DNA of 64,000 nt from Chamaesiphon minutus PCC 6605. Its GTDB lineage: Bacteria; Cyanobacteriota; Cyanobacteriia; Cyanobacteriales; Chamaesiphonaceae. The position numbers and the translations under genes were made by a program. The notes under the pieces were generated by a model. That model ran no database searches, had not been told where the DNA came from, and was given only the letters and a program-made list of their open reading frames with translations. Position 1 is the first letter of the stretch, and each line of letters starts with the position of its first letter. Shown in pieces: positions 1 through 64,000 of the stretch. The stretch spans positions 3,382,385 through 3,446,384 of the forward strand of contig NC_019697.1 of the NCBI RefSeq assembly GCF_000317145.1. The letters run 5' to 3'.

Positions 1-343
1 CAAATTTTACCAAGGGATTGGGGGATGGTTGACTCGGAGCGTTGCTGATTTGAATTATGATTCCTCATTCTCGGACATTTCCTACCCCGCTCCCTGCTCT
101 TCACCAAAATAGTAACTAGATTTACGATGTAAACTACTAGCTGGTGTATTGCCGTACTAATCTAATTTCCGATTTAGGTGTGATTACTATTGTCAAAAGT
201 TGCCTAATATACTTTCATAAGTACAGATCGATTACCTCCGGTAGGCTTCGCCAACGCGATCGACATATTGCTAAAATAACAACAGCGGCTTTTATTAGCA
301 CTATTAACGTTAACAAAATCCGCTACACCATAGCCCCGATTGC
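1..343. other. Non-coding lead-in with a dispersed repeat
   Basis: No convincing gene is seen; a 67-codon open frame at 144-347 has no family-like sequence. Positions 104-134 hold a repeat starting CAAAATAGTAACTA that recurs at 41789-41818, in both places following a CCCCGCTCCC-like stretch. Positions 240-262 contain a piece resembling the palindromic small repeats found elsewhere in the window. Confidence 0.5.
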
Positions 344-1210
344 ATGAAGAAACAAGTAAATAAATTTAGCCATCTAACGGCGATCGATCGGGTTAAACTG
401 TCATCGCCTATGCAATTTTTATTCGATCGAGACTTATTGATGGGTCGGATTCTTGATTTTGGTTGTGGGCTGGGTTATGATGTCAACTTCTTAGAGCGCA
501 AGGGTTTAAATATTACAGGTTACGATCCTTATTATCTACCAAAATATCCAGAAATTAAATTTGATACAATCGTCTGTTGCTATGTGCTCAATGTTTTAAT
601 GCCAGAAGAACAAGCCGATGTCCTGATGAGCATCGCACATCTACTCAAACCAGGTGGCAAAGCTTATTATGCAGTCAGGCGAGATTTAAAAAAAGAAGGA
701 TTTCGCGAACATTACGTCCATAAAAAGCCAACTTACCAATGCACTGTCAAGCTACCATTTAAGTCGATTCAGCTCAATGAGTATTGCGAAATTTATGAAT
801 ACGTCCATTATAACCATCAATGGAACTCACCCAATAACTGTATCTTCTGCAATCCCTATCGCAAGATAAGTTTGCTTACAGAATCAGCGACAGCCTATGC
901 TATGTTTGACGGTTATCCACTCAGCAAAGGTCATGTCTTAATCGTACCAAAGCGACATATTAGTAATTATTTTGAGTTGCCGCAAAAAGAACAATCAGCT
1001 TGCTGGTTGATGGCAAATAAAGTACAGGAAATATTGAATCGGGAATTTCAACCCGATGGATTTAATATCGGTATGAATGTCAATAAAGCAGCGGGACAAG
1101 CCATGAATCATGCCACGATTCATGTCATCCCACGCTATCTTGGCGACACCAATGCTAAAAAAAGTGGCATGAGATCGGTAATTCCCAAACAGAGTAGAAT
1201 CGATCGGTAG
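344..1210 (+). CDS. Methyltransferase-like domain fused to a HIT domain
   Basis: A 288-residue two-domain protein. Residues about 30-125 look like a small class I SAM-dependent methyltransferase, with glycine-rich motif I DFGCGLGYD near residue 38 and the late-strand LLKPGGKAYY near 103. Residues about 160-288 are a HIT-family nucleotide hydrolase/transferase domain: CIFCNPY start, GHVLIVPKRH, and the C-terminal signature GQAMNHATIHVIPRY. In canonical HIT proteins this signature is HxHxHxx, and its central histidine is the nucleotidylated nucleophile. Here it reads H-A-T-I-H, so the nucleophile position is threonine. The domain may therefore bind nucleotides without classical catalysis. Substrates are unknown. 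The gene stands alone, convergent with the next methyltransferase gene. The domain calls are firm; any reaction is not. Confidence 0.82.
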   Translation: MKKQVNKFSHLTAIDRVKLSSPMQFLFDRDLLMGRILDFGCGLGYDVNFLERKGLNITGYDPYYLPKYPEIKFDTIVCCYVLNVLMPEEQADVLMSIAHLLKPGGKAYYAVRRDLKKEGFREHYVHKKPTYQCTVKLPFKSIQLNEYCEIYEYVHYNHQWNSPNNCIFCNPYRKISLLTESATAYAMFDGYPLSKGHVLIVPKRHISNYFELPQKEQSACWLMANKVQEILNREFQPDGFNIGMNVNKAAGQAMNHATIHVIPRYLGDTNAKKSGMRSVIPKQSRIDR

Positions 1211-1310
1211 ATCTATCGATCGTTTTTAAAAACCATGAGTAAATAATCTGGCTCCCCTCTCCCATACTTGGGATAAGGATACAGCCTAAAATTCGAGATA
1301 GATTGATAGT

Positions 1311-2246
1311 TTATTGCGCGCCCTTATAATGTGTCAGTATATCTCTAGGTGCGATTTGACGATCGACCTTAATACCCATAAAGAATACACAACTAGCTGA
1401 ATCAACATTGTATGTTTCGGGAATTAAACGATCGAAGTACTGCAACCAAAAGAATCCCAGTTTGATAACTTTACCAAGTTGTTTAGATCTAAACAAACCG
1501 CGAAAGAAATTATCGATCGCCCATAATAATTGGGTACCAGCACCTGCAACAACTCCCGATTTTATCATTTCAAAGTTTTTGAATAAGTAGCGATGTCCGC
1601 TTTCTGTATATCTAGTAAAATCGTAAGCACCCTCATGAACGTGTTGTAGAAAAGGTGTTTCTGCATAGACGATGCCACCATCTTTTAAAACGCGATACAT
1701 TTCTGAAACTACCAGATTTGGTTCGAGAACGTGTTCTAAGACTGCTTGAATGATGACAGCATCAAAACTACAATCTGGTAATGGAATATTGTGTCCATCG
1801 GCGACGAATTGAACGTGTGGTGAGGCATAGACATCGAAAGAAACGATCGCTATGCGCGGATCTTTATAAAAATCATACATCACCTCACCAACTGTCCCAC
1901 CGCCGACAATCAGCACCCGTGGATTGGGATGTGCCATTAATAGTAAATCTACAAGTTGATTGATATTTTCGTGCGATGCTGGTTGAATCGGATTTACTAA
2001 ACTCCGAATGGAACCTAATATTCCCCGATATGAGTTTCGCTCGATTAATGAAGGTAAAGATGAGAAATTACCTTTATTAAAAACACCTCGATCGAAATCA
2101 ATTAAGATCGGACAGTCGCCAATTATTTCGTATTCTATGTATTCTGTATTGTGTTCGGTAATTAATTTATCGCTTTTTCTGTGTAATTTATTACCAGTTT
2201 TAGGGCAACACAAAAGTTCTAATACTTCCGATTTCTCTAAAAGCAT
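1311..2246 (-). CDS. Methyltransferase with N-terminal Trm112-like zinc region
   Basis: A 311-residue protein. Residues 1-50 match the Trm112p-like layout: LLCCPKTGNKL, then a hydrophobic CPILIDF turn. This is followed by a class I methyltransferase domain from about residue 105: RVLIVGGGTVGEV is motif I, FDAVIIQAVLEHV the acidic mid-strand, and YRVLKDGGIVYAETP the late strand. Such proteins often methylate small molecules or sugars, and the C-terminal QHVHEGAYDFTRYT segment is common in sugar-locus methyltransferases. The ATG start at 2246 is the first in frame and directly precedes the Trm112-like sequence. It has no operon partner here. The substrate cannot be assigned. Confidence 0.8.
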   Translation of the reverse strand: MLLEKSEVLELLCCPKTGNKLHRKSDKLITEHNTEYIEYEIIGDCPILIDFDRGVFNKGNFSSLPSLIERNSYRGILGSIRSLVNPIQPASHENINQLVDLLLMAHPNPRVLIVGGGTVGEVMYDFYKDPRIAIVSFDVYASPHVQFVADGHNIPLPDCSFDAVIIQAVLEHVLEPNLVVSEMYRVLKDGGIVYAETPFLQHVHEGAYDFTRYTESGHRYLFKNFEMIKSGVVAGAGTQLLWAIDNFFRGLFRSKQLGKVIKLGFFWLQYFDRLIPETYNVDSASCVFFMGIKVDRQIAPRDILTHYKGAQ

Positions 2247-2596
2247 AAATATTTAGATATGAAGTTTAGTTTAAGAATAAATCGCAAAGTCTCTATGTTT
2301 TAAACAACTACACTTTGCAATAAATCGATCCTATCACAGGAATTATTGAGTGGCGATAGCTGCCTTTGAATGAGTAGATAAGTTGAGCACAAAGGCTTAG
2401 AGATAGGCTGGGTAATATCGATACATGGCATCCAACAGCTTTGTTCTCATACCGCCACCGATTAAAATCGAGGCTAACAATACGAAGTCCGCCTACGCGG
2501 ACTGATAAATTAGTCCATGTAGGCGGACTTGGCAACACTAGCAACGATTTCAATCGTTAACATTTTTAAGGTAGCAACTTGGGTTAACTAGATAAA
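2247..2596. other. Gene-free spacer with hairpin
   Basis: No gene is supported between the two minus-strand genes. Its main structure is the inverted repeat at 2485-2530; the remainder is AT-rich and unremarkable. Confidence 0.5.
2485..2530. repeat. Inverted repeat, 19-nt arms
   Basis: Arms 2485-2503 and 2512-2530 pair with two mismatches across an 8-nt loop; both carry the core AGTCCGCCTA. It lies upstream of the methyltransferase gene and downstream of the aminotransferase gene (both on the minus strand). It could act as a transcript-end hairpin for the aminotransferase but lacks a T-run. Confidence 0.6.
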
Positions 2597-3760
2597 TTAC
2601 AAAAATTTGGCCATTCTATCGACAGCAAGTTGTAATTTAGCTGGCTCATGCACCAACGCAAATCTGACGTAACCTTCGCCACACTTACCAAATCCGATCC
2701 CTGGAGAAGCGGCGACGCCAGTTTGACAGACTAATTCGGTACAAAATGCGATCGAGTCTTGCGCCCATTGTGGTGGTAACTTTGCCCAGATATACATCAT
2801 CGCTGCTGGTGTGGGTACGTGCCAACCGATTTCATCCAAGGCGGTGACAAAGGTATCGCATCGCTGTTTGAAGGTATCCGCCGTCTGGCGAACGTAACTT
2901 TGGTCGCCTGTGAGTGCGGCCACCGCACCGTGTAAAATGCCTAAATACTGATTGAAGTCGACTACCGCCTTAACTTGGCGCAGAGCTTGAATTAATTGAC
3001 GATTGCCGATCGCATAACCGATTCTAAAGCCGCCCATATTATAGGACTTCGACATCGTAAAAAACTCGATCGAGACACTTTTCTCTCGATCGGCTTGTAA
3101 GATCGATGGTACCCTAACATCGCCAAATACCATATCACCATAGGGGAAGTCGTGTACCAATACCAAATTATGCTGCTGACAAAAAGCAACAGCTTCCTGA
3201 AAGAAGGCTAGGGGCGCGATCGCGGTGGTAGGATTGTGCGGATAGCTCAACACCATCATTCGCGCTTTGGCAAGGGTTGGAGCCGGAATATCCCCCAGTA
3301 CGGGCAAGAATCCATTCTCTGCCAGTAATGGCATCGGGTAAATTTCGCCACCAGCTAAATACACGCCGCCAGCATGAGAAGGATAGCCAGGATCCATCAG
3401 CAAGGCAACATCGCCAGGTTCCAAGATTGCTAAGGGCAAATGTGCCGTTCCCTCTTGAGAACCGATTAGCGGTAATACCTCGGTTTCTGGATCTACTTCA
3501 ATTCCATATTTATTGGTGTACCAATTTGCTGCGGCTTCGCGAAATAATCGCGTCCCGTTAAAGAGCAAATAACCGTGCGTACTCGGATCTACTAACGCTG
3601 ACTGAATTGCCGCGATGACATGCGGTGCTGTCGGCAAGTCTGACGAACCTAGCGATAGATCGATTATCTCTCGTCCCAGTTCTCTCGCTCGTCCTTTTGC
3701 CCGATCCATATCGGCAAATACATTCGATTTTAGTGGTTGGAGCCGTTTGGAAAACTGCAT
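2597..3760 (-). CDS. PLP-dependent class I/II aminotransferase
   Basis: A 387-residue fold-type I aminotransferase, full length for the family. Visible signatures are the N-terminal IDLSLGSSDLPTAP, the substrate/PLP strand SQEGTAHL, SYPHNPTT (the conserved Asn of the PLP pocket), HDFPYGDM (Asp to the pyridine nitrogen), and the Schiff-base lysine in TMSKSYNMGGFRIGY. The close relatives I know are annotated as LL-diaminopimelate or aspartate-type aminotransferases in cyanobacteria, so a role in amino-acid synthesis is likely; the substrate is inferred only. The ATG at 3760 is the natural start. Heptamer tandem repeats lie immediately upstream (3770-3804). Confidence 0.85.
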   Translation of the reverse strand: MQFSKRLQPLKSNVFADMDRAKGRARELGREIIDLSLGSSDLPTAPHVIAAIQSALVDPSTHGYLLFNGTRLFREAAANWYTNKYGIEVDPETEVLPLIGSQEGTAHLPLAILEPGDVALLMDPGYPSHAGGVYLAGGEIYPMPLLAENGFLPVLGDIPAPTLAKARMMVLSYPHNPTTAIAPLAFFQEAVAFCQQHNLVLVHDFPYGDMVFGDVRVPSILQADREKSVSIEFFTMSKSYNMGGFRIGYAIGNRQLIQALRQVKAVVDFNQYLGILHGAVAALTGDQSYVRQTADTFKQRCDTFVTALDEIGWHVPTPAAMMYIWAKLPPQWAQDSIAFCTELVCQTGVAASPGIGFGKCGEGYVRFALVHEPAKLQLAVDRMAKFL

Positions 3761-3769
3761 GTTATGTCA

Positions 3770-3804
3770 GTTGATAGTTGAGAGCTGAGAGTTGATAGTT
3801 AGTA
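3770..3804. repeat. Heptanucleotide tandem repeat (GTTGATA-type)
   Basis: Five degenerate copies of a 7-nt unit (GTTGATA, GTTGAGA, GCTGAGA, GTTGATA, GTTAGTA), just upstream of the aminotransferase start. A purer array of the same unit lies at 56161-56195. Confidence 0.75.
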
Positions 3805-3852
3805 TTCGATGGTTGGGCGATGAAAAAATAATCATAAAGTAGGGTGGGCACT

Positions 3853-3922
3853 GTCTTGTTTCGCTCGCCCTAGAGGGAACCTCCAAAGCGCTTTGGCGGA
3901 GCCTCTCCGATAGGAGATACCG
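3853..3922. repeat. Small palindromic element (GTCTTGT family), copy 1
   Basis: A 70-bp segment starting GTCTTGTTTCGC and ending ATACCG, flanked by CT on both sides (3851-3852 and 3923-3924). It contains internal palindromes such as AAAGCGCTTT. Removing it and one CT restores a palindrome of the GTGGGCA-N-TGCCCAC family seen elsewhere, so it appears to be an insertion into the loop of another repeat. Sister copies are at 22921-22966 and 52493-52564. Confidence 0.65.
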
Positions 3923-3978
3923 CTGCCCACCACATGGATTAGCGACGATCGAAGCTAACAGATGTCGATCGCATTTTC

Positions 3979-4302
3979 TTAAAGATTGCTATCGAGAATT
4001 GTTGCTAATTTATCTTTAGTAATCGCACCCTCACAAGAGTGAATCATTTCATCGCCTTTAAACAAGCGGATGGCGGGAACGCCCTCGACTTTGTAAGTTT
4101 TGACAGTTTCAGGATTGGGATCTACTTCCATTTTGACAACCTTGACTCGATCGCTATAATTGGTAGCAATCCAGTCGATCGATGGCGACACTAACCGACA
4201 AGGCCCGCACCATGCCGCCCACAGGTAGACTAAGACAGGGAGATCTGCTTGTAAAACTTCACTCTCAAATTGTGCGTCATTGATAACGGTAACGCTACTC
4301 AC
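3979..4302 (-). CDS. Thioredoxin
   Basis: A cytosolic thioredoxin of 107 residues with the redox motif WCGPC in YLWAAWCGPCRLVSP, and the cis-proline in GVPAIRLFKG. The reading frame opens further at 4317, but the GTG at 4302 is preferred. It has GGAG nine bases upstream, and it gives the typical N-terminus MSSVTVINDAQFESEVL. It would act in dithiol-disulfide exchange with target enzymes, reduced by a thioredoxin reductase. The first Trp-Ala pair (WAAWCGPC) departs slightly from the common WAPWCGPC. It is a single gene, co-directional with the flanking HAD and aminotransferase genes but with spacers. Confidence 0.92.
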   Translation of the reverse strand: MSSVTVINDAQFESEVLQADLPVLVYLWAAWCGPCRLVSPSIDWIATNYSDRVKVVKMEVDPNPETVKTYKVEGVPAIRLFKGDEMIHSCEGAITKDKLATILDSNL

Positions 4303-4381
4303 TTTGATAAACTCCACAAATGATAGATAAGGATATTATTACCCTCTAGGTTAGAGCAAAACGTGGTGAGGCGATAGTCGG

Positions 4382-5068
4382 CTAGCTCCGATTCAACCAA
4401 ATTGCCGTCAAACCAGCATTACTCGCACCCAAATAGTCTTCTTCCAAACTATCGCCAATGTGCCAAGCAGATTGCGGCGCGCACGCGTGTTTGTCCAAAG
4501 CTGCGGCGAAGATAGCGGCTTGTGGTTTGGCTGCACTTACCTCCGTCGAAATCGTCACTGTCGAAAAGTAATGCTCTAAGCCTAAGACTTTGAGCACGTT
4601 GTGCAGACGCGAGTCAAAGTTGGATACTACCGCCAATTGTACCCCCGATCGCTGCCAGTTTTCTAAAGCGGGAATCGTGTCGGGATAAATCGTCCACGCG
4701 CCTGTGGTGGCAAAATATCGATACACTTCTTGAAAAAACAGCTCGAAGTCGTCAAACTCCTCCCAAGCTCCCACTGCGGTAAATGTCTGGCGATTGATTT
4801 CGCGCCACCATTGATATTCCTGCTCGGGAACATCCGCCGTCGGGACGCCAGGAAAGATACAGGGAGTGGAGTTGCTAAATGCTGTATAGAAATATTTGTT
4901 GAGTAATTCCGCCGAGCACTCGACACCATGTTTGCTCGCTACTTCACTATAAATCGTGCCCACGCTATCGCGCACGCCAAATAACGTTCCGACGGCATCC
5001 AGACAGATCGCTTTTGGTAGCGATAGGGAGCTGGGAATGTGTAGGAGTGTCGAGTAATGATGTTCCAT
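4382..5068 (-). CDS. HAD superfamily hydrolase (HDHD3/REG-2-like)
   Basis: A 228-residue HAD phosphatase-like protein. Motif I is CLDAVGTLF, where the usual second Asp (DxD) is Val; this is seen in the REG-2/HDHD3-like branch. Motif II is AVVSNFDSR, motif III lysine AAKPQAAIF, and motif IV HIGDSLEEDYLGASNAG. An alpha-helical cap lies between about residues 25 and 110. The frame extends to a TTG at 5098, but the ATG at 5068 has an AAGG purine stretch just upstream and is the likelier start. Substrate unknown; loss of the general acid/base Asp makes ordinary phosphatase activity uncertain. Confidence 0.85.
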   Translation of the reverse strand: MEHHYSTLLHIPSSLSLPKAICLDAVGTLFGVRDSVGTIYSEVASKHGVECSAELLNKYFYTAFSNSTPCIFPGVPTADVPEQEYQWWREINRQTFTAVGAWEEFDDFELFFQEVYRYFATTGAWTIYPDTIPALENWQRSGVQLAVVSNFDSRLHNVLKVLGLEHYFSTVTISTEVSAAKPQAAIFAAALDKHACAPQSAWHIGDSLEEDYLGASNAGLTAIWLNRS

Positions 5069-5098
5069 ACCTTGAAAAATTAGCAACGTTAGGGGCAA

Positions 5099-5714
5099 AC
5101 GATCTTTGTTATCAGCGAGTTATTCAAACACACTCGGTTTATTATATCGACCTTTGGCAAAATAATCGCTCGATCCTAAATCCCTGATTACTCAAATGAT
5201 TAATTGGTAATTGCGAAGCTAGCTGGGAATACCGATCGTAAATAATTTTTGCCAGTATGAGATATGAGTCCTGTTCCTGAAACCGATCGTCAACTATCGT
5301 TGACAGAAATTCGTTCTAAAGATTTGGCAATTATTGGTGCTAAATCGATCGGCAGATGTATGGTTTTAATGGTGCAGTTTTGAGATTTAAGAATGCTAAA
5401 GGCGTGGTTGGCACTGTAAGCATCGTATGTCGATCGCAAGATCTAGGTGCAGATGGTACAGATCTCGCACATGCTCCCGTTGCTGATGCTGCGGCTAAAT
5501 TGCGGTGTGCTACTGGTTGGAATGATGTTTTGGCACCAATTCAGCAAGAGCGACAAAAGTAGAGATCGAGTTTTGCCAACGACTGGAAGTCGTGGCTAGT
5601 GGTTTCAACCGCTGAGTCTATAAAAGTCACGATCGACTACCGACCTACCCTACACCCCCGATCGCCTGCTATAGTGATCTACCGATAGCAATAAATTTTT
5701 ATACCTAAATTTCA
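5099..5714. other. Spacer with small decayed-looking frames
   Basis: Two short open frames occur in different phases: 5264-5383 (39 codons, begins MSPVPETDRQ) and 5356-5562 (67 codons, contains GTVSIVCRSQDLGADG). Read together across a shift near 5356 they look more protein-like than either alone, but I recognise no family. The rest is AT-rich leader for the downstream methyltransferase gene. Confidence 0.4.
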
Positions 5715-6398
5715 ATGAACGTAGTAGACGACAAAGCCGTAGTTAAAGAATATTTCAATAACACGGGATTTGAGAGATGGCAGCGCATCTACGGGGACGG
5801 TGAGGTAAATAAAGTACAGCTCGATATCCGTACAGGACACCAGCAGACTGTAGACACCTTGTTGGAGTGGTTGGCGGCAGATAATAACCTAGAGGGTTTA
5901 TCTATCTGCGACGCAGGCTGTGGGGTGGGTAGTTTGAGCATTCCCCTCGCACAAGCAAAAGCGATCGTCTATGCCAGCGATATTTCTGAGAAAATGGTCG
6001 GCGAAGCGAAAGAGAATGCAGCTAAGCTGTTTGGCAATAACGATAATCCCACCTTTAGCGTCCAAGATCTCGAAAGTCTCAGCGGTAACTACCATACTGT
6101 CGTCTGTCTGGATGTGTTGATTCATTATCCTCAAGACAAGGCTGCGGAAATGATTTCTCACCTAGCTTCGATTGCCCAATCGCGGTTGATTCTCAGTTTT
6201 GCACCCAAAACTCCCTGTCTATCTTTACTCAAAAAGATCGGTAGTTTCTTTCCTGGTGCGAGCAAAGCAACTCGCGCATATCTCCATCGCGAAACCGAGA
6301 TCGTTCAAATCTTAGAAGCACAAGGTTTTAAGATCGAGCGCAAAGCAATGACCAAAACTCGTTTCTATTTCTCGCGGATGTTAGAAGCAGTAAAGTAA
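5715..6398 (+). CDS. chlM: Magnesium-protoporphyrin IX methyltransferase
   Basis: A 227-residue class I methyltransferase that transfers a methyl group from SAM to the C13 propionate of Mg-protoporphyrin IX, a committed step of chlorophyll synthesis at the thylakoid/envelope membrane. The sequence shows the ChlM/BchM pattern: N-terminal VVKEYFNNTGFERWQRIYG, motif I ICDAGCGVGSLSIPLA near residue 63, CLDVLIHYP, and the C-terminal RETEIVQILEAQGFKIERKAMTKTRFYFSRMLEA. The length is normal for the family. It stands as a single gene with its own leader. This is one of the strongest signs that the host is oxygenic. Confidence 0.95.
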   Translation: MNVVDDKAVVKEYFNNTGFERWQRIYGDGEVNKVQLDIRTGHQQTVDTLLEWLAADNNLEGLSICDAGCGVGSLSIPLAQAKAIVYASDISEKMVGEAKENAAKLFGNNDNPTFSVQDLESLSGNYHTVVCLDVLIHYPQDKAAEMISHLASIAQSRLILSFAPKTPCLSLLKKIGSFFPGASKATRAYLHRETEIVQILEAQGFKIERKAMTKTRFYFSRMLEAVK

Positions 6399-6595
6399 GC
6401 TTTGAGGCATTTTACTCATCCAGTATATTTGGAGGGAGCGGGGAGCGGGAAAGACGTAAATTAAATCAAGTAATAACTTAATCATTTTTGGTGCAAATCT
6501 GGTGCTTTTTTTGCAAAGGAGGGAGATTTAGATGATCGGCTATTTTTTCTTCTGCTTTCTATAATCTAATTAACAAATATATTTAATCAAATTAT

Positions 6596-7168
6596 ATGTT
6601 GAAACTTTTATCTAATCGCATTTATTCTGGATGGCGATCGCTAGTGTTGGCGGTGGTAATTTGTCTTTGTTCGTGGGTAGTGGCTCATCCAGCTTTAGCA
6701 GGTATCGAGGATGATAAATACGATGGCAATGTATTTGTTCTCTATGCTGGCAATGGTTCACTCGTTCCCCCTAAAATTTCTCTATCTGACTCTTTAAAAT
6801 TAAATAAACCAGCTTTATTAGTCTTTTATGTTGATGATAGTACCGACTGCAAAAAATATGCGAGTACGGTCTCTCAATTACAACAATATTATGGCAAAGC
6901 TGCCAGCTTTATCCCAGTTACTGCTGATAGTCTCTCCATAAACGGCAAGTATCCAGAGGCTGAACCCGGATATTATTATAAAGGTGAGGTACCGCAAACT
7001 GTGGTCATCGATAAACAGGGTAAAGTTCGACTCAATGAAACAGGTGTTATTGCCTTTGAAAAAGTAGATGATGCCATGCGAGAAGTTTTCGACTTGCTCC
7101 CGCGCACGGATTCTGTCGAACTCAAACGTCGCAGTTTTAATGAATTTAGTAGCGAATTAGCAAAGTGA
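6596..7168 (+). CDS. Lumenal/periplasmic thioredoxin-fold-like protein, PSI accumulation factor-like
   Basis: A 190-residue protein with a signal peptide: a positively charged start, then SLVLAVVICLCSWVVAHPALA with an AxA-type cleavage at about residue 36. The mature part reads like a thioredoxin-like fold (ALLVFYVDDSTDCKKY, then VPQTVVIDKQGKVRLNETG, which resembles the cis-Pro region). The CxxC motif is absent, with a single Cys in DSTDCKKY. Cyanobacterial proteins of this layout are annotated as thylakoid photosystem I accumulation factors; I base that on overall resemblance only. Start ATG 6596. It is followed by the long urtA control region and is not in an obvious operon. Confidence 0.65.
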   Translation: MLKLLSNRIYSGWRSLVLAVVICLCSWVVAHPALAGIEDDKYDGNVFVLYAGNGSLVPPKISLSDSLKLNKPALLVFYVDDSTDCKKYASTVSQLQQYYGKAASFIPVTADSLSINGKYPEAEPGYYYKGEVPQTVVIDKQGKVRLNETGVIAFEKVDDAMREVFDLLPRTDSVELKRRSFNEFSSELAK

Positions 7169-7342
7169 CATGAATTAGAGTCATAACTTAATAAATCTTG
7201 ATTAACAAATATTTGCAATTGACAGATTTGTTAAGGTTTATAGTCTAAAAATTAGTAATCAGCAGTAAGCTTAAGGATGATACTTAGTTCTGACGTACAT
7301 TCTTAGTAAAATTTTGCAGTAAGTATCGCAGATATTCAGTTA

Positions 7343-7377
7343 TTTAGGCAAGCTTTAAGTTTTAAAGCTTGCCTAAA
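7343..7377. terminator. Perfect 16-bp hairpin upstream of urtA
   Basis: Arms 7343-7358 (TTTAGGCAAGCTTTAA) and 7362-7377 pair perfectly around a 3-nt loop. It lies 175 bp after the preceding stop and 86 bp before the NtcA box. A terminator for the upstream gene is the simplest reading, though no long T-run follows on the plus strand. Confidence 0.5.
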
Positions 7378-7462
7378 AATTGATACTTAATATACCACTA
7401 ATGACGTTCGGCTTGTAGCAGCTAAGCCATTGGTCTAAATCTTTACCAAACATGGATGTTTT

Positions 7463-7504
7463 GTATTTTAGAATACACAGTTACCGAGATATTAGCCTTA
7501 ATAT
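7463..7504 (+). promoter_or_regulatory. NtcA-activated promoter of urtA
   Basis: GTATTTTAGAATAC at 7463-7476 fits the NtcA consensus GTA-N8-TAC exactly. It is followed by 22 nt and then TAATAT (7499-7504) as a -10 element, which is the textbook geometry of a class II NtcA-activated promoter. No -35 is expected. It implies induction of urea uptake under nitrogen limitation (high 2-oxoglutarate). Confidence 0.85.
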
Positions 7505-7545
7505 TTCATCCAGATAATTGTGTGTGAAGGGTAAATTTAAGTTGT

Positions 7546-8922
7546 ATGGCAAATCAGTTTGGGCGACGGAGATTCATTATTTTGGGTGGTGCTGGCGTCG
7601 CAGGTACGCTCCTGCTCAAAGCTTGTAGTAATCCATCATCTACTCCCACAGCCAGTCCGGGTGCTAGTCCAGCATCAGCTCCAGCCGCAGATGGCAAAAA
7701 AGGGATCAAGGTTGGCGTCATGTATTCAACCACAGGATCGATCGCGATCGTTGAAAAATCCTTACAAGACGCGACATTCCTAGCGATCGACCAGATCAAC
7801 GAAGGAACTGGGCCTTGGGCTGGCAAAAAAGGCATCAATGGGCAGATGATTGAAAAAGTAGTTGTCAATCCAGACTCCAACTGGGATTTGTACAACCAAA
7901 TGTCGAAGCGACTGATCGATGAAGACAAGGTCGCCTGCGTACTGGGCTGCTACACCTCTGCTAGCCGCAAATCAGTACTTCCAGTGTTTGAAGAGAAAGA
8001 TAGACTGCTCTACTATCCTGTCTACTATGAAGGCAATGAATGTAGCTCGAATGTCTTCTACACGGGGGCTGCACCAAACCAACAAATCACCGATTCGATC
8101 CCTTATTGCATCAAAAATTTTGGTAAAAAAGGCTTCTTTATCGGTTCTGATTACATCTATCCCAAAGAAAGTAATCGGATTGCCAAAGCTGAGTTAGTTA
8201 ATGGTGGCGGTACGGTTGTCGGCGATGAATATGCGGCACTAGGTACGACAGAATTCATCACGATTATTAACAAAATCAAGCAAGCCAAGCCTGATTTTAT
8301 CCTAAGTAATCTCGTTGGCGATAGTATTCCAGCTTTTTACAAGCAGCTTAAAGATGCTGGAATCACTTCCAAAGACATTCCGATCATGGCATTTCCGACC
8401 ACAGAGGAAGAGATTCAGGCAATGGGGCCAGAGTTTGCAGAGGGACATTTTAGTAGTTTTAACTACTTCCAAACAGTTGATACTCCAGAAAACAAAGCAT
8501 TTGTAGAACAATTCAAGGCTAAGTTTGGTAACGAGCGCGTTACCAATGGGGTCATGGAAGCAGCTTATATTCAGACCTTTTTCATGGCACAAGCAATGGA
8601 AAAATGCGCTAAGGAAAATAAGGAGTTAACTACTAGCAATCTGCGCGAAGCAACCAGAGGTCAAGAGTTTAAGGCTCCTCAAGGAACCGTAAAATCCGAT
8701 CCCGACAACTATCACACCTACCTATACTCCCGGATTGGGAAATGGAAGGCTGATGGACAGGCAGAAATTGTCTTTTCGACCAAGGCTGCGGTGAAACCAA
8801 TTCCGTGGAGTCAAGCACTCTACAAGGGTCGGATTTGCGTTCACAAAACACCAGATATGCGTAGTAACCCGATCGTCGAGACGAAAAAGCCAATTCCAAT
8901 TGCATTCCTAGACAAACCATAA
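7546..8922 (+). CDS. urtA: Urea ABC transporter, substrate-binding lipoprotein
   Basis: A 458-residue periplasmic binding protein for urea (and possibly short amides). The N-terminus combines a twin-arginine-like GRRRFIILGG with a lipobox LLLKAC, giving lipidation at Cys27, followed by a Ser/Pro/Ala-rich linker to about residue 48. The binding domain begins KKGIKVGVMYSTTGSIAIVE and continues with the UrtA-typical DEDKVACVLGCYTSASRKSVLPVFE and LLYYPVYYEGNECSSNVFYTGAAPNQQ. It is the first gene of urtABCDE, directly behind an NtcA promoter. Confidence 0.97.
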   Translation: MANQFGRRRFIILGGAGVAGTLLLKACSNPSSTPTASPGASPASAPAADGKKGIKVGVMYSTTGSIAIVEKSLQDATFLAIDQINEGTGPWAGKKGINGQMIEKVVVNPDSNWDLYNQMSKRLIDEDKVACVLGCYTSASRKSVLPVFEEKDRLLYYPVYYEGNECSSNVFYTGAAPNQQITDSIPYCIKNFGKKGFFIGSDYIYPKESNRIAKAELVNGGGTVVGDEYAALGTTEFITIINKIKQAKPDFILSNLVGDSIPAFYKQLKDAGITSKDIPIMAFPTTEEEIQAMGPEFAEGHFSSFNYFQTVDTPENKAFVEQFKAKFGNERVTNGVMEAAYIQTFFMAQAMEKCAKENKELTTSNLREATRGQEFKAPQGTVKSDPDNYHTYLYSRIGKWKADGQAEIVFSTKAAVKPIPWSQALYKGRICVHKTPDMRSNPIVETKKPIPIAFLDKP

Positions 8923-9021
8923 ATTGCTAAGCAATCATAATCTCCGATCGCCAATCGCGATCGAAGATTGTGCATTAATTTCAGTATTTACACAATACAC
9001 AACTAGCTAGAGCGGGAAAAT

Positions 9022-9984
9022 ATGCAAGTTTTGCCATTTAATGCCATATCTTCGTTAATCTATCTAGCCGAAGCCAGCGCACCAGCAAAAGCGATCGATC
9101 CAGTAGCAATTACCAATCAGTTGTTAAACGGAGTTGGAATTGTCGGCATTCTGCTGTTGACTGGATTAGGACTGTCAATTACGTTTGGGGTAATGCGGAT
9201 TATCAACCTAGCACATGGTGAATTCATCATGCTGGGCGCATACACAACATTCGTATTGCAAAGTAATTTTAAAATGGATTTGTTAATGACAATTCCATTT
9301 TCGTTTTTGTTTACAGCTCTAGTCGGCGCGTTGGTAGAAGTCACGATCGTCCGCAGACTCTATGGTAGAGCGATCGAAACTCTGTTAGCGACCTGGGGTT
9401 TGAGTATCGTCCTCCAAGGGGTAGTGAAGCTGATATTCACCGCCCAACTTAAGTATGTCAAGGCACCACCATACATTCGGGGTAACTGGACGCCATTTAC
9501 AATCGGCGGTCAAGCAATCGAAATCTCTTACTACCGCTTATTTATCATCTTCATGGCATTGCTGCTGCTGGCAATTACGGCGTATTTGCTCTACGGTACC
9601 ACGTTGGGTCGAGAAGTCCGTGCCGTTACTCAAAACCGCGAAATGGCTAAGTGTCTGGGCGTAAATACTAGCCTGGTAGATATGCTCACATTTGCTTATG
9701 GCTGTGGACTGGCTGGAGTCGCGGGGACAGTAATTGCTTCGCTCAAAAGTGTCGCGCCACCGATGGGACAAGATTATCTAGTAGATGCCTGGATGACAGT
9801 GGTAACGGGAGGAGTAGATAAGTTAATCGGTGTGTTGGCAGGTGCAGTTTTGATCGGCGAATCCAATGCCGCGATCGCTTATTTATTAAACGATCCTACC
9901 GCGAGGGTGATCGTGTTGGCGGCAGTAATCGTCCTAATTCGCTACCGTCCCGAAGGTCTATTCACAGTCCAGAAACGCGGTTAG
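9022..9984 (+). CDS. urtB: Urea ABC transporter permease
   Basis: A 320-residue polytopic inner-membrane permease of the branched-chain amino acid/urea (LivH-type) family. Hydrophobic segments run throughout; the diagnostic ITFGVMRIINLAHGEFIMLGAY lies near residue 55 and the cytoplasmic coupling loop GREVRAVTQNREMAKCLGVN near 195. It pairs with UrtC to form the channel. It lies 99 bp after urtA, preceded by a GGGAAAAT purine-rich stretch. UrtB of this size lacks the long periplasmic insert found in some proteobacterial forms. Confidence 0.96.
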   Translation: MQVLPFNAISSLIYLAEASAPAKAIDPVAITNQLLNGVGIVGILLLTGLGLSITFGVMRIINLAHGEFIMLGAYTTFVLQSNFKMDLLMTIPFSFLFTALVGALVEVTIVRRLYGRAIETLLATWGLSIVLQGVVKLIFTAQLKYVKAPPYIRGNWTPFTIGGQAIEISYYRLFIIFMALLLLAITAYLLYGTTLGREVRAVTQNREMAKCLGVNTSLVDMLTFAYGCGLAGVAGTVIASLKSVAPPMGQDYLVDAWMTVVTGGVDKLIGVLAGAVLIGESNAAIAYLLNDPTARVIVLAAVIVLIRYRPEGLFTVQKRG

Positions 9985-10020
9985 ATGAGTCGAAATAGAT
10001 CGTGTTGGTAGCCCAAAAAT

Positions 10021-10048
10021 CTAGCTGGTGGGCATTGCCCACCCTACA
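10021..10048. repeat. Dispersed palindromic repeat (GTGGGCA-TGCCCAC family)
   Basis: A 28-nt repeat with core GGTGGGCATTGCCCACC. Copies or variants are at 51774-51801, 58553-58575, 58476-58500 (degenerate) and, interrupted, 3841-3932. This copy sits in the urtB-urtC spacer. Confidence 0.75.
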
Positions 10049-10049
10049 T

Positions 10050-10119
10050 CTATTCTATCCCCTATCCCCTATTCCCTATCCCCTATTCCCTATCCCCTAC
10101 CCTCCACCCTCTACCCTCT
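10050..10119. repeat. Heptamer tandem repeat before urtC
   Basis: About nine or ten pyrimidine-rich 7-nt units (CTATCCC, CTATTCC, CTACCCT and variants) fill the spacer and end eight bases before the urtC ATG at 10127. The array keeps an open frame, which creates a spurious 33-residue N-terminal extension of urtC. Confidence 0.85.
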
Positions 10120-10126
10120 AAATCCA

Positions 10127-11218
10127 ATGGCACAAGTAGTCGGTCAAATTCAACAATCAAGCTTTATTCCCAAGAAATGGCAGATTATCAATTTGGCAGT
10201 TTTGCTAGTCTTGATAATTTTCCCATTTGTAGCTGGCACCTTCCAGACCAACTTGATGGCAAAATTGCTATTGTTTGGGGTCTTAGGCGTCTCGCTAGAT
10301 TTAGTCTGGGGCTTCACTGGCATTCTGAGCTTCGCGCATGGGGTATTTTTTACGTTGGGGGGATATGCAATGGCGTATTATCTCAAACTCAACCTGTCTG
10401 CTGCTGCCAATAACTATGGTGGTACCGTTCCTGACTTTATGGTGTGGAACGGCTTAAAAGAGTTACCTTGGTTCATCGCTCCCTTGCAATCTTTCCCAGT
10501 TGCGGTCATCGCGATGGTAGCAATTCCGGCTGGTTTTGCTTATGCGATCGGATCGTTTATCTTTCGTTCCAAAGTCAGCGGTGTATATATTACCGTAATT
10601 ACGCTGGCGATCGCCTCTGCACTGACGACTTTCTTTGTCAGCCAGCAGGCTTATACAGGCGGTACGAATGGAATTACCGATGTCTCTAAGCTGATGTTGT
10701 TTGGGATAGAGGTGCCGCCAATTGGCATTTATTTTATCATTTTGGCTTTTGCTACTGCCACGATTGCGGGCAGTTGGTGGTTGACCAAATCTAATTTTGG
10801 CTTGATTCTAAGATCGATTAAAGAAAACGAACAGCGAATTTCTTATTTAGGTTACGACGTTGCTAGTTTCAAGATTTTTATTTGGACGCTTTCTGCGGCA
10901 ATTGCTGGTATCTGTGGGGGTTTATTCGTACCGTTGAATAACTTCATTTCACCAGTCTATCTGGGGGTAGCTTTTGGGACGCAGATCGTGATCTGGGTCG
11001 CTGTGGGCGGACGTGGCACGCTGTTTGGGCCAGTCATCGCGGCAATTTTACTCGGACAGCTTCAAAATTCAGTCGATCGAATTACCCAAGATTGGCAATT
11101 AATTGTCGGCATAATTTTGATGATTGTGGTGCTATTTCTACCAGATGGACTTATGAGCTTGTTACCGAAGAAGTTGCTGGCAAGTAGTTCTAATAAATTA
11201 GGCAAAAATCACAAATAA
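10127..11218 (+). CDS. urtC: Urea ABC transporter permease
   Basis: A LivM-type permease of 363 residues when started at ATG 10127 (MAQVVGQIQQ). The frame is open from 10028, but the upstream residues are encoded by tandem repeats (IPYSLSPIPYPL) and are not credible. Membrane segments begin around residue 18 (WQIINLAVLLVLIIFPFVAGTF). The diagnostic LDLVWGFTGILSFAHGVFFTLGGYAMAYY follows, with the coupling region LRSIKENEQRISYLGYDVASFK near residue 227. It partners UrtB. No good Shine-Dalgarno sequence is visible because the repeat occupies its place. Confidence 0.95.
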   Translation: MAQVVGQIQQSSFIPKKWQIINLAVLLVLIIFPFVAGTFQTNLMAKLLLFGVLGVSLDLVWGFTGILSFAHGVFFTLGGYAMAYYLKLNLSAAANNYGGTVPDFMVWNGLKELPWFIAPLQSFPVAVIAMVAIPAGFAYAIGSFIFRSKVSGVYITVITLAIASALTTFFVSQQAYTGGTNGITDVSKLMLFGIEVPPIGIYFIILAFATATIAGSWWLTKSNFGLILRSIKENEQRISYLGYDVASFKIFIWTLSAAIAGICGGLFVPLNNFISPVYLGVAFGTQIVIWVAVGGRGTLFGPVIAAILLGQLQNSVDRITQDWQLIVGIILMIVVLFLPDGLMSLLPKKLLASSSNKLGKNHK

Positions 11219-11225
11219 CAAGATT

Positions 11226-11987
11226 ATGAGTTCAGCAGCATCTGTTTTATCAATCAAAGATCTTAAAGTAGTTTTTTCTGGTTTTAAAGCATTAAAAGGC
11301 GTCGATTTAGAGGTTGGCAATAATGAAATTGTGACGATTATTGGCCCTAATGGGGCTGGTAAAAGTACATTACTCGATGCGATCGTCGGGAAATCTCCGG
11401 TAGCTTCGGGACATGTCTATTATCAAGGTCAGGATATTACCAACAAAAGTTCCTATGATATCGCGCGGATGGGCATCGGGCGCAAATTTCAAAACCCCAA
11501 TGTCTATAACGAGCTGTCGGTATTTGACAACATTTTACTGGCACTTAAAGGTACTCATGGCGTGTTTGCCTCGATCGCTGCCAAACTTACGGCTGCCAAG
11601 AAAGATAAAATTATCGACGTCCTCGATCGCATCGGTTTATTAGAACAAGGGTACTCTAAAGTTTCCTCGTTATCTCACGGACAGAAACAGTGGGTCGAGA
11701 TTGGGATGGTACTGGCTCAAGATCCGGCAGTAGTACTGCTAGATGAACCAACTGCGGGGATGACTGCCGATGAAACCCATGCCACTGGGGAAATTATTAA
11801 GACGATTTCGGCCAACCACTCACTAGTGGTGATCGAACATGACATGGAGTTTGTCAAACAAATCGCTCAACGTATTGTCGTTCTACATCAAGGCGAAAAA
11901 TTGACCGAAGGCTCGGTTAGTGAAGTGCAATCGAATCCCAAAGTAATTGAAGTATATTTAGGACGCGAACAAATCAATGCTGCTTGA
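11226..11987 (+). CDS. urtD: Urea ABC transporter ATP-binding protein
   Basis: A 253-residue ABC ATPase of the LivG type. Walker A GPNGAGKS lies near residue 40, the LivG-type GIGRKFQNPNVYNELSVFDN as the Q-loop region, the signature LSHGQKQ near 155, Walker B VVLLDEPTAGM, and the switch His in VVIEHDMEFVK. It drives urea import together with UrtE on the cytoplasmic face. It starts 8 bp after urtC and overlaps urtE by 11 bp, so the two ATPases are translationally coupled. Confidence 0.97.
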   Translation: MSSAASVLSIKDLKVVFSGFKALKGVDLEVGNNEIVTIIGPNGAGKSTLLDAIVGKSPVASGHVYYQGQDITNKSSYDIARMGIGRKFQNPNVYNELSVFDNILLALKGTHGVFASIAAKLTAAKKDKIIDVLDRIGLLEQGYSKVSSLSHGQKQWVEIGMVLAQDPAVVLLDEPTAGMTADETHATGEIIKTISANHSLVVIEHDMEFVKQIAQRIVVLHQGEKLTEGSVSEVQSNPKVIEVYLGREQINAA

Positions 11988-12675
11988 AGTAAATGATGTA
12001 ACTGTTTCTTACGGACAGACACCCGTGCTGTTTGGTGTGAATATGGCGATTAACCAAGGCGATATTGCTTGTATCTTGGGACGAAATGGGGTGGGTAAAA
12101 CGACGCTCCTCCGCAGCATTATTGGCCTAAATAAAGTGATGTCTGGCAACATCATTTTCGATGTCAAAAACATTACACGGATGCCGATTTTTAAACGCGC
12201 CCGCGAGGGAATTGCTTATATTCCCCAAGGTCGAGAAATCATTCCGTATTTATCAGTTTTAGATAATCTCAAATTGGGACTGTCGGCGGGGAAAAAGAAA
12301 TCTAGCAAAATTCCCCATGAAATTTTTGAGTTTTTCCCAATGCTCAAGCAGCACCTCAATCGTCAAGGCGGTCTACTCAGTGGCGGACAACAGCAGCAAT
12401 TAGCCATTGCACGCGGATTGATGAGCGATCCGAAAATCATGCTGCTAGACGAGCCAACAGAGGGCATTCAACCTTCGATCGTTCAGGAGATCGAAGAAAC
12501 TCTCAAGCGGATCAATCGCGAGAAAGGGATTACGCTCATCGTTGTCGAACACAAAGTAGACTTTGTGCGCCAGATCGCCCAAAAGTTCTTCATTATGGAA
12601 AAAGGTGTCGTTGTGGTAGATGGCAAAACAGCCGATCTGACTGACGAGCTATTTCATAAGTATCTGGCTGTTTAA
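11977..12675 (+). CDS. urtE: Urea ABC transporter ATP-binding protein
   Basis: A 232-residue LivF-type ABC ATPase. Walker A is GRNGVGKT near residue 35, the Q-loop YIPQGREIIPYLSV, signature LLSGGQQQQLAIAR, Walker B IMLLDEPTEGIQPS (the EGIQPS tail is typical of UrtE), and switch His VVEHKVDF. Its start codon lies inside the end of urtD. It is the last gene of the urt operon; a MOSC gene follows 28 bp later with its own strong ribosome-binding site. Confidence 0.97.
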   Translation: MLLEVNDVTVSYGQTPVLFGVNMAINQGDIACILGRNGVGKTTLLRSIIGLNKVMSGNIIFDVKNITRMPIFKRAREGIAYIPQGREIIPYLSVLDNLKLGLSAGKKKSSKIPHEIFEFFPMLKQHLNRQGGLLSGGQQQQLAIARGLMSDPKIMLLDEPTEGIQPSIVQEIEETLKRINREKGITLIVVEHKVDFVRQIAQKFFIMEKGVVVVDGKTADLTDELFHKYLAV

Positions 12676-12703
12676 ACGATCGCCATTACCTCCGGAGGCA
12701 ACA

Positions 12704-13522
12704 ATGACTCGAACTTTAGTTGGCAAAGTTGCCTCACTGTGGCGGTATCCAGTTAAATCAATGCTAGGAGAACGACTAGAGGCGGTGACGATCGCGCCCA
12801 CAGGGGTGTTAGGAGATCGCGCCTATGCCCTCTGGGATTGCCAAACTCAGCGCATTGCTAGTGCCAAAAATCCCCATAAGTGGGCGAAATTACTTCAATT
12901 TCAAGCGACATTTGTCGAAACTCCCCAACTGCAAGAGTCAATGCCTCCGGTGAGCTTGGTCTTACCCGACGGTAGTCAGTGTGTCAGCAATCGCCAGAAT
13001 ATTGATGCCATCTTATCCCAAGCAGTAGGACGAGATGTGCAGTTACTAGCTGCTGCACCAGAAACACCCAGTTTAGACCAATACTGGCCCGACCTCGAAG
13101 GCGCGGCACATCGGGATACAATTACGCAATTATTTATGCCTGCGGGCACCTTTTTTGATTCCTGTCCGATTCACGCGATTACAACAGCTACCCTGGCCCG
13201 ATTACAGGAGCTTTATCCCGAAGGGGAATTTGCACCAGCTCGGTTTCGTCCCAATATGCTTATCGAGCCGACGGATACTCATAGTTCTTTTGTCGAAAAT
13301 GATTGGGTAGGCAGCCAGATGACCATTGGCGATGAAGTCACTCTGAGTATCGATACCGCCTGTCCCCGCTGCGTAGTGACTACGGTGGCACAGTCCGATT
13401 TGCCGATAGACTTGAATATCTTGAGAACCACAGCACGACATAATAACTCGATCGCGGGCATTCGCGCCTCTGTAGTGCGCTCGGGAAGTATCCGCTGTGG
13501 CGATCTGATTTGGCTAGATTGA
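12704..13522 (+). CDS. MOSC domain protein with MOSC N-terminal barrel
   Basis: A 272-residue protein with the N-terminal beta-barrel (GKVASLWRYPVKSMLGERLEAVTI) and a C-terminal MOSC domain (RFRPNMLIE, then DTACPRCVVTTV, whose Cys is the conserved residue of the family). MOSC proteins carry sulfur or molybdenum cofactor to or from partners, as in the mARC and YcbX types; the partner here is unknown. A near-perfect ribosome-binding sequence (TCCGGAGG) precedes the ATG at 12704. It is close behind urtE and may be co-transcribed, but no functional link to urea uptake is evident. Confidence 0.88.
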   Translation: MTRTLVGKVASLWRYPVKSMLGERLEAVTIAPTGVLGDRAYALWDCQTQRIASAKNPHKWAKLLQFQATFVETPQLQESMPPVSLVLPDGSQCVSNRQNIDAILSQAVGRDVQLLAAAPETPSLDQYWPDLEGAAHRDTITQLFMPAGTFFDSCPIHAITTATLARLQELYPEGEFAPARFRPNMLIEPTDTHSSFVENDWVGSQMTIGDEVTLSIDTACPRCVVTTVAQSDLPIDLNILRTTARHNNSIAGIRASVVRSGSIRCGDLIWLD

Positions 13523-13680
13523 GCAGCAAAGATCTCGTCTCCCCAACTTCCCATCCACAACACATTTAGGAAAAAATGCTTGTGGTGTGACATTTCAATT
13601 TACGACTTTTAACTCAAGTGGGTTTCGTTTGGCAGATCGACTGTTATATTTGACATAGATTATCCATCTCTGTCCAAATA

Positions 13681-14748
13681 ATGAGCAAAAAATATATTTT
13701 GGTTACAGGTGGAGCCGGATTTATCGGTTCCAACTTCGTATCGCTAGCGATCGACTCCACCGATCTGACGATCGTCAATTTGGATAAATTGACATATGCT
13801 GGTAATCTCGCCACTGTAGAGCAGTTTGCTAATAACGATCGCCAAATTTTTGTCAAAGGAGATATCGGCGATCGACAACTAATCGATAAGTTATTAGCGC
13901 AATATCAACCCCAGGCGATCGTCAATTTTGCGGCTGAAACCCACGTCGATCGGTCGATCGATGGACCTGCTAGCTTTATTGAAACTAATATAAATGGTAC
14001 CTTCAATTTATTAGAATGCGCGCGTCAATATTGGCGCGAATTGGCCGATGCTGCCCGCTCGGAATTTCGCTTTTTGCATATTTCTACAGATGAAGTATTT
14101 GGTTCGCTCGGCCCCAACGATCCGGCATTTACCGAGTTAACTCCCTACACGCCAAATAGTCCTTATTCAGCATCAAAAGCTAGCTCCGACCATTTAGTCC
14201 GCTCTTACTTTCATACCTACGGCTTACCTACTTTAATTACCAATTGTTCTAATAATTACGGCCCTTATCAGTTCCCCGAAAAGCTGATTCCGTTGATGAT
14301 TCTCAATGCGTTGGCTGGCAAACCATTACCAATCTACGGTGACGGTCAAAATGTCCGCGACTGGCTCTATGTCCGAGACCACTGTAGCGCGATCGCTTTA
14401 GTATTAGCCAAAGGCACGCCCGGGGAAACCTATAATGTCGGCGGCAATGCCGAACGCGATAATCTGTGGTTAGTTGACAGGCTGTGTACGATCCTCGACG
14501 AACTCCTTCCCACATCCCCCCATTGTCCCCACAAACAACTGGTAGAATTCGTGCGCGATCGGCCCGGACACGATCGACGTTATGCAATCGATTTTACTAA
14601 GCTCAACACCGAACTCGGCTGGCAACCTACCGAAGATATCGATTCGGGATTGCGGCGCACCGTCCAATGGTACATCGACAATCAAGATTGGTGCCAGACT
14701 GTCACCGCCAATAACTATCAGCAACAACGGTTAGGAGTAGCAGCGTGA
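13681..14748 (+). CDS. rfbB: dTDP-glucose 4,6-dehydratase
   Basis: A 355-residue extended SDR enzyme converting dTDP-glucose to dTDP-4-keto-6-deoxyglucose. The NAD site is [13 protein letters not shown] at the N-terminus; the catalytic Thr-Asp-Glu is in [12 protein letters not shown]; the YxxxK pair is in [12 protein letters not shown]; RfbB-typical [17 protein letters not shown] and [11 protein letters not shown] follow. It starts the nucleotide-sugar cassette rfbBAC and overlaps rfbA by four bases (GTGA). It supplies the precursor for rhamnose or another 6-deoxyhexose in the surface polysaccharide. Confidence 0.97.
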
Positions 14749-15617
14749 AAGGGATTATTTTAGCTGGCGGTTCTGGAACGCGTCTGTACCCGCTCACGCG
14801 GGTAATTTCCAAACAACTGATGCCCATCTATGACAAGCCGATGGTTTACTATCCCTTGTCTACCCTGATGCTGGCGGGCATTCAGGAAATCTTGATTATT
14901 TCGACGCCGCACGATTTACCGCTATTTGAAGAATTATTGGGAGACGGTAGCAAACTCGGTTTGTCGATTAGTTACGCCCCACAGCCCAAACCAGAGGGCT
15001 TAGCGCAAGCTTTTATCATCGGTAAAGAGTTTATCGGCAACGATTCGGTAGCTTTAGTATTAGGCGACAACATCTTTTATGGCGATAGCTTGAGCGTTAA
15101 CTTACAACACGCCGCACAACTCACCGAAGGGGCGATCGTGTTTGGTTATTATGTCAGCGATCCGGCTCGCTATGGTGTCGTCGAATTCGATTGTCATGGC
15201 TCTGCCGTTTCGATCGAAGAAAAACCGCAACAGCCCAAATCGAATTATGCGGTGACTGGCTTGTATTTTTATGACAATCAAGTTGTCGATATCGCCCACA
15301 ACATTGCCCCCTCAGCGCGCGGCGAACTGGAGATCACCTGTGTCAACCAGAAATATCTAGAGATGGGACAACTTAAAGTCGATAAACTCAGTCGCGGTAC
15401 CGCGTGGTTGGATACGGGCACTCACAGTAGTTTGCTCCAAGCCTCGGTGTTTGTCGAAACGATCGAACAACGTCAAGGTTTAAAGATTGCTTGTATTGAA
15501 GAAGTAGCATTCCGAATGGGCTACATTGACGCTAAAGAGTTAATCTCGATCGGCAATACCATGGCTAAGAATGCTTACGGACAATATTTACTGAAGTTAG
15601 CTACAGAAGGAGCCTAG
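14745..15617 (+). CDS. rfbA: Glucose-1-phosphate thymidylyltransferase
   Basis: A 290-residue nucleotidyltransferase making dTDP-glucose from glucose-1-phosphate and dTTP. The signature [17 protein letters not shown], the uridyl/thymidyl loop [25 protein letters not shown] (metal-binding Asp), and [12 protein letters not shown] are all present. The start is GTG at 14745, overlapping the rfbB stop, so translation is coupled. The product is the substrate of RfbB from the preceding gene. Confidence 0.97.
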
Positions 15618-15619
15618 CT

Positions 15620-16168
15620 GTGGAAATCATTCAAACCTCGATTCCTGGTGTGATTGTCTTTGCACCGCCAGTTTTTACAGACAGTCGCGGCTATTTTCTC
15701 GAAACCTATCAACTCAAGAAATATGCCGAAGCGGGGATTACTAAACCCTTCGTCCAGGATAATCAATCCTATTCCGTCAAAAATGTCCTCCGAGGACTGC
15801 ATTTTCAACTTCGTTATCCGCAAGGTAAATTAGTCCGCGTGACACAAGGAACGGTCTTTGACGTGGCGATCGACATCCGCCGGAATTCACCGACTTTTGG
15901 GAAATGGCATGGGGAAATATTATCTGCTGAAAATAAGAAACAGCTATACGTTCCTGAAAACTTTGCCCACGGTTTTTGCGTTCTCAGCGAAAGTGCGGAA
16001 TTTTTATATAAATGTACCGACTTTTATGTCCCTGGCGATGAAGCTGGCTTGATTTGGGACGACCCTCAACTGGCGATCGAGTGGCCGATCGACAAACCAA
16101 TTTTATCTGTCAAGGATGCCGAATTACCTACTGTAGCAGCATCTTTAGAGTTGCTACCAATGGACTAA
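15620..16168 (+). CDS. rfbC: dTDP-4-dehydrorhamnose 3,5-epimerase
   Basis: A 182-residue cupin epimerase. Catalytic His is in VLRGLHFQ and the family strand YVPENFAHGFCVLSE is present; IRRNSPTFGKWHGEIL completes the pattern. The start is GTG at 15620, three bases after rfbA. The next enzyme of the pathway, the reductase RfbD, is not found in this window, so rhamnose formation needs a gene elsewhere or the pathway ends in another 6-deoxysugar. Confidence 0.96.
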   Translation: MEIIQTSIPGVIVFAPPVFTDSRGYFLETYQLKKYAEAGITKPFVQDNQSYSVKNVLRGLHFQLRYPQGKLVRVTQGTVFDVAIDIRRNSPTFGKWHGEILSAENKKQLYVPENFAHGFCVLSESAEFLYKCTDFYVPGDEAGLIWDDPQLAIEWPIDKPILSVKDAELPTVAASLELLPMD

Positions 16169-16457
16169 TCGGCCCACCTAGCTTGGTTTTAATGTAAATA
16201 TCGTTACATTTGACGATCGATCGGCAGCCGCTCGCACTAGCGAGCTGGTGCCGTTCGGATTTCGGGCTAGTGTTGCCTGAAAAATGCGCACTCTATCCAG
16301 CATATAGCACCAAACCACTGCCGCACAAATCAGTAATTGCACTGAGTATCGATATTAACGACATGGGTAAAATTAGGTTACAACAAGTAACGAATATTAA
16401 TCGAGATAGTGAGGCCAGCAAGTCAGAGTTAGTTATGAACGATCTGTGGATAATTGA

Positions 16458-17996
16458 ATGTCAGATTTAACCGTTATCAAAAATGCATTTGCGAACCTCT
16501 GTCGCGGGGGTGCTGTGGCACTATCAATGCTGTTGCTGCCCCCATTTTTAGCCAGAATTTTAACTAAGGATACTTATGGTACCTGGCTATTAATTTTGCA
16601 ATTGAGCGCGTATGTAAGTCTGTTGGATCTAGGCATTCAGACAGTCATCGGTCGCTTTGTCGCTCACTACAATGAGTTAGGAGACATCAAAAAAAGAGAT
16701 AGCATCGTCAGCAGTGCCGTCGCCATGTTGACGGGATCGGCAACGATTGCACTCGTGGGGATCGCTCTCCTAGCATGGCAATTGCCGCAGCTATTTAAGG
16801 ATATGCCCGCGAATTTACAACAAGATGCCCAATTGGCATTGTTATGTGTGGGTTCGTCGCTGGCGGTGAGTTTGCCGCTAACGACATTTGGGGCAGTATT
16901 TCTGGGCTTACAACGTTATGATGTGCCAGCCTGGATTATCGGTAGCACGAAAATTTTAGCAGGCATACTAATTGTCTTAGTCGCTCAATCAACTCACAGT
17001 ATTGTAGTAATGGGAGTAGTCTTTGGCGCGACAAATATCGCGGCGGGATTGTGGCAATACCTCGCTTTTCGGAAGATGGCTGTTGGCTATCGCGTCTCTA
17101 CCAATTTAGTCTCCAAAAAATCCCTCGGCGAAGTGCTCGAATCTTGTCTGGCAATCTCGATATCTTCTTTGGGACTATTGATTGTCGGCGGTCTGGATAC
17201 GACTGTGATCGGTTTTTTCGACTATAAATCGGTATCCTACTATGCGCTGGCCGCGACGCTGACTAATTTCGTCTTTGGGGTGGCTAGTTCGATTCTCAAT
17301 ACGGTCATTCCCGTTGCTTCATCCGTCGGCGCGCGTAACGAACCAGCAAAACTCGGCGAATTGCTCGTATCGACAACTCGATATTCAGTCATTGTTCTAA
17401 TCGCCACCAATTTACCGCTATTATTGTTATCCAAAACCATCATGACGTTTTGGGTCGGTGCTGATTATGCCAACAATACCGATCGATTATTTGAGTGGTT
17501 GATTGCGGCAAATTTCGTCCGCCAAATTGGTTCGCCATACTTTACAATTGCCATCGGGTGCGGCGAACATCGGAAGATTATTCTATCACCATTAATCGAA
17601 GCAGTTGTCAACCTGATCGTCAGTGTGACATTGACATCCAGAATCGGTGCTAGTGGCGTCGCCATCGGTACGTTAGTCGGTGGTTTTGCCAGTGTCGGAC
17701 TGCATTATTTCTATAATCTACCGCGCACGAAAAAAATATTTATTGCCAATCGTAGCGATCTGATTGCAGTGGTCTCCAAACCGATCGCGATCGTGGTCAT
17801 TCCGATCGTCAGTTTATTCTTTATATACAAGTATGCGATCGCCGAGCAAAATCTCATCATTTCTACCCTAGTATCAGCTATTTTAACGCTCTTGAGTTGG
17901 GCGGGATTGTGGAAGTACGTGCTAACTGATGGAGATCGCGCTCTTGTTTTGTCATCTTTTCAAAGATTGGTATTACGCAGAAAACCTCAAAACTAA
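16458..17996 (+). CDS. Polysaccharide flippase (Wzx/MATE-like)
   Basis: A 512-residue polytopic membrane protein of the oligosaccharide flippase group. It begins VIKNAFANLCRGGAVALSMLLLPPFLARILTKDTYGTWLLIL, the usual first two helices of Wzx-type flippases, and has about 12-14 hydrophobic segments spread to the C-terminus. It would move undecaprenyl-linked repeat units to the periplasmic face. It follows rfbC after a 289-bp gap and is followed 21 bp later by a GT2 gene, so it belongs to the polysaccharide operon. Confidence 0.88.
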   Translation: MSDLTVIKNAFANLCRGGAVALSMLLLPPFLARILTKDTYGTWLLILQLSAYVSLLDLGIQTVIGRFVAHYNELGDIKKRDSIVSSAVAMLTGSATIALVGIALLAWQLPQLFKDMPANLQQDAQLALLCVGSSLAVSLPLTTFGAVFLGLQRYDVPAWIIGSTKILAGILIVLVAQSTHSIVVMGVVFGATNIAAGLWQYLAFRKMAVGYRVSTNLVSKKSLGEVLESCLAISISSLGLLIVGGLDTTVIGFFDYKSVSYYALAATLTNFVFGVASSILNTVIPVASSVGARNEPAKLGELLVSTTRYSVIVLIATNLPLLLLSKTIMTFWVGADYANNTDRLFEWLIAANFVRQIGSPYFTIAIGCGEHRKIILSPLIEAVVNLIVSVTLTSRIGASGVAIGTLVGGFASVGLHYFYNLPRTKKIFIANRSDLIAVVSKPIAIVVIPIVSLFFIYKYAIAEQNLIISTLVSAILTLLSWAGLWKYVLTDGDRALVLSSFQRLVLRRKPQN

Positions 17997-18017
17997 TATA
18001 TTTTAAGGCCATTATTC

Positions 18018-18977
18018 ATGTTGCCGAGTGTAGATATTATTATCGTTAATTGGAACGCAGGAGATCAGCTTCGTGATTGTCTAGATGCAGTTGCTAGTAG
18101 CGATTGCAATGAGTATAAGTTAGACAAAGTTGTCATTATCGATAATGCTTCGCGAGATCGCTCTCTAGAAGGACTAGAGCAGCTCAACCTACCGATCGAT
18201 GTAATTAGAAATACTGAAAATAAAGGTTTTGGAGCTGCTTGCAATCAAGGTGCGAGTATCGGTAGATCTGACTACATTTTGTTTCTCAATCCTGACACCA
18301 AAGTATCTCCAGATTCGATCGATAAAGCAGTAAATTGTCTCAGAGATACCGCTCGCCAGCAAGTGGGTGTAGTTAGTATTCAACTAGTGAATAGTCAGGG
18401 CGAAATTCAACGTAACTGTGCAAGATTTCCTACCCCAATGAATATTTGGTGTAGCATTTTGGGCATTGATAAGTTTGTTGTCAATAAGTTTACCAGTTAT
18501 ATCATGAATGACTGGAACCATCAAAATTCCCAACCAGTAGATCATGTAATTGGAGCTTTCTACCTAATTAGGCGCGATATCTTTCAAGCTTTAGATGGCT
18601 TTGATGAAACTTTCTTTGTTTATTTTGAAGACCTAGACTTATCCCATCGCGTTCATAAATTGGGATGGTCTTCTTATTATTTAGCAGATGCTCGGTCTTT
18701 TCATAAGGGCGGTGGCACTTCTGAATCAATCAAAGCAACGCGGGTCTTTTATTCGCTCAGGAGCAGAATGTTATATGGTTACAAACATTTTCATCCGCTT
18801 CAGGCAAATGCGATCGCTCTGGCATCTTTATCGATCGAGTTTACCAGCCGCATGATTTTCTCGTTGCTGAGGTTGTCCCCCTCCCAAGCCCAAGAAACGC
18901 TGTCTGCTTACGCTAAACTATTTGCTAATATTCCAGAGATCTATCGAGCCGTTCAGAAACAGTCGATCGCTAAATAA
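18018..18977 (+). CDS. Glycosyltransferase family 2, rhamnosyltransferase-like
   Basis: A 319-residue GT-A fold enzyme. The nucleotide-sugar site VDIIIVNWNAGDQLRDCL opens the protein; NKGFGAACNQGA and LFLNPDTKVSP (the DxD-like element) follow; GFDETFFVYFEDLDLSHRVHKLGW is the acceptor/catalytic segment. This pattern is typical of WbbL-type dTDP-rhamnose transferases, which fits the upstream rfbBAC genes, though donor identity is inferred. It is cytoplasmic and membrane-associated, adding a sugar to the lipid-linked intermediate. Confidence 0.9.
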   Translation: MLPSVDIIIVNWNAGDQLRDCLDAVASSDCNEYKLDKVVIIDNASRDRSLEGLEQLNLPIDVIRNTENKGFGAACNQGASIGRSDYILFLNPDTKVSPDSIDKAVNCLRDTARQQVGVVSIQLVNSQGEIQRNCARFPTPMNIWCSILGIDKFVVNKFTSYIMNDWNHQNSQPVDHVIGAFYLIRRDIFQALDGFDETFFVYFEDLDLSHRVHKLGWSSYYLADARSFHKGGGTSESIKATRVFYSLRSRMLYGYKHFHPLQANAIALASLSIEFTSRMIFSLLRLSPSQAQETLSAYAKLFANIPEIYRAVQKQSIAK

Positions 18978-19090
18978 TACCTAAAACTATCTAGGTTGTT
19001 TGCGGTATCATCGTCAAAATCGAGCGAAAATATCTCGATCGATCTTAGGGTAACTTAAAAACTAACGATCTATCACTCAATTTTTTGCAG

Positions 19091-20422
19091 ATGCTTCTAC
19101 CAATCGGTAAAAACTCATACAGCAGTCACTTGTATATTATCTTTTTAATATCCATGTGTTTGTTACCTTTTTCTACAGGAACGGGAGCTGGCTCATTTGT
19201 GGTGACTTTTGCTTTTCCCTTCTTAGTACTTCTGGCTGTTTTTATTTTTGGCAATCTGATTAGTAGAAAAGAAAGAATTAATTACCCCGATGACTTAAAA
19301 CTTACCTTGCTGTGTGCGTTAATACATACATTTTCAATTCTGATTACATCATTGATGAACGAAAGTTTGATCCAGTCTTTTGCGCGATCGATATTCAGCT
19401 TGATTGGATACCTAATACTTTTGTATATTACCTCAAACGCATCGATAAGTAAAGATGCAAAATTGGCTTATAACAAGATTTCTTGGGTACTGATTTTATC
19501 TGGTACAGTGATGGCAATTTATTTTATTGTCAATTTCTTACTGGCAATTCAACAAAATTCTTTAGATAAAGTCTTGCTAGAGCGAGAAAATGGGGGCTTA
19601 ATGTCGCTGCCTTGGGGTGCTTCTAATACTATTGCTGGATGTTTGATGATGCCATTTTTTCTGGCTTTAGAACGGGCATTCAACATGCAACCTTTTGGTA
19701 AGAAACAAAAATCGCCACTCATGTTTGGCTTCATGTTGATAATTATCATCGCGATCCTGATTACACAATCGAGAAATGTAATAGTTACATTAGCCATGGG
19801 TACTATCTTTATTGGGGGATTAACCAAAAATATCAAACCAACGCTGATCTTTTTAACAATTCTTGGAATCGTATTTGTCTTGCTCCTGAGCCTGTTAGGT
19901 CAAGATTTGGAAACAATCTTTGCAGCTAGACTTGGCGATCGAGCTCAAGATGTCGGTGGCTTTAATGGTCGGACGACGTTATGGGAAGTATCGCTTGCTT
20001 ACTTTGCGCTCCATCCATTCCAACCGCTCGGATATTTCGGGATGTTGGGAGAACTCGGTCACACAGCTCACAATGTATTTTTAACGACCTTATTAGAGCA
20101 GGGAGTATTAGGTTTGATAGCCTATCTCCTATTTCTGATTAATAATTTTTGGTACTGTGTGAAAAAAATGAATAGCAAAAGCTTATCATTCATGGCTAGA
20201 AAAAGAATGACACTTTATCTAATCGCAATGTTATGCATCCTTTTACAACTTCAATTTGAAGATTCTAACCTTACCGCTCAAAATATCATTTTCCAATGGA
20301 TTTTCTTGGCACTGATGTATTTGAGTTCTTACTGCGATACTCCCGAAGATGCTGATGACAACCGAGCTAATGCCCTATTAGCAGACGCTAGCATGAGGAA
20401 TCGTGCCAGATCGTCATATTGA
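19091..20422 (+). CDS. O-antigen polymerase/ligase-like membrane protein
   Basis: A polytopic protein of 443 residues from ATG 19091; the frame begins at a TTG six bases earlier. About ten hydrophobic helices are visible and there is a large loop before the C-terminal helices carrying RTTLWEVSLAYFALHPFQPLGYFGMLGELGHTAHNVFLTTLLEQG. The pattern of Arg, then GxG...H.H in that loop is typical of Wzy polymerases and WaaL ligases. In a locus with a Wzx flippase it most likely polymerises repeat units in the periplasm. The tail after residue 420 is charged and cytosolic. Confidence 0.85.
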   Translation: MLLPIGKNSYSSHLYIIFLISMCLLPFSTGTGAGSFVVTFAFPFLVLLAVFIFGNLISRKERINYPDDLKLTLLCALIHTFSILITSLMNESLIQSFARSIFSLIGYLILLYITSNASISKDAKLAYNKISWVLILSGTVMAIYFIVNFLLAIQQNSLDKVLLERENGGLMSLPWGASNTIAGCLMMPFFLALERAFNMQPFGKKQKSPLMFGFMLIIIIAILITQSRNVIVTLAMGTIFIGGLTKNIKPTLIFLTILGIVFVLLLSLLGQDLETIFAARLGDRAQDVGGFNGRTTLWEVSLAYFALHPFQPLGYFGMLGELGHTAHNVFLTTLLEQGVLGLIAYLLFLINNFWYCVKKMNSKSLSFMARKRMTLYLIAMLCILLQLQFEDSNLTAQNIIFQWIFLALMYLSSYCDTPEDADDNRANALLADASMRNRARSSY

Positions 20423-20494
20423 AGATCGTGGCTACATACGAACTGAAAATCATCTTTATTTATTTAATTATTAATTATTCACTATTTAAATCTC

Positions 20495-21556
20495 ATGTCT
20501 CATAAAGTTCTAGTTCTCACTAAGTATGGTTCGCTCGGTGGTAGTAGCAGATATCGGTTTTATCAGTATCTTCCTTATCTCAAATCTCAGGATCTCGATC
20601 TGACGATAGCTCCAATGTTGGATAATGATTATGTTGCCGATATCAATAGTGGCAAGAGAAATGTTGGTAAGATTTTATCGAAGTATTTCCAACACCTGAC
20701 TAGATTGCTGACCGATCGAGATTATGACTTACTGTGGATCGAAAAAGAGATTTTACCTTACTTGCCTGCATGGCTAGAAAAACTGATTGCTGGACATATA
20801 CCCTATGTGGTCGATTATGATGATGCTCAATTTCATCGCTACGATCTGTTTCCACCTAAAATCTTTAGAATGTTCTTCTCCAAGAAGATCGATAAGGTGA
20901 TGGCTAATGCCAAGTTGGTAGTTGCCGGGAATGAATACATCGCCCAAAGAGCCAGACAAGCAGGCGCAAAATGGATCGAAATCATTCCCACCGTCATCGA
21001 TTTAGATCGTTATTCATTAAAAAGTTCGACTACGCCGGGAGAATTCTTCAACGTCGGCTGGATTGGTTCGCCGCCAAATAGTAATTGTCTCCAACCACTG
21101 CAACCTGTCTTTGAAAATTTATACGCAAAATACATGTGTAAAGTCACTGTTGTTGGTGCGGGTAATATAGACCTCGGTAAGAGCGATTTAACCATCAAGG
21201 ATTGGTATGAAGACTCAGAAGTCGAAGATATTAAAAATTTCGATGTCGGCATCATGCCGCTCCGCGATACCCCTTGGGATCGAGGTAAATGTGGGATCAA
21301 ACTAATTCAATATATGGCTTGTGGTTTACCTGTGGTCGGTACCCCCATCGGTGTCAATCAAGATATTATCCAGCATGGGGTCAATGGCTTTCAGGCTACT
21401 AGTTTGGATGAGTGGAATAATTACTTATCCAAACTAGCTAACGACCCAGATTTATGTCGAGAAATGGGAGTCAAAGGCAGAGCGATGGTCGAAGCTAGCT
21501 ATTGTTTGCAGGTCACCGCCCCCAAAATGGCGCAGCTACTTAAGTCATCGATCTAG
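20495..21556 (+). CDS. Glycosyltransferase family 4-like
   Basis: A 353-residue GT-B enzyme. The N-terminal domain starts KVLVLTKYGSLGGSSRYRFYQYLPYL, a common acceptor-domain opening. The C-terminal donor domain shows FNVGWIGSPPNS, FDVGIMPLRDTPWDRGKCGIKLIQYMACGLPVVGTP (the E/K-rich nucleotide-sugar region with GIKLIQYMA) and a final helix VTAPKMAQLLKSS. It is the last gene of the plus-strand block. Sugar specificity cannot be told from sequence. Confidence 0.9.
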   Translation: MSHKVLVLTKYGSLGGSSRYRFYQYLPYLKSQDLDLTIAPMLDNDYVADINSGKRNVGKILSKYFQHLTRLLTDRDYDLLWIEKEILPYLPAWLEKLIAGHIPYVVDYDDAQFHRYDLFPPKIFRMFFSKKIDKVMANAKLVVAGNEYIAQRARQAGAKWIEIIPTVIDLDRYSLKSSTTPGEFFNVGWIGSPPNSNCLQPLQPVFENLYAKYMCKVTVVGAGNIDLGKSDLTIKDWYEDSEVEDIKNFDVGIMPLRDTPWDRGKCGIKLIQYMACGLPVVGTPIGVNQDIIQHGVNGFQATSLDEWNNYLSKLANDPDLCREMGVKGRAMVEASYCLQVTAPKMAQLLKSSI

Positions 21557-21578
21557 ATTGCTGGTGGCTGGTTCTTAA

Positions 21579-22799
21579 TTAACAAATATTGCTAACGGCA
21601 TAACACTGTTGCAAAGCTTTCTCGACCTCAGGATAGATATCAAATCCTAGGGGTTTTCTAGATAACTGCTTGGTTTTACCGCGTCGAACTGCCGCCTCTG
21701 CACCATTGGGAATCTTGTTTTGCCACCAGTCTGTACCCTCACTGTAGAACCAAGCATACCGATCTGTCGTCCGTAGGGCATGGTAAACATTGTTTTCGAG
21801 GAATCGGAGGCGGTCTTCTGGCGACAGAAAATAGGGCATTGCCTTACCGTAGCGGAAATCTTTGTTGCCAGTGGGAAAGTGATGGAGCGTTAGATCTAAA
21901 TAGACAGCTTGACCGAGTTTTACCTGTTTGGCATACTTACGATCGTTTTTAGGATCGACTAACAATCGCGCCTTGTTGAAGACTAAATCCCGACTTTCAT
22001 CAAAAAAATTGACCCGATAGAAGTAGTACGCCCATTCATTGCCATCAATAAGCACAGAATTTGACTTAGCAACATCGAGCATCCCATTAATAAAAGCTGG
22101 CCAGAGTCCGTATTTATGCGCGGCGAGTTGTTCTTGCACCTGGGCGGGAGTCAATGGTTTGGCCCACAAATCCTTCAACCAACTCATCAATGCTAATGTC
22201 AGTACTTGCGTCCCTGGCTGAGCTGTTTGCAATGTTGTCATAAACTGAGCACCACGCTTGCGTACCTGTCGTTGATAGGCCGCAAATGTTTTGTCACGGT
22301 GTTGTGTCGGTCGATCTTGATATTGCCACGGACTATTCTTGGTATAAGGTTCCGAATCAAAAGCGATACCGCGCAAGCGACCTACTTTGGCCGTTTTACC
22401 AAAGTTCTGAATATTTTTTTGAGCAGCAGCCCAGTCAGTATCATTAAACCAGTCCCAATCATCGTCCATCCCCGACCACATGACGACAAAGTTGTCTGTC
22501 AGACGAGCGGATTTAATCGCCGCCAAATCGCGGCGATCTTGTTTGAATGCAGCATCGGGATAGGCAGTTTTTTTAAAAACCTCTTTGCCTGCATTTAACT
22601 TCAGAATTACACCATCAAAAGGACGTTGTTCCATTTCTTTGAGATGCTGACGGATAAAATTTGGTGTGGGCGCGCCCCAGCCATATTCAATTAATTTCTT
22701 TGGCGTTAGTCGAGCACCGATCGCCATGGTTGGCTGGTAGATAACGATTAGCAGTGCTAATAACATGCACGCCCAAAATAACTTACGATCGATCTTCAT
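21579..22799 (-). CDS. Secreted glycoside-hydrolase-like protein
   Basis: About 406 residues from ATG 22799; the frame opens at a GTG at 22829. The N-terminus is a signal sequence (KLFWACMLLALLIVIYQPTMAIGA). The mature protein reads like a TIM-barrel sugar hydrolase: EYGWGAPTPNFIRQHLKEM, PFDGVILKLNAG, RLRGIAFDSEPY (acidic pair at a strand end), VLTLALMSW, LIDGNEWAYYF and YAWFYSEGTDWW (aromatic/acidic groove). I cannot assign a CAZy family. Its place inside a polysaccharide locus but on the opposite strand suggests trimming or turnover of the exported polymer. Confidence 0.6.
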   Translation of the reverse strand: MKIDRKLFWACMLLALLIVIYQPTMAIGARLTPKKLIEYGWGAPTPNFIRQHLKEMEQRPFDGVILKLNAGKEVFKKTAYPDAAFKQDRRDLAAIKSARLTDNFVVMWSGMDDDWDWFNDTDWAAAQKNIQNFGKTAKVGRLRGIAFDSEPYTKNSPWQYQDRPTQHRDKTFAAYQRQVRKRGAQFMTTLQTAQPGTQVLTLALMSWLKDLWAKPLTPAQVQEQLAAHKYGLWPAFINGMLDVAKSNSVLIDGNEWAYYFYRVNFFDESRDLVFNKARLLVDPKNDRKYAKQVKLGQAVYLDLTLHHFPTGNKDFRYGKAMPYFLSPEDRLRFLENNVYHALRTTDRYAWFYSEGTDWWQNKIPNGAEAAVRRGKTKQLSRKPLGFDIYPEVEKALQQCYAVSNIC

Positions 22800-22869
22800 C
22801 TGCATAAATAAAATACCAATTATATACACGCTTAACTATAACCCGATCGATAGGCTGTCGAGCATCTAA

Positions 22870-23079
22870 GAGGATGTCTGAAAAGTCTAATTGCTTCGTT
22901 TGCAGTGGGTAAATCCCCCTGTCTTGTCGCACACAAACGGGAGGGAACCTCCCGTTCGATGCGCCGCTAAATCCCCCTTGAAAAGGGGGACTAAGAGTCT
23001 GGTTCCTCCATTTTTAAGGGGGGCTAGGGGGGATTTACTAGGGTTTAAGCTTAACGGAATTGAGTTTTCAGACATCCTC
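22870..23079. mobile_element. MITE-like element with TAA duplication
   Basis: A 210-bp element with terminal inverted repeats GAGGATGTCTGAAAA (left, from 22870) and its complement ending at 23079. It is flanked on both sides by TAA (22867-22869, 23080-23082), a likely target duplication. It encodes no transposase. Its interior has CCCCCTTGAAAAGGGGG-type palindromes and a GTCTTGT small element at 22921-22966. The right 69 bp recur at 46472-46540. Confidence 0.8.
22921..22966. repeat. Small palindromic element (GTCTTGT family), copy 2
   Basis: 46 bp starting GTCTTGTCGC and ending GCGCCG, with CT on both sides (22919-22920, 22967-22968). The centre is the palindrome CGGGAGGGAACCTCCCG. It is inserted in the MITE-like element, so it is younger than that element. 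Confidence 0.7.
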
Positions 23080-23082
23080 TAA

Positions 23083-23402
23083 GAAAAGGCAGAGGGTAAA
23101 GATATAGAGGATAGAGGGTGGACGATCGAGATCTAGATGCAATTTAGATTTCAGGCCGCTTAGGATAGCTATTGAATAATTTTAGCGATCGATTGTTGGA
23201 TGGCATTTCGAGCGAGCTTTCAATCATTAATTTAAATATCACCTCCAGCAATTAAACCCTTGACACTTAGCATAATTGCGCAAATATCAAACGTTAAATA
23301 TTTTTAAACATTCATGTCGTTCGTCGATATATCTCAATTTTATTGACATCGTTACTAGCCGTGGTTAGAATGATGTTTGCATACTCTTATTAATTAAATA
23401 TT
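23083..23402. other. AT-rich leader without gene
   Basis: A 320-bp stretch between the MITE-like element and the next glycosyltransferase gene. Degenerate purine-rich heptamers occur at about 23087-23120; otherwise nothing is recognised. Confidence 0.5.
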
Positions 23403-24611
23403 ATGGTTAAAAATAAAAGCTTGAAAATGACTATTGTATCGGATTATTTATTTTATAAAGATAGAGACGGTAATTATTGGTCTGAAGTGCCATGGGATTT
23501 AGAATTCACTAATTTATTTGCTCCTAATGCATTTGTATATCTAGTTGGTAAAGTCAAAAATGTCGATACGCCTAATGTTATTCATCATTTAGTAGATTGT
23601 AATTATTATGAAGTCCTACCGCTCTCAAACTGGACTGGATTGAGACAATGGCTAAAACTAACTCCAGAGATTATTCGTACCGTCAAGAAGCACTATCATG
23701 AGGTCGATGTTGTTATCCTCAAATTATTTTACTTAAACTCTGTTTTGGTATGGTTTTGTAGTCGATTTTGGAAATCTGGGAAGCAGCCAGTGTTGGCAAG
23801 TTTGCTAGTCGGCGATTCAGAAGAAGCATTTTTACTCAGAGATGATGTGGTGAGTTCGAGCTGGCTCAGGAGTGGCTCGGCAAAATTAGTTAAATATGTA
23901 ATCTCACTCATGCAGTATGATGTCGATGTTGCTGGATTTGTGGCTGAGTTTTTACATCGTAAATTCGCACCAAAACGTCAGGATGTCGTTATTAGTAATG
24001 AATCTTGGCTGAAAGAATGGATGTTTAGCAATCGATCGAGATCGCTGCACGATCGTCCGACTAGAATCTTATTTGTCGGCAGGTTGATCGATCGCAAACG
24101 CATCTATAGCCTCACAGAGACGGTCATCGATCTGATAAAGTCGGGTCGCAACATCCATCTGACGATCGTCGGCGACGGTGTATTAATGCCAGCAATTAAG
24201 GAATTAATTGCCACCCATCAGCTTCAAGCTCACTTTACCCTAACAGGCTGGTTGCGTCCGCTATCACCAGAATTGATCGATTGCTACCGCGAGCATGATA
24301 TTTTCTGTCTTCCTTCCTATGCCGAAGGATTGCCCCTGGTTATTTTAGAGGCAATGGCTAATGGTGTAGCCACGATCGCGACCGATGTTTCTGGGATTCC
24401 TGAAATCATTCGTCACGAGCAAACAGGACTGTTAATTCCACGGGATGACAAAGCTGCCTTAAATCAAGCCATCTGTCGATATCTAGACGAACCCGAACTA
24501 TGGCGCAAATGTATCGATAATGGCTATGAAGTCGCCAAACAGAATAGTTTTGTCGCCGCACGCTCTAAATTTGCTAACGCAGTGATGAAAGCGATCGAAC
24601 ACCAGCACTAA
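23403..24611 (+). CDS. Glycosyltransferase family 4
   Basis: A 402-residue GT-B enzyme. The donor half is clear: RILFVGRLIDRKRIYSLTETV, LTIVGDGVLMPAIKELI, FTLTGWLRPLSPELIDCYREHDIFCLPSYAEGLPLVILEAMANGVATIATDVSGIPEII (the E-x7-E element), and HEQTGLLIPRDDKAAL. It has a long AT-rich leader and is not in tight linkage with neighbours. It probably adds one sugar in the locus polysaccharide. Confidence 0.92.
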   Translation: MVKNKSLKMTIVSDYLFYKDRDGNYWSEVPWDLEFTNLFAPNAFVYLVGKVKNVDTPNVIHHLVDCNYYEVLPLSNWTGLRQWLKLTPEIIRTVKKHYHEVDVVILKLFYLNSVLVWFCSRFWKSGKQPVLASLLVGDSEEAFLLRDDVVSSSWLRSGSAKLVKYVISLMQYDVDVAGFVAEFLHRKFAPKRQDVVISNESWLKEWMFSNRSRSLHDRPTRILFVGRLIDRKRIYSLTETVIDLIKSGRNIHLTIVGDGVLMPAIKELIATHQLQAHFTLTGWLRPLSPELIDCYREHDIFCLPSYAEGLPLVILEAMANGVATIATDVSGIPEIIRHEQTGLLIPRDDKAALNQAICRYLDEPELWRKCIDNGYEVAKQNSFVAARSKFANAVMKAIEHQH

Positions 24612-24834
24612 TTACCCGCAACCACAGGGGTGCAGGCTAGCGATGAAATCAACGTTGCCAATCTCCAGTACGATCCTGTCACTCTGCCTAAATATACTAG
24701 TGCCTAGTTTGAACCTAGGGTACCCATAAGGGGCACTCCTACGGATTAATTGTGTAGGGGTGCCCCTTGCGGATGAAATCGCGCTGTGCTCTCATTATTT
24801 CATATCACCTCTTCAGCAACGCCACGAACTGAAC

Positions 24835-25986
24835 TCAAGACAGCATTTTGTCAGCCAGATTAGCAATAATCGCACCCCATCTTAAATTAGTTTGATAGTG
24901 CTCGAAGCAATTTTTTCCCAGCGTATCTCTGAGTTCGCGGTTCTCTACGATAGCTTCGATCCGCTCGATGGCTTGGGATAAGTTTCCCCGCTCGAATACA
25001 TAACCAGTTTCACCTTCAATTACGGCTTCTCGGAGTCCGCCGACATCCGAAACAATTACCGGACAGCCATTATAATATGCGATCGGGATCACTCCACTCT
25101 GTGATGCATCAATGTATGGTAAGAGAACGGCAAAAGATTGAATCATTAGCTCGTCTACTTCTTCATTACTCAAAAATCTATTAACGATCGTCAGATTGGT
25201 AAGGTTGTCGATTCGATCTTGATATTCGCGGAGATCTCCTCTACCTGCGAGCACAAACCGAACGTCAGTATGATGCTCTTGAAAATAGCGCGCGGCATCC
25301 AAAAATAAATCGATGCCCTTATACTTATCTAATCGGCCCGATAACGTTATGTACTTGAGGCTACTGCTAGAACTTTGATGGTATTTACTATCATTTACTC
25401 GATTGACACCATGCAATGAAACTATTACTCGTTCGGGTTTAATTTTGAACCTAGTAACTAGCATTTGCTTGAGAGTATAACCGTAGACGACGAGCACATC
25501 CGATCTAGCTATCTGCCAAGACTGAAACAGATCTATCAATGTATAGTTCTTGGTTGCAGCATGTGGCTTAACATCATGAATGTGGGAAAACAGCTTAACC
25601 TGGGGATTAGCAAAATTAGCAAAGAGTCTAAATAAAACTAAAGCAACTGGATTGAGTGGATGTGCGGAGATAAAATAACAAGCTTCTGGCTTGGTTTTAA
25701 TATAAATAGATAGAATTTTAAATAGTAAGATTGGGTTGAAAACATCCATCGCCATCGATAAATGTTTTCGCGAATTTGATAGTTTAAATAGCTCGAACTT
25801 AGTGTCGGCATTGCCAGTACTAACTATCTCTGGTTGATAGTCCCGATCGGTAATGGCTGTGACTTTAGCTAAGCTAGCAAAATTGCCAATATAAGAATCT
25901 GCGATTAACTTCATGCCTTCTTTCGTGTTGAAGGAAATTAGCAGCAATTTATTATTAGCAGTTTCTTGTTTGAGATTAGCAGCCAT
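24835..25986 (-). CDS. Glycosyltransferase family 4
   Basis: A 383-residue GT-B enzyme. Donor-domain signatures are YITLSGRLDKYKGIDLFLDAARYF, VRFVLAGRGDLREYQ, QSFAVLLPYIDASQSGVIPIAYYNGCPVIVSDVGGLREAVIEGETGYVFERG. The E-x7-E motif is relaxed (SGVIPIAYYNG in place of EGxPxxxxEA), as in amylovoran-type and other non-canonical GT4 enzymes. It is transcribed against its neighbours with its own control region. Sugar specificity is unknown. Confidence 0.88.
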   Translation of the reverse strand: MAANLKQETANNKLLLISFNTKEGMKLIADSYIGNFASLAKVTAITDRDYQPEIVSTGNADTKFELFKLSNSRKHLSMAMDVFNPILLFKILSIYIKTKPEACYFISAHPLNPVALVLFRLFANFANPQVKLFSHIHDVKPHAATKNYTLIDLFQSWQIARSDVLVVYGYTLKQMLVTRFKIKPERVIVSLHGVNRVNDSKYHQSSSSSLKYITLSGRLDKYKGIDLFLDAARYFQEHHTDVRFVLAGRGDLREYQDRIDNLTNLTIVNRFLSNEEVDELMIQSFAVLLPYIDASQSGVIPIAYYNGCPVIVSDVGGLREAVIEGETGYVFERGNLSQAIERIEAIVENRELRDTLGKNCFEHYQTNLRWGAIIANLADKMLS

Positions 25987-26820
25987 AAAATTAGATTTAT
26001 TACGGAGATATTAAGCGACAAAAGTAATCGAAAGATCGCGCCTATGAAACTAAAAGGTGTTAAGATATAGTCGCCAGATAAATACCAATCTAGCATAATT
26101 AACTTAGGCTGTATTGTCAATCAGCATTTCGAGCTAACAAATAAGCTGTATCGATCGCTAGTTGAGTAAGAATTGGCGAGATTTAAACCAAATATATCTA
26201 ATATTTATTGCCAGATTGAGCTATAAATATTACACTCATTCTCAGATATTTATAGATAGTGGATATATTGTCAGCGACAATTGCTAATTACTAGCATTTA
26301 CAAGGGCTAAAAGATATCTTATTTCATTATTAACACTCAGGGCGATCCCCGCCGATCGATCTGGAGCGATCGGTGACGGATTTGCCAACCGAGCGACTCT
26401 GAAAATTTTGCTCCAAAAGCAATTGAGAGCTAGCAACGGCGAACTGGATGCTAATATTTAGACAATCACCCACGCGCTGGGTAATTTTGTCGAGCTTGCC
26501 GATCTCAATCGGGCAATTTGAGGAGCCATTTAAGCCATTTACCTGTAATTGATTTGAGAGAATTAGCTGAGTCTAAATATAATTTTCTCAGCTAATATTA
26601 GGATACTGTATGGCAAACACGAAGTATTTTAATATTAAAATGTAGTTGATATAGATTTTACTATATATTGTATTTTCAAGGTACATCGATCGCCATCCGA
26701 TAACTCTGGATATATAACTGCTTAACTAATCCATCAGAAAATAATGGTATCTAATTTTCTGTAGAAATTAAGGATCTAGAAGACGCAAACTACATTACAT
26801 TACGCGCACAAGGATTATCA
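25987..26820. other. Long AT-rich intergenic region with a gene remnant
   Basis: 834 bp between divergent polysaccharide genes, probably containing promoters in both directions. A decayed coding fragment is listed at 26342-26521. AAGGATTATCA precedes the ATG at 26821. Nothing else is recognised. Confidence 0.5.
26342..26521 (+). pseudogene. Decayed coding fragment, family unknown
   Basis: In one frame the sequence reads coherent protein: AIPADRSGAIGDGFANRATL, then QKQLRASNGELDANI, a TAG, then TITHALGNFVELADLNRAI and TGA. The TAG stands where CAG would give a smooth reading. There is no start codon or upstream continuation. I recognise the style but no family. Confidence 0.35.
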
Positions 26821-28254
26821 ATGTTTTCGTACTTATCACTGCCAGAAATTAAGCTATCACTCGAATTCTCCGAGCGCAAGCTGCTACTTGCGCTGGTGGA
26901 TGTTTTGCTCATTTTCAGTGGTATTATTGGGTCTCTATGGTACTGGAGCTATCGCGCCGAGCGGTCTTTTGGGTTGGACTCGATCGTCGGGTCGCACTTG
27001 CTGTGGATCGTCGGGATGGGTGTCGGATGGTTGGTATGGATGTTTATTAACGATCTATACGATCTACGAATCGCGGTCAAACTCAAACGCACGATCGAGC
27101 GCATTGGCTGGGGTTGTGCGATCGTAGGCATTATCTACCTGATTTACTATTTTGTAACCGCACCGTTGCAAGAAGAATCCTTATCATTGCGACTGGCACC
27201 AGCAATCGCGATCGCCAGTACCAGTGTCTTGTTATCGCTTTGGAGAACGATTTATGCGTTGTTCCTCGGTGTCGGACATGCCAGCCAGCGCGTGTTGATT
27301 TTCGGAGCTGGAGTGACGGGGACGATTATCGCCGACACTTTTCGGCAACACCCTCACTATCAGGCGATCGGATTTATCGATGATAACGCCCAGCTACACG
27401 GCAAAATCTGTCAAAATATTCCAGTTTTAGGCGATCGTCGCAGTTTAGAATTCGATATCGATGGCTATCGGGTCGATGAGATCGTGCTAGCAATTAGCCG
27501 ACCGATCGATGAAGATTTGCTGCAATTGTTGACTAACTTTCACGAGCGGGGGATCGCGATTACACCGATGCCCATGCTCTATGAAAAACTGACAGGTAGA
27601 GTTGCGGTCGAACACATCGGCAGTCAATGGTACTCCGCACTCCCGCTCAAGAAGAATCCTTTCGATACCTTCAATCGGATCGGCAAACGGGGATTGGATC
27701 TAATTTGCGGTGCGATTATCGGCTCGGTGTTGGCAATCGTCTTTCCCTTTGTGGCTGCTGCCATCCGCTTAGATAGTCCCGGACCGATCTTTTACAAACA
27801 AGAACGTGTCGGACAATATGGAGCCAAATTTACCGTCTACAAGTTTCGATCGATGGTGCAAGATGCCGAGCGCAATGGTAAAGCGCAGTGGGCGGTTAAA
27901 GGCGACGCGCGGATTACCAAAGTCGGTAACTTTATCCGCAAAACCCGCTTAGACGAACTACCTCAAGTGCTCAACGTCCTACGCGGCGAAATGAGTATGG
28001 TCGGCCCGCGCCCCGAACGCTATCAATTCATCAAAGAATTACAGCAGCAAATTCCATTTTATCGCACCAGACTGGCGGTAAAACCCGGACTCACCGGATG
28101 GGCGCAGATTAATTACGGTTATGGCAGCACGATCGAAGATGCTTTAATTAAGCTGCAATACGATCTCTACTATCTCAAGCATTGGTCGCCATGGTTGGAT
28201 CTCAAAATCTTATTGCGGACATTCTCGGTAGTCTTGAAAATGCAAGGACAATAA
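26821..28254 (+). CDS. Polyprenyl-phosphate sugar phosphotransferase (initiating transferase)
   Basis: A 477-residue membrane enzyme that starts repeat-unit synthesis by placing a sugar-1-phosphate on undecaprenyl phosphate. Four N-terminal hydrophobic helices lie within about residues 20-150; a Rossmann-like middle region follows (RVLIFGAGVTGTIIADTF, then IGFIDDN). The C-terminal bacterial sugar-transferase domain has a re-entrant helix (LICGAIIGSVLAIVFPFVAAAIRLDSPGP), FYKQERVGQYGAKFTVYKFRSM, TRLDELPQVLNVLRGEMSMVGPRPE and KPGLTGWAQINYG. It ends the polysaccharide region and is followed by a strong terminator. Confidence 0.95.
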   Translation: MFSYLSLPEIKLSLEFSERKLLLALVDVLLIFSGIIGSLWYWSYRAERSFGLDSIVGSHLLWIVGMGVGWLVWMFINDLYDLRIAVKLKRTIERIGWGCAIVGIIYLIYYFVTAPLQEESLSLRLAPAIAIASTSVLLSLWRTIYALFLGVGHASQRVLIFGAGVTGTIIADTFRQHPHYQAIGFIDDNAQLHGKICQNIPVLGDRRSLEFDIDGYRVDEIVLAISRPIDEDLLQLLTNFHERGIAITPMPMLYEKLTGRVAVEHIGSQWYSALPLKKNPFDTFNRIGKRGLDLICGAIIGSVLAIVFPFVAAAIRLDSPGPIFYKQERVGQYGAKFTVYKFRSMVQDAERNGKAQWAVKGDARITKVGNFIRKTRLDELPQVLNVLRGEMSMVGPRPERYQFIKELQQQIPFYRTRLAVKPGLTGWAQINYGYGSTIEDALIKLQYDLYYLKHWSPWLDLKILLRTFSVVLKMQGQ

Positions 28255-28286
28255 ATAACTCGCAGCCATCGATAAAAGTCTCAAAG

Positions 28287-28312
28287 GAGGGGCGATCGAT
28301 CGCCCCTCTTTT
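28287..28312 (+). terminator. Rho-independent terminator after the sugar transferase
   Basis: A perfect palindrome GAGGGGCGATC/GATCGCCCCTC at 28287-28308 is followed by TTTT, 33 bp after the stop. This is the clearest terminator in the window. Confidence 0.88.
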
Positions 28313-28471
28313 GATATATTGCAATACTTTGGACATTCACAATCCCCAGCTCGTTAAATTCTTACCTACCCTCTATCCTCTACCTCTATTTGAAGTATTG
28401 TCAGGATTGTCTTGTCAGGTCATGTTTCTAGAATTAGGATAGATGTGGAAGCACCTTATTTCTGAGCGTAT

Positions 28472-31400
28472 ATGCCCCCCGCCCATCGCCAGAATTCTGT
28501 CAAATTAGCCTCTGCTGTAGATAATCGACAGCCAGCGATCGTCGCTTTAGATCTGCCGTTAGTAGAGGTAATTGCATTGATGAGTCAGGCTCAGGGACAA
28601 ACTTGTCCGTGGCCGCAGCTAGAGCCGATTGCTATCAATACGGAACGACCGCTGACAACACAGCCAACACAGCCAAGCCAATGGACTCTAGCCGCCCGCC
28701 ATCGGGCGGTAGTTGTCCTAAATCCCGATGGAGCGATCGGGATAATTACCGATCGCGATCTAGTCACACTGATTGCCAGCCAAACAGATATCCACAACCT
28801 GACCGCAGGGGATATTGCGATTGCGGTCGCGCCTAGATTGTATTTATCGGCGCAGCAGACGGCGATAAGTGCCCTAGCTATCTTGCAACAGCACCAGATC
28901 CGACATTTACCAATTCTCGACGATGGCGGAGACATCATTGGCATCGCTACGCCAGAACGCATCTGTCAAATTTTACAGCCAGTGAATGCGAGCGAATTTC
29001 GAGCGATTGCTGAATGCATGACTGCCGACGTGGTGTGTGCCACTCCCACAATGACGATCGGGCAAATCGCGCGGCTGATGAGAGATCGACATGTCGGCTC
29101 GATCGTCATCGTCCAAGATCGGCAACCCGTGGGCATCGTGACGGCAGGAGATATCGTCACATTTGGGGCACTAGCTTTCAATTTGGAGCGGTTGTTAGCG
29201 CGAGCGGTGATGAGTACCCCTTTGCATTGCTTGCAGGCGACAGACTCGCTGCGATCGGCACAACAGCTTATGCAAGCCCAAAATATTCGGCGATTGGCGA
29301 TCGTCAGCTCGGATGGCAACTCAGTCGGCATTCTCACGCAGTCAGACCTGCTCCGCACGCTCGATCCGTGGGCGATCTTAGCAGAAATTGAAAGCGGGCA
29401 ACAATTTCCCCCGGACGATGCTGTAGCAGAGCGAGATCGGTTAGAGCGGACGAATCGCCAATTAAGAACGGAACTAGCCAAACGCGAGCGGTTGGAAGTA
29501 GAATTGCGGCAAACATGTCAACTGTGGGAACGGCAAGCACGAGAATTAGCCGCGCCGAGCGATCGGGAAGCAACCGCAGCAACATCATCACAGACGCTCA
29601 GATCCTTACAATTTCTGAAATACGCCCTAGATCGAGCGGCAATCGTCGCCATTACCGATCGTCATGGCACGATCGTGGAGGCTAACGACAAGTTTTGCGA
29701 AATTTCCCAGTATTCAGCCGCCGAATTAGTCGGTAAAACTCATCGGGTCATTAATTCGGGCTACCATCCTCCTGAATTTTTTCGCGAGTTATGGGCGGTA
29801 ATTAGTAGTGGGCGCGTCTGGAGCGGGGAGATTAAGAATCGGGCCAAGGATGGCAGTTATTATTGGGTAGCGACGACGATCGTGCCGCATTTAGACGAGG
29901 GGGGTCGGCCCTATGAGTATCTAGCAATTCGCTTCGATATTACCAACGGCAAGCGAGCCGAAGCCAATCTTCAGCGCAGCGAGCGCAGATTTCGGGCGAT
30001 TTTTGATGGTTCCTTTGAGTTTATGGGCTTGCTCGACCCTCAAGGTAACGTTCTCGAAGCCAATCGCACGGCCTTAGCGGCGATCGGGGCAACCCCCGCC
30101 GACGTTATCGGGCAGGCATTTTGGACGACGCCGTGGTGGAATCATGACCCCGACTTGCAACGCCAACTCCAACAAGCGATCGCGGAAGCTGCTACAGGCC
30201 GCTTGGTCAGGTTTGAAGCTAAGCATTTGCTGGCGGATGGTAGTTCGATGAGTGTCGATTTTTCGCTCAGTCCGATCGTCGATGACACGGGTCGGGTAGT
30301 GATGCTGATTCCGGAAGGGCGCGACATTACCGAACAGCAAGCTGCGCTGCGCGATCGCCTCCGGGCGGAGACCGCCCACCAGCAGAGCGAAGCCCGCTTT
30401 GGGGCATTACTGAGTATGGCTCCGGTCGGCATTTTTCAATCCGATACTTCAGGTAACTGTCTATTTGTCAACCAGCAATGTAGTGAATTGATGGGCAGAT
30501 CGACGGCTGAAGCTTTGGGGCAAGGCTGGGTACAGGCGATTCATCCTGGCGATCGCGAGCGGGTGGTCAGCCAGTGGCACGGTGCAATGTCTGCTGACGA
30601 GCGTTCGCAGCACGCTGAATTTGCACTAGAGTATCGATTTTTGACCCCCACGGGACGAGTCAACTGGGTAGCCACCAAGGCAGTCGCGATCCGCGACGAG
30701 CGGGGCGAGATCGCTAGCTATCTGGGGACGATTATGGATCTGACCGATCGCAAGATCGGTGCCCAAAAAATTCGGGAGCAAGCTGCTTTATTAAATATTG
30801 CTACCGATGCGATCGTCGTGCGCGATCTCGACAGCCAGATTGAATTTTGGAACCATGGCGCACAGAATATCTATGGCTGGTCGGCAGCAGAAGCAATCGG
30901 GCAGACTACTGTCCAACTCTTTTATCCAAATGGTATCCCAGAAGCCAGCGTCCAAACTGCGTTAGCCACTGTGTTCGATCGAGGTGCTTGGCAAGGCGAG
31001 TTGCATAAAAATACCAAATCGGGCAAAAAAGTCATCGTCGAAAGCCGCTGGACGCTAGTCCGGGATGAGGCAGGACAGCCCCGCGCGATCTTGAGCGTGG
31101 ATACCGATATCACCGACAAAAAACAGCTAGAACAGCAGTTTCTGCGCGCCCAACGGTTGGAAAGCTTGGGCAGTCTCGCCAGCGGGATCGCCCACGATTT
31201 GAATAATGTCCTGACGCCGATTGTCGGTGCCGCCCAGCTTTTACCCCTGACTCTGCCCAGTTTGGACGACCGCAGCCAACGCTTATTGAATATGCTCGTC
31301 GAAAGTGCCAAACGGGGAAGCGGATTGGTCAAGCAAATTCTCAACTTTGCACGGGGGATGGACGGCCAACAAACCACGATCCAAGTCCGGCATATTCTGG

Positions 31401-32278
31401 CCGAAGTCGTCAGTGTGGCGCGGCAAACTTTCCCCAAATCGATCGAGATTAACTTGAATCTACCTGCTGAAGATCTATGGTTGGTAAGTGTTGATGCCAC
31501 TCAAATCCATCAAGTATTAATGAACCTATTTGTCAATGCGCGGGATGCGATGCCTAATGGCGGCACGATCGCGGCTAAGGCGGAAAATATCGTTATATCA
31601 CAAAGTGGATCTGCCAATGACGTCGAACATAGCCAAGTGCATTTTCAGCCACCTGTGGGGTCGTATATCCTGATTAGCATCACCGATACGGGTAGCGGCA
31701 TGACAGCGGAAGTACTCGATCGGATTTTCGAGCCGTTTTTTACTACCAAAGAGGCGGGTACGGGATTGGGTCTATCTACCGTACTCGGCATCATCAAAGC
31801 TCATGGTGGGACGATCGATGTCGCAAGTCAAGTCGGGCGCGGGACGTGCTTTAAGATCTATCTACCCGCTGTCGATAGTCGCGAAGCCGAACCCCAACGC
31901 ACGGGGCAGGATGTCTATGATGGCAAGGGACGACTGGTATTAGTCGTCGATGATGAGGTGGCAATTCTGGAAATTACCAAAGCATCTTTAGAAGCCTATA
32001 ATTACCGAGTGTTATTAGCTAGCGATGGGGTAGAAGCGATCGCGATTTTTGCGGCCAACCACCATAGTATTGCGGTGGTGTTAGTGGATATGATGATGCC
32101 GCATTTGGACACGCCATCGACAATTTTGGCTTTGCAACAGATCGATCCAGAAGTCAAGATTGCGGTAATGAGCGGTCTCGAACCCGATCGAGCGGCGATC
32201 GATCGTTGTGGCGTCCGGGCGATTTTAACTAAGCCTTTTACCACAATGGAAATGTTGCAAATGTTGGAGAGTATCTAA
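28472..32278 (+). CDS. Hybrid sensor histidine kinase with CBS and PAS domains
   Basis: A 1268-residue cytosolic hybrid kinase with no transmembrane segment. Order: about four CBS-type repeats in residues 20-300 ([76 protein letters not shown]). A coiled coil follows at 318-360, then four PAS/PAC units at about 375-490, 500-620, 640-755 and 765-880. HisKA has the phosphoacceptor in [14 protein letters not shown] near 905, the HATPase has N, G1 and G2 boxes ([28 protein letters not shown]), and the C-terminal receiver has [14 protein letters not shown] and LTKPF. CBS repeats commonly bind adenine nucleotides, so it may integrate energy charge with redox or ligand signals. No partner regulator is adjacent. 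Confidence 0.93.
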
Positions 32279-32540
32279 TCTTATTGCCAGATTGACAATA
32301 GCCGAGCCACTAACAGTCCAGAAGAACCTAAAACATTCGATCGTTAACGATTACTGGTGCAACTTTGAGACGATCGATATTAATTTCACCATGGCGATCG
32401 ATTAGCCCACTTATCCTCTATTCCTTCAATCGTTCAGGTACTAAAGTCTGTTACCAAGCGATCGTCTTTAAATCGAATGTGCAGGTAATGGTTTAAAATC
32501 AATTTGTACTCGATTAAATAGTTGTCTACAAAGCTCGATC

Positions 32541-32564
32541 GAGAGTGGGTAAATACCCACTCTC
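32541..32564. terminator. Hairpin between convergent genes
   Basis: Arms GAGAGTGGGTA and TACCCACTCTC pair perfectly around a 2-nt loop. It lies 7 bp beyond the argD stop and in the convergent gap with the kinase gene. Likely transcript end for argD; no long T-run. Confidence 0.6.
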
Positions 32565-32570
32565 AACTTG

Positions 32571-33827
32571 CTATATTGTAGCTAAAACTCGATCGAGAAT
32601 ACTTATAGACCGATCGATTTCTGCGGCTGAAACAATTAATGGTGGTACGAACCGGACGACTTTTAGACCCGCAGGAACTAATAACAATCCTGCTGCCATT
32701 GCTGCTTTGACAATATCAATCGCACCAATATTGCTATCGGCTTGTAATTCTAAACCATTAATCAAACCCCAACCCCGAACTTCAGAGATCGTGTGTGGAT
32801 ATTTGGTCGCTAATTGTTGTAAACCTGCCCGTAATTGTTCGCCGCGTGCTTGCACATTGGCGAGAATATTTTCCCGTTCTAATGTTTGACAAACAGCCAA
32901 AGCTACAGCGCAGACAAACGGATTGCCGCCATAGGTACTGGCATGATCGCCTGGTTCAAAGACATTGCAAGACGCTTTGCACAATGTCGCGCCGATGGGG
33001 ATACCGCTGCCCAAACCTTTGGCACTGGTAAAAATATCTGGTTCGATGCCTAGTTGCTCGTAACCCCAATATTTACCCGAACGTCCCATCCCGACTTGTA
33101 CCTCGTCGAGGATCAGCAGGATTCCTTTCTCGTCGCAGAGTTTCCGCACTTGTTGGAAATATGCAACTTGCCCTGGATTGACGCCGCCTTCACCTTGGAG
33201 CGGTTCGAGCATGATGGCGGCTACTCGTCCATCCAATGCGGCTACTGCGGACTCGATCGCGGCAAAATCATTGTAGGGCACATACTCGAACCCAGAAACC
33301 AAAGGCGCAAAATTCTTGTGGTACTTTGGCTGTCCGGTAGCTGTAACCGTCGCTAGCGTCCGTCCGTGGAAACTGGCATTGGCTGTTAAAATTACTGGTT
33401 CTGTAATTCCTAAGACCGTATGGGCGTATTTCCGCGCTAATTTGATCGCTCCTTCATTGGCTTCGGCACCAGAGTTACAAAAGAATACGCGATCGGCACA
33501 AGAATGTGCGACTAACCATTTAGCCAATTCACCTTGCACGGGGACGTAATAAAGATTGGAAACATGAGTTAGCGTCTGAATCTGCGCTGTCACTGCTTCG
33601 ATAATGGCTGGATGTGCGTGTCCTAATGTACACGTCGCAATCCCCGCTACAAAATCTAAATAAGTCTTGCCCTCTGTATCCCAAACGGTACACCCTTCAC
33701 CCTTAATCAAAGCGAGATTAAACCGTCCGTAAGTAGTCATCACATGACTATTAAATTCATCCTGACTAAAAGCTGACAACAATTCTGGATGAATCGTCGG
33801 TTGGGCGATCGCTGTGTCCAAACTCAT
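32571..33827 (-). CDS. argD: Acetylornithine aminotransferase
   Basis: A 418-residue class III PLP aminotransferase converting N-acetylglutamate semialdehyde to N-acetylornithine in arginine synthesis. Visible: YLDFVAGIATCTLGHAHP, FFCNSGAEANEGAIKLAR (PLP phosphate loop), SFHGRTLATVTATGQPKY, ILDEVQVGMGRSGK, and the Schiff-base Lys in FTSAKGLGSGIPIGA. The ATG at 33827 is chosen over the TTG at 33830; TAGGAG precedes it at good spacing. It is a single gene. It shares arginine/ornithine metabolism with the ureohydrolase about 4 kb away, but nothing shows co-regulation. Confidence 0.95.
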   Translation of the reverse strand: MSLDTAIAQPTIHPELLSAFSQDEFNSHVMTTYGRFNLALIKGEGCTVWDTEGKTYLDFVAGIATCTLGHAHPAIIEAVTAQIQTLTHVSNLYYVPVQGELAKWLVAHSCADRVFFCNSGAEANEGAIKLARKYAHTVLGITEPVILTANASFHGRTLATVTATGQPKYHKNFAPLVSGFEYVPYNDFAAIESAVAALDGRVAAIMLEPLQGEGGVNPGQVAYFQQVRKLCDEKGILLILDEVQVGMGRSGKYWGYEQLGIEPDIFTSAKGLGSGIPIGATLCKASCNVFEPGDHASTYGGNPFVCAVALAVCQTLERENILANVQARGEQLRAGLQQLATKYPHTISEVRGWGLINGLELQADSNIGAIDIVKAAMAAGLLLVPAGLKVVRFVPPLIVSAAEIDRSISILDRVLATI

Positions 33828-34317
33828 CAAAGTACTCCTAAATATTCATTAAACAACAATATTAACGCTAGAAATCTTTCCGCGTTCTATTTTTCGCTAC
33901 GCTTTTGCGTGCAGGTGCCAAATTAAGTTGCGAATGTAACCAAGCGGAGGTTCGCGAACCATGTGTTACACCAGCGAACCAAGTAGCGCGTCAAGACAAG
34001 CAAATGTCGTCGGCTGCGACGAGAAATTCTAGCTATGAGTTGGGTTAGATCGATCTGTGGCTCCCGCAGTGCGGAGCCGTTCAGGTTGTGGGTGTAGCGA
34101 CGCCGATCTAGTAAACTGTGCATTTTCCTAAAGCCAGCCACAGGTAATTTATGCTGTATTTTCTTCTCTGTTATAGCATCGATCGAGACTCACAGGTATT
34201 TTGAAGCCTAGCAGTATTCTGGGTGGATCGTATCCATTTTTTAACTATTTACGCTTACCCACTCGCGCAAATTTTTTACCGCCCGATTTACACCTTTAGG
34301 AAAGGGCTAAAAATTAA
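33828..34317. other. Gene-free region with small palindromes
   Basis: 490 bp with no credible gene; a 72-codon minus-strand frame at 33923-34141 is repeat-derived. Contains short palindromes such as GGTTCGCGAACC near 33952 and a stem-loop at 34059-34078 (GGCTCCCGC/GCGGAGCC with one bulge), resembling degenerate dispersed repeats. Confidence 0.45.
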
Positions 34318-36729
34318 TTAATTTCGTCTGTGGTTTAATTTCAATAACAGTGAATTAGTCACCACGCTTACAGAACTCAATGCCATTAACGCGCCAGCGG
34401 CGGAAGGACTGAGCATCGTACCCCAGCCGCACCAATATAGTACACCTGCGGCAGCGGGAATGCCGATGATGTTGTAAATTGCTGCCCAGAATAGGTTTTG
34501 ACGAATTTTGGTAAGCGTTGCTTGGGATAATTCGATCGCGTAAACGACATCTAATAATCGATCGCGCATCAAGATAATATCGGCAACATCGATTGCAACA
34601 TCGGTACCCGCATTGAGGGCAATGCCCAAATCTGCTTGAGCTAGTGCTGGTGCGTCGTTGATGCCATCGCCAACCATTGCTACTCGATGTTGGATTGGGG
34701 ATTTACTGGACTCAATTTGTCGATCTTCAAAGCTATGCGCGAGTGGGTGTGTTTGTAAAGATTTGACGATTCGGGCTTTGTCTTGAGGGAGGACTTCGGA
34801 ATAGATATCGGTGATGCCTAATTCGGCGGCGATGAGTTTGGCGACTGGTTTTTTGTCGCCTGTGAGTAGAACTACGCGCAAACCGAGTTCTTGTAATTGT
34901 TTGACTGTCTCGATCGCATCCGAGCGCAATCGATCGGTTACACCAATTAAGCCGATCGTGAGATTTGTTAATTCTAGATCTGTGGCTGGGGCGATTGCTA
35001 CATACATGACAGTTTTACCTGTGAGTGTCAGCTTATCGGCTACTGCTTGCAAATCTTCGCCAATCTCGATCCCGCGCGCGGCTAACCAAGGTTGATTGCC
35101 CACAATTACCTGGTTTTCTCCATTATTTGTCAACAACTTTGCGGATACACCTAATCCAGCTTCAGTATGTGCTTCGAGTACGCTTGGCAAGGTGAGTTCC
35201 AGTCGTGCGGCTTCTTGTTGAATGGCTACGGCTAAGGGATGATTGGTGACACTTTCTGCCGCCGCCGCTTGTCTCAATAATTCAGTTGCGCTCATTGTGT
35301 CTGGGCTAAAAATATCTGTAACTTGGGGCTTACCCTCTGTTAGTGTCCCCGTTTTGTCGAATACCACAGTATCTAACTGTTGCACTGCTTCTAAGACATC
35401 GCCACCTTTAATTAATAATCCAGCTTCGGCTCCAATCCCCGTGCCGACTAAAATTGCCGTCGGCGTAGCCAAACCCAAGGCACAAGGACATGCTACCACC
35501 ATCACCGCGATCGCGGCTTTGAGCGGCGCAAGCGTCGAAACTGGCGGCATTAGATTGGGATTATGGATGCCGATAAAGTACCAAAAAAGTCCTGTTAAAA
35601 TCGCGATCGCCAATACGCCGTAAGTAAAATAGCCAGCAACGGTATCGGCTAACTTCTGCACTGGAGCCTTGCGAGTTTGGGCGGCTTCTACCAGGGCGAT
35701 AATTTGCGAAAGCGTCGTATCGTCGCCAGTGCGCGTTACCTCGATCGAAATTGCCCCAGATTGATTTACCGTCCCCGCGATAACGAGATCGCCTGCCTGT
35801 TTGACGAGCGGAATCGATTCGCCCGTAATTAGCGACTCATCGATCGTCGTCTGTCCCCACCGAATTGCCCCATCAGCAGGGATCTTTTCGCCTGGGAGTA
35901 CTCGTAAGTATTCGCCGACTTTGACCTGTTCTACAGGGATTTCGATGGCTTGGGGACGATCGGGATTGGCACTCACCAAGCGGGCAACTGTCGGTTGCAA
36001 GGATAATAATCGATCGAATGCAGTCGCCGCGCGATGTTTTGCCTGTTGTTCTAAGGTGCGCCCCAATGTGATAAACCCAATAATCATCACGGGTTCTTCA
36101 AAGAAGCATTCCCAGCCCAAACCCGGCAATAATAGAGCGACGACGCTGGCTGTATAAGAAGTAATTATCCCCAAACCCACGAGGGTATTCATATTTGGAT
36201 TACCATGCCACAGGCTCCGCCAACCATCCACAAGAATCGCTCTGCCTGGAAACGCGATCGCGAGCGTGGCTAAACCCCAATGCCACCAAAAGTTAGTCAG
36301 TACCGCGCTACCGTGATGTAGGTGGGTAGTCGGTTGAGTAAAATGTCCGACGGCGGATAATACTAGTAAAACGCCAGCAGTAATTAGCTGCCACACCAGT
36401 TGTTTCGATTCTTGGGCGTATTTATCTTGTCTCTGTTGCAGCCTGATGGCGCGATCGTTGGATTCGGCAACGGTGCGGGGTTGTGCGGGAAACCCACTTG
36501 CAGTGAGTTTAGCGGCAAGTTCGCTAGCTGTAACGGTGGTTGCTGCTGTAGAGATTGCGGCGACACCAGTCAGCAGATTGACACAAGCGGATTCTACGCC
36601 TGCTTGGTTGAGGAGGTGCTTTTCGACAGCACTTACACACCCCGCACACTTCATCCCCGTGACATCAAGGACGATCGTATTTGTGGGTGATTCGGCGATG
36701 GTAGCTGGAGTTGAAGTACGTTCGATCAT
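34318..36729 (-). CDS. Copper-type heavy-metal P1B ATPase
   Basis: An 803-residue P-type ATPase. The N-terminal heavy-metal-associated domain has GMKCAGCVSAVEKHLL (CxxC Cys pair) at about residues 20-90. Two helix pairs follow, then the actuator TGESIPLVKQ, the transport-site helix VACPCALGLATPTAI (CPC, typical of Cu+), the phosphorylation site FDKTGTLTEGKP, the HP motif in ESVTNHPLA, and the hinge MVGDGINDAPALAQADLG. In cyanobacteria such pumps either import copper towards thylakoids for plastocyanin and cytochrome oxidase (CtaA, PacS) or export it. Which role applies here is not decidable. It is a single gene with no adjacent copper chaperone. Confidence 0.93.
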   Translation of the reverse strand: MIERTSTPATIAESPTNTIVLDVTGMKCAGCVSAVEKHLLNQAGVESACVNLLTGVAAISTAATTVTASELAAKLTASGFPAQPRTVAESNDRAIRLQQRQDKYAQESKQLVWQLITAGVLLVLSAVGHFTQPTTHLHHGSAVLTNFWWHWGLATLAIAFPGRAILVDGWRSLWHGNPNMNTLVGLGIITSYTASVVALLLPGLGWECFFEEPVMIIGFITLGRTLEQQAKHRAATAFDRLLSLQPTVARLVSANPDRPQAIEIPVEQVKVGEYLRVLPGEKIPADGAIRWGQTTIDESLITGESIPLVKQAGDLVIAGTVNQSGAISIEVTRTGDDTTLSQIIALVEAAQTRKAPVQKLADTVAGYFTYGVLAIAILTGLFWYFIGIHNPNLMPPVSTLAPLKAAIAVMVVACPCALGLATPTAILVGTGIGAEAGLLIKGGDVLEAVQQLDTVVFDKTGTLTEGKPQVTDIFSPDTMSATELLRQAAAAESVTNHPLAVAIQQEAARLELTLPSVLEAHTEAGLGVSAKLLTNNGENQVIVGNQPWLAARGIEIGEDLQAVADKLTLTGKTVMYVAIAPATDLELTNLTIGLIGVTDRLRSDAIETVKQLQELGLRVVLLTGDKKPVAKLIAAELGITDIYSEVLPQDKARIVKSLQTHPLAHSFEDRQIESSKSPIQHRVAMVGDGINDAPALAQADLGIALNAGTDVAIDVADIILMRDRLLDVVYAIELSQATLTKIRQNLFWAAIYNIIGIPAAAGVLYWCGWGTMLSPSAAGALMALSSVSVVTNSLLLKLNHRRN

Positions 36730-37309
36730 ACGGGGAATTTAGATTTCCACTCTTAATCTACAACGTTAGAAGAAAACCTGCCCCAACCCCAAGGTTATTA
36801 TCAGAGGTTGTTGGATTGAAGACTTCGATCGAGCGTAAGTGCTCTACCGCGCTCGAATCGTCGCCTTCACAATCGCAAATAATAATTTTTTGCTAATTGC
36901 TGTGGATCGATAATTGGCAAAGAATCAAATAGTAAAGTTAGTGATAGCTGAGATTTAGCTGTCTCCATATTCATTACAGGCTCGATCGAGTCACCTTAAA
37001 AATCCGATCTTATTATGCCCAAAATTGCATCAGATCGGACAAATCTAATATTGTTACTTCGATCGACTGAATTAAAACGCTCTGGAACACATTTAAGAGT
37101 TGCTGGTGAGGGAGGGCGGGTTTGTTTGAATTCTGTGGTAATAGGCGAAAATCTCTAGCATAAACCCGCCCCTACAGATCCGTGAATTTGCATAATATTT
37201 AACACATTCATATACATAACCTGTAGGGGCGGGTTTATGCTAACTAATATCGATTTTACTGTCTGATATCGAACAAACCCGCCCTCCCTCTCTAGCACCT
37301 ACGATCGAT
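36730..37309. other. Gene-free region with a nested inverted repeat
   Basis: 580 bp without a credible gene. The AT-rich first half is unremarkable and probably carries the promoter of the metal ATPase. The second half is dominated by the nested inverted repeat at 37108-37290. Confidence 0.55.
37108..37290. repeat. Nested inverted-repeat element
   Basis: Outer arms 37108-37126 and 37272-37290 (19 nt, perfect, GAGGGAGGGCGGGTTTG-type) enclose inner arms 37156-37177 and 37221-37242 (22 nt, perfect). The two arm pairs share the GGCGGGTTT core in opposite orientation. No coding capacity. It resembles a non-autonomous element or a composite of two hairpin repeats lying just beyond the ureohydrolase stop. 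Confidence 0.8.
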
Positions 37310-38353
37310 CTATAAATTCATCAAATTGATTAATTTATAAACGATTCTTGCACCAACATTACCATCCCATTCTGCATTTCCCACTTCGCACAGATCGAAG
37401 CCAATAATCTCTCTGCCACTCCGAATTACTTCACGACACAAACAAAAAGCTTGCTCCAATTCTAAGCCACCAGGCACTGGTGTACCTGTATTCGGGCAAA
37501 GTTTGGGATCGAGTCCATCGGCATCGAAACTAATATAAACTTTAGCGGGTAAATGGGCGATCGCTTCTTGGCAAATGCTCATCCAAGTAGTACCAGCATA
37601 GAGCTGTTGTTTGATAAGCGAATCATAATAAGCGATCGCGCGTCCTTGCGATCGATCGATCGTATCTATTTCTACTTTAGAAACATCCCGAATTCCCACC
37701 TGTACTAGTTTAGAAATCTGGGGGATTTTGAGTGCATTAAACATAATCGACGCATGAGAAAACTCGAAGCCTTCATAAGCATCGCGCAAATCTGAATGCG
37801 CGTCGATATGCAAGATCCCGAAATCGGGATAATGAGTCGCTAAAGCCTGCATGTACCCCAAAGGCACACTGTGATCGCCACCAATGACGCCAACTTTTTT
37901 TCCTTTGCTAATTGCTGATTGAGTGCGATCGAATAACCATTGATTGAGTGCGGCACCCGCTCGATTTATCTCTGCTAATATGGGTGTCAAATCTGGCTCT
38001 GTGTTGAGCGATTCACCGCGTTCTAATCGATCGATAATTAAGGCTGCTTGTTGCCGATAGTAACTATTTTTGGCAAGTAAATCTGTATCGACTGGCGGCA
38101 TGTAAATCCCACCTTGCCACCCTTGGGGGTTATCGAAATCGTATAAATCTAATTGTGGAGAAGCATCGAGAATCTGTTGTGGTGCGGCTGCTGTCCCCGG
38201 ATTGTAAGAAACAGTTACTTCCCAAGGCACACCAAACACGATCGTCTTTGCCGATTCTGCATCGAATGGTAAGCCGAATAAGTTACCATTAACTCGACCG
38301 ACATCGCTCGGATCGTAGTTATCGAGATTAGTTGAGGGTCGATGTTCGGACAT
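37310..38353 (-). CDS. Ureohydrolase (agmatinase / guanidine hydrolase type)
   Basis: About 347 residues from ATG 38353; the frame opens at a TTG 45 bases earlier. It has the arginase-fold dinuclear metal motifs: GVIGGDHSVPLG, ILHIDAHSDLRDAYEGFEFSHASIM, and ISFDADGLDPKLCPNTGTPVPGG. Family members hydrolyse arginine, agmatine or guanidine to release urea or ammonia. The roughly 30-residue N-terminal extension and the C-terminal CEVGNAEWDGNVGARIVYKL distinguish it from classic SpeB. One cyanobacterial member of this group has been shown to be a Ni-dependent guanidine hydrolase. The substrate is therefore open: agmatine, guanidine or another guanidino compound. Confidence 0.87.
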   Translation of the reverse strand: MSEHRPSTNLDNYDPSDVGRVNGNLFGLPFDAESAKTIVFGVPWEVTVSYNPGTAAAPQQILDASPQLDLYDFDNPQGWQGGIYMPPVDTDLLAKNSYYRQQAALIIDRLERGESLNTEPDLTPILAEINRAGAALNQWLFDRTQSAISKGKKVGVIGGDHSVPLGYMQALATHYPDFGILHIDAHSDLRDAYEGFEFSHASIMFNALKIPQISKLVQVGIRDVSKVEIDTIDRSQGRAIAYYDSLIKQQLYAGTTWMSICQEAIAHLPAKVYISFDADGLDPKLCPNTGTPVPGGLELEQAFCLCREVIRSGREIIGFDLCEVGNAEWDGNVGARIVYKLINLMNL

Positions 38354-38532
38354 AGTTGGTTTCGATTGCCATGCGAATATTAGGGTCGATCGTCTCAAAT
38401 TCTTTGTAGCGTTATTTCTAGCTCAAGACGACCCGTACTTTTCCCATTATATTGCAGCGCATTAAGCCATGCTCGATCGATCCGCCATATTCATGGCGCA
38501 ATTACTCGAACATCACCGATCCAAATTTACGC

Positions 38533-38886
38533 TTAAATAACTTGCGCCATCGTCCGCAATTGTCGCAAGGAGCGGATACAAGCAGGGCAATCGCAACCGA
38601 ACATCGCCGCCGCCGCATCGCTTTCTTCATTACTGAAATTAACGAAAGCATCGGGATCTTTAGCTTCAGCCTCGGCTTTAGCAATGAGTGCCGCTCGTGT
38701 AGGACTATTACTAGCTAACTGCGAAGACTTGACGCACACGAGTCTACCGTGAGTGTTGACACAAAATTTACCTCGATCTGTAGGTTGCTTGGGATCGGCA
38801 GCGACAGCAGGTGCAGCAGTCACTACTGGTAAGATCGCACTCAAAACTGTAGGTGCTGATAGAAACAATAGTAAAAATATTTTCAT
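38533..38886 (-). CDS. Small secreted cysteine-motif protein, unknown
   Basis: A 117-residue protein with a signal peptide (KIFLLLFLSAPTVLSAILPVVTAAPAVAA) and a mature part of about 85 residues. There is a Cys pair in FCVNTHGRLVCVKSSQ and a C-terminal cluster FGCDCPACIRSLRQLRTM (CxCxxC). The cluster could bind a metal or form disulfides in the periplasm or lumen. I recognise no named family. It is expressed as a single gene opposite to nothing; the copper ATPase lies 1.8 kb away on the same strand, which is suggestive but not evidence of copper handling. Confidence 0.65.
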   Translation of the reverse strand: MKIFLLLFLSAPTVLSAILPVVTAAPAVAADPKQPTDRGKFCVNTHGRLVCVKSSQLASNSPTRAALIAKAEAEAKDPDAFVNFSNEESDAAAAMFGCDCPACIRSLRQLRTMAQVI

Positions 38887-39104
38887 AAATTAATTAAACT
38901 TAAAGGCTAAAACTACTTAAATATGCACACTAAGCGATCGATGCAAGTTTAGTCAACTGCTAGTCTGATGAGTAGATCTGATGATAAGTAAGATAATTGG
39001 GGTAGTGACTCAACTTATCGACCTCACTATTACCAAAATACTCTGTTTACTTTGCTTAATGTTCCCCACCGCCGCCTAGCAATTACCTTTAGTCTAGTCA
39101 AAAG

Positions 39105-39833
39105 TCAAATTCGCTCGATCGATGCGCTGTGAGATGACTTAAATTTTTGCCACTGCTGGGGTGGCGGTGTCAAAAATTCGTAAGCTCCAGATGCGCTCCC
39201 AGTTGCTGTGAGCACTATATCGAACGATAGCGATACTCGCAAATCTTCAGTCTCATTCATTGTAACTGCATGGCGTTGTTTAGCTGGAAATAATAAAAGC
39301 CTCCCTTCCACAGGCACGTAAGCCGCCTGAAGCTGATTGAAATAGCTATCTTCGGCAACGATATCTGTATTCTCGCTGCCCAAACCCGGACTGACTTCAT
39401 TGACGCGCGCATCGTCAAAGAACACCAGTCGCCCCGGATCGTAAGTACCGTCCGCTGGTACTTTAATGTAATAAACAGCACTAATATGGGCGGTATTGTG
39501 GCAATGCGAACCGATTTCTTGTTCGGTACGCGAGACAATCGGCCATGCCCGTTGAATGTAAAGGTCTACTTTACTCAGATCCACGCCCAATTCTAGTAAA
39601 TAGATCGCTGTATGCCGCTCTATTTGCTCTACAATCCACCCAAAATCAGGATTGGTATGAATTTGCTCTACTCCGTGTAGATCCCCCGTCCAAGCCATTT
39701 CTGGATAATTACGGCGTTCTGCGCCATCGCGCTCCAATTGTAGTACCGCAGAGAGCAATTTTTGTTGATGTTTGGGAGCGTCTGCTAGATCCTCATAGTA
39801 AATTGCTAGTGGAAATAAAGTCTCGATCGGCAT
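39105..39833 (-). CDS. Putative 2-oxoglutarate/Fe(II) oxygenase
   Basis: A 242-residue protein matching a family of putative 2OG-Fe(II) oxygenases with the opening PIETLFPLAIYYEDL. The core shows a metal-binding candidate IGSHCHNTAHISAVYYIKVP, then GRLVFFDDARVN, LLLFPAKQRHAV (second His) and LRVSLSFDIVL (2OG-binding Arg). The double-stranded beta-helix order is intact. Substrate unknown; relatives are common in marine bacteria and cyanobacteria. ATG 39833 is preceded by a purine-rich heptamer-like stretch (39836-39866). Confidence 0.75.
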   Translation of the reverse strand: MPIETLFPLAIYYEDLADAPKHQQKLLSAVLQLERDGAERRNYPEMAWTGDLHGVEQIHTNPDFGWIVEQIERHTAIYLLELGVDLSKVDLYIQRAWPIVSRTEQEIGSHCHNTAHISAVYYIKVPADGTYDPGRLVFFDDARVNEVSPGLGSENTDIVAEDSYFNQLQAAYVPVEGRLLLFPAKQRHAVTMNETEDLRVSLSFDIVLTATGSASGAYEFLTPPPQQWQKFKSSHSASIERI

Positions 39834-40219
39834 AGGGGTAGAGGGGTGGAAGGGTGGAGGGGTGGATGAGTAATAGGTACCGACAACCTAATCCTGTCAG
39901 TCCTTAAATCCTTAAATCCCGATCGTACTTACTTAGATATCGATCGCCAGTCCCAATAGTCGAGCTGTCAGACGATCGCGGAAAGAAGAACAGGCATCAA
40001 AAGGTTACTGTGCCAGAGATAGAGCGATCCCTCTGTTCGCCTAGTATCTCAGAATTGGGAAAAATTGCGGAGTGAAAACTAACACAATTACGAATAATTG
40101 TGAGTTATGTAACAACTCTCCAGCCATTGTTGGGTAAAATGGGATTGTTGGTGCAATTATATTTCTCCTCTTCAGTTTTGAGAATTAGCACCAATGTCGA
40201 GTTAAACATAATTTATCAC
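39834..40219. other. Divergent spacer without gene
   Basis: 386 bp separating divergent genes. Purine-rich degenerate heptamers (GGGGTAGAGGGGTGGAAGGG-type) occupy 39836-39866. A possible upstream extension of the next small ORF lies at 40100-40219 but looks non-coding. Confidence 0.45.
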
Positions 40220-40411
40220 ATGGAATCAAGTGCCCCGTCTGGCAAATCTACAACAGAACCCCCTCCAAAAAAGTGGGGTGAATTCTGGGGTAGCGCGATC
40301 GCGATTTTTACACTGATCTTACCAGTCGCTGCGATCGTTCACTACTCGCCAGCTAGCCGCGTCCAAGTCCAATCTTTACCAGCTTTACCCCCAGCAGTGC
40401 TCACCGAATGA
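40220..40411 (+). CDS. Small single-span membrane protein
   Basis: A 63-residue protein from ATG 40220: a Ser/Pro-rich N-terminus (MESSAPSGKSTTEPPPKKWG), one hydrophobic helix (FWGSAIAIFTLILPVAAIVHY) and a short Pro-rich tail. The frame is open from 40100, but the sequence before this Met looks random. It sits 110 bp before ppa on the same strand. Small proteins of this layout occur widely in cyanobacteria without known function. Confidence 0.55.
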   Translation: MESSAPSGKSTTEPPPKKWGEFWGSAIAIFTLILPVAAIVHYSPASRVQVQSLPALPPAVLTE

Positions 40412-40521
40412 AATAAACACTAGATTCGGACGCCAATAGCTTTATCCAATTCCCAATCCCTAGTAAAATGCGATCGGGGGGAGCGATCCTCTCGATAGTT
40501 TTAATATTGGAGCATTTGATT

Positions 40522-41034
40522 TTGGACTTATCCCTCATTCCCGCTCAACCTAAATACGGGATTATCAACGTTTTAATCGAAATTCCTGCTGGAAGTAAGA
40601 ATAAGTACGAATTTGACAAAGACATGAATGCCATGGCACTCGATCGAGTGTTATCGTCTTCGGTACAATATCCTTATGATTACGGTTTTATCCCAAATAC
40701 TTTGGGTAATGACGGCGATCCTCTCGATGGGATGGTAATGATGGATCAACCGACTTTTCCAGGTTGTGTAATTGCCGCACGCCCGATCGGCATGTTAGAA
40801 ATGATCGATGGTGGCGATCGCGATGAGAAAATTCTCTGCGTTCCCGATAAAGATCCGCGTTATGCCAACGTAAAATCGCTCAAAGACGTCCCCCAACATC
40901 GTCTGGATGAAATTTCTGAGTTTTTCAAGACTTATAAAAATCTCGAAAAGAAAGTAACTGAAATCCTCGGCTGGCGCGATGTCGATTCCGTTATGCCATT
41001 AGTTCAAGAAGGTGTCGCTGCTGCTAAGAAGTAG
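40522..41034 (+). CDS. ppa: Inorganic pyrophosphatase
   Basis: A 170-residue family I soluble pyrophosphatase hydrolysing PPi to phosphate. Signatures: [31 protein letters not shown], and the metal-binding [11 protein letters not shown] plus [19 protein letters not shown]. The frame opens at ATG 40468, but known cyanobacterial enzymes begin at the equivalent of [11 protein letters not shown]. The TTG at 40522 encodes that position and has GGAG nine bases before it, so TTG is taken as the start. It lies before panD but is separated by repeats. Confidence 0.95.
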
Positions 41035-41035
41035 G

Positions 41036-41110
41036 GGATAGGGCATAGGGGATAGGGAATAGGCTTTAAGCTTTAAGCTTTAGGCTCTAGGCATAGAAGT
41101 AATGGGTAAT
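41036..41110. repeat. Heptamer-type tandem repeats
   Basis: Two degenerate arrays with 7-nt period: GGGGATA/GGGCATA/GGGAATA and TTTAAGC/TTTAGGC variants. Intergenic, between ppa and panD. Confidence 0.7.
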
Positions 41111-41211
41111 AGGTAATAGGGAAGAGGGTAGATTGGCAAGAGGGAAAAATGACGATTATCCTCTGCTCGTCAACGAGGTAACGACGTTGATCTCTTCATC
41201 CATTACCCATC

Positions 41212-41281
41212 TACCCATCCACCCATCCACCCCTCTACCCATCCACCTCTCCACCCATCCACCCATCCACCCATCCACCCT
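41212..41281. repeat. Octamer tandem repeat abutting panD start
   Basis: About eight copies of ACCCATCC (some variant) run up to two bases before the panD ATG at 41283. No Shine-Dalgarno sequence is present between array and start. Confidence 0.85.
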
Positions 41282-41282
41282 T

Positions 41283-41663
41283 ATGCATCGCACCTTATTG
41301 GCTGCCAAAATTCACAGTTGTACGATTACCGATGCTAACCTTCAATACATGGGTAGCATCAGTATCGACGAGCTGTTATTGAAAGCTGTTGGCATCGTTC
41401 CTTACGAACAAGTGCATGTAGTCAACGTCAACAACGGTGAAAGGTTTGTTACGTATGCGATTGCGGCTGAACCGGGTTCGGGAGCGATCGAATTAAATGG
41501 TGCGGCAGCGAGATTGGGCGTCAAAGGCGATAAATTGATTATTATGACATATGCCCAATTTGATGAATTAGCAGCTCCTCACCACCATCCTCAAGTAGTC
41601 ATCGTGGACGATCTCAATCGCATGACCAAGCTCCAATCTTATATCCCGACGGGATTGAACTAA
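41283..41663 (+). CDS. panD: Aspartate 1-decarboxylase
   Basis: A 126-residue pyruvoyl-dependent decarboxylase making beta-alanine for pantothenate and coenzyme [30 protein letters not shown] opens the protein; the self-processing Gly-Ser bond is in YMGSIS, where Ser becomes the pyruvoyl group. [17 protein letters not shown] and [23 protein letters not shown] complete the family pattern. The frame is open from 41133 but the upstream part is tandem repeat, so ATG 41283 is the start. Confidence 0.95.
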
Positions 41664-41736
41664 ATTGGCAATTATGACGATCTCAAGTATCGTTAGATTC
41701 GGCCATTCCGCCAATTAGAACTTTTACCACTATTAT

Positions 41737-41778
41737 GAGACGGCAGAAATGAAGCTACCATTTCTTGCCAACTCTCCC
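41737..41778. repeat. 42-nt dispersed repeat, copy A
   Basis: Matches 52689-52730 in inverted orientation at 41 of 42 positions; core ATGAAGCTACCATTTCTTGC. Non-coding at both sites. Confidence 0.85.
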
Positions 41779-42188
41779 CGCTCCCCGCCAAAATAGTAAC
41801 TAAATTTACGCCGTAAATTCCTAACTGTGGGCAATCTAAGATTACAGATTGTCACGCACATTTGGCAATGAAGCTGACGTTTTGACGGCTACAGTCTGGC
41901 GATGGCGATCGCTAATATCGATTTTCTGCTTCTATGTAATTGCAAACAGTTGTCATTTGTCCCCCGATCCGATATAGTTATTGACAGCGACACTAATGAG
42001 CATTAATGTCAAAAACGATCGGTTAGCTCTATTCCCGATCGGTCATTGACACGAGATGGCGATCGTCTCATGCCAGCCTAGTTTTGACGATTTTCTCCCG
42101 AACTTGAGATCCGGCACGGACTGAGAGTTTTTAGCTCTGTTACTCGCAATTCGATTGCCGCGAGTAATAATTACCAAAATTTTCCAAA

Positions 42189-42208
42189 GCTAATTAAGAA
42201 TAATTAGC
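42189..42208. promoter_or_regulatory. Inverted repeat, candidate operator
   Basis: GCTAATTA-N4-TAATTAGC, perfect 8-bp arms, 36 nt before the ATG at 42245. AT-rich and of the right size for a Fur-like or dimeric repressor site, but no consensus is matched exactly. Confidence 0.35.
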
Positions 42209-42244
42209 ATTCGATCGAGCAACTATCTTTAGAAAACATCGCTC

Positions 42245-42865
42245 ATGAGCAAGCATTACCAAAAACTCATCAAACCGTTAGTAGGTCAATTCTTAGGCTG
42301 GGCAGACGATCGCACGCCCCATCGTTATCTCAACATTGCTACCGTTCGTGGCGAAGAACGAGTTAAAGTTGCCAAAAGTCTCCGTCCCCAAATTCAAGAT
42401 TGGCAGCCAGGAATCTGGCTGACACTAATGAGTCAGGAACAGATCTGTAAACAGACAGGTAAGCGCAAACTAAAAGTCAAACAGTTATTGACGCCAAACC
42501 AGAGTGGTATCGCACCATCATCACCGCAGGAGAGCAGTTTAGTTGCTACTGAGTCAGCTACACCCACTAAAATTCAAGTTTGTCAGGGTTCGAGTTGTCG
42601 GAGACGGGGCAGCGGACAGATCTGTCAAGCAATGCAAGCATATATCGAAGCCTATGATTTAACCGATCGAGTCGAAATTCAATCGGTCAAATGCCTGCAT
42701 CAATGTAAAGCCGCGCCACAAGCGATCGTTACTAGTCCGGCTAGCGAAGTATTACCGGGCAAAACTCATTACCGCCAAATTCAACCCGATCGAGTCGCTG
42801 CAATTTTAGCCAAACATTTCCCCATCAAATTGTCATCAGCCCAAGCAATCGTTACAGCACTATAA
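42245..42865 (+). CDS. (2Fe-2S) thioredoxin-like ferredoxin domain protein
   Basis: A 206-residue protein. Residues 1-85 form an unrecognised basic region rich in Lys/Arg/Gln (KLIKPLVGQFLGWADDRTPHRYLNIATVRGEERVKVAK). The C-terminal 90 residues match a thioredoxin-like [2Fe-2S] ferredoxin fold: IQVCQGSSCRRRG supplies two Cys (C-x4-C) and SVKCLHQCKAAPQAIV two more (C-x3-C). Such domains pass electrons or act as sensors. It is followed 99 bp later by a ferritin-like gene on the same strand, a pairing that recalls bacterioferritin with its ferredoxin partner Bfd, though the folds differ. Confidence 0.82.
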   Translation: MSKHYQKLIKPLVGQFLGWADDRTPHRYLNIATVRGEERVKVAKSLRPQIQDWQPGIWLTLMSQEQICKQTGKRKLKVKQLLTPNQSGIAPSSPQESSLVATESATPTKIQVCQGSSCRRRGSGQICQAMQAYIEAYDLTDRVEIQSVKCLHQCKAAPQAIVTSPASEVLPGKTHYRQIQPDRVAAILAKHFPIKLSSAQAIVTAL

Positions 42866-42964
42866 TCGATCGATACTATTAGTACCGCAAAACTAGCGAT
42901 AATTTTTTATCGCAGCGGCAAATACCTGCTGCGGCTAGATACCCATAACTTAGGCTTTGAGAAC

Positions 42965-43399
42965 ATGCAAGAATTAGACCGAGAAAAAACGCTAGCTGTA
43001 TTGCGTTCCATCATGGAGCTTGAGTTGGCAGGAGTAGTACGATATACACATTATGCGCTGATGATTACTGGCCCAAATCGGATTCCGATCGTCGATTTTT
43101 TTAAAGCCCAGGCAACTGAATCGCTCCTTCACGCCCAACAAGTCGGCGAGATTCTCACGGGCTTAGAAGGTCATCCTTCGCTTCAAATTGCCCCCATGGA
43201 AGAAACCTACCAACACACTGTCAAGGACATTTTGCAAGAAAGCTTATCTCACGAAAAAAACGCTTTGGATATGTACAAAAAACTCCTCGATGTTGTCAAA
43301 GATGCCAGTATCTATCTGGAAGAGTTCGCGCGCACGATGATTGGTACCGAAGAATTACACAACATTGAAATTAAAAAGATGTTGCGCGATTTTAGTTGA
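42965..43399 (+). CDS. Ferritin-like (bacterioferritin-like) protein
   Basis: A 144-residue four-helix bundle protein. Iron-ligand pattern: Glu in MELELAGVVRYTHYALM (E with nearby Y/H), E-x6-H in ATESLLHAQQ, E in LQESLSHEKNALDMYKK, and E-x-H in GTEELHNIEIKK. This fits a ferritin/bacterioferritin-type di-iron site. It is somewhat shorter than bacterioferritin (about 155-160) and closer in length to Dps-like or rubrerythrin-like proteins. It may store or oxidise iron, with the upstream [2Fe-2S] protein as a possible electron donor for release. Confidence 0.85.
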   Translation: MQELDREKTLAVLRSIMELELAGVVRYTHYALMITGPNRIPIVDFFKAQATESLLHAQQVGEILTGLEGHPSLQIAPMEETYQHTVKDILQESLSHEKNALDMYKKLLDVVKDASIYLEEFARTMIGTEELHNIEIKKMLRDFS

Positions 43400-43620
43400 G
43401 ATTCGCGCGATTGAGGCGAGATCGCCTCAATTTCAGCAGGAGCTGCAAATAATAGCAAAATACCCCGATTACCCATTTATTTCAGGCGCACCTATCGTGA
43501 TATTCGATTCACAATTAAACTGGTTAGCGATCGCCGCAGGTAATTTATACCAATTATTTTAATTACTGCTATATATCTCTACCCCTCCCAACCTCCCCTT
43601 ATAAAAGCTATCCATTACCC

Positions 43621-43663
43621 ACAGATCGTGTAATATTTGCATTTCGAATATTACACGATCTGT
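43621..43663. repeat. Left-end hairpin of the IS4-type element
   Basis: 17-bp perfect arms 43621-43637 and 43647-43663, outer part ACAGATCGTGTA, inner part ATATT; loop 9 nt. Confidence 0.85.
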
Positions 43664-43956
43664 CCCCAAGAACCAATAACTGACTAGAGTTGAGTTAGAA
43701 TCGAGTTATAAATCATCAAAAAAGAGGTCAAAAATGGAAACTTGGGTAGCATGAGAGCTAAGATATCTGTCGATGAAAGATGTGCGGCTGAAGCAGAGAT
43801 TAATTACTTTAGTAGAACAACTAAGTTGTAAACCAACTGAAAGTATCCCACTGGCTTGCGGAAACTGGGCAAAGACCAAAGCTGCATATCGATTTTGGGA
43901 CAATAAAAAAGTGGATTTCAACGAAATTATTGCCGCTGGTCAATTAAGTACGCTAG

Positions 43957-45393
43957 CAGCCTGTCGGAGATAAGATTTTTCGGTTAGGATCGGGAGACTA
44001 CTAAGGGTAAAACGATTGGTGCGGAAATTCAAAACGGTAGATTACGAGGCAATGCTAAAACAAACAGTGAGTATCGAAGAATGCTTGCCACCAGACCATC
44101 TTGCCCGATTTGTAGTGCAAACGATCGCTCAACTCGACCTCAGTAGTATTTATAGTGCATATGGAGCCAAGGGTGGAACACCAATTGCACCAGAAATTTT
44201 GTTAGGAATGCTTGTATACGGTTACGCGACTGGAATCTTTAGTTCGCGAGGATTGGAAAAAGCGAGCTACGAATCAATGCCAGTTCGATTTATAGCTGGT
44301 AACTTACATCCAGACCATGATACGATTGCCAACTTTAGGAGTAGATTTCTAGAACAGATTAAAGAACTATTTGTACAAATATTGGAAATGGCAGTTGCAG
44401 CTAATGTATTGAAAGTTGAAGACATTAGTGTTGATGGGACAAAGATTCACGCAGATGCGTCCAAAAGTAAGGCAGTGAGCCACAAACGTTTAGAAGAAAT
44501 TCAGATGCAATTACGAACGGAAGTGGAAAAATTGATAAAATTGGGTCAAAAAGCAGATGGAATTAAGATAGACAAAGAAGTCGATGTTGTTGCCGAAATT
44601 GCGCGGAGGAAGGAGCGATTAGCTCATCTTGAGAAGGCAAAACAAGAATTACATAATCGAGCGCAAGAGCAATACGAATTAGACCAGTCTAAATACGTTG
44701 AAAAAATGGCAGAACGAGCAGCATATATTGAAAAAACAGGGAAAAAGCCGAGCGGAAGGGTTCCATCACCCCCTTTTTTGCCATCACCGATCGAGCGCAA
44801 TACAATTTCACCGATCCTCAATCACGGATCATGAAAAATAGTGGTAACAAAGGCTTTGACCAGCATTATAATGGTCAGATTGCGATCGAGCATCAAGCTT
44901 TATTAATTATTTCCAACACTCTATCCAATCATCCTAATGACCAACTTGATGCACTACCAACTGTCGATGCGATCGATCGTAGAGTCGGCAAGCCCAAGCG
45001 AGCAGCATTAGATACTGGCTACTTCAGCGTGACTAATATTGAGGGTTTGGAGACACGTCAAATTGAGCCATACATAGCTACCGGGCGGCATTCTCATCAG
45101 GATTATTGGCAAACTATATTGTCACAACAACCAGATCCACCAGTGGCAGCGGCAACACTGAAAGCACAGATGGCATACAAGCTGCAAACCGATGAAGGAA
45201 GAGCATTTTATCGGTTACGAAAGTGTACCGTCGAACCGATTATTGGTATTATCAAAGAAACAATAGGGTTTCGCCAGTTCTCTTTAAGAGGCTTGACCAA
45301 AGCAGCCGGAGAATGGAATCTTGTCTGCCTCGCCTACAATTTCAGACGTTTGCATCGATTAATGGGGATTAAATGTGTTTCTCCGACAGGCTG
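43957..45393 (+). mobile_element. IS1182-type insertion sequence
   Basis: 1437 bp bounded by inverted repeats CAGCCTGTCGGAGA, with target duplication CTAG at 43953-43956 and 45394-45397. Removing the element and one CTAG rejoins the host transposase frame exactly. It carries one transposase in two frames. Confidence 0.92.
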
Positions 45394-45397
45394 CTAG
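44016..45397 (+). CDS. IS1182 family transposase, in two frames (-1 shift)
   Basis: The first frame (TTG 44016 or GTG 44019, to 44834) covers the N-terminal DUF772-type domain (LPPDHLARFVVQTIAQLDL, GYATGIFSSRGLEKASYE, HPDHDTIANFRSRF) and the first catalytic Asp region VEDISVDGTKIHADASK. The second frame, entered by a -1 shift at the T6 run 44774-44779 followed by G (in-frame CCT TTT TTG), reads AITDRAQYNFTDPQSRIMKNSGNKGFDQHYNGQIA and the rest of the DDE domain to VEPIIGIIKETIGFRQFSLRG. Joined, the length (about 460) is normal. Programmed slippage or a single-base loss are both possible. The stop TAG is completed by the target duplication CTAG. Confidence 0.85.
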
Positions 45398-46310
45398 ACA
45401 GAATGAAAGATGAGGAAATCATCTTAGCTATTCAAGATCCAACGGATCTAGATTTTACACACCATCCACACACTCAAGGACTAGGACATCTAGAGGCAGC
45501 TTATTTACGCGGAATCAAGGTACATACAACACTAGCCGTCAGCGGTGAGGGCGTTCCCTTGGGTGTACTAGGACAAGAAATTTGGACTAGAGATCTTGAG
45601 ACAATTGGTAAAAAGCACAAAAGAAAACAGAAAGAAACTAGTGAAAAAGAAAGTCAAAGATGGTTGACAGCCCAGCAACAAACAGTCATTAATACTCAGG
45701 GTAAACAGAAAATTATTACTGTAGCAGACCGAGCAGCAGACATTTTTGATTTATTCAGTCAAGCCAGTAATAACAATGGTGATTTTCTGATTCGTGCCTG
45801 TCATAATCGGAGAGTTGAGAGTGAGTTATCCTATCTAATTCCGACGATTGAGGCGGCACCGATTGCGGGTGAAATGAATGTGGAGATTAAGCGAAATTCT
45901 CATAGTGCCGCAAGAATTGCCAGACTCAATATTCAGTTCATGAGTATGACTATTTATCAACCAGCGAATCGGACAATTGCCCAGTCATTGCCACCAGTAA
46001 CAGTCAATGTCATCTTAGCGACAGAGACTGATTTCCCGCCGTTTCTTGTGAGTGCATCTTAGAACCAGATGAATGGCAAGCTTTAGCTTGTCATCATCTA
46101 GGTTCTCCTGTGCCACTAGCACAGCCACCATCATTGGGGGAAGCCGTTTTGTGGATTGCTCAACTGGGTGGTTTTTTAGCCCGTGCTGGTGATGGTGTAC
46201 CTGGTGTTAAGACAATTTGGCGTGGATTCTCTCGGTTGACAGATTTAGTCAAGATGTGGAGATTACTCAATGCAGCTCTGCATCCCATCTAGAACTTCTC
46301 GATTTACGGG

Positions 46311-46353
46311 ACAGATCGTGTATTTTTTGCAGTGCAAAAAATACACGATCTGT
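46311..46353. repeat. Right-end hairpin of the IS4-type element
   Basis: 20-bp perfect arms 46311-46330 and 46334-46353 around a 3-nt loop. Outer ACAGATCGTGTA is shared with the left hairpin, while the inner stem (TTTTTTGC/GCAAAAAA) differs yet is fully paired. Confidence 0.85.
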
Positions 46354-46471
46354 GGGTAATGGATAGCTTAAAAAGGGGGACTTTGACCGGATCTTAGCCC
46401 CCTTTTTAAGGGGGTTTGGGGGATTTAGATCTAGAAACGAAGTCAATCAGACTTGTGTATACACGGTAGCC

Positions 46472-46540
46472 TTTTTAAGGGGGGCTAGGGGGGATTTTCT
46501 AGGGTTTAAGCTTAACGGAATTGAGTTTTCAGACATCCTC
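46472..46540. repeat. Right part of the MITE-like element, second copy
   Basis: Nearly identical to 23011-23079 and ends with the same CATCCTC terminus followed by TAA. The left terminus is missing. Instead, 46434-46454 resembles the reverse complement of the first copy's left interior (AACGAAG-type), so this copy is rearranged. CCCCCTTTTTAAGGGGG-type palindromes lie at 46400-46420. Confidence 0.75.
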
Positions 46541-46579
46541 TAAAGATTGTCGATAATAGTCACTATTGGGACGTTTGAA

Positions 46580-47221
46580 ATGGCAATAGCAAAGAAAGGC
46601 ACGAGATTAATCACAGTCGATGATATTGAGTATCGCTGGATCGTACAACCAGATGACGAACCTGGCTTAGGAATTGTGGTGGAGTGTGCCGAAAATCCTG
46701 GTCAGAGAATGATAACTTGGGTAGAGCATGGAAATATTATTTCTCCTTGGCTCGTTCGGAAAGCAATTCTTCACGCACTCGATCGAGGATGGAAACCAAA
46801 ACAAAGGGGTCAAGAACTTAATTTTGGATTTGAAGGTATTCTTCAGAATCCAAGAGATTGGATTGGCGTACCTGCTGAATATCAAGAACAGTGGCAACTC
46901 ATATATTATGAATCCCATGATTCTCAAGAATCATTGAATTTATCGGCACCTTATCCAATTTGCGGTACAGTTTCATTACATCATTGGTATCAAGTTGGGA
47001 CACCCATAGATCGGGTGTTTGAGGGACACAAATTTATTGCAAATGGTTATTTATGGCAGTGGTGTAGCAATTGTCATAGTTTTGAACACTATTCCAGCTT
47101 CGTTCCTGATTGGTGGTCGTGCGCTCTAGAAGTTGATGCCGAGAAGCTAACAGCATGGCCAATAGCTATCGAGGAAGCTAGAATTGCAATGTTGACATCA
47201 AATAAAATTCCCTCATACTGA
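46580..47221 (+). CDS. Hypothetical protein, unknown family
   Basis: 213 residues from ATG 46580; the frame begins 33 bases earlier. It opens AIAKKGTRLITVDDIEYRWIVQPDDEPGLGIVVECAENPGQRM, a beta-rich pattern. The second half has WCSNCHSFEHYSSF and WWSCALEVDAEKLTAWPIAIEEARIAM. It is rich in Trp (about ten). This is reminiscent of small cytosolic immunity-type or SMI1-like proteins near transposons, but I recognise no named domain. It lies just after a dead IS and a MITE end, in accessory DNA. Confidence 0.6.
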   Translation: MAIAKKGTRLITVDDIEYRWIVQPDDEPGLGIVVECAENPGQRMITWVEHGNIISPWLVRKAILHALDRGWKPKQRGQELNFGFEGILQNPRDWIGVPAEYQEQWQLIYYESHDSQESLNLSAPYPICGTVSLHHWYQVGTPIDRVFEGHKFIANGYLWQWCSNCHSFEHYSSFVPDWWSCALEVDAEKLTAWPIAIEEARIAMLTSNKIPSY

Positions 47222-47236
47222 TACCAATTAGTAAGG

Positions 47237-47587
47237 CTAAATCAGCGTCTGCGCTGGAATTCCTAGCTGCTCATGAAGCCTTCTAATCATCTCCAATGTT
47301 AATGGAAGCTTGCGATTGAGAATTTCTGCCACTCTTGCGCGACTACCGATCGCAGGTTCCAAATCCTGCCTCGTCAATCCGCGACTTTCCATGTAGTAAA
47401 GAATAGCTTCGATTGGTTCTGGTGGTAAAATCGGCTCGTATTTGCGTTCGTATGCCTCCACCAGGGTCACTAAAATTTCTAACCTGTCAAACTCTGGCGT
47501 TCCCGCAGGCACATCAAATAACCGCTCTATCTCAGTCAAAGCCGCTCGATGAGTTTCTCGATCTCTAATTGGCTGTAAATCGCACAT
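47237..47587 (-). CDS. HigA-like antitoxin / XRE-type regulator
   Basis: 116 residues from ATG 47587, preceded by GAGG; the frame opens at 47611. The first 65 residues are helical (RETHRAALTEIERLFDVPAGTPEFDRLEILVTLVEAYERKYEPI); then an HTH: PIEAILYYMESRGLTRQDLEPAIGSRARVAEILNRKLPLTLEMIRRLHEQLGIPAQTLI. This layout is that of HigA antitoxins of the HigBA type. No HigB-like toxin frame is found on either side, so it is an orphan or the partner was lost. Confidence 0.82.
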   Translation of the reverse strand: MCDLQPIRDRETHRAALTEIERLFDVPAGTPEFDRLEILVTLVEAYERKYEPILPPEPIEAILYYMESRGLTRQDLEPAIGSRARVAEILNRKLPLTLEMIRRLHEQLGIPAQTLI

Positions 47588-47709
47588 ATTAACCTCAAAT
47601 AGTTGCAGCATCTACCTCGTCTGACCTGAATACTTAGAAAAGGATGTAAAAATATAAATAGATCGAGAGTAACCGATCGCCGAAGTATCTTAGCAATCTG
47701 TAACTTGTT

Positions 47710-48897
47710 GTGAATATCCTCACCAAATTTTCTTGGCGATCGCTAGCATTGAAAACGATCGCGTTCGCAGTGCTATCTAGTCTGGCTTGTTCTAGTAATG
47801 CCCAAAAATCTCAAGTCAGTCAGAATACCCAGGCAAATTATCGTCTAGTCTCAGTGGTAAACGGCTTAGAACATCCCTGGAGTGTGGCTTGGTTACCAGA
47901 TCGTACCATGCTCGTCACCGAGCGGCCTGGGCGGCTGAGAATCGTGCGCAATGGCGTACTCGATCCTACGCCAATCGGCGGCGTTCCGGCGGTATTTGCC
48001 AGCGGTCAGGGGGGATTGATGGATATTGCGATCCATCCGCAATTTGCCAAAAATCGGCTGGTTTATCTCACCTACGCTCACGGCAACGATACCGCCAATC
48101 GCACGCGACTGGCAAGAGCCGTATTTGATGGCAAAAACCTCAAAAATCTGCAAGTTATTTTTGAAGTCACTCCCGTCAAACCCGGATCGCAACATTTCGG
48201 CTCGCGGATTACTTGGCTACCCGATAATACCCTGTTACTCGCGATCGGCGATGGTGGGAATCCCCCACTGCAAATCGAGGGTAAATTACCCCGCTTTCAA
48301 GCCCAAAATCGGCGCAGCCATCTCGGTAAAGTCCTTCGCCTCAAAGATGATGGTTCGATTCCCCGCGATAATCCTTTCGTCAAAACGGCGAATACCGATC
48401 CAGCAATCTGGAGCTACGGACATCGAAATATTCAAGGTATGACCTTCGACCCAGTTTCCAAGCGAATTTGGGCAACAGAACACGGTTCGAGTGGTGGTGA
48501 CGAACTCAACCTAGTCCAAAAAGGCAAAAACTACGGCTGGCCGCTGGCTACCTATAGTAAAGAGTATGGATCTGGTAGAGAGATTTCACCGAATAAATCG
48601 CTACCTGGATTGGAAGATCCCAAAGCAGTTTGGACGCCCGCGATCGCACCTTCGGGTTTGACCATTTACAATGGAAAGCGATTGCCTCAATGGCAAAAAA
48701 ATCTCTTTGCAGGTGGATTGGTCGATCGAGCAGTCCGCAGAGTCGAGCTAGATGCTAATGGTAAAGTCGTCAACCAAGAGAAGATCTCAATCGGCTCGCG
48801 GGTCAGAGATGTCCGTCAAGGCCCCGATGAGTTATTGTATATTTTGACCGATGAATTTAACGGTCAACTCATCCGGTTAGAACCAGCAAAAAGTTAA
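47710..48897 (+). CDS. PQQ-dependent aldose sugar dehydrogenase-like lipoprotein
   Basis: A 395-residue six-bladed beta-propeller of the glucose/sorbosone dehydrogenase family. Start GTG 47710; signal peptide with lipobox LSSLACSS (Cys27). Motifs: VVNGLEHPWSVAWLPDRTMLVTERPGRLRIV, GQGGLMDIAIHPQFAKN, GSRITWLPDNTLLLAIGDGG, RRSHLGKVLRLKDDGSIPRDNPF, YGHRNIQGMTFDP and WATEHGSSGGDELNLVQKGKNYGWP. It would oxidise aldoses in the periplasm if PQQ is available; many cyanobacteria lack PQQ synthesis, so the cofactor status is uncertain. Confidence 0.92.
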   Translation: MNILTKFSWRSLALKTIAFAVLSSLACSSNAQKSQVSQNTQANYRLVSVVNGLEHPWSVAWLPDRTMLVTERPGRLRIVRNGVLDPTPIGGVPAVFASGQGGLMDIAIHPQFAKNRLVYLTYAHGNDTANRTRLARAVFDGKNLKNLQVIFEVTPVKPGSQHFGSRITWLPDNTLLLAIGDGGNPPLQIEGKLPRFQAQNRRSHLGKVLRLKDDGSIPRDNPFVKTANTDPAIWSYGHRNIQGMTFDPVSKRIWATEHGSSGGDELNLVQKGKNYGWPLATYSKEYGSGREISPNKSLPGLEDPKAVWTPAIAPSGLTIYNGKRLPQWQKNLFAGGLVDRAVRRVELDANGKVVNQEKISIGSRVRDVRQGPDELLYILTDEFNGQLIRLEPAKS

Positions 48898-49018
48898 AAT
48901 ACAAAATTCAGCTAGACATAGCTAATAATTTAATCATATTTCCATAATTTATTTAACTTTTAGTCGATCGTACAAGTAAGTAAGCGCAAATATTTATTAA
49001 ATAAATCATGTCTTTTAT

Positions 49019-49687
49019 TTAGCCAAACCGAATAGCCGTTTTATAATTGATGCTATTACGTGCAGCTTCAAATAATGAAAACCATACAGACCGCTCGGTT
49101 TCAAATTGATGGCCATCGCGATGGCGATCGAAGATAAGATTAGCGATCTTATCTTCACTGAGGTCTCCATTGTTGAGTAGGATATCAATAGCTGGTGCAA
49201 GTTCGATTAGTTCTCGAAGTAAACCATAGCTCGATCCGACGATATCACCCAACACATCATCTTCTTCTAATGCAATAAGTGGTGAAGTAAAATCTATAGG
49301 AACGTAAAAACCTTCACAGTCAGAATGATAAACTAGATGCGAATCTAACGATTGCAAATTATACTCAGCAGCAAGAAGTGAATCTTTGGAAGCTAATTCG
49401 CCTTCAAAGGGTCTAACCGTCAATCCCTTTCTTTTATAGACGTAAGCTCGACGTAAATAATGAAGGCAAGGATATGTAAAATTATCAGATTCACCCCGAT
49501 ATGGAATCTTTTCGAGGATTTCTGGCTCTTGATGTCCTGGAAGTCCACAACGAATTAGGAAACGATCTAAAGCTCGATATATTTCCTTGTATTCCTCAAT
49601 ATCTTCTTCATTAGGTTCATCAAGATTGTAATTCTCATCACCCTCCAGAAATTCAGCCAAATCTCCAACAATAATCAAAAGTCCCAT
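49019..49687 (-). CDS. Hypothetical protein, unknown family
   Basis: A 222-residue acidic cytosolic protein, no signal or membrane segment. It begins GLLIIVGDLAEFLEGDENYNLDEPNEEDIEEYKEIYRALDRFLIRCGLPGHQEP. A middle segment runs SDNFTYPCLHYLRRAYVYKRKG; the C-terminal half has DVLGDIVGSSYGLLRELIELAPAIDI and WFSLFEAARNSINYKTAIRFG. The last part (E...S..FEAA..S...K.AI.FG) resembles immunity-type proteins seen near polymorphic toxins, but I do not recognise a defined family. It lies immediately before an IS630-type element. Confidence 0.6.
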   Translation of the reverse strand: MGLLIIVGDLAEFLEGDENYNLDEPNEEDIEEYKEIYRALDRFLIRCGLPGHQEPEILEKIPYRGESDNFTYPCLHYLRRAYVYKRKGLTVRPFEGELASKDSLLAAEYNLQSLDSHLVYHSDCEGFYVPIDFTSPLIALEEDDVLGDIVGSSYGLLRELIELAPAIDILLNNGDLSEDKIANLIFDRHRDGHQFETERSVWFSLFEAARNSINYKTAIRFG

Positions 49688-50478
49688 TGCTTAATAATAG
49701 TAAAGCTTTAACATAGATATTTACAGCAAATTGAGATCGAATGAACCACAAGTAGAGGAAGATAGAGGAAGGTAGATAAAAATGAAATATGGCAGCAGCA
49801 TACTCGTTAGATTTGCGAACAAAAATACTAGAAGCGGATCGAAATCAAGAAGGTTCGCAGCGAGTCTTAGCTGCAAGATTTAAAGTAAGCTTATCTTTCA
49901 TCAGGAACTGATTATGTCAGTACCGGAAAACAGGAGAGATTGCCCCTAAACCGCGAGGCGGAGATCGTCGGTCGAAGCTCAAAGCTAGCGATCGAGAACT
50001 TTTGAAGCAAATAATAGCTAAAAAAAATGACATCTACTTGAGAGAAATGCAGGTAGTAATTGAATCAGATTTAGGGATAAAAGTCAGCACTTCTAGTTTA
50101 TGCCGCACCTTAGAGCGCTGGAAGTTAAGAAGAAAAAAAACTCTAATCGACAGCGAACGCCAGACGCACAGAGTTAAAAATTTACGATATGAGTGGCGAC
50201 AATGGTTAGATAAAGTTGATGTCAGAAACTTGGTATTTATCGATGAAACAGGTGTCAACCTCTCAATGAATAGGCGTTATGGTCGCGGTGAAGGGGGTGT
50301 AAGAGTCTATGATGATTGTCCTGGCAAACGTGGTAAAAATCTGACCTTAATTGGCGCAATGAGTGATGAAGGATTAATTGTCACTATGACATTAACGGGC
50401 GGGCTGGATACTGCGAGTTTTTTAGTTGATAAGTAGGTAGATGCAATTATTTATAAGATAGATTATGTCTGGAACCTA

Positions 50479-51774
50479 GTACAGAGCGGCGTAAATAGAC
50501 CTATGATTGAAAGCAGCTCATCAAAATGAGAGGAACACAGAGGATGCCAAGATTATCCGCTGCCCTAATTACACTCAATGAAGTAGAACAAGCCGAACTA
50601 CAACAACTACTCAAGCGCAAGAAAACGCCACAACAAATCGCACTCCGAGCCAAAATCATCGTCTTGGCAGCCCAAGGGAAAAGTCACGGTGAGATTGCTG
50701 AGACATTAGAAATTAGCAAGGATATGAGTAGATTATGGCGAAACAGATGGTTGGAGTTGAAGGATCGACAACTGCCAGCCATCGAGCGGCTGATGGATGC
50801 CGTGCGACCAGGTGCGCCAGCCACCTTCACCCTCGAACAAATCACACAACTATACGCCATCGCATGTGCCCCGCCCGAACAGTACGGCCGTCCCATCAGT
50901 CAGTGGACGAGCAGAGAATTAGCCGCCGAACTGATAAAACAGGGCATCGTCGCATCGATTAGCCAGCGACATGTGGGCAGACTCCTAGCTGAAGCCGAAC
51001 TCAAACCCCACCAGAGTAGTTACTGGTTGCATCCCCCCCCGACCCAGAATTGGGGCACAAAGTTGAACACATCTGTCGTGTCTACGAACAAGCACCCCAA
51101 CGTGCGCTGACAGGAGAAGTCACCCTCAGCCTGGACGAAATGACTGGGATTCAAGCACTGGAGAGAACTATGCCAAATATTCCGATGAAACCAGGACAGT
51201 GCGAACGTGTAGAGTTTGAATATACTCGACACGGAACTCAATCATTAATTGCCAGTTTCGATGTGGCAACTGGTCGAATTGCGTTGGCCAGTGTGGGCGC
51301 AACTCGAACCGAAGCTGATTTCGCCGAGCATGTCACCCGTTCCTTAGCACAATATCCCACTGCCGCAAAATACCATTTGGTCATGGATTGTCTCAATACC
51401 CATCAATCCGAGACGCTGGTTAGGCTGGTGGCCGGATTAGAGACAACTCCACAGGAGCTGGGTGTTAAAGGTCAGTCGGGGATTTTGAAGTCAATGGAGA
51501 CGCGAGCGCAATTTTTAGCCGACCCAAACCATCGGCTAGTGATTCATTACACGCCCAAACATTGTTCTTGGATGAATCAGATTGAGATCTGGTTTGGGAT
51601 TCTAGTACGGAAATTGTTACGACGCGGTAGCTTTACCAGTACAAATCACTTGAAAGCCCGGATCCATGAGTTTGTGGACTACTTTAACATTACGATGGCC
51701 AAACCCTTCAAATGGACTTACAAGGGTAAACCTCTAACCTCTTAGATACTTGGTTTATTTCCGCCGCTCTATAC
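50479..51774. mobile_element. IS630-type element 2, nested
   Basis: 1296 bp with inverted ends GTACAGAGCGGCGTAAATAG (left) and GTATAGAGCGGCGGAAATAA (complement of right), flanked by TA at 50477-50478 and 51775-51776. It is inserted within a palindromic repeat that itself interrupts IS630 element 1. Confidence 0.9.
50526..51745 (+). CDS. IS630 family transposase, in two frames (-1 shift)
   Basis: The first frame (50526-51110) has the paired HTH part: [43 protein letters not shown], then [25 protein letters not shown]. The second, entered by a -1 shift at the C8 run 51033-51040, reads [19 protein letters not shown], then the DDE domain: [11 protein letters not shown] (first Asp), [14 protein letters not shown] (second), [18 protein letters not shown] (third Glu). 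Both halves are intact. The gene may rely on programmed frameshifting, as several IS630 relatives do, or have one indel. Confidence 0.88.
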
Positions 51775-51801
51775 TAGCTGGTGGGCAGTGCCCACCCTAC
51801 A
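51774..51801. repeat. Dispersed palindromic repeat, copy
   Basis: Same 28-nt sequence as at 10021-10048 except one base in the spacer. Together with 50436-50476 it forms a short element (with AATTATTTATAAGAT-type inverted arms) that interrupts the IS630-1 transposase and was then split by IS630-2. Confidence 0.7.
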
Positions 51802-52492
51802 CGATATCTTATATTTAATTACGCCCAGCTACTTATCGAACGAGTTTTATTACCTCAATTGTGGGTTGGTGCGATTGTCGTCATGGACAATCTCCCCGGA
51901 CATCACGCTAAGCTCGCTGAGGAGTTGATTAAATCTGTTGGCGCGAGCGTTAAATTTCTCCCGCCCTATTCGCCAGATTTATCTCCGATTGAGTTATGTT
52001 GGTCTAAATTGAAAGAAATTCTTCGTTCTATTGGTGCTCGGACTACCGCTCATCTCGAGCGAGCGATCTCGGTGGCAATCGATAGGATCACTGATGATAA
52101 TGCTTTGAGTTGGTTCCATCATTGTGGTCTGTACCTGGAAAAAATTCGCTGATTTTGTGGCACGTTCGATCGCAATTTGCTGTATATCCCAGAAAAATAT
52201 CATTCGTTCGCCTCAGCCAAAATTAAATCTATTTGTCGATCTACGCAGATTAATTCAGCTTCGGCAATACATTAAAAGGTGTCGGATACAAGATATTGAC
52301 CGCTAGATAAAGTAAGACACCACGCGCTCTCGCGTGATGTCCGATTTTCTTCCCACATTATTAACATACCCAGCTTTTTGACAATTATTAATATCGATCG
52401 CGATAATCGTCCCGATATTTTGTAAGTTATGTAATTGAGGATAGTGGGGAGTGGGGAGCGATGCGCGTAACTCCTCCGGAGTGGCTGTGCCT

Positions 52493-52564
52493 GTCTTGTC
52501 GCGCTTTTTACGGCGGGAAACCCCGCCGTTGGCGTAGCCTCTGCGAAAGCAGAAACGTGCGCCG
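52493..52564. repeat. Small palindromic element (GTCTTGT family), copy 3
   Basis: 72 bp starting GTCTTGTCGCGC and ending GTGCGCCG, with CT at 52491-52492 and 52565-52566. Inner palindrome CGGCGGG/CCCGCCG. A further, oppositely oriented start (GTCTTGTCTTG on the minus strand from 52687) suggests a compound array. Confidence 0.6.
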
Positions 52565-52688
52565 CTACGGCAAGCTACTCTTCGAGAACGCTTCGCGAAC
52601 GCCAACGCCAACGGCGGGTTTCCGACGGTTGGCGGATGCGCTCCGGTCGGGAGGTTCTCTCCCGGATTGTGCAAGACAAGACAAGACA

Positions 52689-52730
52689 GGGAGAGTTGGC
52701 AAGAAATGGTAGCTTCATTTTTGCCGTCTC
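52689..52730. repeat. 42-nt dispersed repeat, copy B
   Basis: Inverted copy of 41737-41778 with one mismatch. It abuts the minus-oriented GTCTTGT element. Confidence 0.85.
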
Positions 52731-52842
52731 GTACTAGCAACTTGGCGATCCCCACACTACTATGCTGAATATTGATGCTAATGTAAATCTAGTACCTCCA
52801 TTTTGAAAAGACTGCTTGCACAATTCCTCCGACGAGCGACGC

Positions 52843-53301
52843 ATGAAAAAAATTGTTTTGACACTCACCCTAATTCTATTGTCGCCAATTTTCGCCATCC
52901 CAGCGATCGCCAACCCATTCAAATCGTCACAAACAACGATCGATCGAGGCGAATATCAATATGCGGATGGGTCGGGTAATTTATATCTTATCGATCGAGG
53001 GTCGATCGAGTATCGTCCGATTACTAGAGCGGAGAGTTCGAGCGGAAACTATGACGGCGGCGCACCTAAAACAGTAAAGATAACCGATCGACAATATCGA
53101 CAGGTGGCAGCTATGATCGATCGAGCATTAGATCGCAAATCGATTCAGGTCGGGAATGGAAAAAACGGTCGAGCCAAAGGTACCGGAATAATTTATAAAC
53201 GAGTTAAAGACCGACAAATTTTAACTCAAGTCATCGATCGAGATAGTCGATCGCGAACAGAAATTGAAGTTTTATTAAAACAGCTATTAATCCAGAAATA
53301 G
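52843..53301 (+). CDS. Secreted protein, unknown
   Basis: 152 residues from ATG 52843; the frame begins 27 bases earlier. Clear signal peptide (KKIVLTLTLILLSPIFAIPAIA, AxA-type site). The mature protein is basic, without Cys: TIDRGEYQYADGSGNLYLIDRGSIEYRPIT, KITDRQYRQVAAMIDRALDRKSIQVGNGKN, and TEIEVLLKQLLIQK. No family recognised. Convergent with the transporter gene, 10 bp apart. Confidence 0.7.
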   Translation: MKKIVLTLTLILLSPIFAIPAIANPFKSSQTTIDRGEYQYADGSGNLYLIDRGSIEYRPITRAESSSGNYDGGAPKTVKITDRQYRQVAAMIDRALDRKSIQVGNGKNGRAKGTGIIYKRVKDRQILTQVIDRDSRSRTEIEVLLKQLLIQK

Positions 53302-53311
53302 GCCCCCAAAT

Positions 53312-54745
53312 CTATAATTTCTTCCGGCGTTCGGCTAATTGTAAGAGAATTTGTTGGTGGCGTTCGCGGGTGATGGGATAGAAATAAGCCAGAACTAAAC
53401 CACCAATCAATGATACTGTCGGAATCGGCCCGATTGCGAGGCGAATGGCCAGCAGTACGGCAAACGGCTGATCTGGGGAGGGAATAGCCGCCGTCGGATG
53501 ACGATAGCCAGTCCATTCTAAACTTTGTAAAATGACAGCTAGCGCGACACCCAGACAGATTTTTTGTAAGAACACCATGAAGCTATAAAACAATCCCTCG
53601 CGGCGTTGTCCGGTTTCGAGTTCGTCTAATTCGATGACATCTGGCAACATCGACCACGGCACTAAATAAGCCGTAGAAACGCCCAATCCTGCCACGATCG
53701 CGAGTACGTATAACATCACAATTTGACCGGGTTGGATCAGAAATAAACCCGATTGAGCTATTATCCAAAACCCCGTTCCCATGAAATAAACTGCTTTTTT
53801 GCCAACTCTTTGGGAGATTTTATTCCAGACTGATAACATCGCTAATGCGGTACCTTGAACTGCGAGGATTATTAGCGGAGAATCAGCTTGTTGTAAGCCC
53901 ATCCAACTGACGGCAAAGTAGGGAATAATTGCGGCGGTTAGTTGCAAACTAAACCAAGAGCAAAGGTAAATACCAACGACATACATAAACGGACGATTGG
54001 TAAATACCGATCGCAATTGCGCTGTCAGAGGTAGGGGATCGGGATGTTCGACTCTGGCGGCTTGGTGTCTGTTGACGAGCTGGGCGCGTGCTTGCGTACC
54101 CCATACGCAATAAAAAATTGGAATGACAGAAATAACCGCACAGATAATGCCAATTGTCACGGGATCTTTTACTTGTTGAAAAACGATTCTGGCAATCAGT
54201 AAAGCGAGGATACTTCCCCCCAACGAGAACGTAAATCGAAAGCTGCTTAAACTAGTTCGTTCGTTGTAATCTTCTGTCAACTCGGCTGTCAGCGCACTAT
54301 AGGGGAGACTGTACATCGTGAAAAATGTCCCCAATAACATCGATACCAGGGTATAAAAGCCAAATAAACCCCACTGATTGGTGTTGGGAAACGGAATCGA
54401 CCATTGAAGGATAAATAAGACTCCAAAGGGAATCGCCGCAACTAACATCCAGGGATAGCGTCTCCCCCATTGTGCTCTAATTTTGGCTCCAAATATATTG
54501 CCGCGATCGCTCATAATGCCTATTACCGGATCGATGCAGGCATCCCAAACTCTGACTACTAGTTGGGTAGCACCTGCTAATCCCGGCGACAAATGAGCGA
54601 CATCGGTAAAAAATGGTGAGAGGTACGAGAGTAATAAAATCCCAATTACTGCGCCCCCAATATCGCCTGCACCATAGGCAAATTTGGTGCTAAAGGTCAT
54701 TTTCTCGACCGGGGGTAATTTGGACGTTTCAGCAGGAGGATTCAT
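53312..54745 (-). CDS. GPH-type sugar:cation symporter (MFS)
   Basis: About 477 residues from ATG 54745; the frame opens at a TTG at 54784. Twelve hydrophobic segments. The family signature is strong: FSTKFAYGAGDIGGAVIGILLLSYLSPFF at the start, VVRVWDACIDPVIGIMSDR between helices 2 and 3, RRYPWMLVAAIPFGVLF, and YSALTAELTEDYNERTSLSSFRFTFSLGG. The group moves glycosides, pentosides or hexuronides with H+ or Na+; many cyanobacteria carry one such gene of unknown substrate. It is located in the inner membrane. Confidence 0.9.
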   Translation of the reverse strand: MNPPAETSKLPPVEKMTFSTKFAYGAGDIGGAVIGILLLSYLSPFFTDVAHLSPGLAGATQLVVRVWDACIDPVIGIMSDRGNIFGAKIRAQWGRRYPWMLVAAIPFGVLFILQWSIPFPNTNQWGLFGFYTLVSMLLGTFFTMYSLPYSALTAELTEDYNERTSLSSFRFTFSLGGSILALLIARIVFQQVKDPVTIGIICAVISVIPIFYCVWGTQARAQLVNRHQAARVEHPDPLPLTAQLRSVFTNRPFMYVVGIYLCSWFSLQLTAAIIPYFAVSWMGLQQADSPLIILAVQGTALAMLSVWNKISQRVGKKAVYFMGTGFWIIAQSGLFLIQPGQIVMLYVLAIVAGLGVSTAYLVPWSMLPDVIELDELETGQRREGLFYSFMVFLQKICLGVALAVILQSLEWTGYRHPTAAIPSPDQPFAVLLAIRLAIGPIPTVSLIGGLVLAYFYPITRERHQQILLQLAERRKKL

Positions 54746-54958
54746 AAATATGCGGCTAATTTGCCGCCGATGGTGAGTATTCAAGAATTGCTAATTGCGG
54801 CGCGCGATCGCGGAGGTTCCCGCTCTTATTTTGGTAAGATTTATTGTCTATATGTCTTACTTATCCTTTACTTTACCCTCTATGCTCTATTCTTTAGAAT
54901 AGACCCCATTGGCAACAACGACTAAACCCCGAACATCCTCAATCGAGATCGTCAAGAC

Positions 54959-55420
54959 ATGCAAAAATTACTAGCAGCAGCAATCGTCACCATCGCCTCA
55001 GGACTACCGCTAGTTGCTTCAGCCGACACATACGATAATTTTATCAAAACTCAACTCGCTCAGTTCCGAAGTGTCGGCAGCGATCGATGTAAAATGCGAT
55101 CGAGAACAGTTGTCGAAGGTGGTAATAAAATTGTCTACGAACTCTGTATTTTACAAGGAAAACCAATTTTTCTCAGAGCGAGTAATGATGGTACACCCTT
55201 GAGCGTGAGTGAATACCATCAGGGCAAACTAGTACAGCTCTCGATGTGGGAAGGTACGGGTGGAGTAGGATTTCGGAATGGACAGCCAGTAGTCGAGTGG
55301 AATTCTGGTGAATTTGGCAAGCGACAAGTAAACTGGAAGCTAACAGCCCAAGAAAAGTCCAATTATCTAGCTATTGCAGCTAAAGAAAGACGAATTTTAC
55401 TGGATTTTGGCATTCGGTAG
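54959..55420 (+). CDS. Secreted protein, unknown
   Basis: 153 residues with signal peptide (QKLLAAAIVTIASGLPLVASA). Mature part about 130 residues with two Cys (GSDRCKMRSRTVVEGGNKIVYELCILQG) that could form a disulfide, then beta-rich LFLRAS, VEWNSGEFGKRQVNWKLTAQEK. No family recognised. Its neighbours give no functional clue. Coding character and signal peptide are convincing. Confidence 0.7.
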   Translation: MQKLLAAAIVTIASGLPLVASADTYDNFIKTQLAQFRSVGSDRCKMRSRTVVEGGNKIVYELCILQGKPIFLRASNDGTPLSVSEYHQGKLVQLSMWEGTGGVGFRNGQPVVEWNSGEFGKRQVNWKLTAQEKSNYLAIAAKERRILLDFGIR

Positions 55421-55437
55421 TCTGAGAGCGAAATTAT

Positions 55438-56154
55438 TTATTCTACTTTTGATGTTCCAGATTCAAAATACTTAGTAACTCGATCGAATTCTAAATCACC
55501 AAAAGTATCGAACGTCCAATTTGCTCGTCGCTGCAACATATGAAAGGGATAGGTATGTGCGATCGCTGCTGCTTGAATGCCAGCGGCTTTTACTGCATCA
55601 ATCCCCGCAAAAGTATCTTCGATCGCCAGACATTCGGATGGTAATAAATTCAGATCGGGATGAAGTTTATTTAATCGCTCGACTGCCAAAAGATAACCTT
55701 CCGGATCTGGTTTACTCTGGCTGACATCATCACCCGCGACAATCGTATCAAAAAACATGCCGATCCGAGCTTGTTGGACTACTAGCTCGACTTCCGATCG
55801 AATCGCCCCCGTGACGATCGCCAATTTATATTGGCTGTTATACATTTGCTCGATAAACGGGACGACATCTGGATAAATTGGTAACGTCTCAAGCTGCTCT
55901 AATTTCTGACGATAGGCAATCGCTTTTTTCGCTATTAATTTATCCAGGTATTCATCAGTCACAAATCGTCCCCGTAGTTTTAATAATTCTGTCAAACCCG
56001 CTCTGTCGCTACGACCTACGCATACTCTCCAAAATTCTTTACCCTGTGGCGGTAAATTTTCACCAATGAGCAACTCATCATTTAGCTCCCGATGAATCGC
56101 TTCATCTTTAATAATTACCCCGTTGAAATCAAATAAAACTGCTTTTAAAACCAC
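55438..56154 (-). CDS. HAD superfamily hydrolase (beta-phosphoglucomutase-like)
   Basis: A 238-residue subclass IA HAD protein. Motif I FDFNGVII has Asp nucleophile but Asn at the usual second Asp; motif II LAIVTGAIRSEVE; motif III Lys in SQSKPDPEGYL; motif IV LAIEDTFAGIDAVKAAG. A helical cap lies at about residues 15-80. Start GTG 56154. The DxN variation at motif I recurs in cyanobacterial relatives, and weakens a simple phosphatase call. Substrate could be a sugar phosphate or nucleotide. Confidence 0.88.
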   Translation of the reverse strand: MVLKAVLFDFNGVIIKDEAIHRELNDELLIGENLPPQGKEFWRVCVGRSDRAGLTELLKLRGRFVTDEYLDKLIAKKAIAYRQKLEQLETLPIYPDVVPFIEQMYNSQYKLAIVTGAIRSEVELVVQQARIGMFFDTIVAGDDVSQSKPDPEGYLLAVERLNKLHPDLNLLPSECLAIEDTFAGIDAVKAAGIQAAAIAHTYPFHMLQRRANWTFDTFGDLEFDRVTKYFESGTSKVE

Positions 56155-56160
56155 ACTTAG

Positions 56161-56255
56161 ATAGTTGATAGTTGATAGTTGATAGTTGATAGTTGGGACG
56201 CTTGCGCCCCTAAAACCTAAAGTCTAAAGCCTAAAACCTAAAGCCTAAAGCCTAA
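56161..56255. repeat. Two heptamer tandem arrays
   Basis: GTTGATA repeated about five times (56161-56195) and CCTAAAG with variants about six times (56211-56255, ending over the last bases of the next gene). Same 7-nt period as other arrays in the window. Confidence 0.85.
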
Positions 56256-57039
56256 CCCCCGTACTAACTTGATTGAGCCAGAATACATCTTTCGTCCGTA
56301 CATCGTCAAATCCGGCTTTGCCCAACCAAGCGTCGAGATTACCTGCGGCGTATGCTTGGATGTAGGGTTCTTCAAAGATATTATTCAACCAATCTAGGCT
56401 CCGGAGAGTGTGTTGATTGCCATCGAGGATCGCGATTTCGCCACCTGGAGCTAACAGACGATAACCTTCAGCGAGAATAGTTTGAGCCACTGCTGGCGGG
56501 GTTTCATGAAATAGTAACGCAGCAGTAACCAAGTCAAAACTACCCGTTTCAAACTGAGTCAATTCTGCCGTACCATGCACCCATTCGATCGCTACATCTG
56601 CTTGTTTAGCTCGATCCTCTGCGACCGCCAACATATATGGAGATAGGTCTAAACCCGTCACGACTGCACCTGGAAAGGCTTGCTTGAGGGGAATCGTCAT
56701 CGAGCCAGTGCCACAGCCCAGATCGAGGATTTTGCGAGGCTGAGTGCGAATTCCGTCGATTAAACTCTGCCGTATCCACGGTTCGTAGGGCGGGAGTACG
56801 TACTGAGTAATCGGATCGTAGGTAATCGCCGCCGTCTGTGTCAGATACCCACCCTCGATCCCGTGATAATTTTGAGTGTGATAGTACTCAGGGTAAACAA
56901 ATGTTGGTAATTGATAGCGATCGATTGTATTCTGCCATGCAATCCGATCGCGCAAAGCCAGCATCTGCTCTTTATCCAATAATCCTCGAATCACAGGTGA
57001 GAGAAATCGATCCCACAAAGTATCTTGCCCGCTCGCCAT
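56245..57039 (-). CDS. Class I SAM-dependent methyltransferase
   Basis: A 264-residue methyltransferase. SAM motif I KILDLGCGTGSMTIPLKQAFPGAVVTGLDLSPYM lies near residue 105; FDLVTAALLFHETPP is the mid-strand; GYRLLAPGGEIAILDG the late strand. The first 100 residues are helical and family-specific. The ATG at 57039 fits. The final residues are encoded within the CCTAAAG heptamer array. Substrate unknown; such proteins often act on lipids or quinones. Confidence 0.88.
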   Translation of the reverse strand: MASGQDTLWDRFLSPVIRGLLDKEQMLALRDRIAWQNTIDRYQLPTFVYPEYYHTQNYHGIEGGYLTQTAAITYDPITQYVLPPYEPWIRQSLIDGIRTQPRKILDLGCGTGSMTIPLKQAFPGAVVTGLDLSPYMLAVAEDRAKQADVAIEWVHGTAELTQFETGSFDLVTAALLFHETPPAVAQTILAEGYRLLAPGGEIAILDGNQHTLRSLDWLNNIFEEPYIQAYAAGNLDAWLGKAGFDDVRTKDVFWLNQVSTGVRL

Positions 57040-57217
57040 AATAATATTGAATAAAATTTTCAGTCGATCCGCTGTGTCGATCGATATTTCCTACAATATA
57101 GCTCGAAATCCCGATCGCCTAAAGCACCTATCGATTCTTACGGGCACAGCATGACTCGATGTTACAATTTGACCATACATAACGATCGAGATGTCTTATT
57201 TTTTAGTCTAAATAAGT

Positions 57218-57790
57218 ATGAGCGTAGAAAAGTGTCGAGATAGACAAAGTTTAATCGATTCTCTTGACGGAGGAAATAAAGCTGAATATCTGTTATTTTG
57301 GGGGCATCAACCCAGTAAAGATGGTTCGGTAACAAAAAGTTGTTTCAGTCAGTGGTTTGGCTCTAAATTCACGATCGATGAGATAGTTTATCCGACTGCC
57401 GAACATTTTATGATGGCATCTAAAGCCAGATTATTTGACGATCTCGCCGCCGAGCAAAGTATTCTTAAGGCTAAACATCCCAAAGATACACAGCGGATTG
57501 GGAGAGGAGTTAAAGGATTTGATAATAAAGCTTGGGAAGAACATCGGTTCGATATTGTCGTGCGTGGAAATCTCGCTAAGTTCTCTCAGAATGAAGCATT
57601 TAAAGAATTTCTCTTAAATACGAAAACTCGCGTTATCGTCGAAGCTAGCCCCGACGATCGTATTTGGGGAATCGGCATCGCAGCCGATAATCCTGATGCT
57701 AAAAATCCACGCCGCTGGGCGGGATTGAATCTGTTAGGTTTTGCATTAATGGAAGTTCGATCGCGGTTACTCGATGGTGAGAGCGACTAG
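57218..57790 (+). CDS. NADAR family protein (YbiA-like N-glycosidase)
   Basis: A 190-residue protein of the NADAR family. LLFWGHQPSKDG, CFSQWF, YPTAEHFMMASKARLF, AKHPKDTQRIGRGVKGFDNKAWEEHRFDIVVRGNLAKFSQN, and DDRIWGIGIAADNPDAKNPRRWAGLNLLGFALMEVR match the family order and length. YbiA-type members hydrolyse the N-glycosidic bond of riboflavin intermediates, removing reactive damage products; other NADARs reverse ADP-ribosylation of guanine or process NAD-derived metabolites. Which applies is unknown. It lies beside decayed genes. Confidence 0.93.
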   Translation: MSVEKCRDRQSLIDSLDGGNKAEYLLFWGHQPSKDGSVTKSCFSQWFGSKFTIDEIVYPTAEHFMMASKARLFDDLAAEQSILKAKHPKDTQRIGRGVKGFDNKAWEEHRFDIVVRGNLAKFSQNEAFKEFLLNTKTRVIVEASPDDRIWGIGIAADNPDAKNPRRWAGLNLLGFALMEVRSRLLDGESD

Positions 57791-57829
57791 AACGATCGCT
57801 AAAAATGTATCTATAGATTTTATTCAAAA

Positions 57830-58036
57830 ATGTCAGATTTCCCAGCCGCTCATAGTATGGATGCGACTTGGTTTGCGATCGATGCAGACGGTTGTGTAGG
57901 TGTATTTGAGTCTAATGAAGGTGGTGCCGTTCCCAAGGAGCTAGCAGATGTTCGATATCCGATTGAATCGGGTATAGGATTTGCAGATGTTTTACCCAAC
58001 ATCGATTTCCTGAATATCCAAATCTCGATCGAATAG
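57830..58036 (+). CDS. Short protein, probably truncated
   Basis: 68 residues: MSDFPAAHSMDATWFAIDADGCVGVFESNEGGAVPKELA is a well-formed N-terminus that resembles the start of a longer bacterial family. After about residue 45 the sequence looks degenerate and stops early. It may be the retained head of a larger gene, since it also overlaps a fragment on the other strand. Confidence 0.45.
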   Translation: MSDFPAAHSMDATWFAIDADGCVGVFESNEGGAVPKELADVRYPIESGIGFADVLPNIDFLNIQISIE

Positions 58037-58186
58037 AGTAAGAAGGCGTTGATTGATACAATTTGCAGGATATATTATCGCTTTAGCGTAACGCCCCATC
58101 TCATTATTTTTCTCCTCATGCTGTAGCAAATAAGTCTGCGTTTTATCCCAGAATTTATCGATTGAGTCAAATTTATGTAATTGCAC
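57992..58186 (-). pseudogene. GNAT acetyltransferase N-terminal fragment
   Basis: The first 30 residues (MQLHKFDSIDKFWDKTQTYL, then LQHEEKNNEM) resemble the N-terminus of a group of GNAT acetyltransferases. The rest does not continue the fold and the frame ends after 64 codons, overlapping the truncated gene on the plus strand. Likely a remnant. Confidence 0.4.
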
Positions 58187-58241
58187 GATTAGGTTAGAGT
58201 TTAAGAATAGAGAACTAAACCAAATTGTAAATTATCGAGCG

Positions 58242-58418
58242 ATGTTGCATATTTTATTGGTTGGATTGGGTTGTTTTTTTAGTATTCTGTCTGTAGGAAT
58301 GGGCTGCTTTGGTTTGTGGATGCCAGATACAACAGCAGAAAAAACTGCTGTGCTAGATGGTGGTTGGACGTTTTTAGTTTTGGCACTTATTTGTTTTGGC
58401 TTATATTTATATCTCTAA
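58242..58418 (+). CDS. Small two-span membrane protein
   Basis: 58 residues: MLHILLVGLGCFFSILSVGM, then GCFGLWMPDTTAEKTAVLDGG, ending WTFLVLALICFGLYLYL. Two hydrophobic helices separated by a short polar loop, three Cys. No family recognised. It is preceded by GAG-containing sequence but no clear ribosome-binding site. Confidence 0.5.
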   Translation: MLHILLVGLGCFFSILSVGMGCFGLWMPDTTAEKTAVLDGGWTFLVLALICFGLYLYL

Positions 58419-58582
58419 AATTCCCAGTCAATATGAGAGAAAAGATCGCAGGTAAAAACATCTAAATATAATATTAGGTTGGGCATTGCCCAGCATCTAG
58501 GTTTCAGAATATTTCTATTGAATAAACATGTGAGAATTACTTGAGATTGTGATGGTGGGCACTGCCCACCCTACATTTTATA

Positions 58583-58628
58583 AAATTCAGAGTAGGGGTA
58601 ATTCATAAATTGCCCCTACTCTGAATTT
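58583..58628. terminator. Hairpin after lepA
   Basis: Arms 58583-58601 and 58610-58628 (19 nt, one G-T) with an 8-nt loop; core CAGAGTAGGGG. It lies 27 bp past the lepA stop on the minus strand and likely ends its transcript. Confidence 0.6.
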
Positions 58629-58654
58629 CATCTATGTCCAACTCTCAAAGAAAT

Positions 58655-60469
58655 TTAAGCATCTTTATTCAGTTTCAATACCGCCATAAATGCCTCTTGC
58701 GGGACATCTACCGTACCTACAGACTTCATCCGCTTTTTACCTTTGGCTTGCTTTTGGAGCAGTTTCTTCTTCCGCGAAATGTCACCGCCATAACATTTTG
58801 CGAGTACGTCTTTTCGCAGTGCGGGGATATTTTCACTAGCGATGATTTTACTACCGATCGCGGCTTGAATCGGGACTTTAAACTGGTGACGGGGAATTAA
58901 CTCTTTTAACTTTTCAGTCATCGCTCGACCGACATTATATGCCTTATCGCGGTGGACGATCATCGCTAGGGCATCGACGGGATCGCCATTGATCATCAGA
59001 TCTAATTTGACCAAATGATTTTCGCGATAACCGATCGGTTGATACTCCATACTCGCATATCCGCGCGTATTGGACTTCATGCGATCGAAGAAATCTGTCA
59101 CGACTTCAGCTAAAGGCATCTCATAAATTACCGTGGTTCTCCCTTTGGTGAGATATTTCATATCCTTGAATTCACCGCGCCTGTTTTGGCACAGTTCCAT
59201 CAATGTCCCGACGTATTCTTCGGGTGTAATCATCTCCAACTTGACGTAGGGTTCCTCTATTTTTTGGCGATGATTGGGATCGGGGAGCGTACTCGGATTA
59301 TCGATATAAGTTTGCGTACCGTGATTGTCTGTCACCCGATAAACTACCGAAGGTGCGGTAGTAATTAGGTCGAGATCGTATTCTCGTTCCAGGCGTTCTT
59401 GGACGATTTCCATGTGCAGAAGTCCCAAAAATCCGCAGCGGAAACCAAAACCCATCGCGCTTGATGTTTCTGGCTCGTATTGGAGAGCGGCATCATTTAG
59501 CCGTAATTTATCGAGAGCTTCGCGCAACTCTGGATATTGATCTGCATCTGTCGGAAACAACCCACAAAATACCATCGGCTTGGCTTCGGCATAACCATCG
59601 AGTGGGTTGGGTGCTGGCTTGCTCACTAGCGTAATCGTATCTCCCACCCGCGCATCGCCGACAGCTTTGATCGATGCCGCAAAGTAGCCTACTTCCCCAG
59701 CGTGCAGTTCGTCCACTTCAATTTGAGTGGGGGAAAGAATACCGAGTTCGTCGATGACATATTCCTTACCGCTAGCCATTAGTCGGACTTTATCACCGCG
59801 TTTGACGCTGCCATCCATGACGCGGAAATAGACGATTACGCCGCGATAGCTGTCGTAATAACTATCGAAAATCAACGCGCGTAATGGTTCGTCGATCGTA
59901 TCGCGCGGTGGCGGTACCAGTGTCACTACCGATTCTAAAATCTCTTGAATCCCTATCCCCTGCTTGGCTGATGTTAAAATCGCCCCGCTACAATCCAACC
60001 CGATAATTTCTTCAACTTCCGCTCTAACACGTTCGGGTTCGGCTCCTGGTAAATCGATTTTATTCAGGACGGGAATGATTTCTAAATTACTTTCTAATGC
60101 TAAATAGACGTTAGCTAATGTTTGTGCTTCTACACCCTGCGAAGCATCGACGACGAGTAACGCCCCTTCGCACGCTAATAGGCTTCTAGACACCTCATAA
60201 GAGAAGTCTACATGTCCGGGTGTATCGATCAGATTCAGGACGTAATCTTGCCCGTCTAGAGCGCGATAATTCATCCGCGCGGCTTGGAGTTTGATCGTAA
60301 TGCCCCGCTCCCGCTCTAAGTCCATATTGTCGAGAAACTGTTCCTTCATCTCCCGATTGCTAACGGTACCAGTATCCTGCAACAATCGATCGGCCAGAGT
60401 AGATTTACCATGGTCGATGTGAGCGATAATCGAAAAGTTGCGAATTCGCGAAACAGGCACATTGGTCAT
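58655..60469 (-). CDS. lepA: Elongation factor 4
   Basis: A 604-residue translational GTPase that back-translocates stalled ribosomes. G1 [16 protein letters not shown]2 region [12 protein letters not shown]3 DTPGHVDF, G4 [11 protein letters not shown]-like domains III and V follow; the C-terminal LepA-specific domain has [39 protein letters not shown] and [29 protein letters not shown]-like Lys-rich tail. ATG 60469 ([13 protein letters not shown]) is preferred to the TTG at 60475. Length is normal. Confidence 0.97.
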
Positions 60470-60672
60470 AATCAAGTCTGAGGAGTTGGGGGATGTAGAG
60501 AGATAAGTTAGTTGAAGGTAAGTTCGATCGGAAGTACCTTATGATTCATCAGTTTAGCGCAACCCTCTGGCCAACAGTTAAGACGCGATCGCCCGATCTT
60601 AGCAAGGTAATTATTTGCTACCGCTCGCTCGCTAGTAATATATGCAATTTCGATCGACATAATCCCGATCTT

Positions 60673-61452
60673 TTATTCATTGCTGGCTGGTAGACTATCT
60701 GGGTCGATGCCTTGCGATCGAAGATATGCCATCAACCGTTCTTTTTGTTGACGCTCCTGCTCTGCTCGCTGACGCTCTTGTTCTGCGCGGTGACGCTCTT
60801 GTTCGATTTGTTCGACAGCCCACGGGAGCATAGTACCCGACTCATCCCACCATCGCAGCCAATAACCGGATCTCCCCTCTTTCTCGCCCCGCCACGTACC
60901 CAGAAATAAGTTCATCTCTGCAATCCAGTGGCGTCCGTCAGGATCGGGGAGGATTAGCTCGTAGCGTTCGTTTTGGAGTTGATAAAATTCTAATAGTCCA
61001 CTCTCTGGCTCGAAAATAACGTAGATGGGGACTTTGAGAATTTGCTCGTAAAAGAACCATTTGCCAGGGGGAAAACTGCGCTTGACAGAATATTCGCTGC
61101 CATCGATCTGAGACAAAAACTCCATGACGATCGCGACTGGCTCGCCCTCCGCATGTGGGGTATAGCTTCTCCGCATCAATTCGCTTGGGTTGGTAGAGGG
61201 CACATACAGCCAATCGGGTGCTTTAACCACAATTCGATCGTCGATCGTCGCACATAGCCCAAAGTTAGATACGATGAACATTTGCGGTTGAATAAAGCCG
61301 CTCAGTTCCAAGCTTTCGCGCAATGCCCCTGCTAAGAGGGATTGTCCATCATTCTCCACCGGGTCGTCCTCTAATTGAAAATCCTTGGGTAAAGGCTCCC
61401 AAGTAACTAGGGGTTCGTGGTTGATTCTGGCTGTATCGAGTCGAGCAATCAT
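60673..61452 (-). CDS. Uma2 family putative endonuclease with coiled-coil tail
   Basis: About 259 residues. Uma2/DUF820 restriction-endonuclease-like fold: VVKAPDWLYVPS (catalytic Asp region), VAIVMEFLSQIDGSEYSVKR (E-x-L/S), FPPGKWFFYEQILKVPIYVIFEPESG (Lys and aromatic strand). The C-terminal 45 residues are a heptad/undecad repeat of EQERHRAEQERQRAEQ type forming a coiled coil, then LMAYLRSQGIDPDSLP, a common ending in cyanobacterial Uma2 proteins. The frame begins at GTG 61455; ATG 61452 is preferred. These genes are highly amplified in cyanobacteria; biological role unknown. Confidence 0.9.
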   Translation of the reverse strand: MIARLDTARINHEPLVTWEPLPKDFQLEDDPVENDGQSLLAGALRESLELSGFIQPQMFIVSNFGLCATIDDRIVVKAPDWLYVPSTNPSELMRRSYTPHAEGEPVAIVMEFLSQIDGSEYSVKRSFPPGKWFFYEQILKVPIYVIFEPESGLLEFYQLQNERYELILPDPDGRHWIAEMNLFLGTWRGEKEGRSGYWLRWWDESGTMLPWAVEQIEQERHRAEQERQRAEQERQQKERLMAYLRSQGIDPDSLPASNE

Positions 61453-61543
61453 CACTTTTGCCTGGTTAGTCTAAGCCTTATTTTATCCTTTTTATCGATC
61501 GAATCGATAATGGGTAGTGGGTAGATCGACTACAGCATAATGT

Positions 61544-61564
61544 TGCCTTCTGCCTTCTGCCTTT
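61544..61564. repeat. TGCCTTC heptamer repeat
   Basis: Three tandem copies of TGCCTTC (last imperfect), intergenic between the Uma2 gene and the dynamin-like gene. Confidence 0.75.
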
Positions 61565-61693
61565 TCTTAACCACAAAATTGTAATATTCGCGATCGAGAT
61601 GGAAATATGTCTGAGTTAGTTTGGGTAATCTAAATGCTAGTAGAGAGATAGCTTCCGATCTCGTCCCTAGCCAAATTACCTTCACCCCGAATT

Positions 61694-64000
61694 ATGACTT
61701 TCCAACACAGTCCCAATACCCTTCCCCAGTGCCAGAACCTCCAAGTTCAGGTAGATTCAGTACTCGATTTGCTCAAGCAGGAGCCAACGTTACAAGCACG
61801 CGTAGACACCAGTGCAGTGCGTGCTTCGCTCAAAAAAGCGATCGCACCTACCTTTGAAATCGTCTTTGCGGGAGCATTCAGCGCGGGTAAATCGATGCTG
61901 ATTAATGCCATCTTGGAGCGAGAATTGCTCTATAGTGCCGAGGGTCATGCTACGGGGACAGAATGCCAAATTGCTTATGCAGAACCGGATCGGGAGCGGG
62001 TAGTACTAACCTTTTTATCCGAAGCTGAGGTTTTAAGTCAGGTGCAATTATTAGGCAAAAAGCTAGGATTGAATCTCCACGATCCGCAACAGGCTACCTT
62101 GCTATTACAAGAACAAAGTTTGATGGATACGCTGCGCGATTCTTGCATCGCAATCATTCAGCAAGAAGGGGGTGAAAGTAAGTCAGAGCGAGCCAAACAA
62201 GCTTCTGCATTTAAGCTATTGATTCAAGGTTTTATCGATAACAAAAAATATATCGACAAAACTACCAATCGCACGCTATCGATGGAGCAATTTGATTTTA
62301 AAAACCTCCAGGAAGCCGCCAGTTATGCGCGGCGGGGTAGCAATAGCGCGGTATTGCGGCGAGTAGAATATTACTGTCACCATCCCCTGCTCCAAGATGG
62401 TAACGTCCTCGTCGATACTCCTGGAATCGATGCGCCAGTCAAGCGGGATGCCGAACTCACCTACACCAAGATCGAAAATCCCGACACATCTGCTGTCGTT
62501 TGTGTTCTCAAACCCGCTGCGGCTGGAGATATGAGCACCGAAGAAACCGAAATGCTCGAACGCATTCGCCAAAATCCTGGCGTTCGCGATCGAGTTTTTT
62601 ACATCTTCAATCGCATCGATGAAACCTGGTACAATTCCCAATTGCGCCAGCGGCTAGACAATCTCATCGGCGAACAATTTCGCGACTCGCAGCGCGTCTA
62701 TAAAACTAGCGGTTTGTTAGGTTTTTGGGGTAGCCAACTCCGCCAGACAAATGCAAACGACAGATTTGGACTGAATTCTTTTTTTGCCGCCAGCGTTACC
62801 CCAGACGGCGAACAGACACCCCAATTTGTCAACGAATTCAATCGCTATTGTTCGATCTCTGGCAAATTACCTATAGATAAGTTTCGGATCGATGTCCGCA
62901 GTTACGAATCGGCTACCGAAAACTATCTGCGAATTCTCGGCGAGCAAGGACGGGGATTGGTAGAACAACTCATCAAAGATAGCGGCATCGAAGAATTTCG
63001 TACCGCCATTACCCGCTATTTAATGGAAGAAAAACGTCCATTATTATTGGTAAATCTTGCCGACGATCTGCAACCCCTCTGTATCAGTCTCCGCCGCAAT
63101 TATTTAGAAAACTGGCACTATCTCAAAGCTCAACCGCAAGATGCCAATGCGATTAAAGAGCAAGAAATTCAACTCCTCAGCAAGCAGCTCAAAGATGTCG
63201 GCGACGAGTTTACCGAACACATACATGCGATCGTCAATGAAGTAGTTGCCAGTAATACTAACGTTGCTTTTGAGGCAGATTTTACCAAACTCAAAGCCAA
63301 AATGGTCAGTCGTCTGGACGAATTACTCACAACTTTCTCAGTCAGTCACGTTCACCAACAAGCCCAAGCCAGCCATCGCCGCAATTCGGTGGTACCATTA
63401 ATTGGCATTTTGAGTGAAGCCTTTTACTATCTATCAAACGGTTTAGAAGATGTTTTAGTCGTCGCCGTGCAAGAATTAGTCGCTAACTTCTTCCAACAAC
63501 TAATTACCCAAATTCAAAAACAAGAATATTATCGCGATCTTTATCGCTTGTTAGGTAACGATTGCGATATCGAACAAAACCTCAAACAATTAGAAACGAT
63601 CGTCTCTAGTTCCTTAATTAATGCCGCACGGGTAGAATGCGATCGATACGTCCGCGAACGTCCCGAATTTTTCACCGAAGGTACATCATCTCTATTCCAA
63701 TTACGTCAAACGCTTCAACAAGCCTGCCGAGGCTACGATCATTACAATATGATTGAAGCCGAGCCAGCGATTCGTCAATTATTAAAGATTGACTTTGAAG
63801 AAAAAGTTCGCGAAACCGTCATGCGATCGTTCCGGCAAGTCATCAATCAATCGCTCAACAATCAATTATTACCGATCGCCAATTACCAATCCGAACAAAT
63901 TCTCTCTCAATACGATCGCGCTCGTGCATATTTAGCCAAAGCATTGGAAAAAGAAGCCGAAGAAAAGATCCGTCAAAATCAACGTCAACTAGCCGAAGTC
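61694..64000 (+). CDS. Bacterial dynamin-like GTPase (partial, runs off the window)
   Basis: 769 codons are visible from ATG 61694 with no stop by the window end. G1 FAGAFSAGKSMLINAIL near residue 60 and a switch-I Thr in GHATGTECQ; G3 VDTPGIDAPVKRD near 238; G4 YIFNRIDETW near 305. The remainder is mostly helical with heptad-like stretches (EKEAEEKIRQNQRQLAEV at the edge). This is the dynamin/BDLP layout: GTPase head, then long helical stalk; any lipid-binding paddle would lie within or beyond the region shown. Such proteins remodel membranes, and in cyanobacteria could act on thylakoid or plasma membrane. Confidence 0.9.
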   Translation, partial: MTFQHSPNTLPQCQNLQVQVDSVLDLLKQEPTLQARVDTSAVRASLKKAIAPTFEIVFAGAFSAGKSMLINAILERELLYSAEGHATGTECQIAYAEPDRERVVLTFLSEAEVLSQVQLLGKKLGLNLHDPQQATLLLQEQSLMDTLRDSCIAIIQQEGGESKSERAKQASAFKLLIQGFIDNKKYIDKTTNRTLSMEQFDFKNLQEAASYARRGSNSAVLRRVEYYCHHPLLQDGNVLVDTPGIDAPVKRDAELTYTKIENPDTSAVVCVLKPAAAGDMSTEETEMLERIRQNPGVRDRVFYIFNRIDETWYNSQLRQRLDNLIGEQFRDSQRVYKTSGLLGFWGSQLRQTNANDRFGLNSFFAASVTPDGEQTPQFVNEFNRYCSISGKLPIDKFRIDVRSYESATENYLRILGEQGRGLVEQLIKDSGIEEFRTAITRYLMEEKRPLLLVNLADDLQPLCISLRRNYLENWHYLKAQPQDANAIKEQEIQLLSKQLKDVGDEFTEHIHAIVNEVVASNTNVAFEADFTKLKAKMVSRLDELLTTFSVSHVHQQAQASHRRNSVVPLIGILSEAFYYLSNGLEDVLVVAVQELVANFFQQLITQIQKQEYYRDLYRLLGNDCDIEQNLKQLETIVSSSLINAARVECDRYVRERPEFFTEGTSSLFQLRQTLQQACRGYDHYNMIEAEPAIRQLLKIDFEEKVRETVMRSFRQVINQSLNNQLLPIANYQSEQILSQYDRARAYLAKALEKEAEEKIRQNQRQLAEV

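What the first reader, a model, noticed from the sequence alone, without database searches (positions are those of the whole stretch)
3841..3932. Tiny mobile element inserted in the loop of another palindrome
The GTGGGCA...TGCCCAC repeat here is split exactly in its centre by 70 bp starting GTCTTGT, with CT on both sides. Insertion into a hairpin loop suggests targeting of cruciform or single-stranded DNA. It fits the general class of small dispersed repeats known from cyanobacteria.
Basis: partly seen in the sequence, partly recalled or inferred. Interest (0 to 1): 0.6.

Follow-up and report, generated by a model that had tools for sequence, protein, structure and literature searches.

The report
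48-letter jumping hairpin inside REP loop
A tiny mobile DNA hairpin, present in over a hundred copies in the cyanobacterium Chamaesiphon, has jumped precisely into the loop of another repeated hairpin; related genomes still carry the empty site, so it is a real and very small mobile element, although the enzyme that moves it is unknown.

Summary
At 3839-3931 a REP palindrome, GTAG-GGTGGGCA-C-TGCCCACC, is split in its one-base loop by 72 nt (3852-3923). The host palindrome belongs to two REP-associated tyrosine transposase (RAYT) genes of this genome. The insert is a compound copy of an undescribed element: tag TGTCTTG, a 45-51 nt hairpin whose stem varies with compensating changes, and a CGC end. 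This copy also carries an inner repeat of about 27 nt. The family has at least 100 copies here and 19-95 in eight other Chamaesiphon genomes, and is nearly absent outside the genus. Mobility is well supported. Three related genomes keep the empty palindrome at this locus. A 48-nt in-frame copy in leuS is missing from relatives. Of 75 junctions, 22 occur uninterrupted elsewhere in the same genome (1.3 by chance), and only if no target duplication is assumed. The 'CT on both sides' is therefore a C|T target plus the element's own terminal T and C. Hairpin loops are an enriched target (10% against 0.9% for stems of at least 8 bp) but not an obligatory one. Best model: REP-like single-stranded transposition at C|T by an HUH enzyme acting in trans. 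The enzyme was not found.

The parts
3839..3851 (+). 5' half of the host REP: GTAG tag (3839-3842), left arm GGTGGGCA (3843-3850), loop base C (3851)
   Evidence: Sequence. The same REP flanks two RAYT genes of the genome. 46 of 51 GTAGGGTGGGCA words in 2.46 Mb are intact palindromes.
3852..3923 (+). Inserted mobile element (compound copy, 72 nt): tag TGTCTTG, degenerate hairpin, CGC end
   Evidence: Empty orthologous sites in G003, G001 and G006. The same compound unit is found in genome G004 with other flanks.
3893..3919 (+). Inner repeat of about 27 nt (TTGGCGGAGCCTCTCCGATAGGAGATA, two small hairpins) nested in the element, replacing part of its 3' stem
   Evidence: Comparison of TGTCTTG elements with and without this segment (969732 against 35726); shared with G004 copies.
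3924..3931 (+). 3' half of the host REP: right arm TGCCCACC
   Evidence: arm pairs with 3843-3850.
22920..22967 (+). Canonical 48-nt copy of the element, inside a larger TAAATCCCCC-containing dispersed repeat
   Evidence: cmsearch 50.4 bits, E 7.6e-9.
52492..52565 (+). Second compound copy (48-nt type with an inner repeat)
52638..52683 (-). Degenerate copy with a tandem (TCTTG)n tag
   Evidence: cmsearch 20.4 bits, E 0.016.
58554..58574 (-). Intact copy of the host REP (GGTGGGCACTGCCCACC + CTAC): paralogous empty site with the same loop base C
51780..51800 (-). Intact copy of the host REP, loop base G
10027..10047 (-). Intact copy of the host REP, loop base T

Best explanation
The insert belongs to a Chamaesiphon-wide family of non-autonomous, REP-like mobile hairpins (unit TGTCTTG-hairpin-CGC, normally 45-51 nt). 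It most likely moves as single-stranded DNA. The strand folds, an enzyme acting in trans cuts at C|T at the 5' tag and again after CGC, and the piece is joined into another pyrimidine|T (usually C|T) step exposed as single strand, without copying any target bases. Exposed hairpin loops, such as the apex of the GTAG-REP here, are therefore favoured targets. Shown: the family, its folded structure with compensating changes, exact ends, absence of target duplication, empty sites, nesting and loop enrichment. Inferred: the single-strand route, and that the enzyme is an HUH/Y1 protein related to RAYT/TnpA_REP.
For: Empty sites at this locus in three relatives. The 48-nt in-frame leuS insertion is filled here and empty where three relatives align through the site. 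22 of 75 junction words are found uninterrupted in the same genome, mean 1.3 for shuffled halves, and only with zero duplication. Flanks are C 53/71 on the left and T 56/71 on the right. Stem covariation: 93% of cells paired and 26 double changes, 0/500 shuffles as high. Loop insertion for stems of at least 8 bp is 7/71 against 0.93% of control sites, p = 2e-5. Three independent elements sit at the same C|T of this REP type. Copies sit in loops of other copies (B0 787888, 810203, 955901). TnpA_REP enzymes cut single-stranded REPs at CT (PMC8266576).
Against: No Y1 transposase gene in this genome carries the element next to it. Across the 28 Y1 loci of the genus the model finds only four scattered matches, one of them strong. 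Each of the four RAYTs here sits by its own GTAG-type repeat. One draft genome (G008, 77% complete) has 24 copies and no PF01797 gene. Most insertions are not in hairpin loops. Orientation against GC skew is inconclusive (p = 0.05). The tag is not GTAG and contains no obvious guide complementary to CT.
Confidence: 0.55

Rival explanations
1. The element spreads through an RNA intermediate: the hairpin is transcribed and the RNA is reverse-spliced or otherwise inserted into DNA or RNA and copied back. An RNA route was suggested for the small dispersed repeats of Nostoc (from memory of Elhai 2008; the paper is not held).
For: Structure is conserved rather than stem sequence; no target duplication; hairpin loops are also favoured sites in RNA; the host REPs may be transcribed.
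Against: No Rfam match. Target steps are only two bases, C|T. Copies insert in both orientations in loops and in coding DNA (leuS, antisense).
Confidence: 0.15
2. A double-strand recombinase with a two-base CT core, such as an IS110/IS1111-family DEDD enzyme guided by a bridge RNA, moves the element.
For: IS621 has a CT core and targets REPs (PMC11208160). 41 of 71 sites are C|T.
Against: 30 of 71 sites are not C|T, and flanks beyond the step carry little shared information. A 48-bp double-stranded circle is physically implausible (inference). IS110 genes were not searched.
Confidence: 0.07
3. Not transposition: hairpins multiply by replication slippage, template switching and gene conversion between repeats.
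For: Runs of (TCTTG)n, inverted apical hairpins and mosaic repeats show such events occur. Several copies travel inside larger dispersed repeats.
Against: Identical ends at dozens of unrelated sites, exact empty sites with zero net change, and a fixed pyrimidine|T target.
Confidence: 0.08
4. Loop enrichment is only survivorship: insertions in REP and hairpin loops are harmless, so they persist, while the insertion machinery ignores structure. (A rival to the targeting step only, so its probability overlaps with the others.)
For: Most surviving copies are in short non-coding gaps rich in palindromes. Over 80% of copies are not in loops.
Against: Loops exceed both nearby pyrimidine|T sites (0.93%) and random non-ORF sites (0.93%) about ten-fold for stems of at least 8 bp, so intergenic location alone does not explain it.
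Confidence: 0.25

Closest known systems
REP sequences of the GTAG and CGTC superfamilies (Di Nocera 2013, PMC3733652)
   Same: Short hairpin with a conserved unpaired 5' tag, high copy, mainly intergenic, sometimes inside genes, sometimes inserted in palindromes. CGTC REPs also lack a linked transposase and may carry TGTC as tag.
   Different: Tag is TGTCTTG with a CGC end; stem sequence is nearly free; copies are single hairpins with mappable exact ends and empty sites, not mainly dimers; confined to one genus.
Small dispersed repeats of cyanobacteria (Elhai 2008; cited in PMC4390886)
   Same: Very small, structured, nested in other repeats and in themselves, precise insertion (SDR5 sits between the third and fourth bases of HIP1).
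   Different: SDRs are 21-27 nt (from memory); this unit is 45-51 nt. SDR sequences could not be compared because the paper is not held. The inner 27-nt repeat here resembles SDRs more.
IS200/IS605 elements and TnpA_REP substrates (PMC8266576, PMC6006769)
   Same: No target duplication, hairpin recognition, cutting at CT for TnpA_REP.
   Different: No autonomous copy found; a single hairpin carries both ends; no fixed tetra- or pentanucleotide 5' target.
Insertion sequences that use REPs as targets (ISPsy8 and others; PMC1525189)
   Same: Insertion at the symmetry axis of a REP hairpin.
   Different: ISPsy8 is a gene-carrying IS that makes a 3-bp direct repeat; here a 48-nt non-coding hairpin with no duplication.

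Membership tests
GTAG REP (host palindrome 3839-3931) | GTAG directly 5' of a palindrome | tested here: met
   GTAG-GGTGGGCA-N-TGCCCACC.
GTAG REP (host palindrome 3839-3931) | Multicopy and flanking a RAYT gene | tested here: met
   46 intact copies in 2.46 Mb. Copies on both sides of RAYT L141 and just after RAYT L142; both proteins hit NF047646 at 178-180 bits.
GTAG/CGTC REP (inserted element) | Tag fits GTAG or CGTC | tested here: not met
   Invariant tag TGTCTTG in alignment A1.
GTAG REP (inserted element) | Linked RAYT gene | tested here: not met
   No element next to any of the 5 Y1 genes of this genome; four scattered matches in 28 Y1 loci of the genus.
Cyanobacterial SDR (inserted element) | Length 21-27 nt | tested here: not met
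   45-51 nt for simple copies; the SDR length is from memory.
Cyanobacterial SDR (inserted element) | Sequence match to a described SDR family | not testable with these tools
   Elhai 2008 not held.
IS200/IS605-derived mini-element | No target duplication | tested here: met
IS200/IS605-derived mini-element | Autonomous element with the same ends and a Y1 gene | tested here: not met
   None among Y1 loci of nine Chamaesiphon genomes; drafts are incomplete.
Classical MITE | Terminal inverted repeats and target duplication | tested here: not met
   Ends TGTCTTG and CGC are not inverted repeats of each other; no duplication.
IS110-type element | Fixed core dinucleotide at both junctions | tested here: not met
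   C|T at 41 of 71 sites only.

The most novel reading that the evidence does not exclude
A new class of single-hairpin mobile element, near the lower size limit for mobile DNA, in which a 7-nt tag and a 3-nt tail are the only fixed sequences, the stem is free to vary, and an unlinked enzyme inserts it at C|T with a preference for extruded hairpin loops, so that mobile hairpins colonise each other's tips.
Probability: 0.35. Interest if true: 0.75.

Novelty: new variant of a known kind. Interest (0 to 1): 0.57.

Why it matters
How REP-like hairpins spread is an open question because moves are rarely caught. Here many copies with exact ends, empty sites within the same genome and in sister species, and a genus-wide range of copy numbers make the mobile unit, its cut sites and its target rule directly testable. 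It also shows REP loops acting as landing sites for another hairpin element, and in-frame insertion into an essential tRNA synthetase gene.

Tried and rejected
CT target duplication (rejected). Classical MITE (no TIR, no duplication). Known Rfam RNA (no match). Search for GCGCCGCT alone: not enriched. Linkage to the genome's own Y1 genes: none found. Replication-strand bias: GC skew too weak, p = 0.05. Wide distribution: the WCGCRC subtype occurs in 1 of 386 cyanobacterial genomes, and by covariance model in all nine Chamaesiphon genomes, once in a sister genus, with five weak matches in one more genome of 60. Obligatory loop targeting (rejected).

Full report
What is there. The window lies at 3382385-3446384 of a 6.28-Mb chromosome. 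The finding lies in the gap between an aminotransferase gene (2597-3760, minus) and a thioredoxin gene (3979-4317, minus). The sequence reads GTAG GGTGGGCA C | TGTCTTG...CCGC | TGCCCACC.

The host palindrome is a REP. GTAG-GGTGGGCA-N-TGCCCACC occurs intact 46 times in 2.46 Mb, with C as the commonest loop base in a stricter count (18 of 36). Copies flank one RAYT gene on both sides (L141) and follow another at once (L142). Both proteins score 178-180 bits against the NCBIfam model for REP-associated tyrosine transposase. So this palindrome is a GTAG REP of this genome's own REPtrons.

The insert is a member of a family. The word TGTCTTGTCGC occurs 48 times in the genome against 2 for its reversed control, and its copies share a hairpin and an end CGC. 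In 2.46 Mb, TGTCTTG followed by a stem and CGC occurs 109 times, against a mean of 6.7 for 104 permuted heptamers. The 109 include nested and tandem-tag counts. Simple copies are 45-51 nt with mean folding z-score -4.2. Only TGTCTTG, CGC and a few hairpin-tip bases are fixed. The stem changes with compensation: 92.9% of cells paired, 26 double changes, covariation score 0.488 against 0.185 shuffled, 0 of 500 shuffles as high; sliding the partner destroys it.

A covariance model finds 100 copies here (the scoring cap), 19 to 95 in the eight other Chamaesiphon genomes, one in a sister genus and five weak ones in one more genome of 60. One subtype pattern occurs in only 1 of 386 cyanobacterial genomes. 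The copy in the finding is compound: a 27-nt repeat with two small hairpins (3893-3919) replaces part of its 3' stem. The same compound unit sits in genome G004 with different flanks. So the locus is nested three deep: REP, element, inner repeat.

It moves. (a) At the orthologous locus three relatives keep an uninterrupted palindrome: G003 GTAGGGTGGGCAGTGCCCACC, G001 and G006 similar. The loop base differs (G or T against C), so the exact ancestral base is unknown. (b) A 48-nt copy lies in frame inside leuS, adding 16 residues. Three relatives align through the site without it; in two more the alignment stops there. (c) 22 of 75 distinct junction words occur uninterrupted elsewhere in the sample, against 1.3 for shuffled halves. 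Assuming a duplication of 1, 2, 3, 4 or 5 bp gives 1, 0, 0, 0 and 1. (d) Copies nest precisely in other copies. (e) A relative has an 86% match running across another junction (query 345-680), consistent with an empty site.

The target rule. Left of the insert is C in 53 and T in 15 of 71; right is T in 56 and A in 12. C|T is found in 41 of 71, and information beyond the step is low apart from a C preference at -3.

Loops. For perfect stems of at least 8 bp with the junction in the loop, 7 of 71 against 0.93% of pyrimidine|T sites nearby and 0.93% of those outside ORFs (Fisher p = 2e-5). An independent, looser test gave 27% against 5% for stems scoring at least 7. Three different elements sit at the same C|T of the GTGGGCAC|TGCCCAC type (this one, 178762 and L010). 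Others are in GTGTGTT...AACGCACC palindromes (L177, L291). Still, most copies are not in loops. The enrichment supports, and does not prove, insertion into exposed single strands.

Mechanism. Zero duplication, hairpin recognition and CT cutting match what is known of TnpA_REP, which cuts single-stranded REPs at CT (PMC8266576). Against it, no TGTCTTG element flanks any Y1 gene here, each RAYT has its own GTAG repeat, and one incomplete draft has the element but no Y1 gene. CGTC REPs show the same absence of a linked transposase (PMC3733652). I give about 0.95 to 'mobile element with exact ends', 0.6 to a single-stranded DNA route and 0.45 to a Y1 enzyme; the combined statement, with the enzyme marked as inferred, is scored 0.55.

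Comparison with the known. ISPsy8 inserts at the axis of REP hairpins but makes a 3-bp repeat (PMC1525189). REPs inserted within palindromes have been noted (PMC3733652). SDRs are the nearest cyanobacterial concept (PMC4390886), but their sequences could not be compared. The element works like a REP or SDR; by tag, length and lack of a linked gene it is not a member of the described families. Hence a new variant of a known kind.

Noticed in passing
L198 (G000:C1:4070737-4070784, minus): A 48-nt copy lies in frame in leuS and adds 16 residues (SGALRSGSPTMEVRQD) to leucyl-tRNA synthetase; three relatives align through the site without it.
   Followed up: yes
G000:C1:125133 against 532557; general: Some copies differ only by inversion of the apical hairpin (GGGGGGAACCCCC against GGGGGTTCCCCCC), and the same outer stem is combined with different inner hairpins, as if tips are swapped or flipped.
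   Followed up: no
G000:C1:2169399-2169491; window 52638-52683: Runs of (TCTTG)n at the 5' tag, up to about ten units, some explained by insertion at TGTCT|TG of another copy, others apparently by slippage.
   Followed up: partly
L046, L054, B2 2337909 and 2452932; hits: A dispersed palindromic repeat around AGTCCGCCTACGCGGACT ... AGTCCGCGTAGGCGGACT is abundant in Chamaesiphon genomes and hosts several insertions in its small loop.
   Followed up: partly
window 22904-22985 and other TAAATCCCCC loci: A larger dispersed repeat (..GTGGGTAAATCCCCC..TAAATCCCCCTT..) carries the element in about 17 copies, so those copies were multiplied by another mobile unit.
   Followed up: no
L067 (G000:C1:4350981) and L192 (G000:C1:308095): Copies interrupt what read like IS transposase genes; no uninterrupted paralogue was found in this genome at E below 1e-20.
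   Followed up: partly
L139, L140: Two further RAYT-like genes (Y motifs YIINNP, YIRDNP) sit by other GTAG-type repeats (GTAGGGGCGGGTTTA, GTAGGGGCGGTGCC).
   Followed up: partly
L138: A Y1 gene with the motif YVENQKQHH, like subclass 1.2 of PMC6006769, seems broken at its 5' end by a frameshift.
   Followed up: no
G000:C1:2000001-2800000: In this stretch 19 of 23 elements lie on the minus strand, while 0-1.2 Mb is balanced; the GC skew is too weak to say whether this follows replication.
   Followed up: partly
L279 (G009): A single strong copy in a sister genus of the same family, inside a CCCCC/TAAATCCCCC context, identical to a Synechococcales MAG locus (L174); possible transfer.
   Followed up: no
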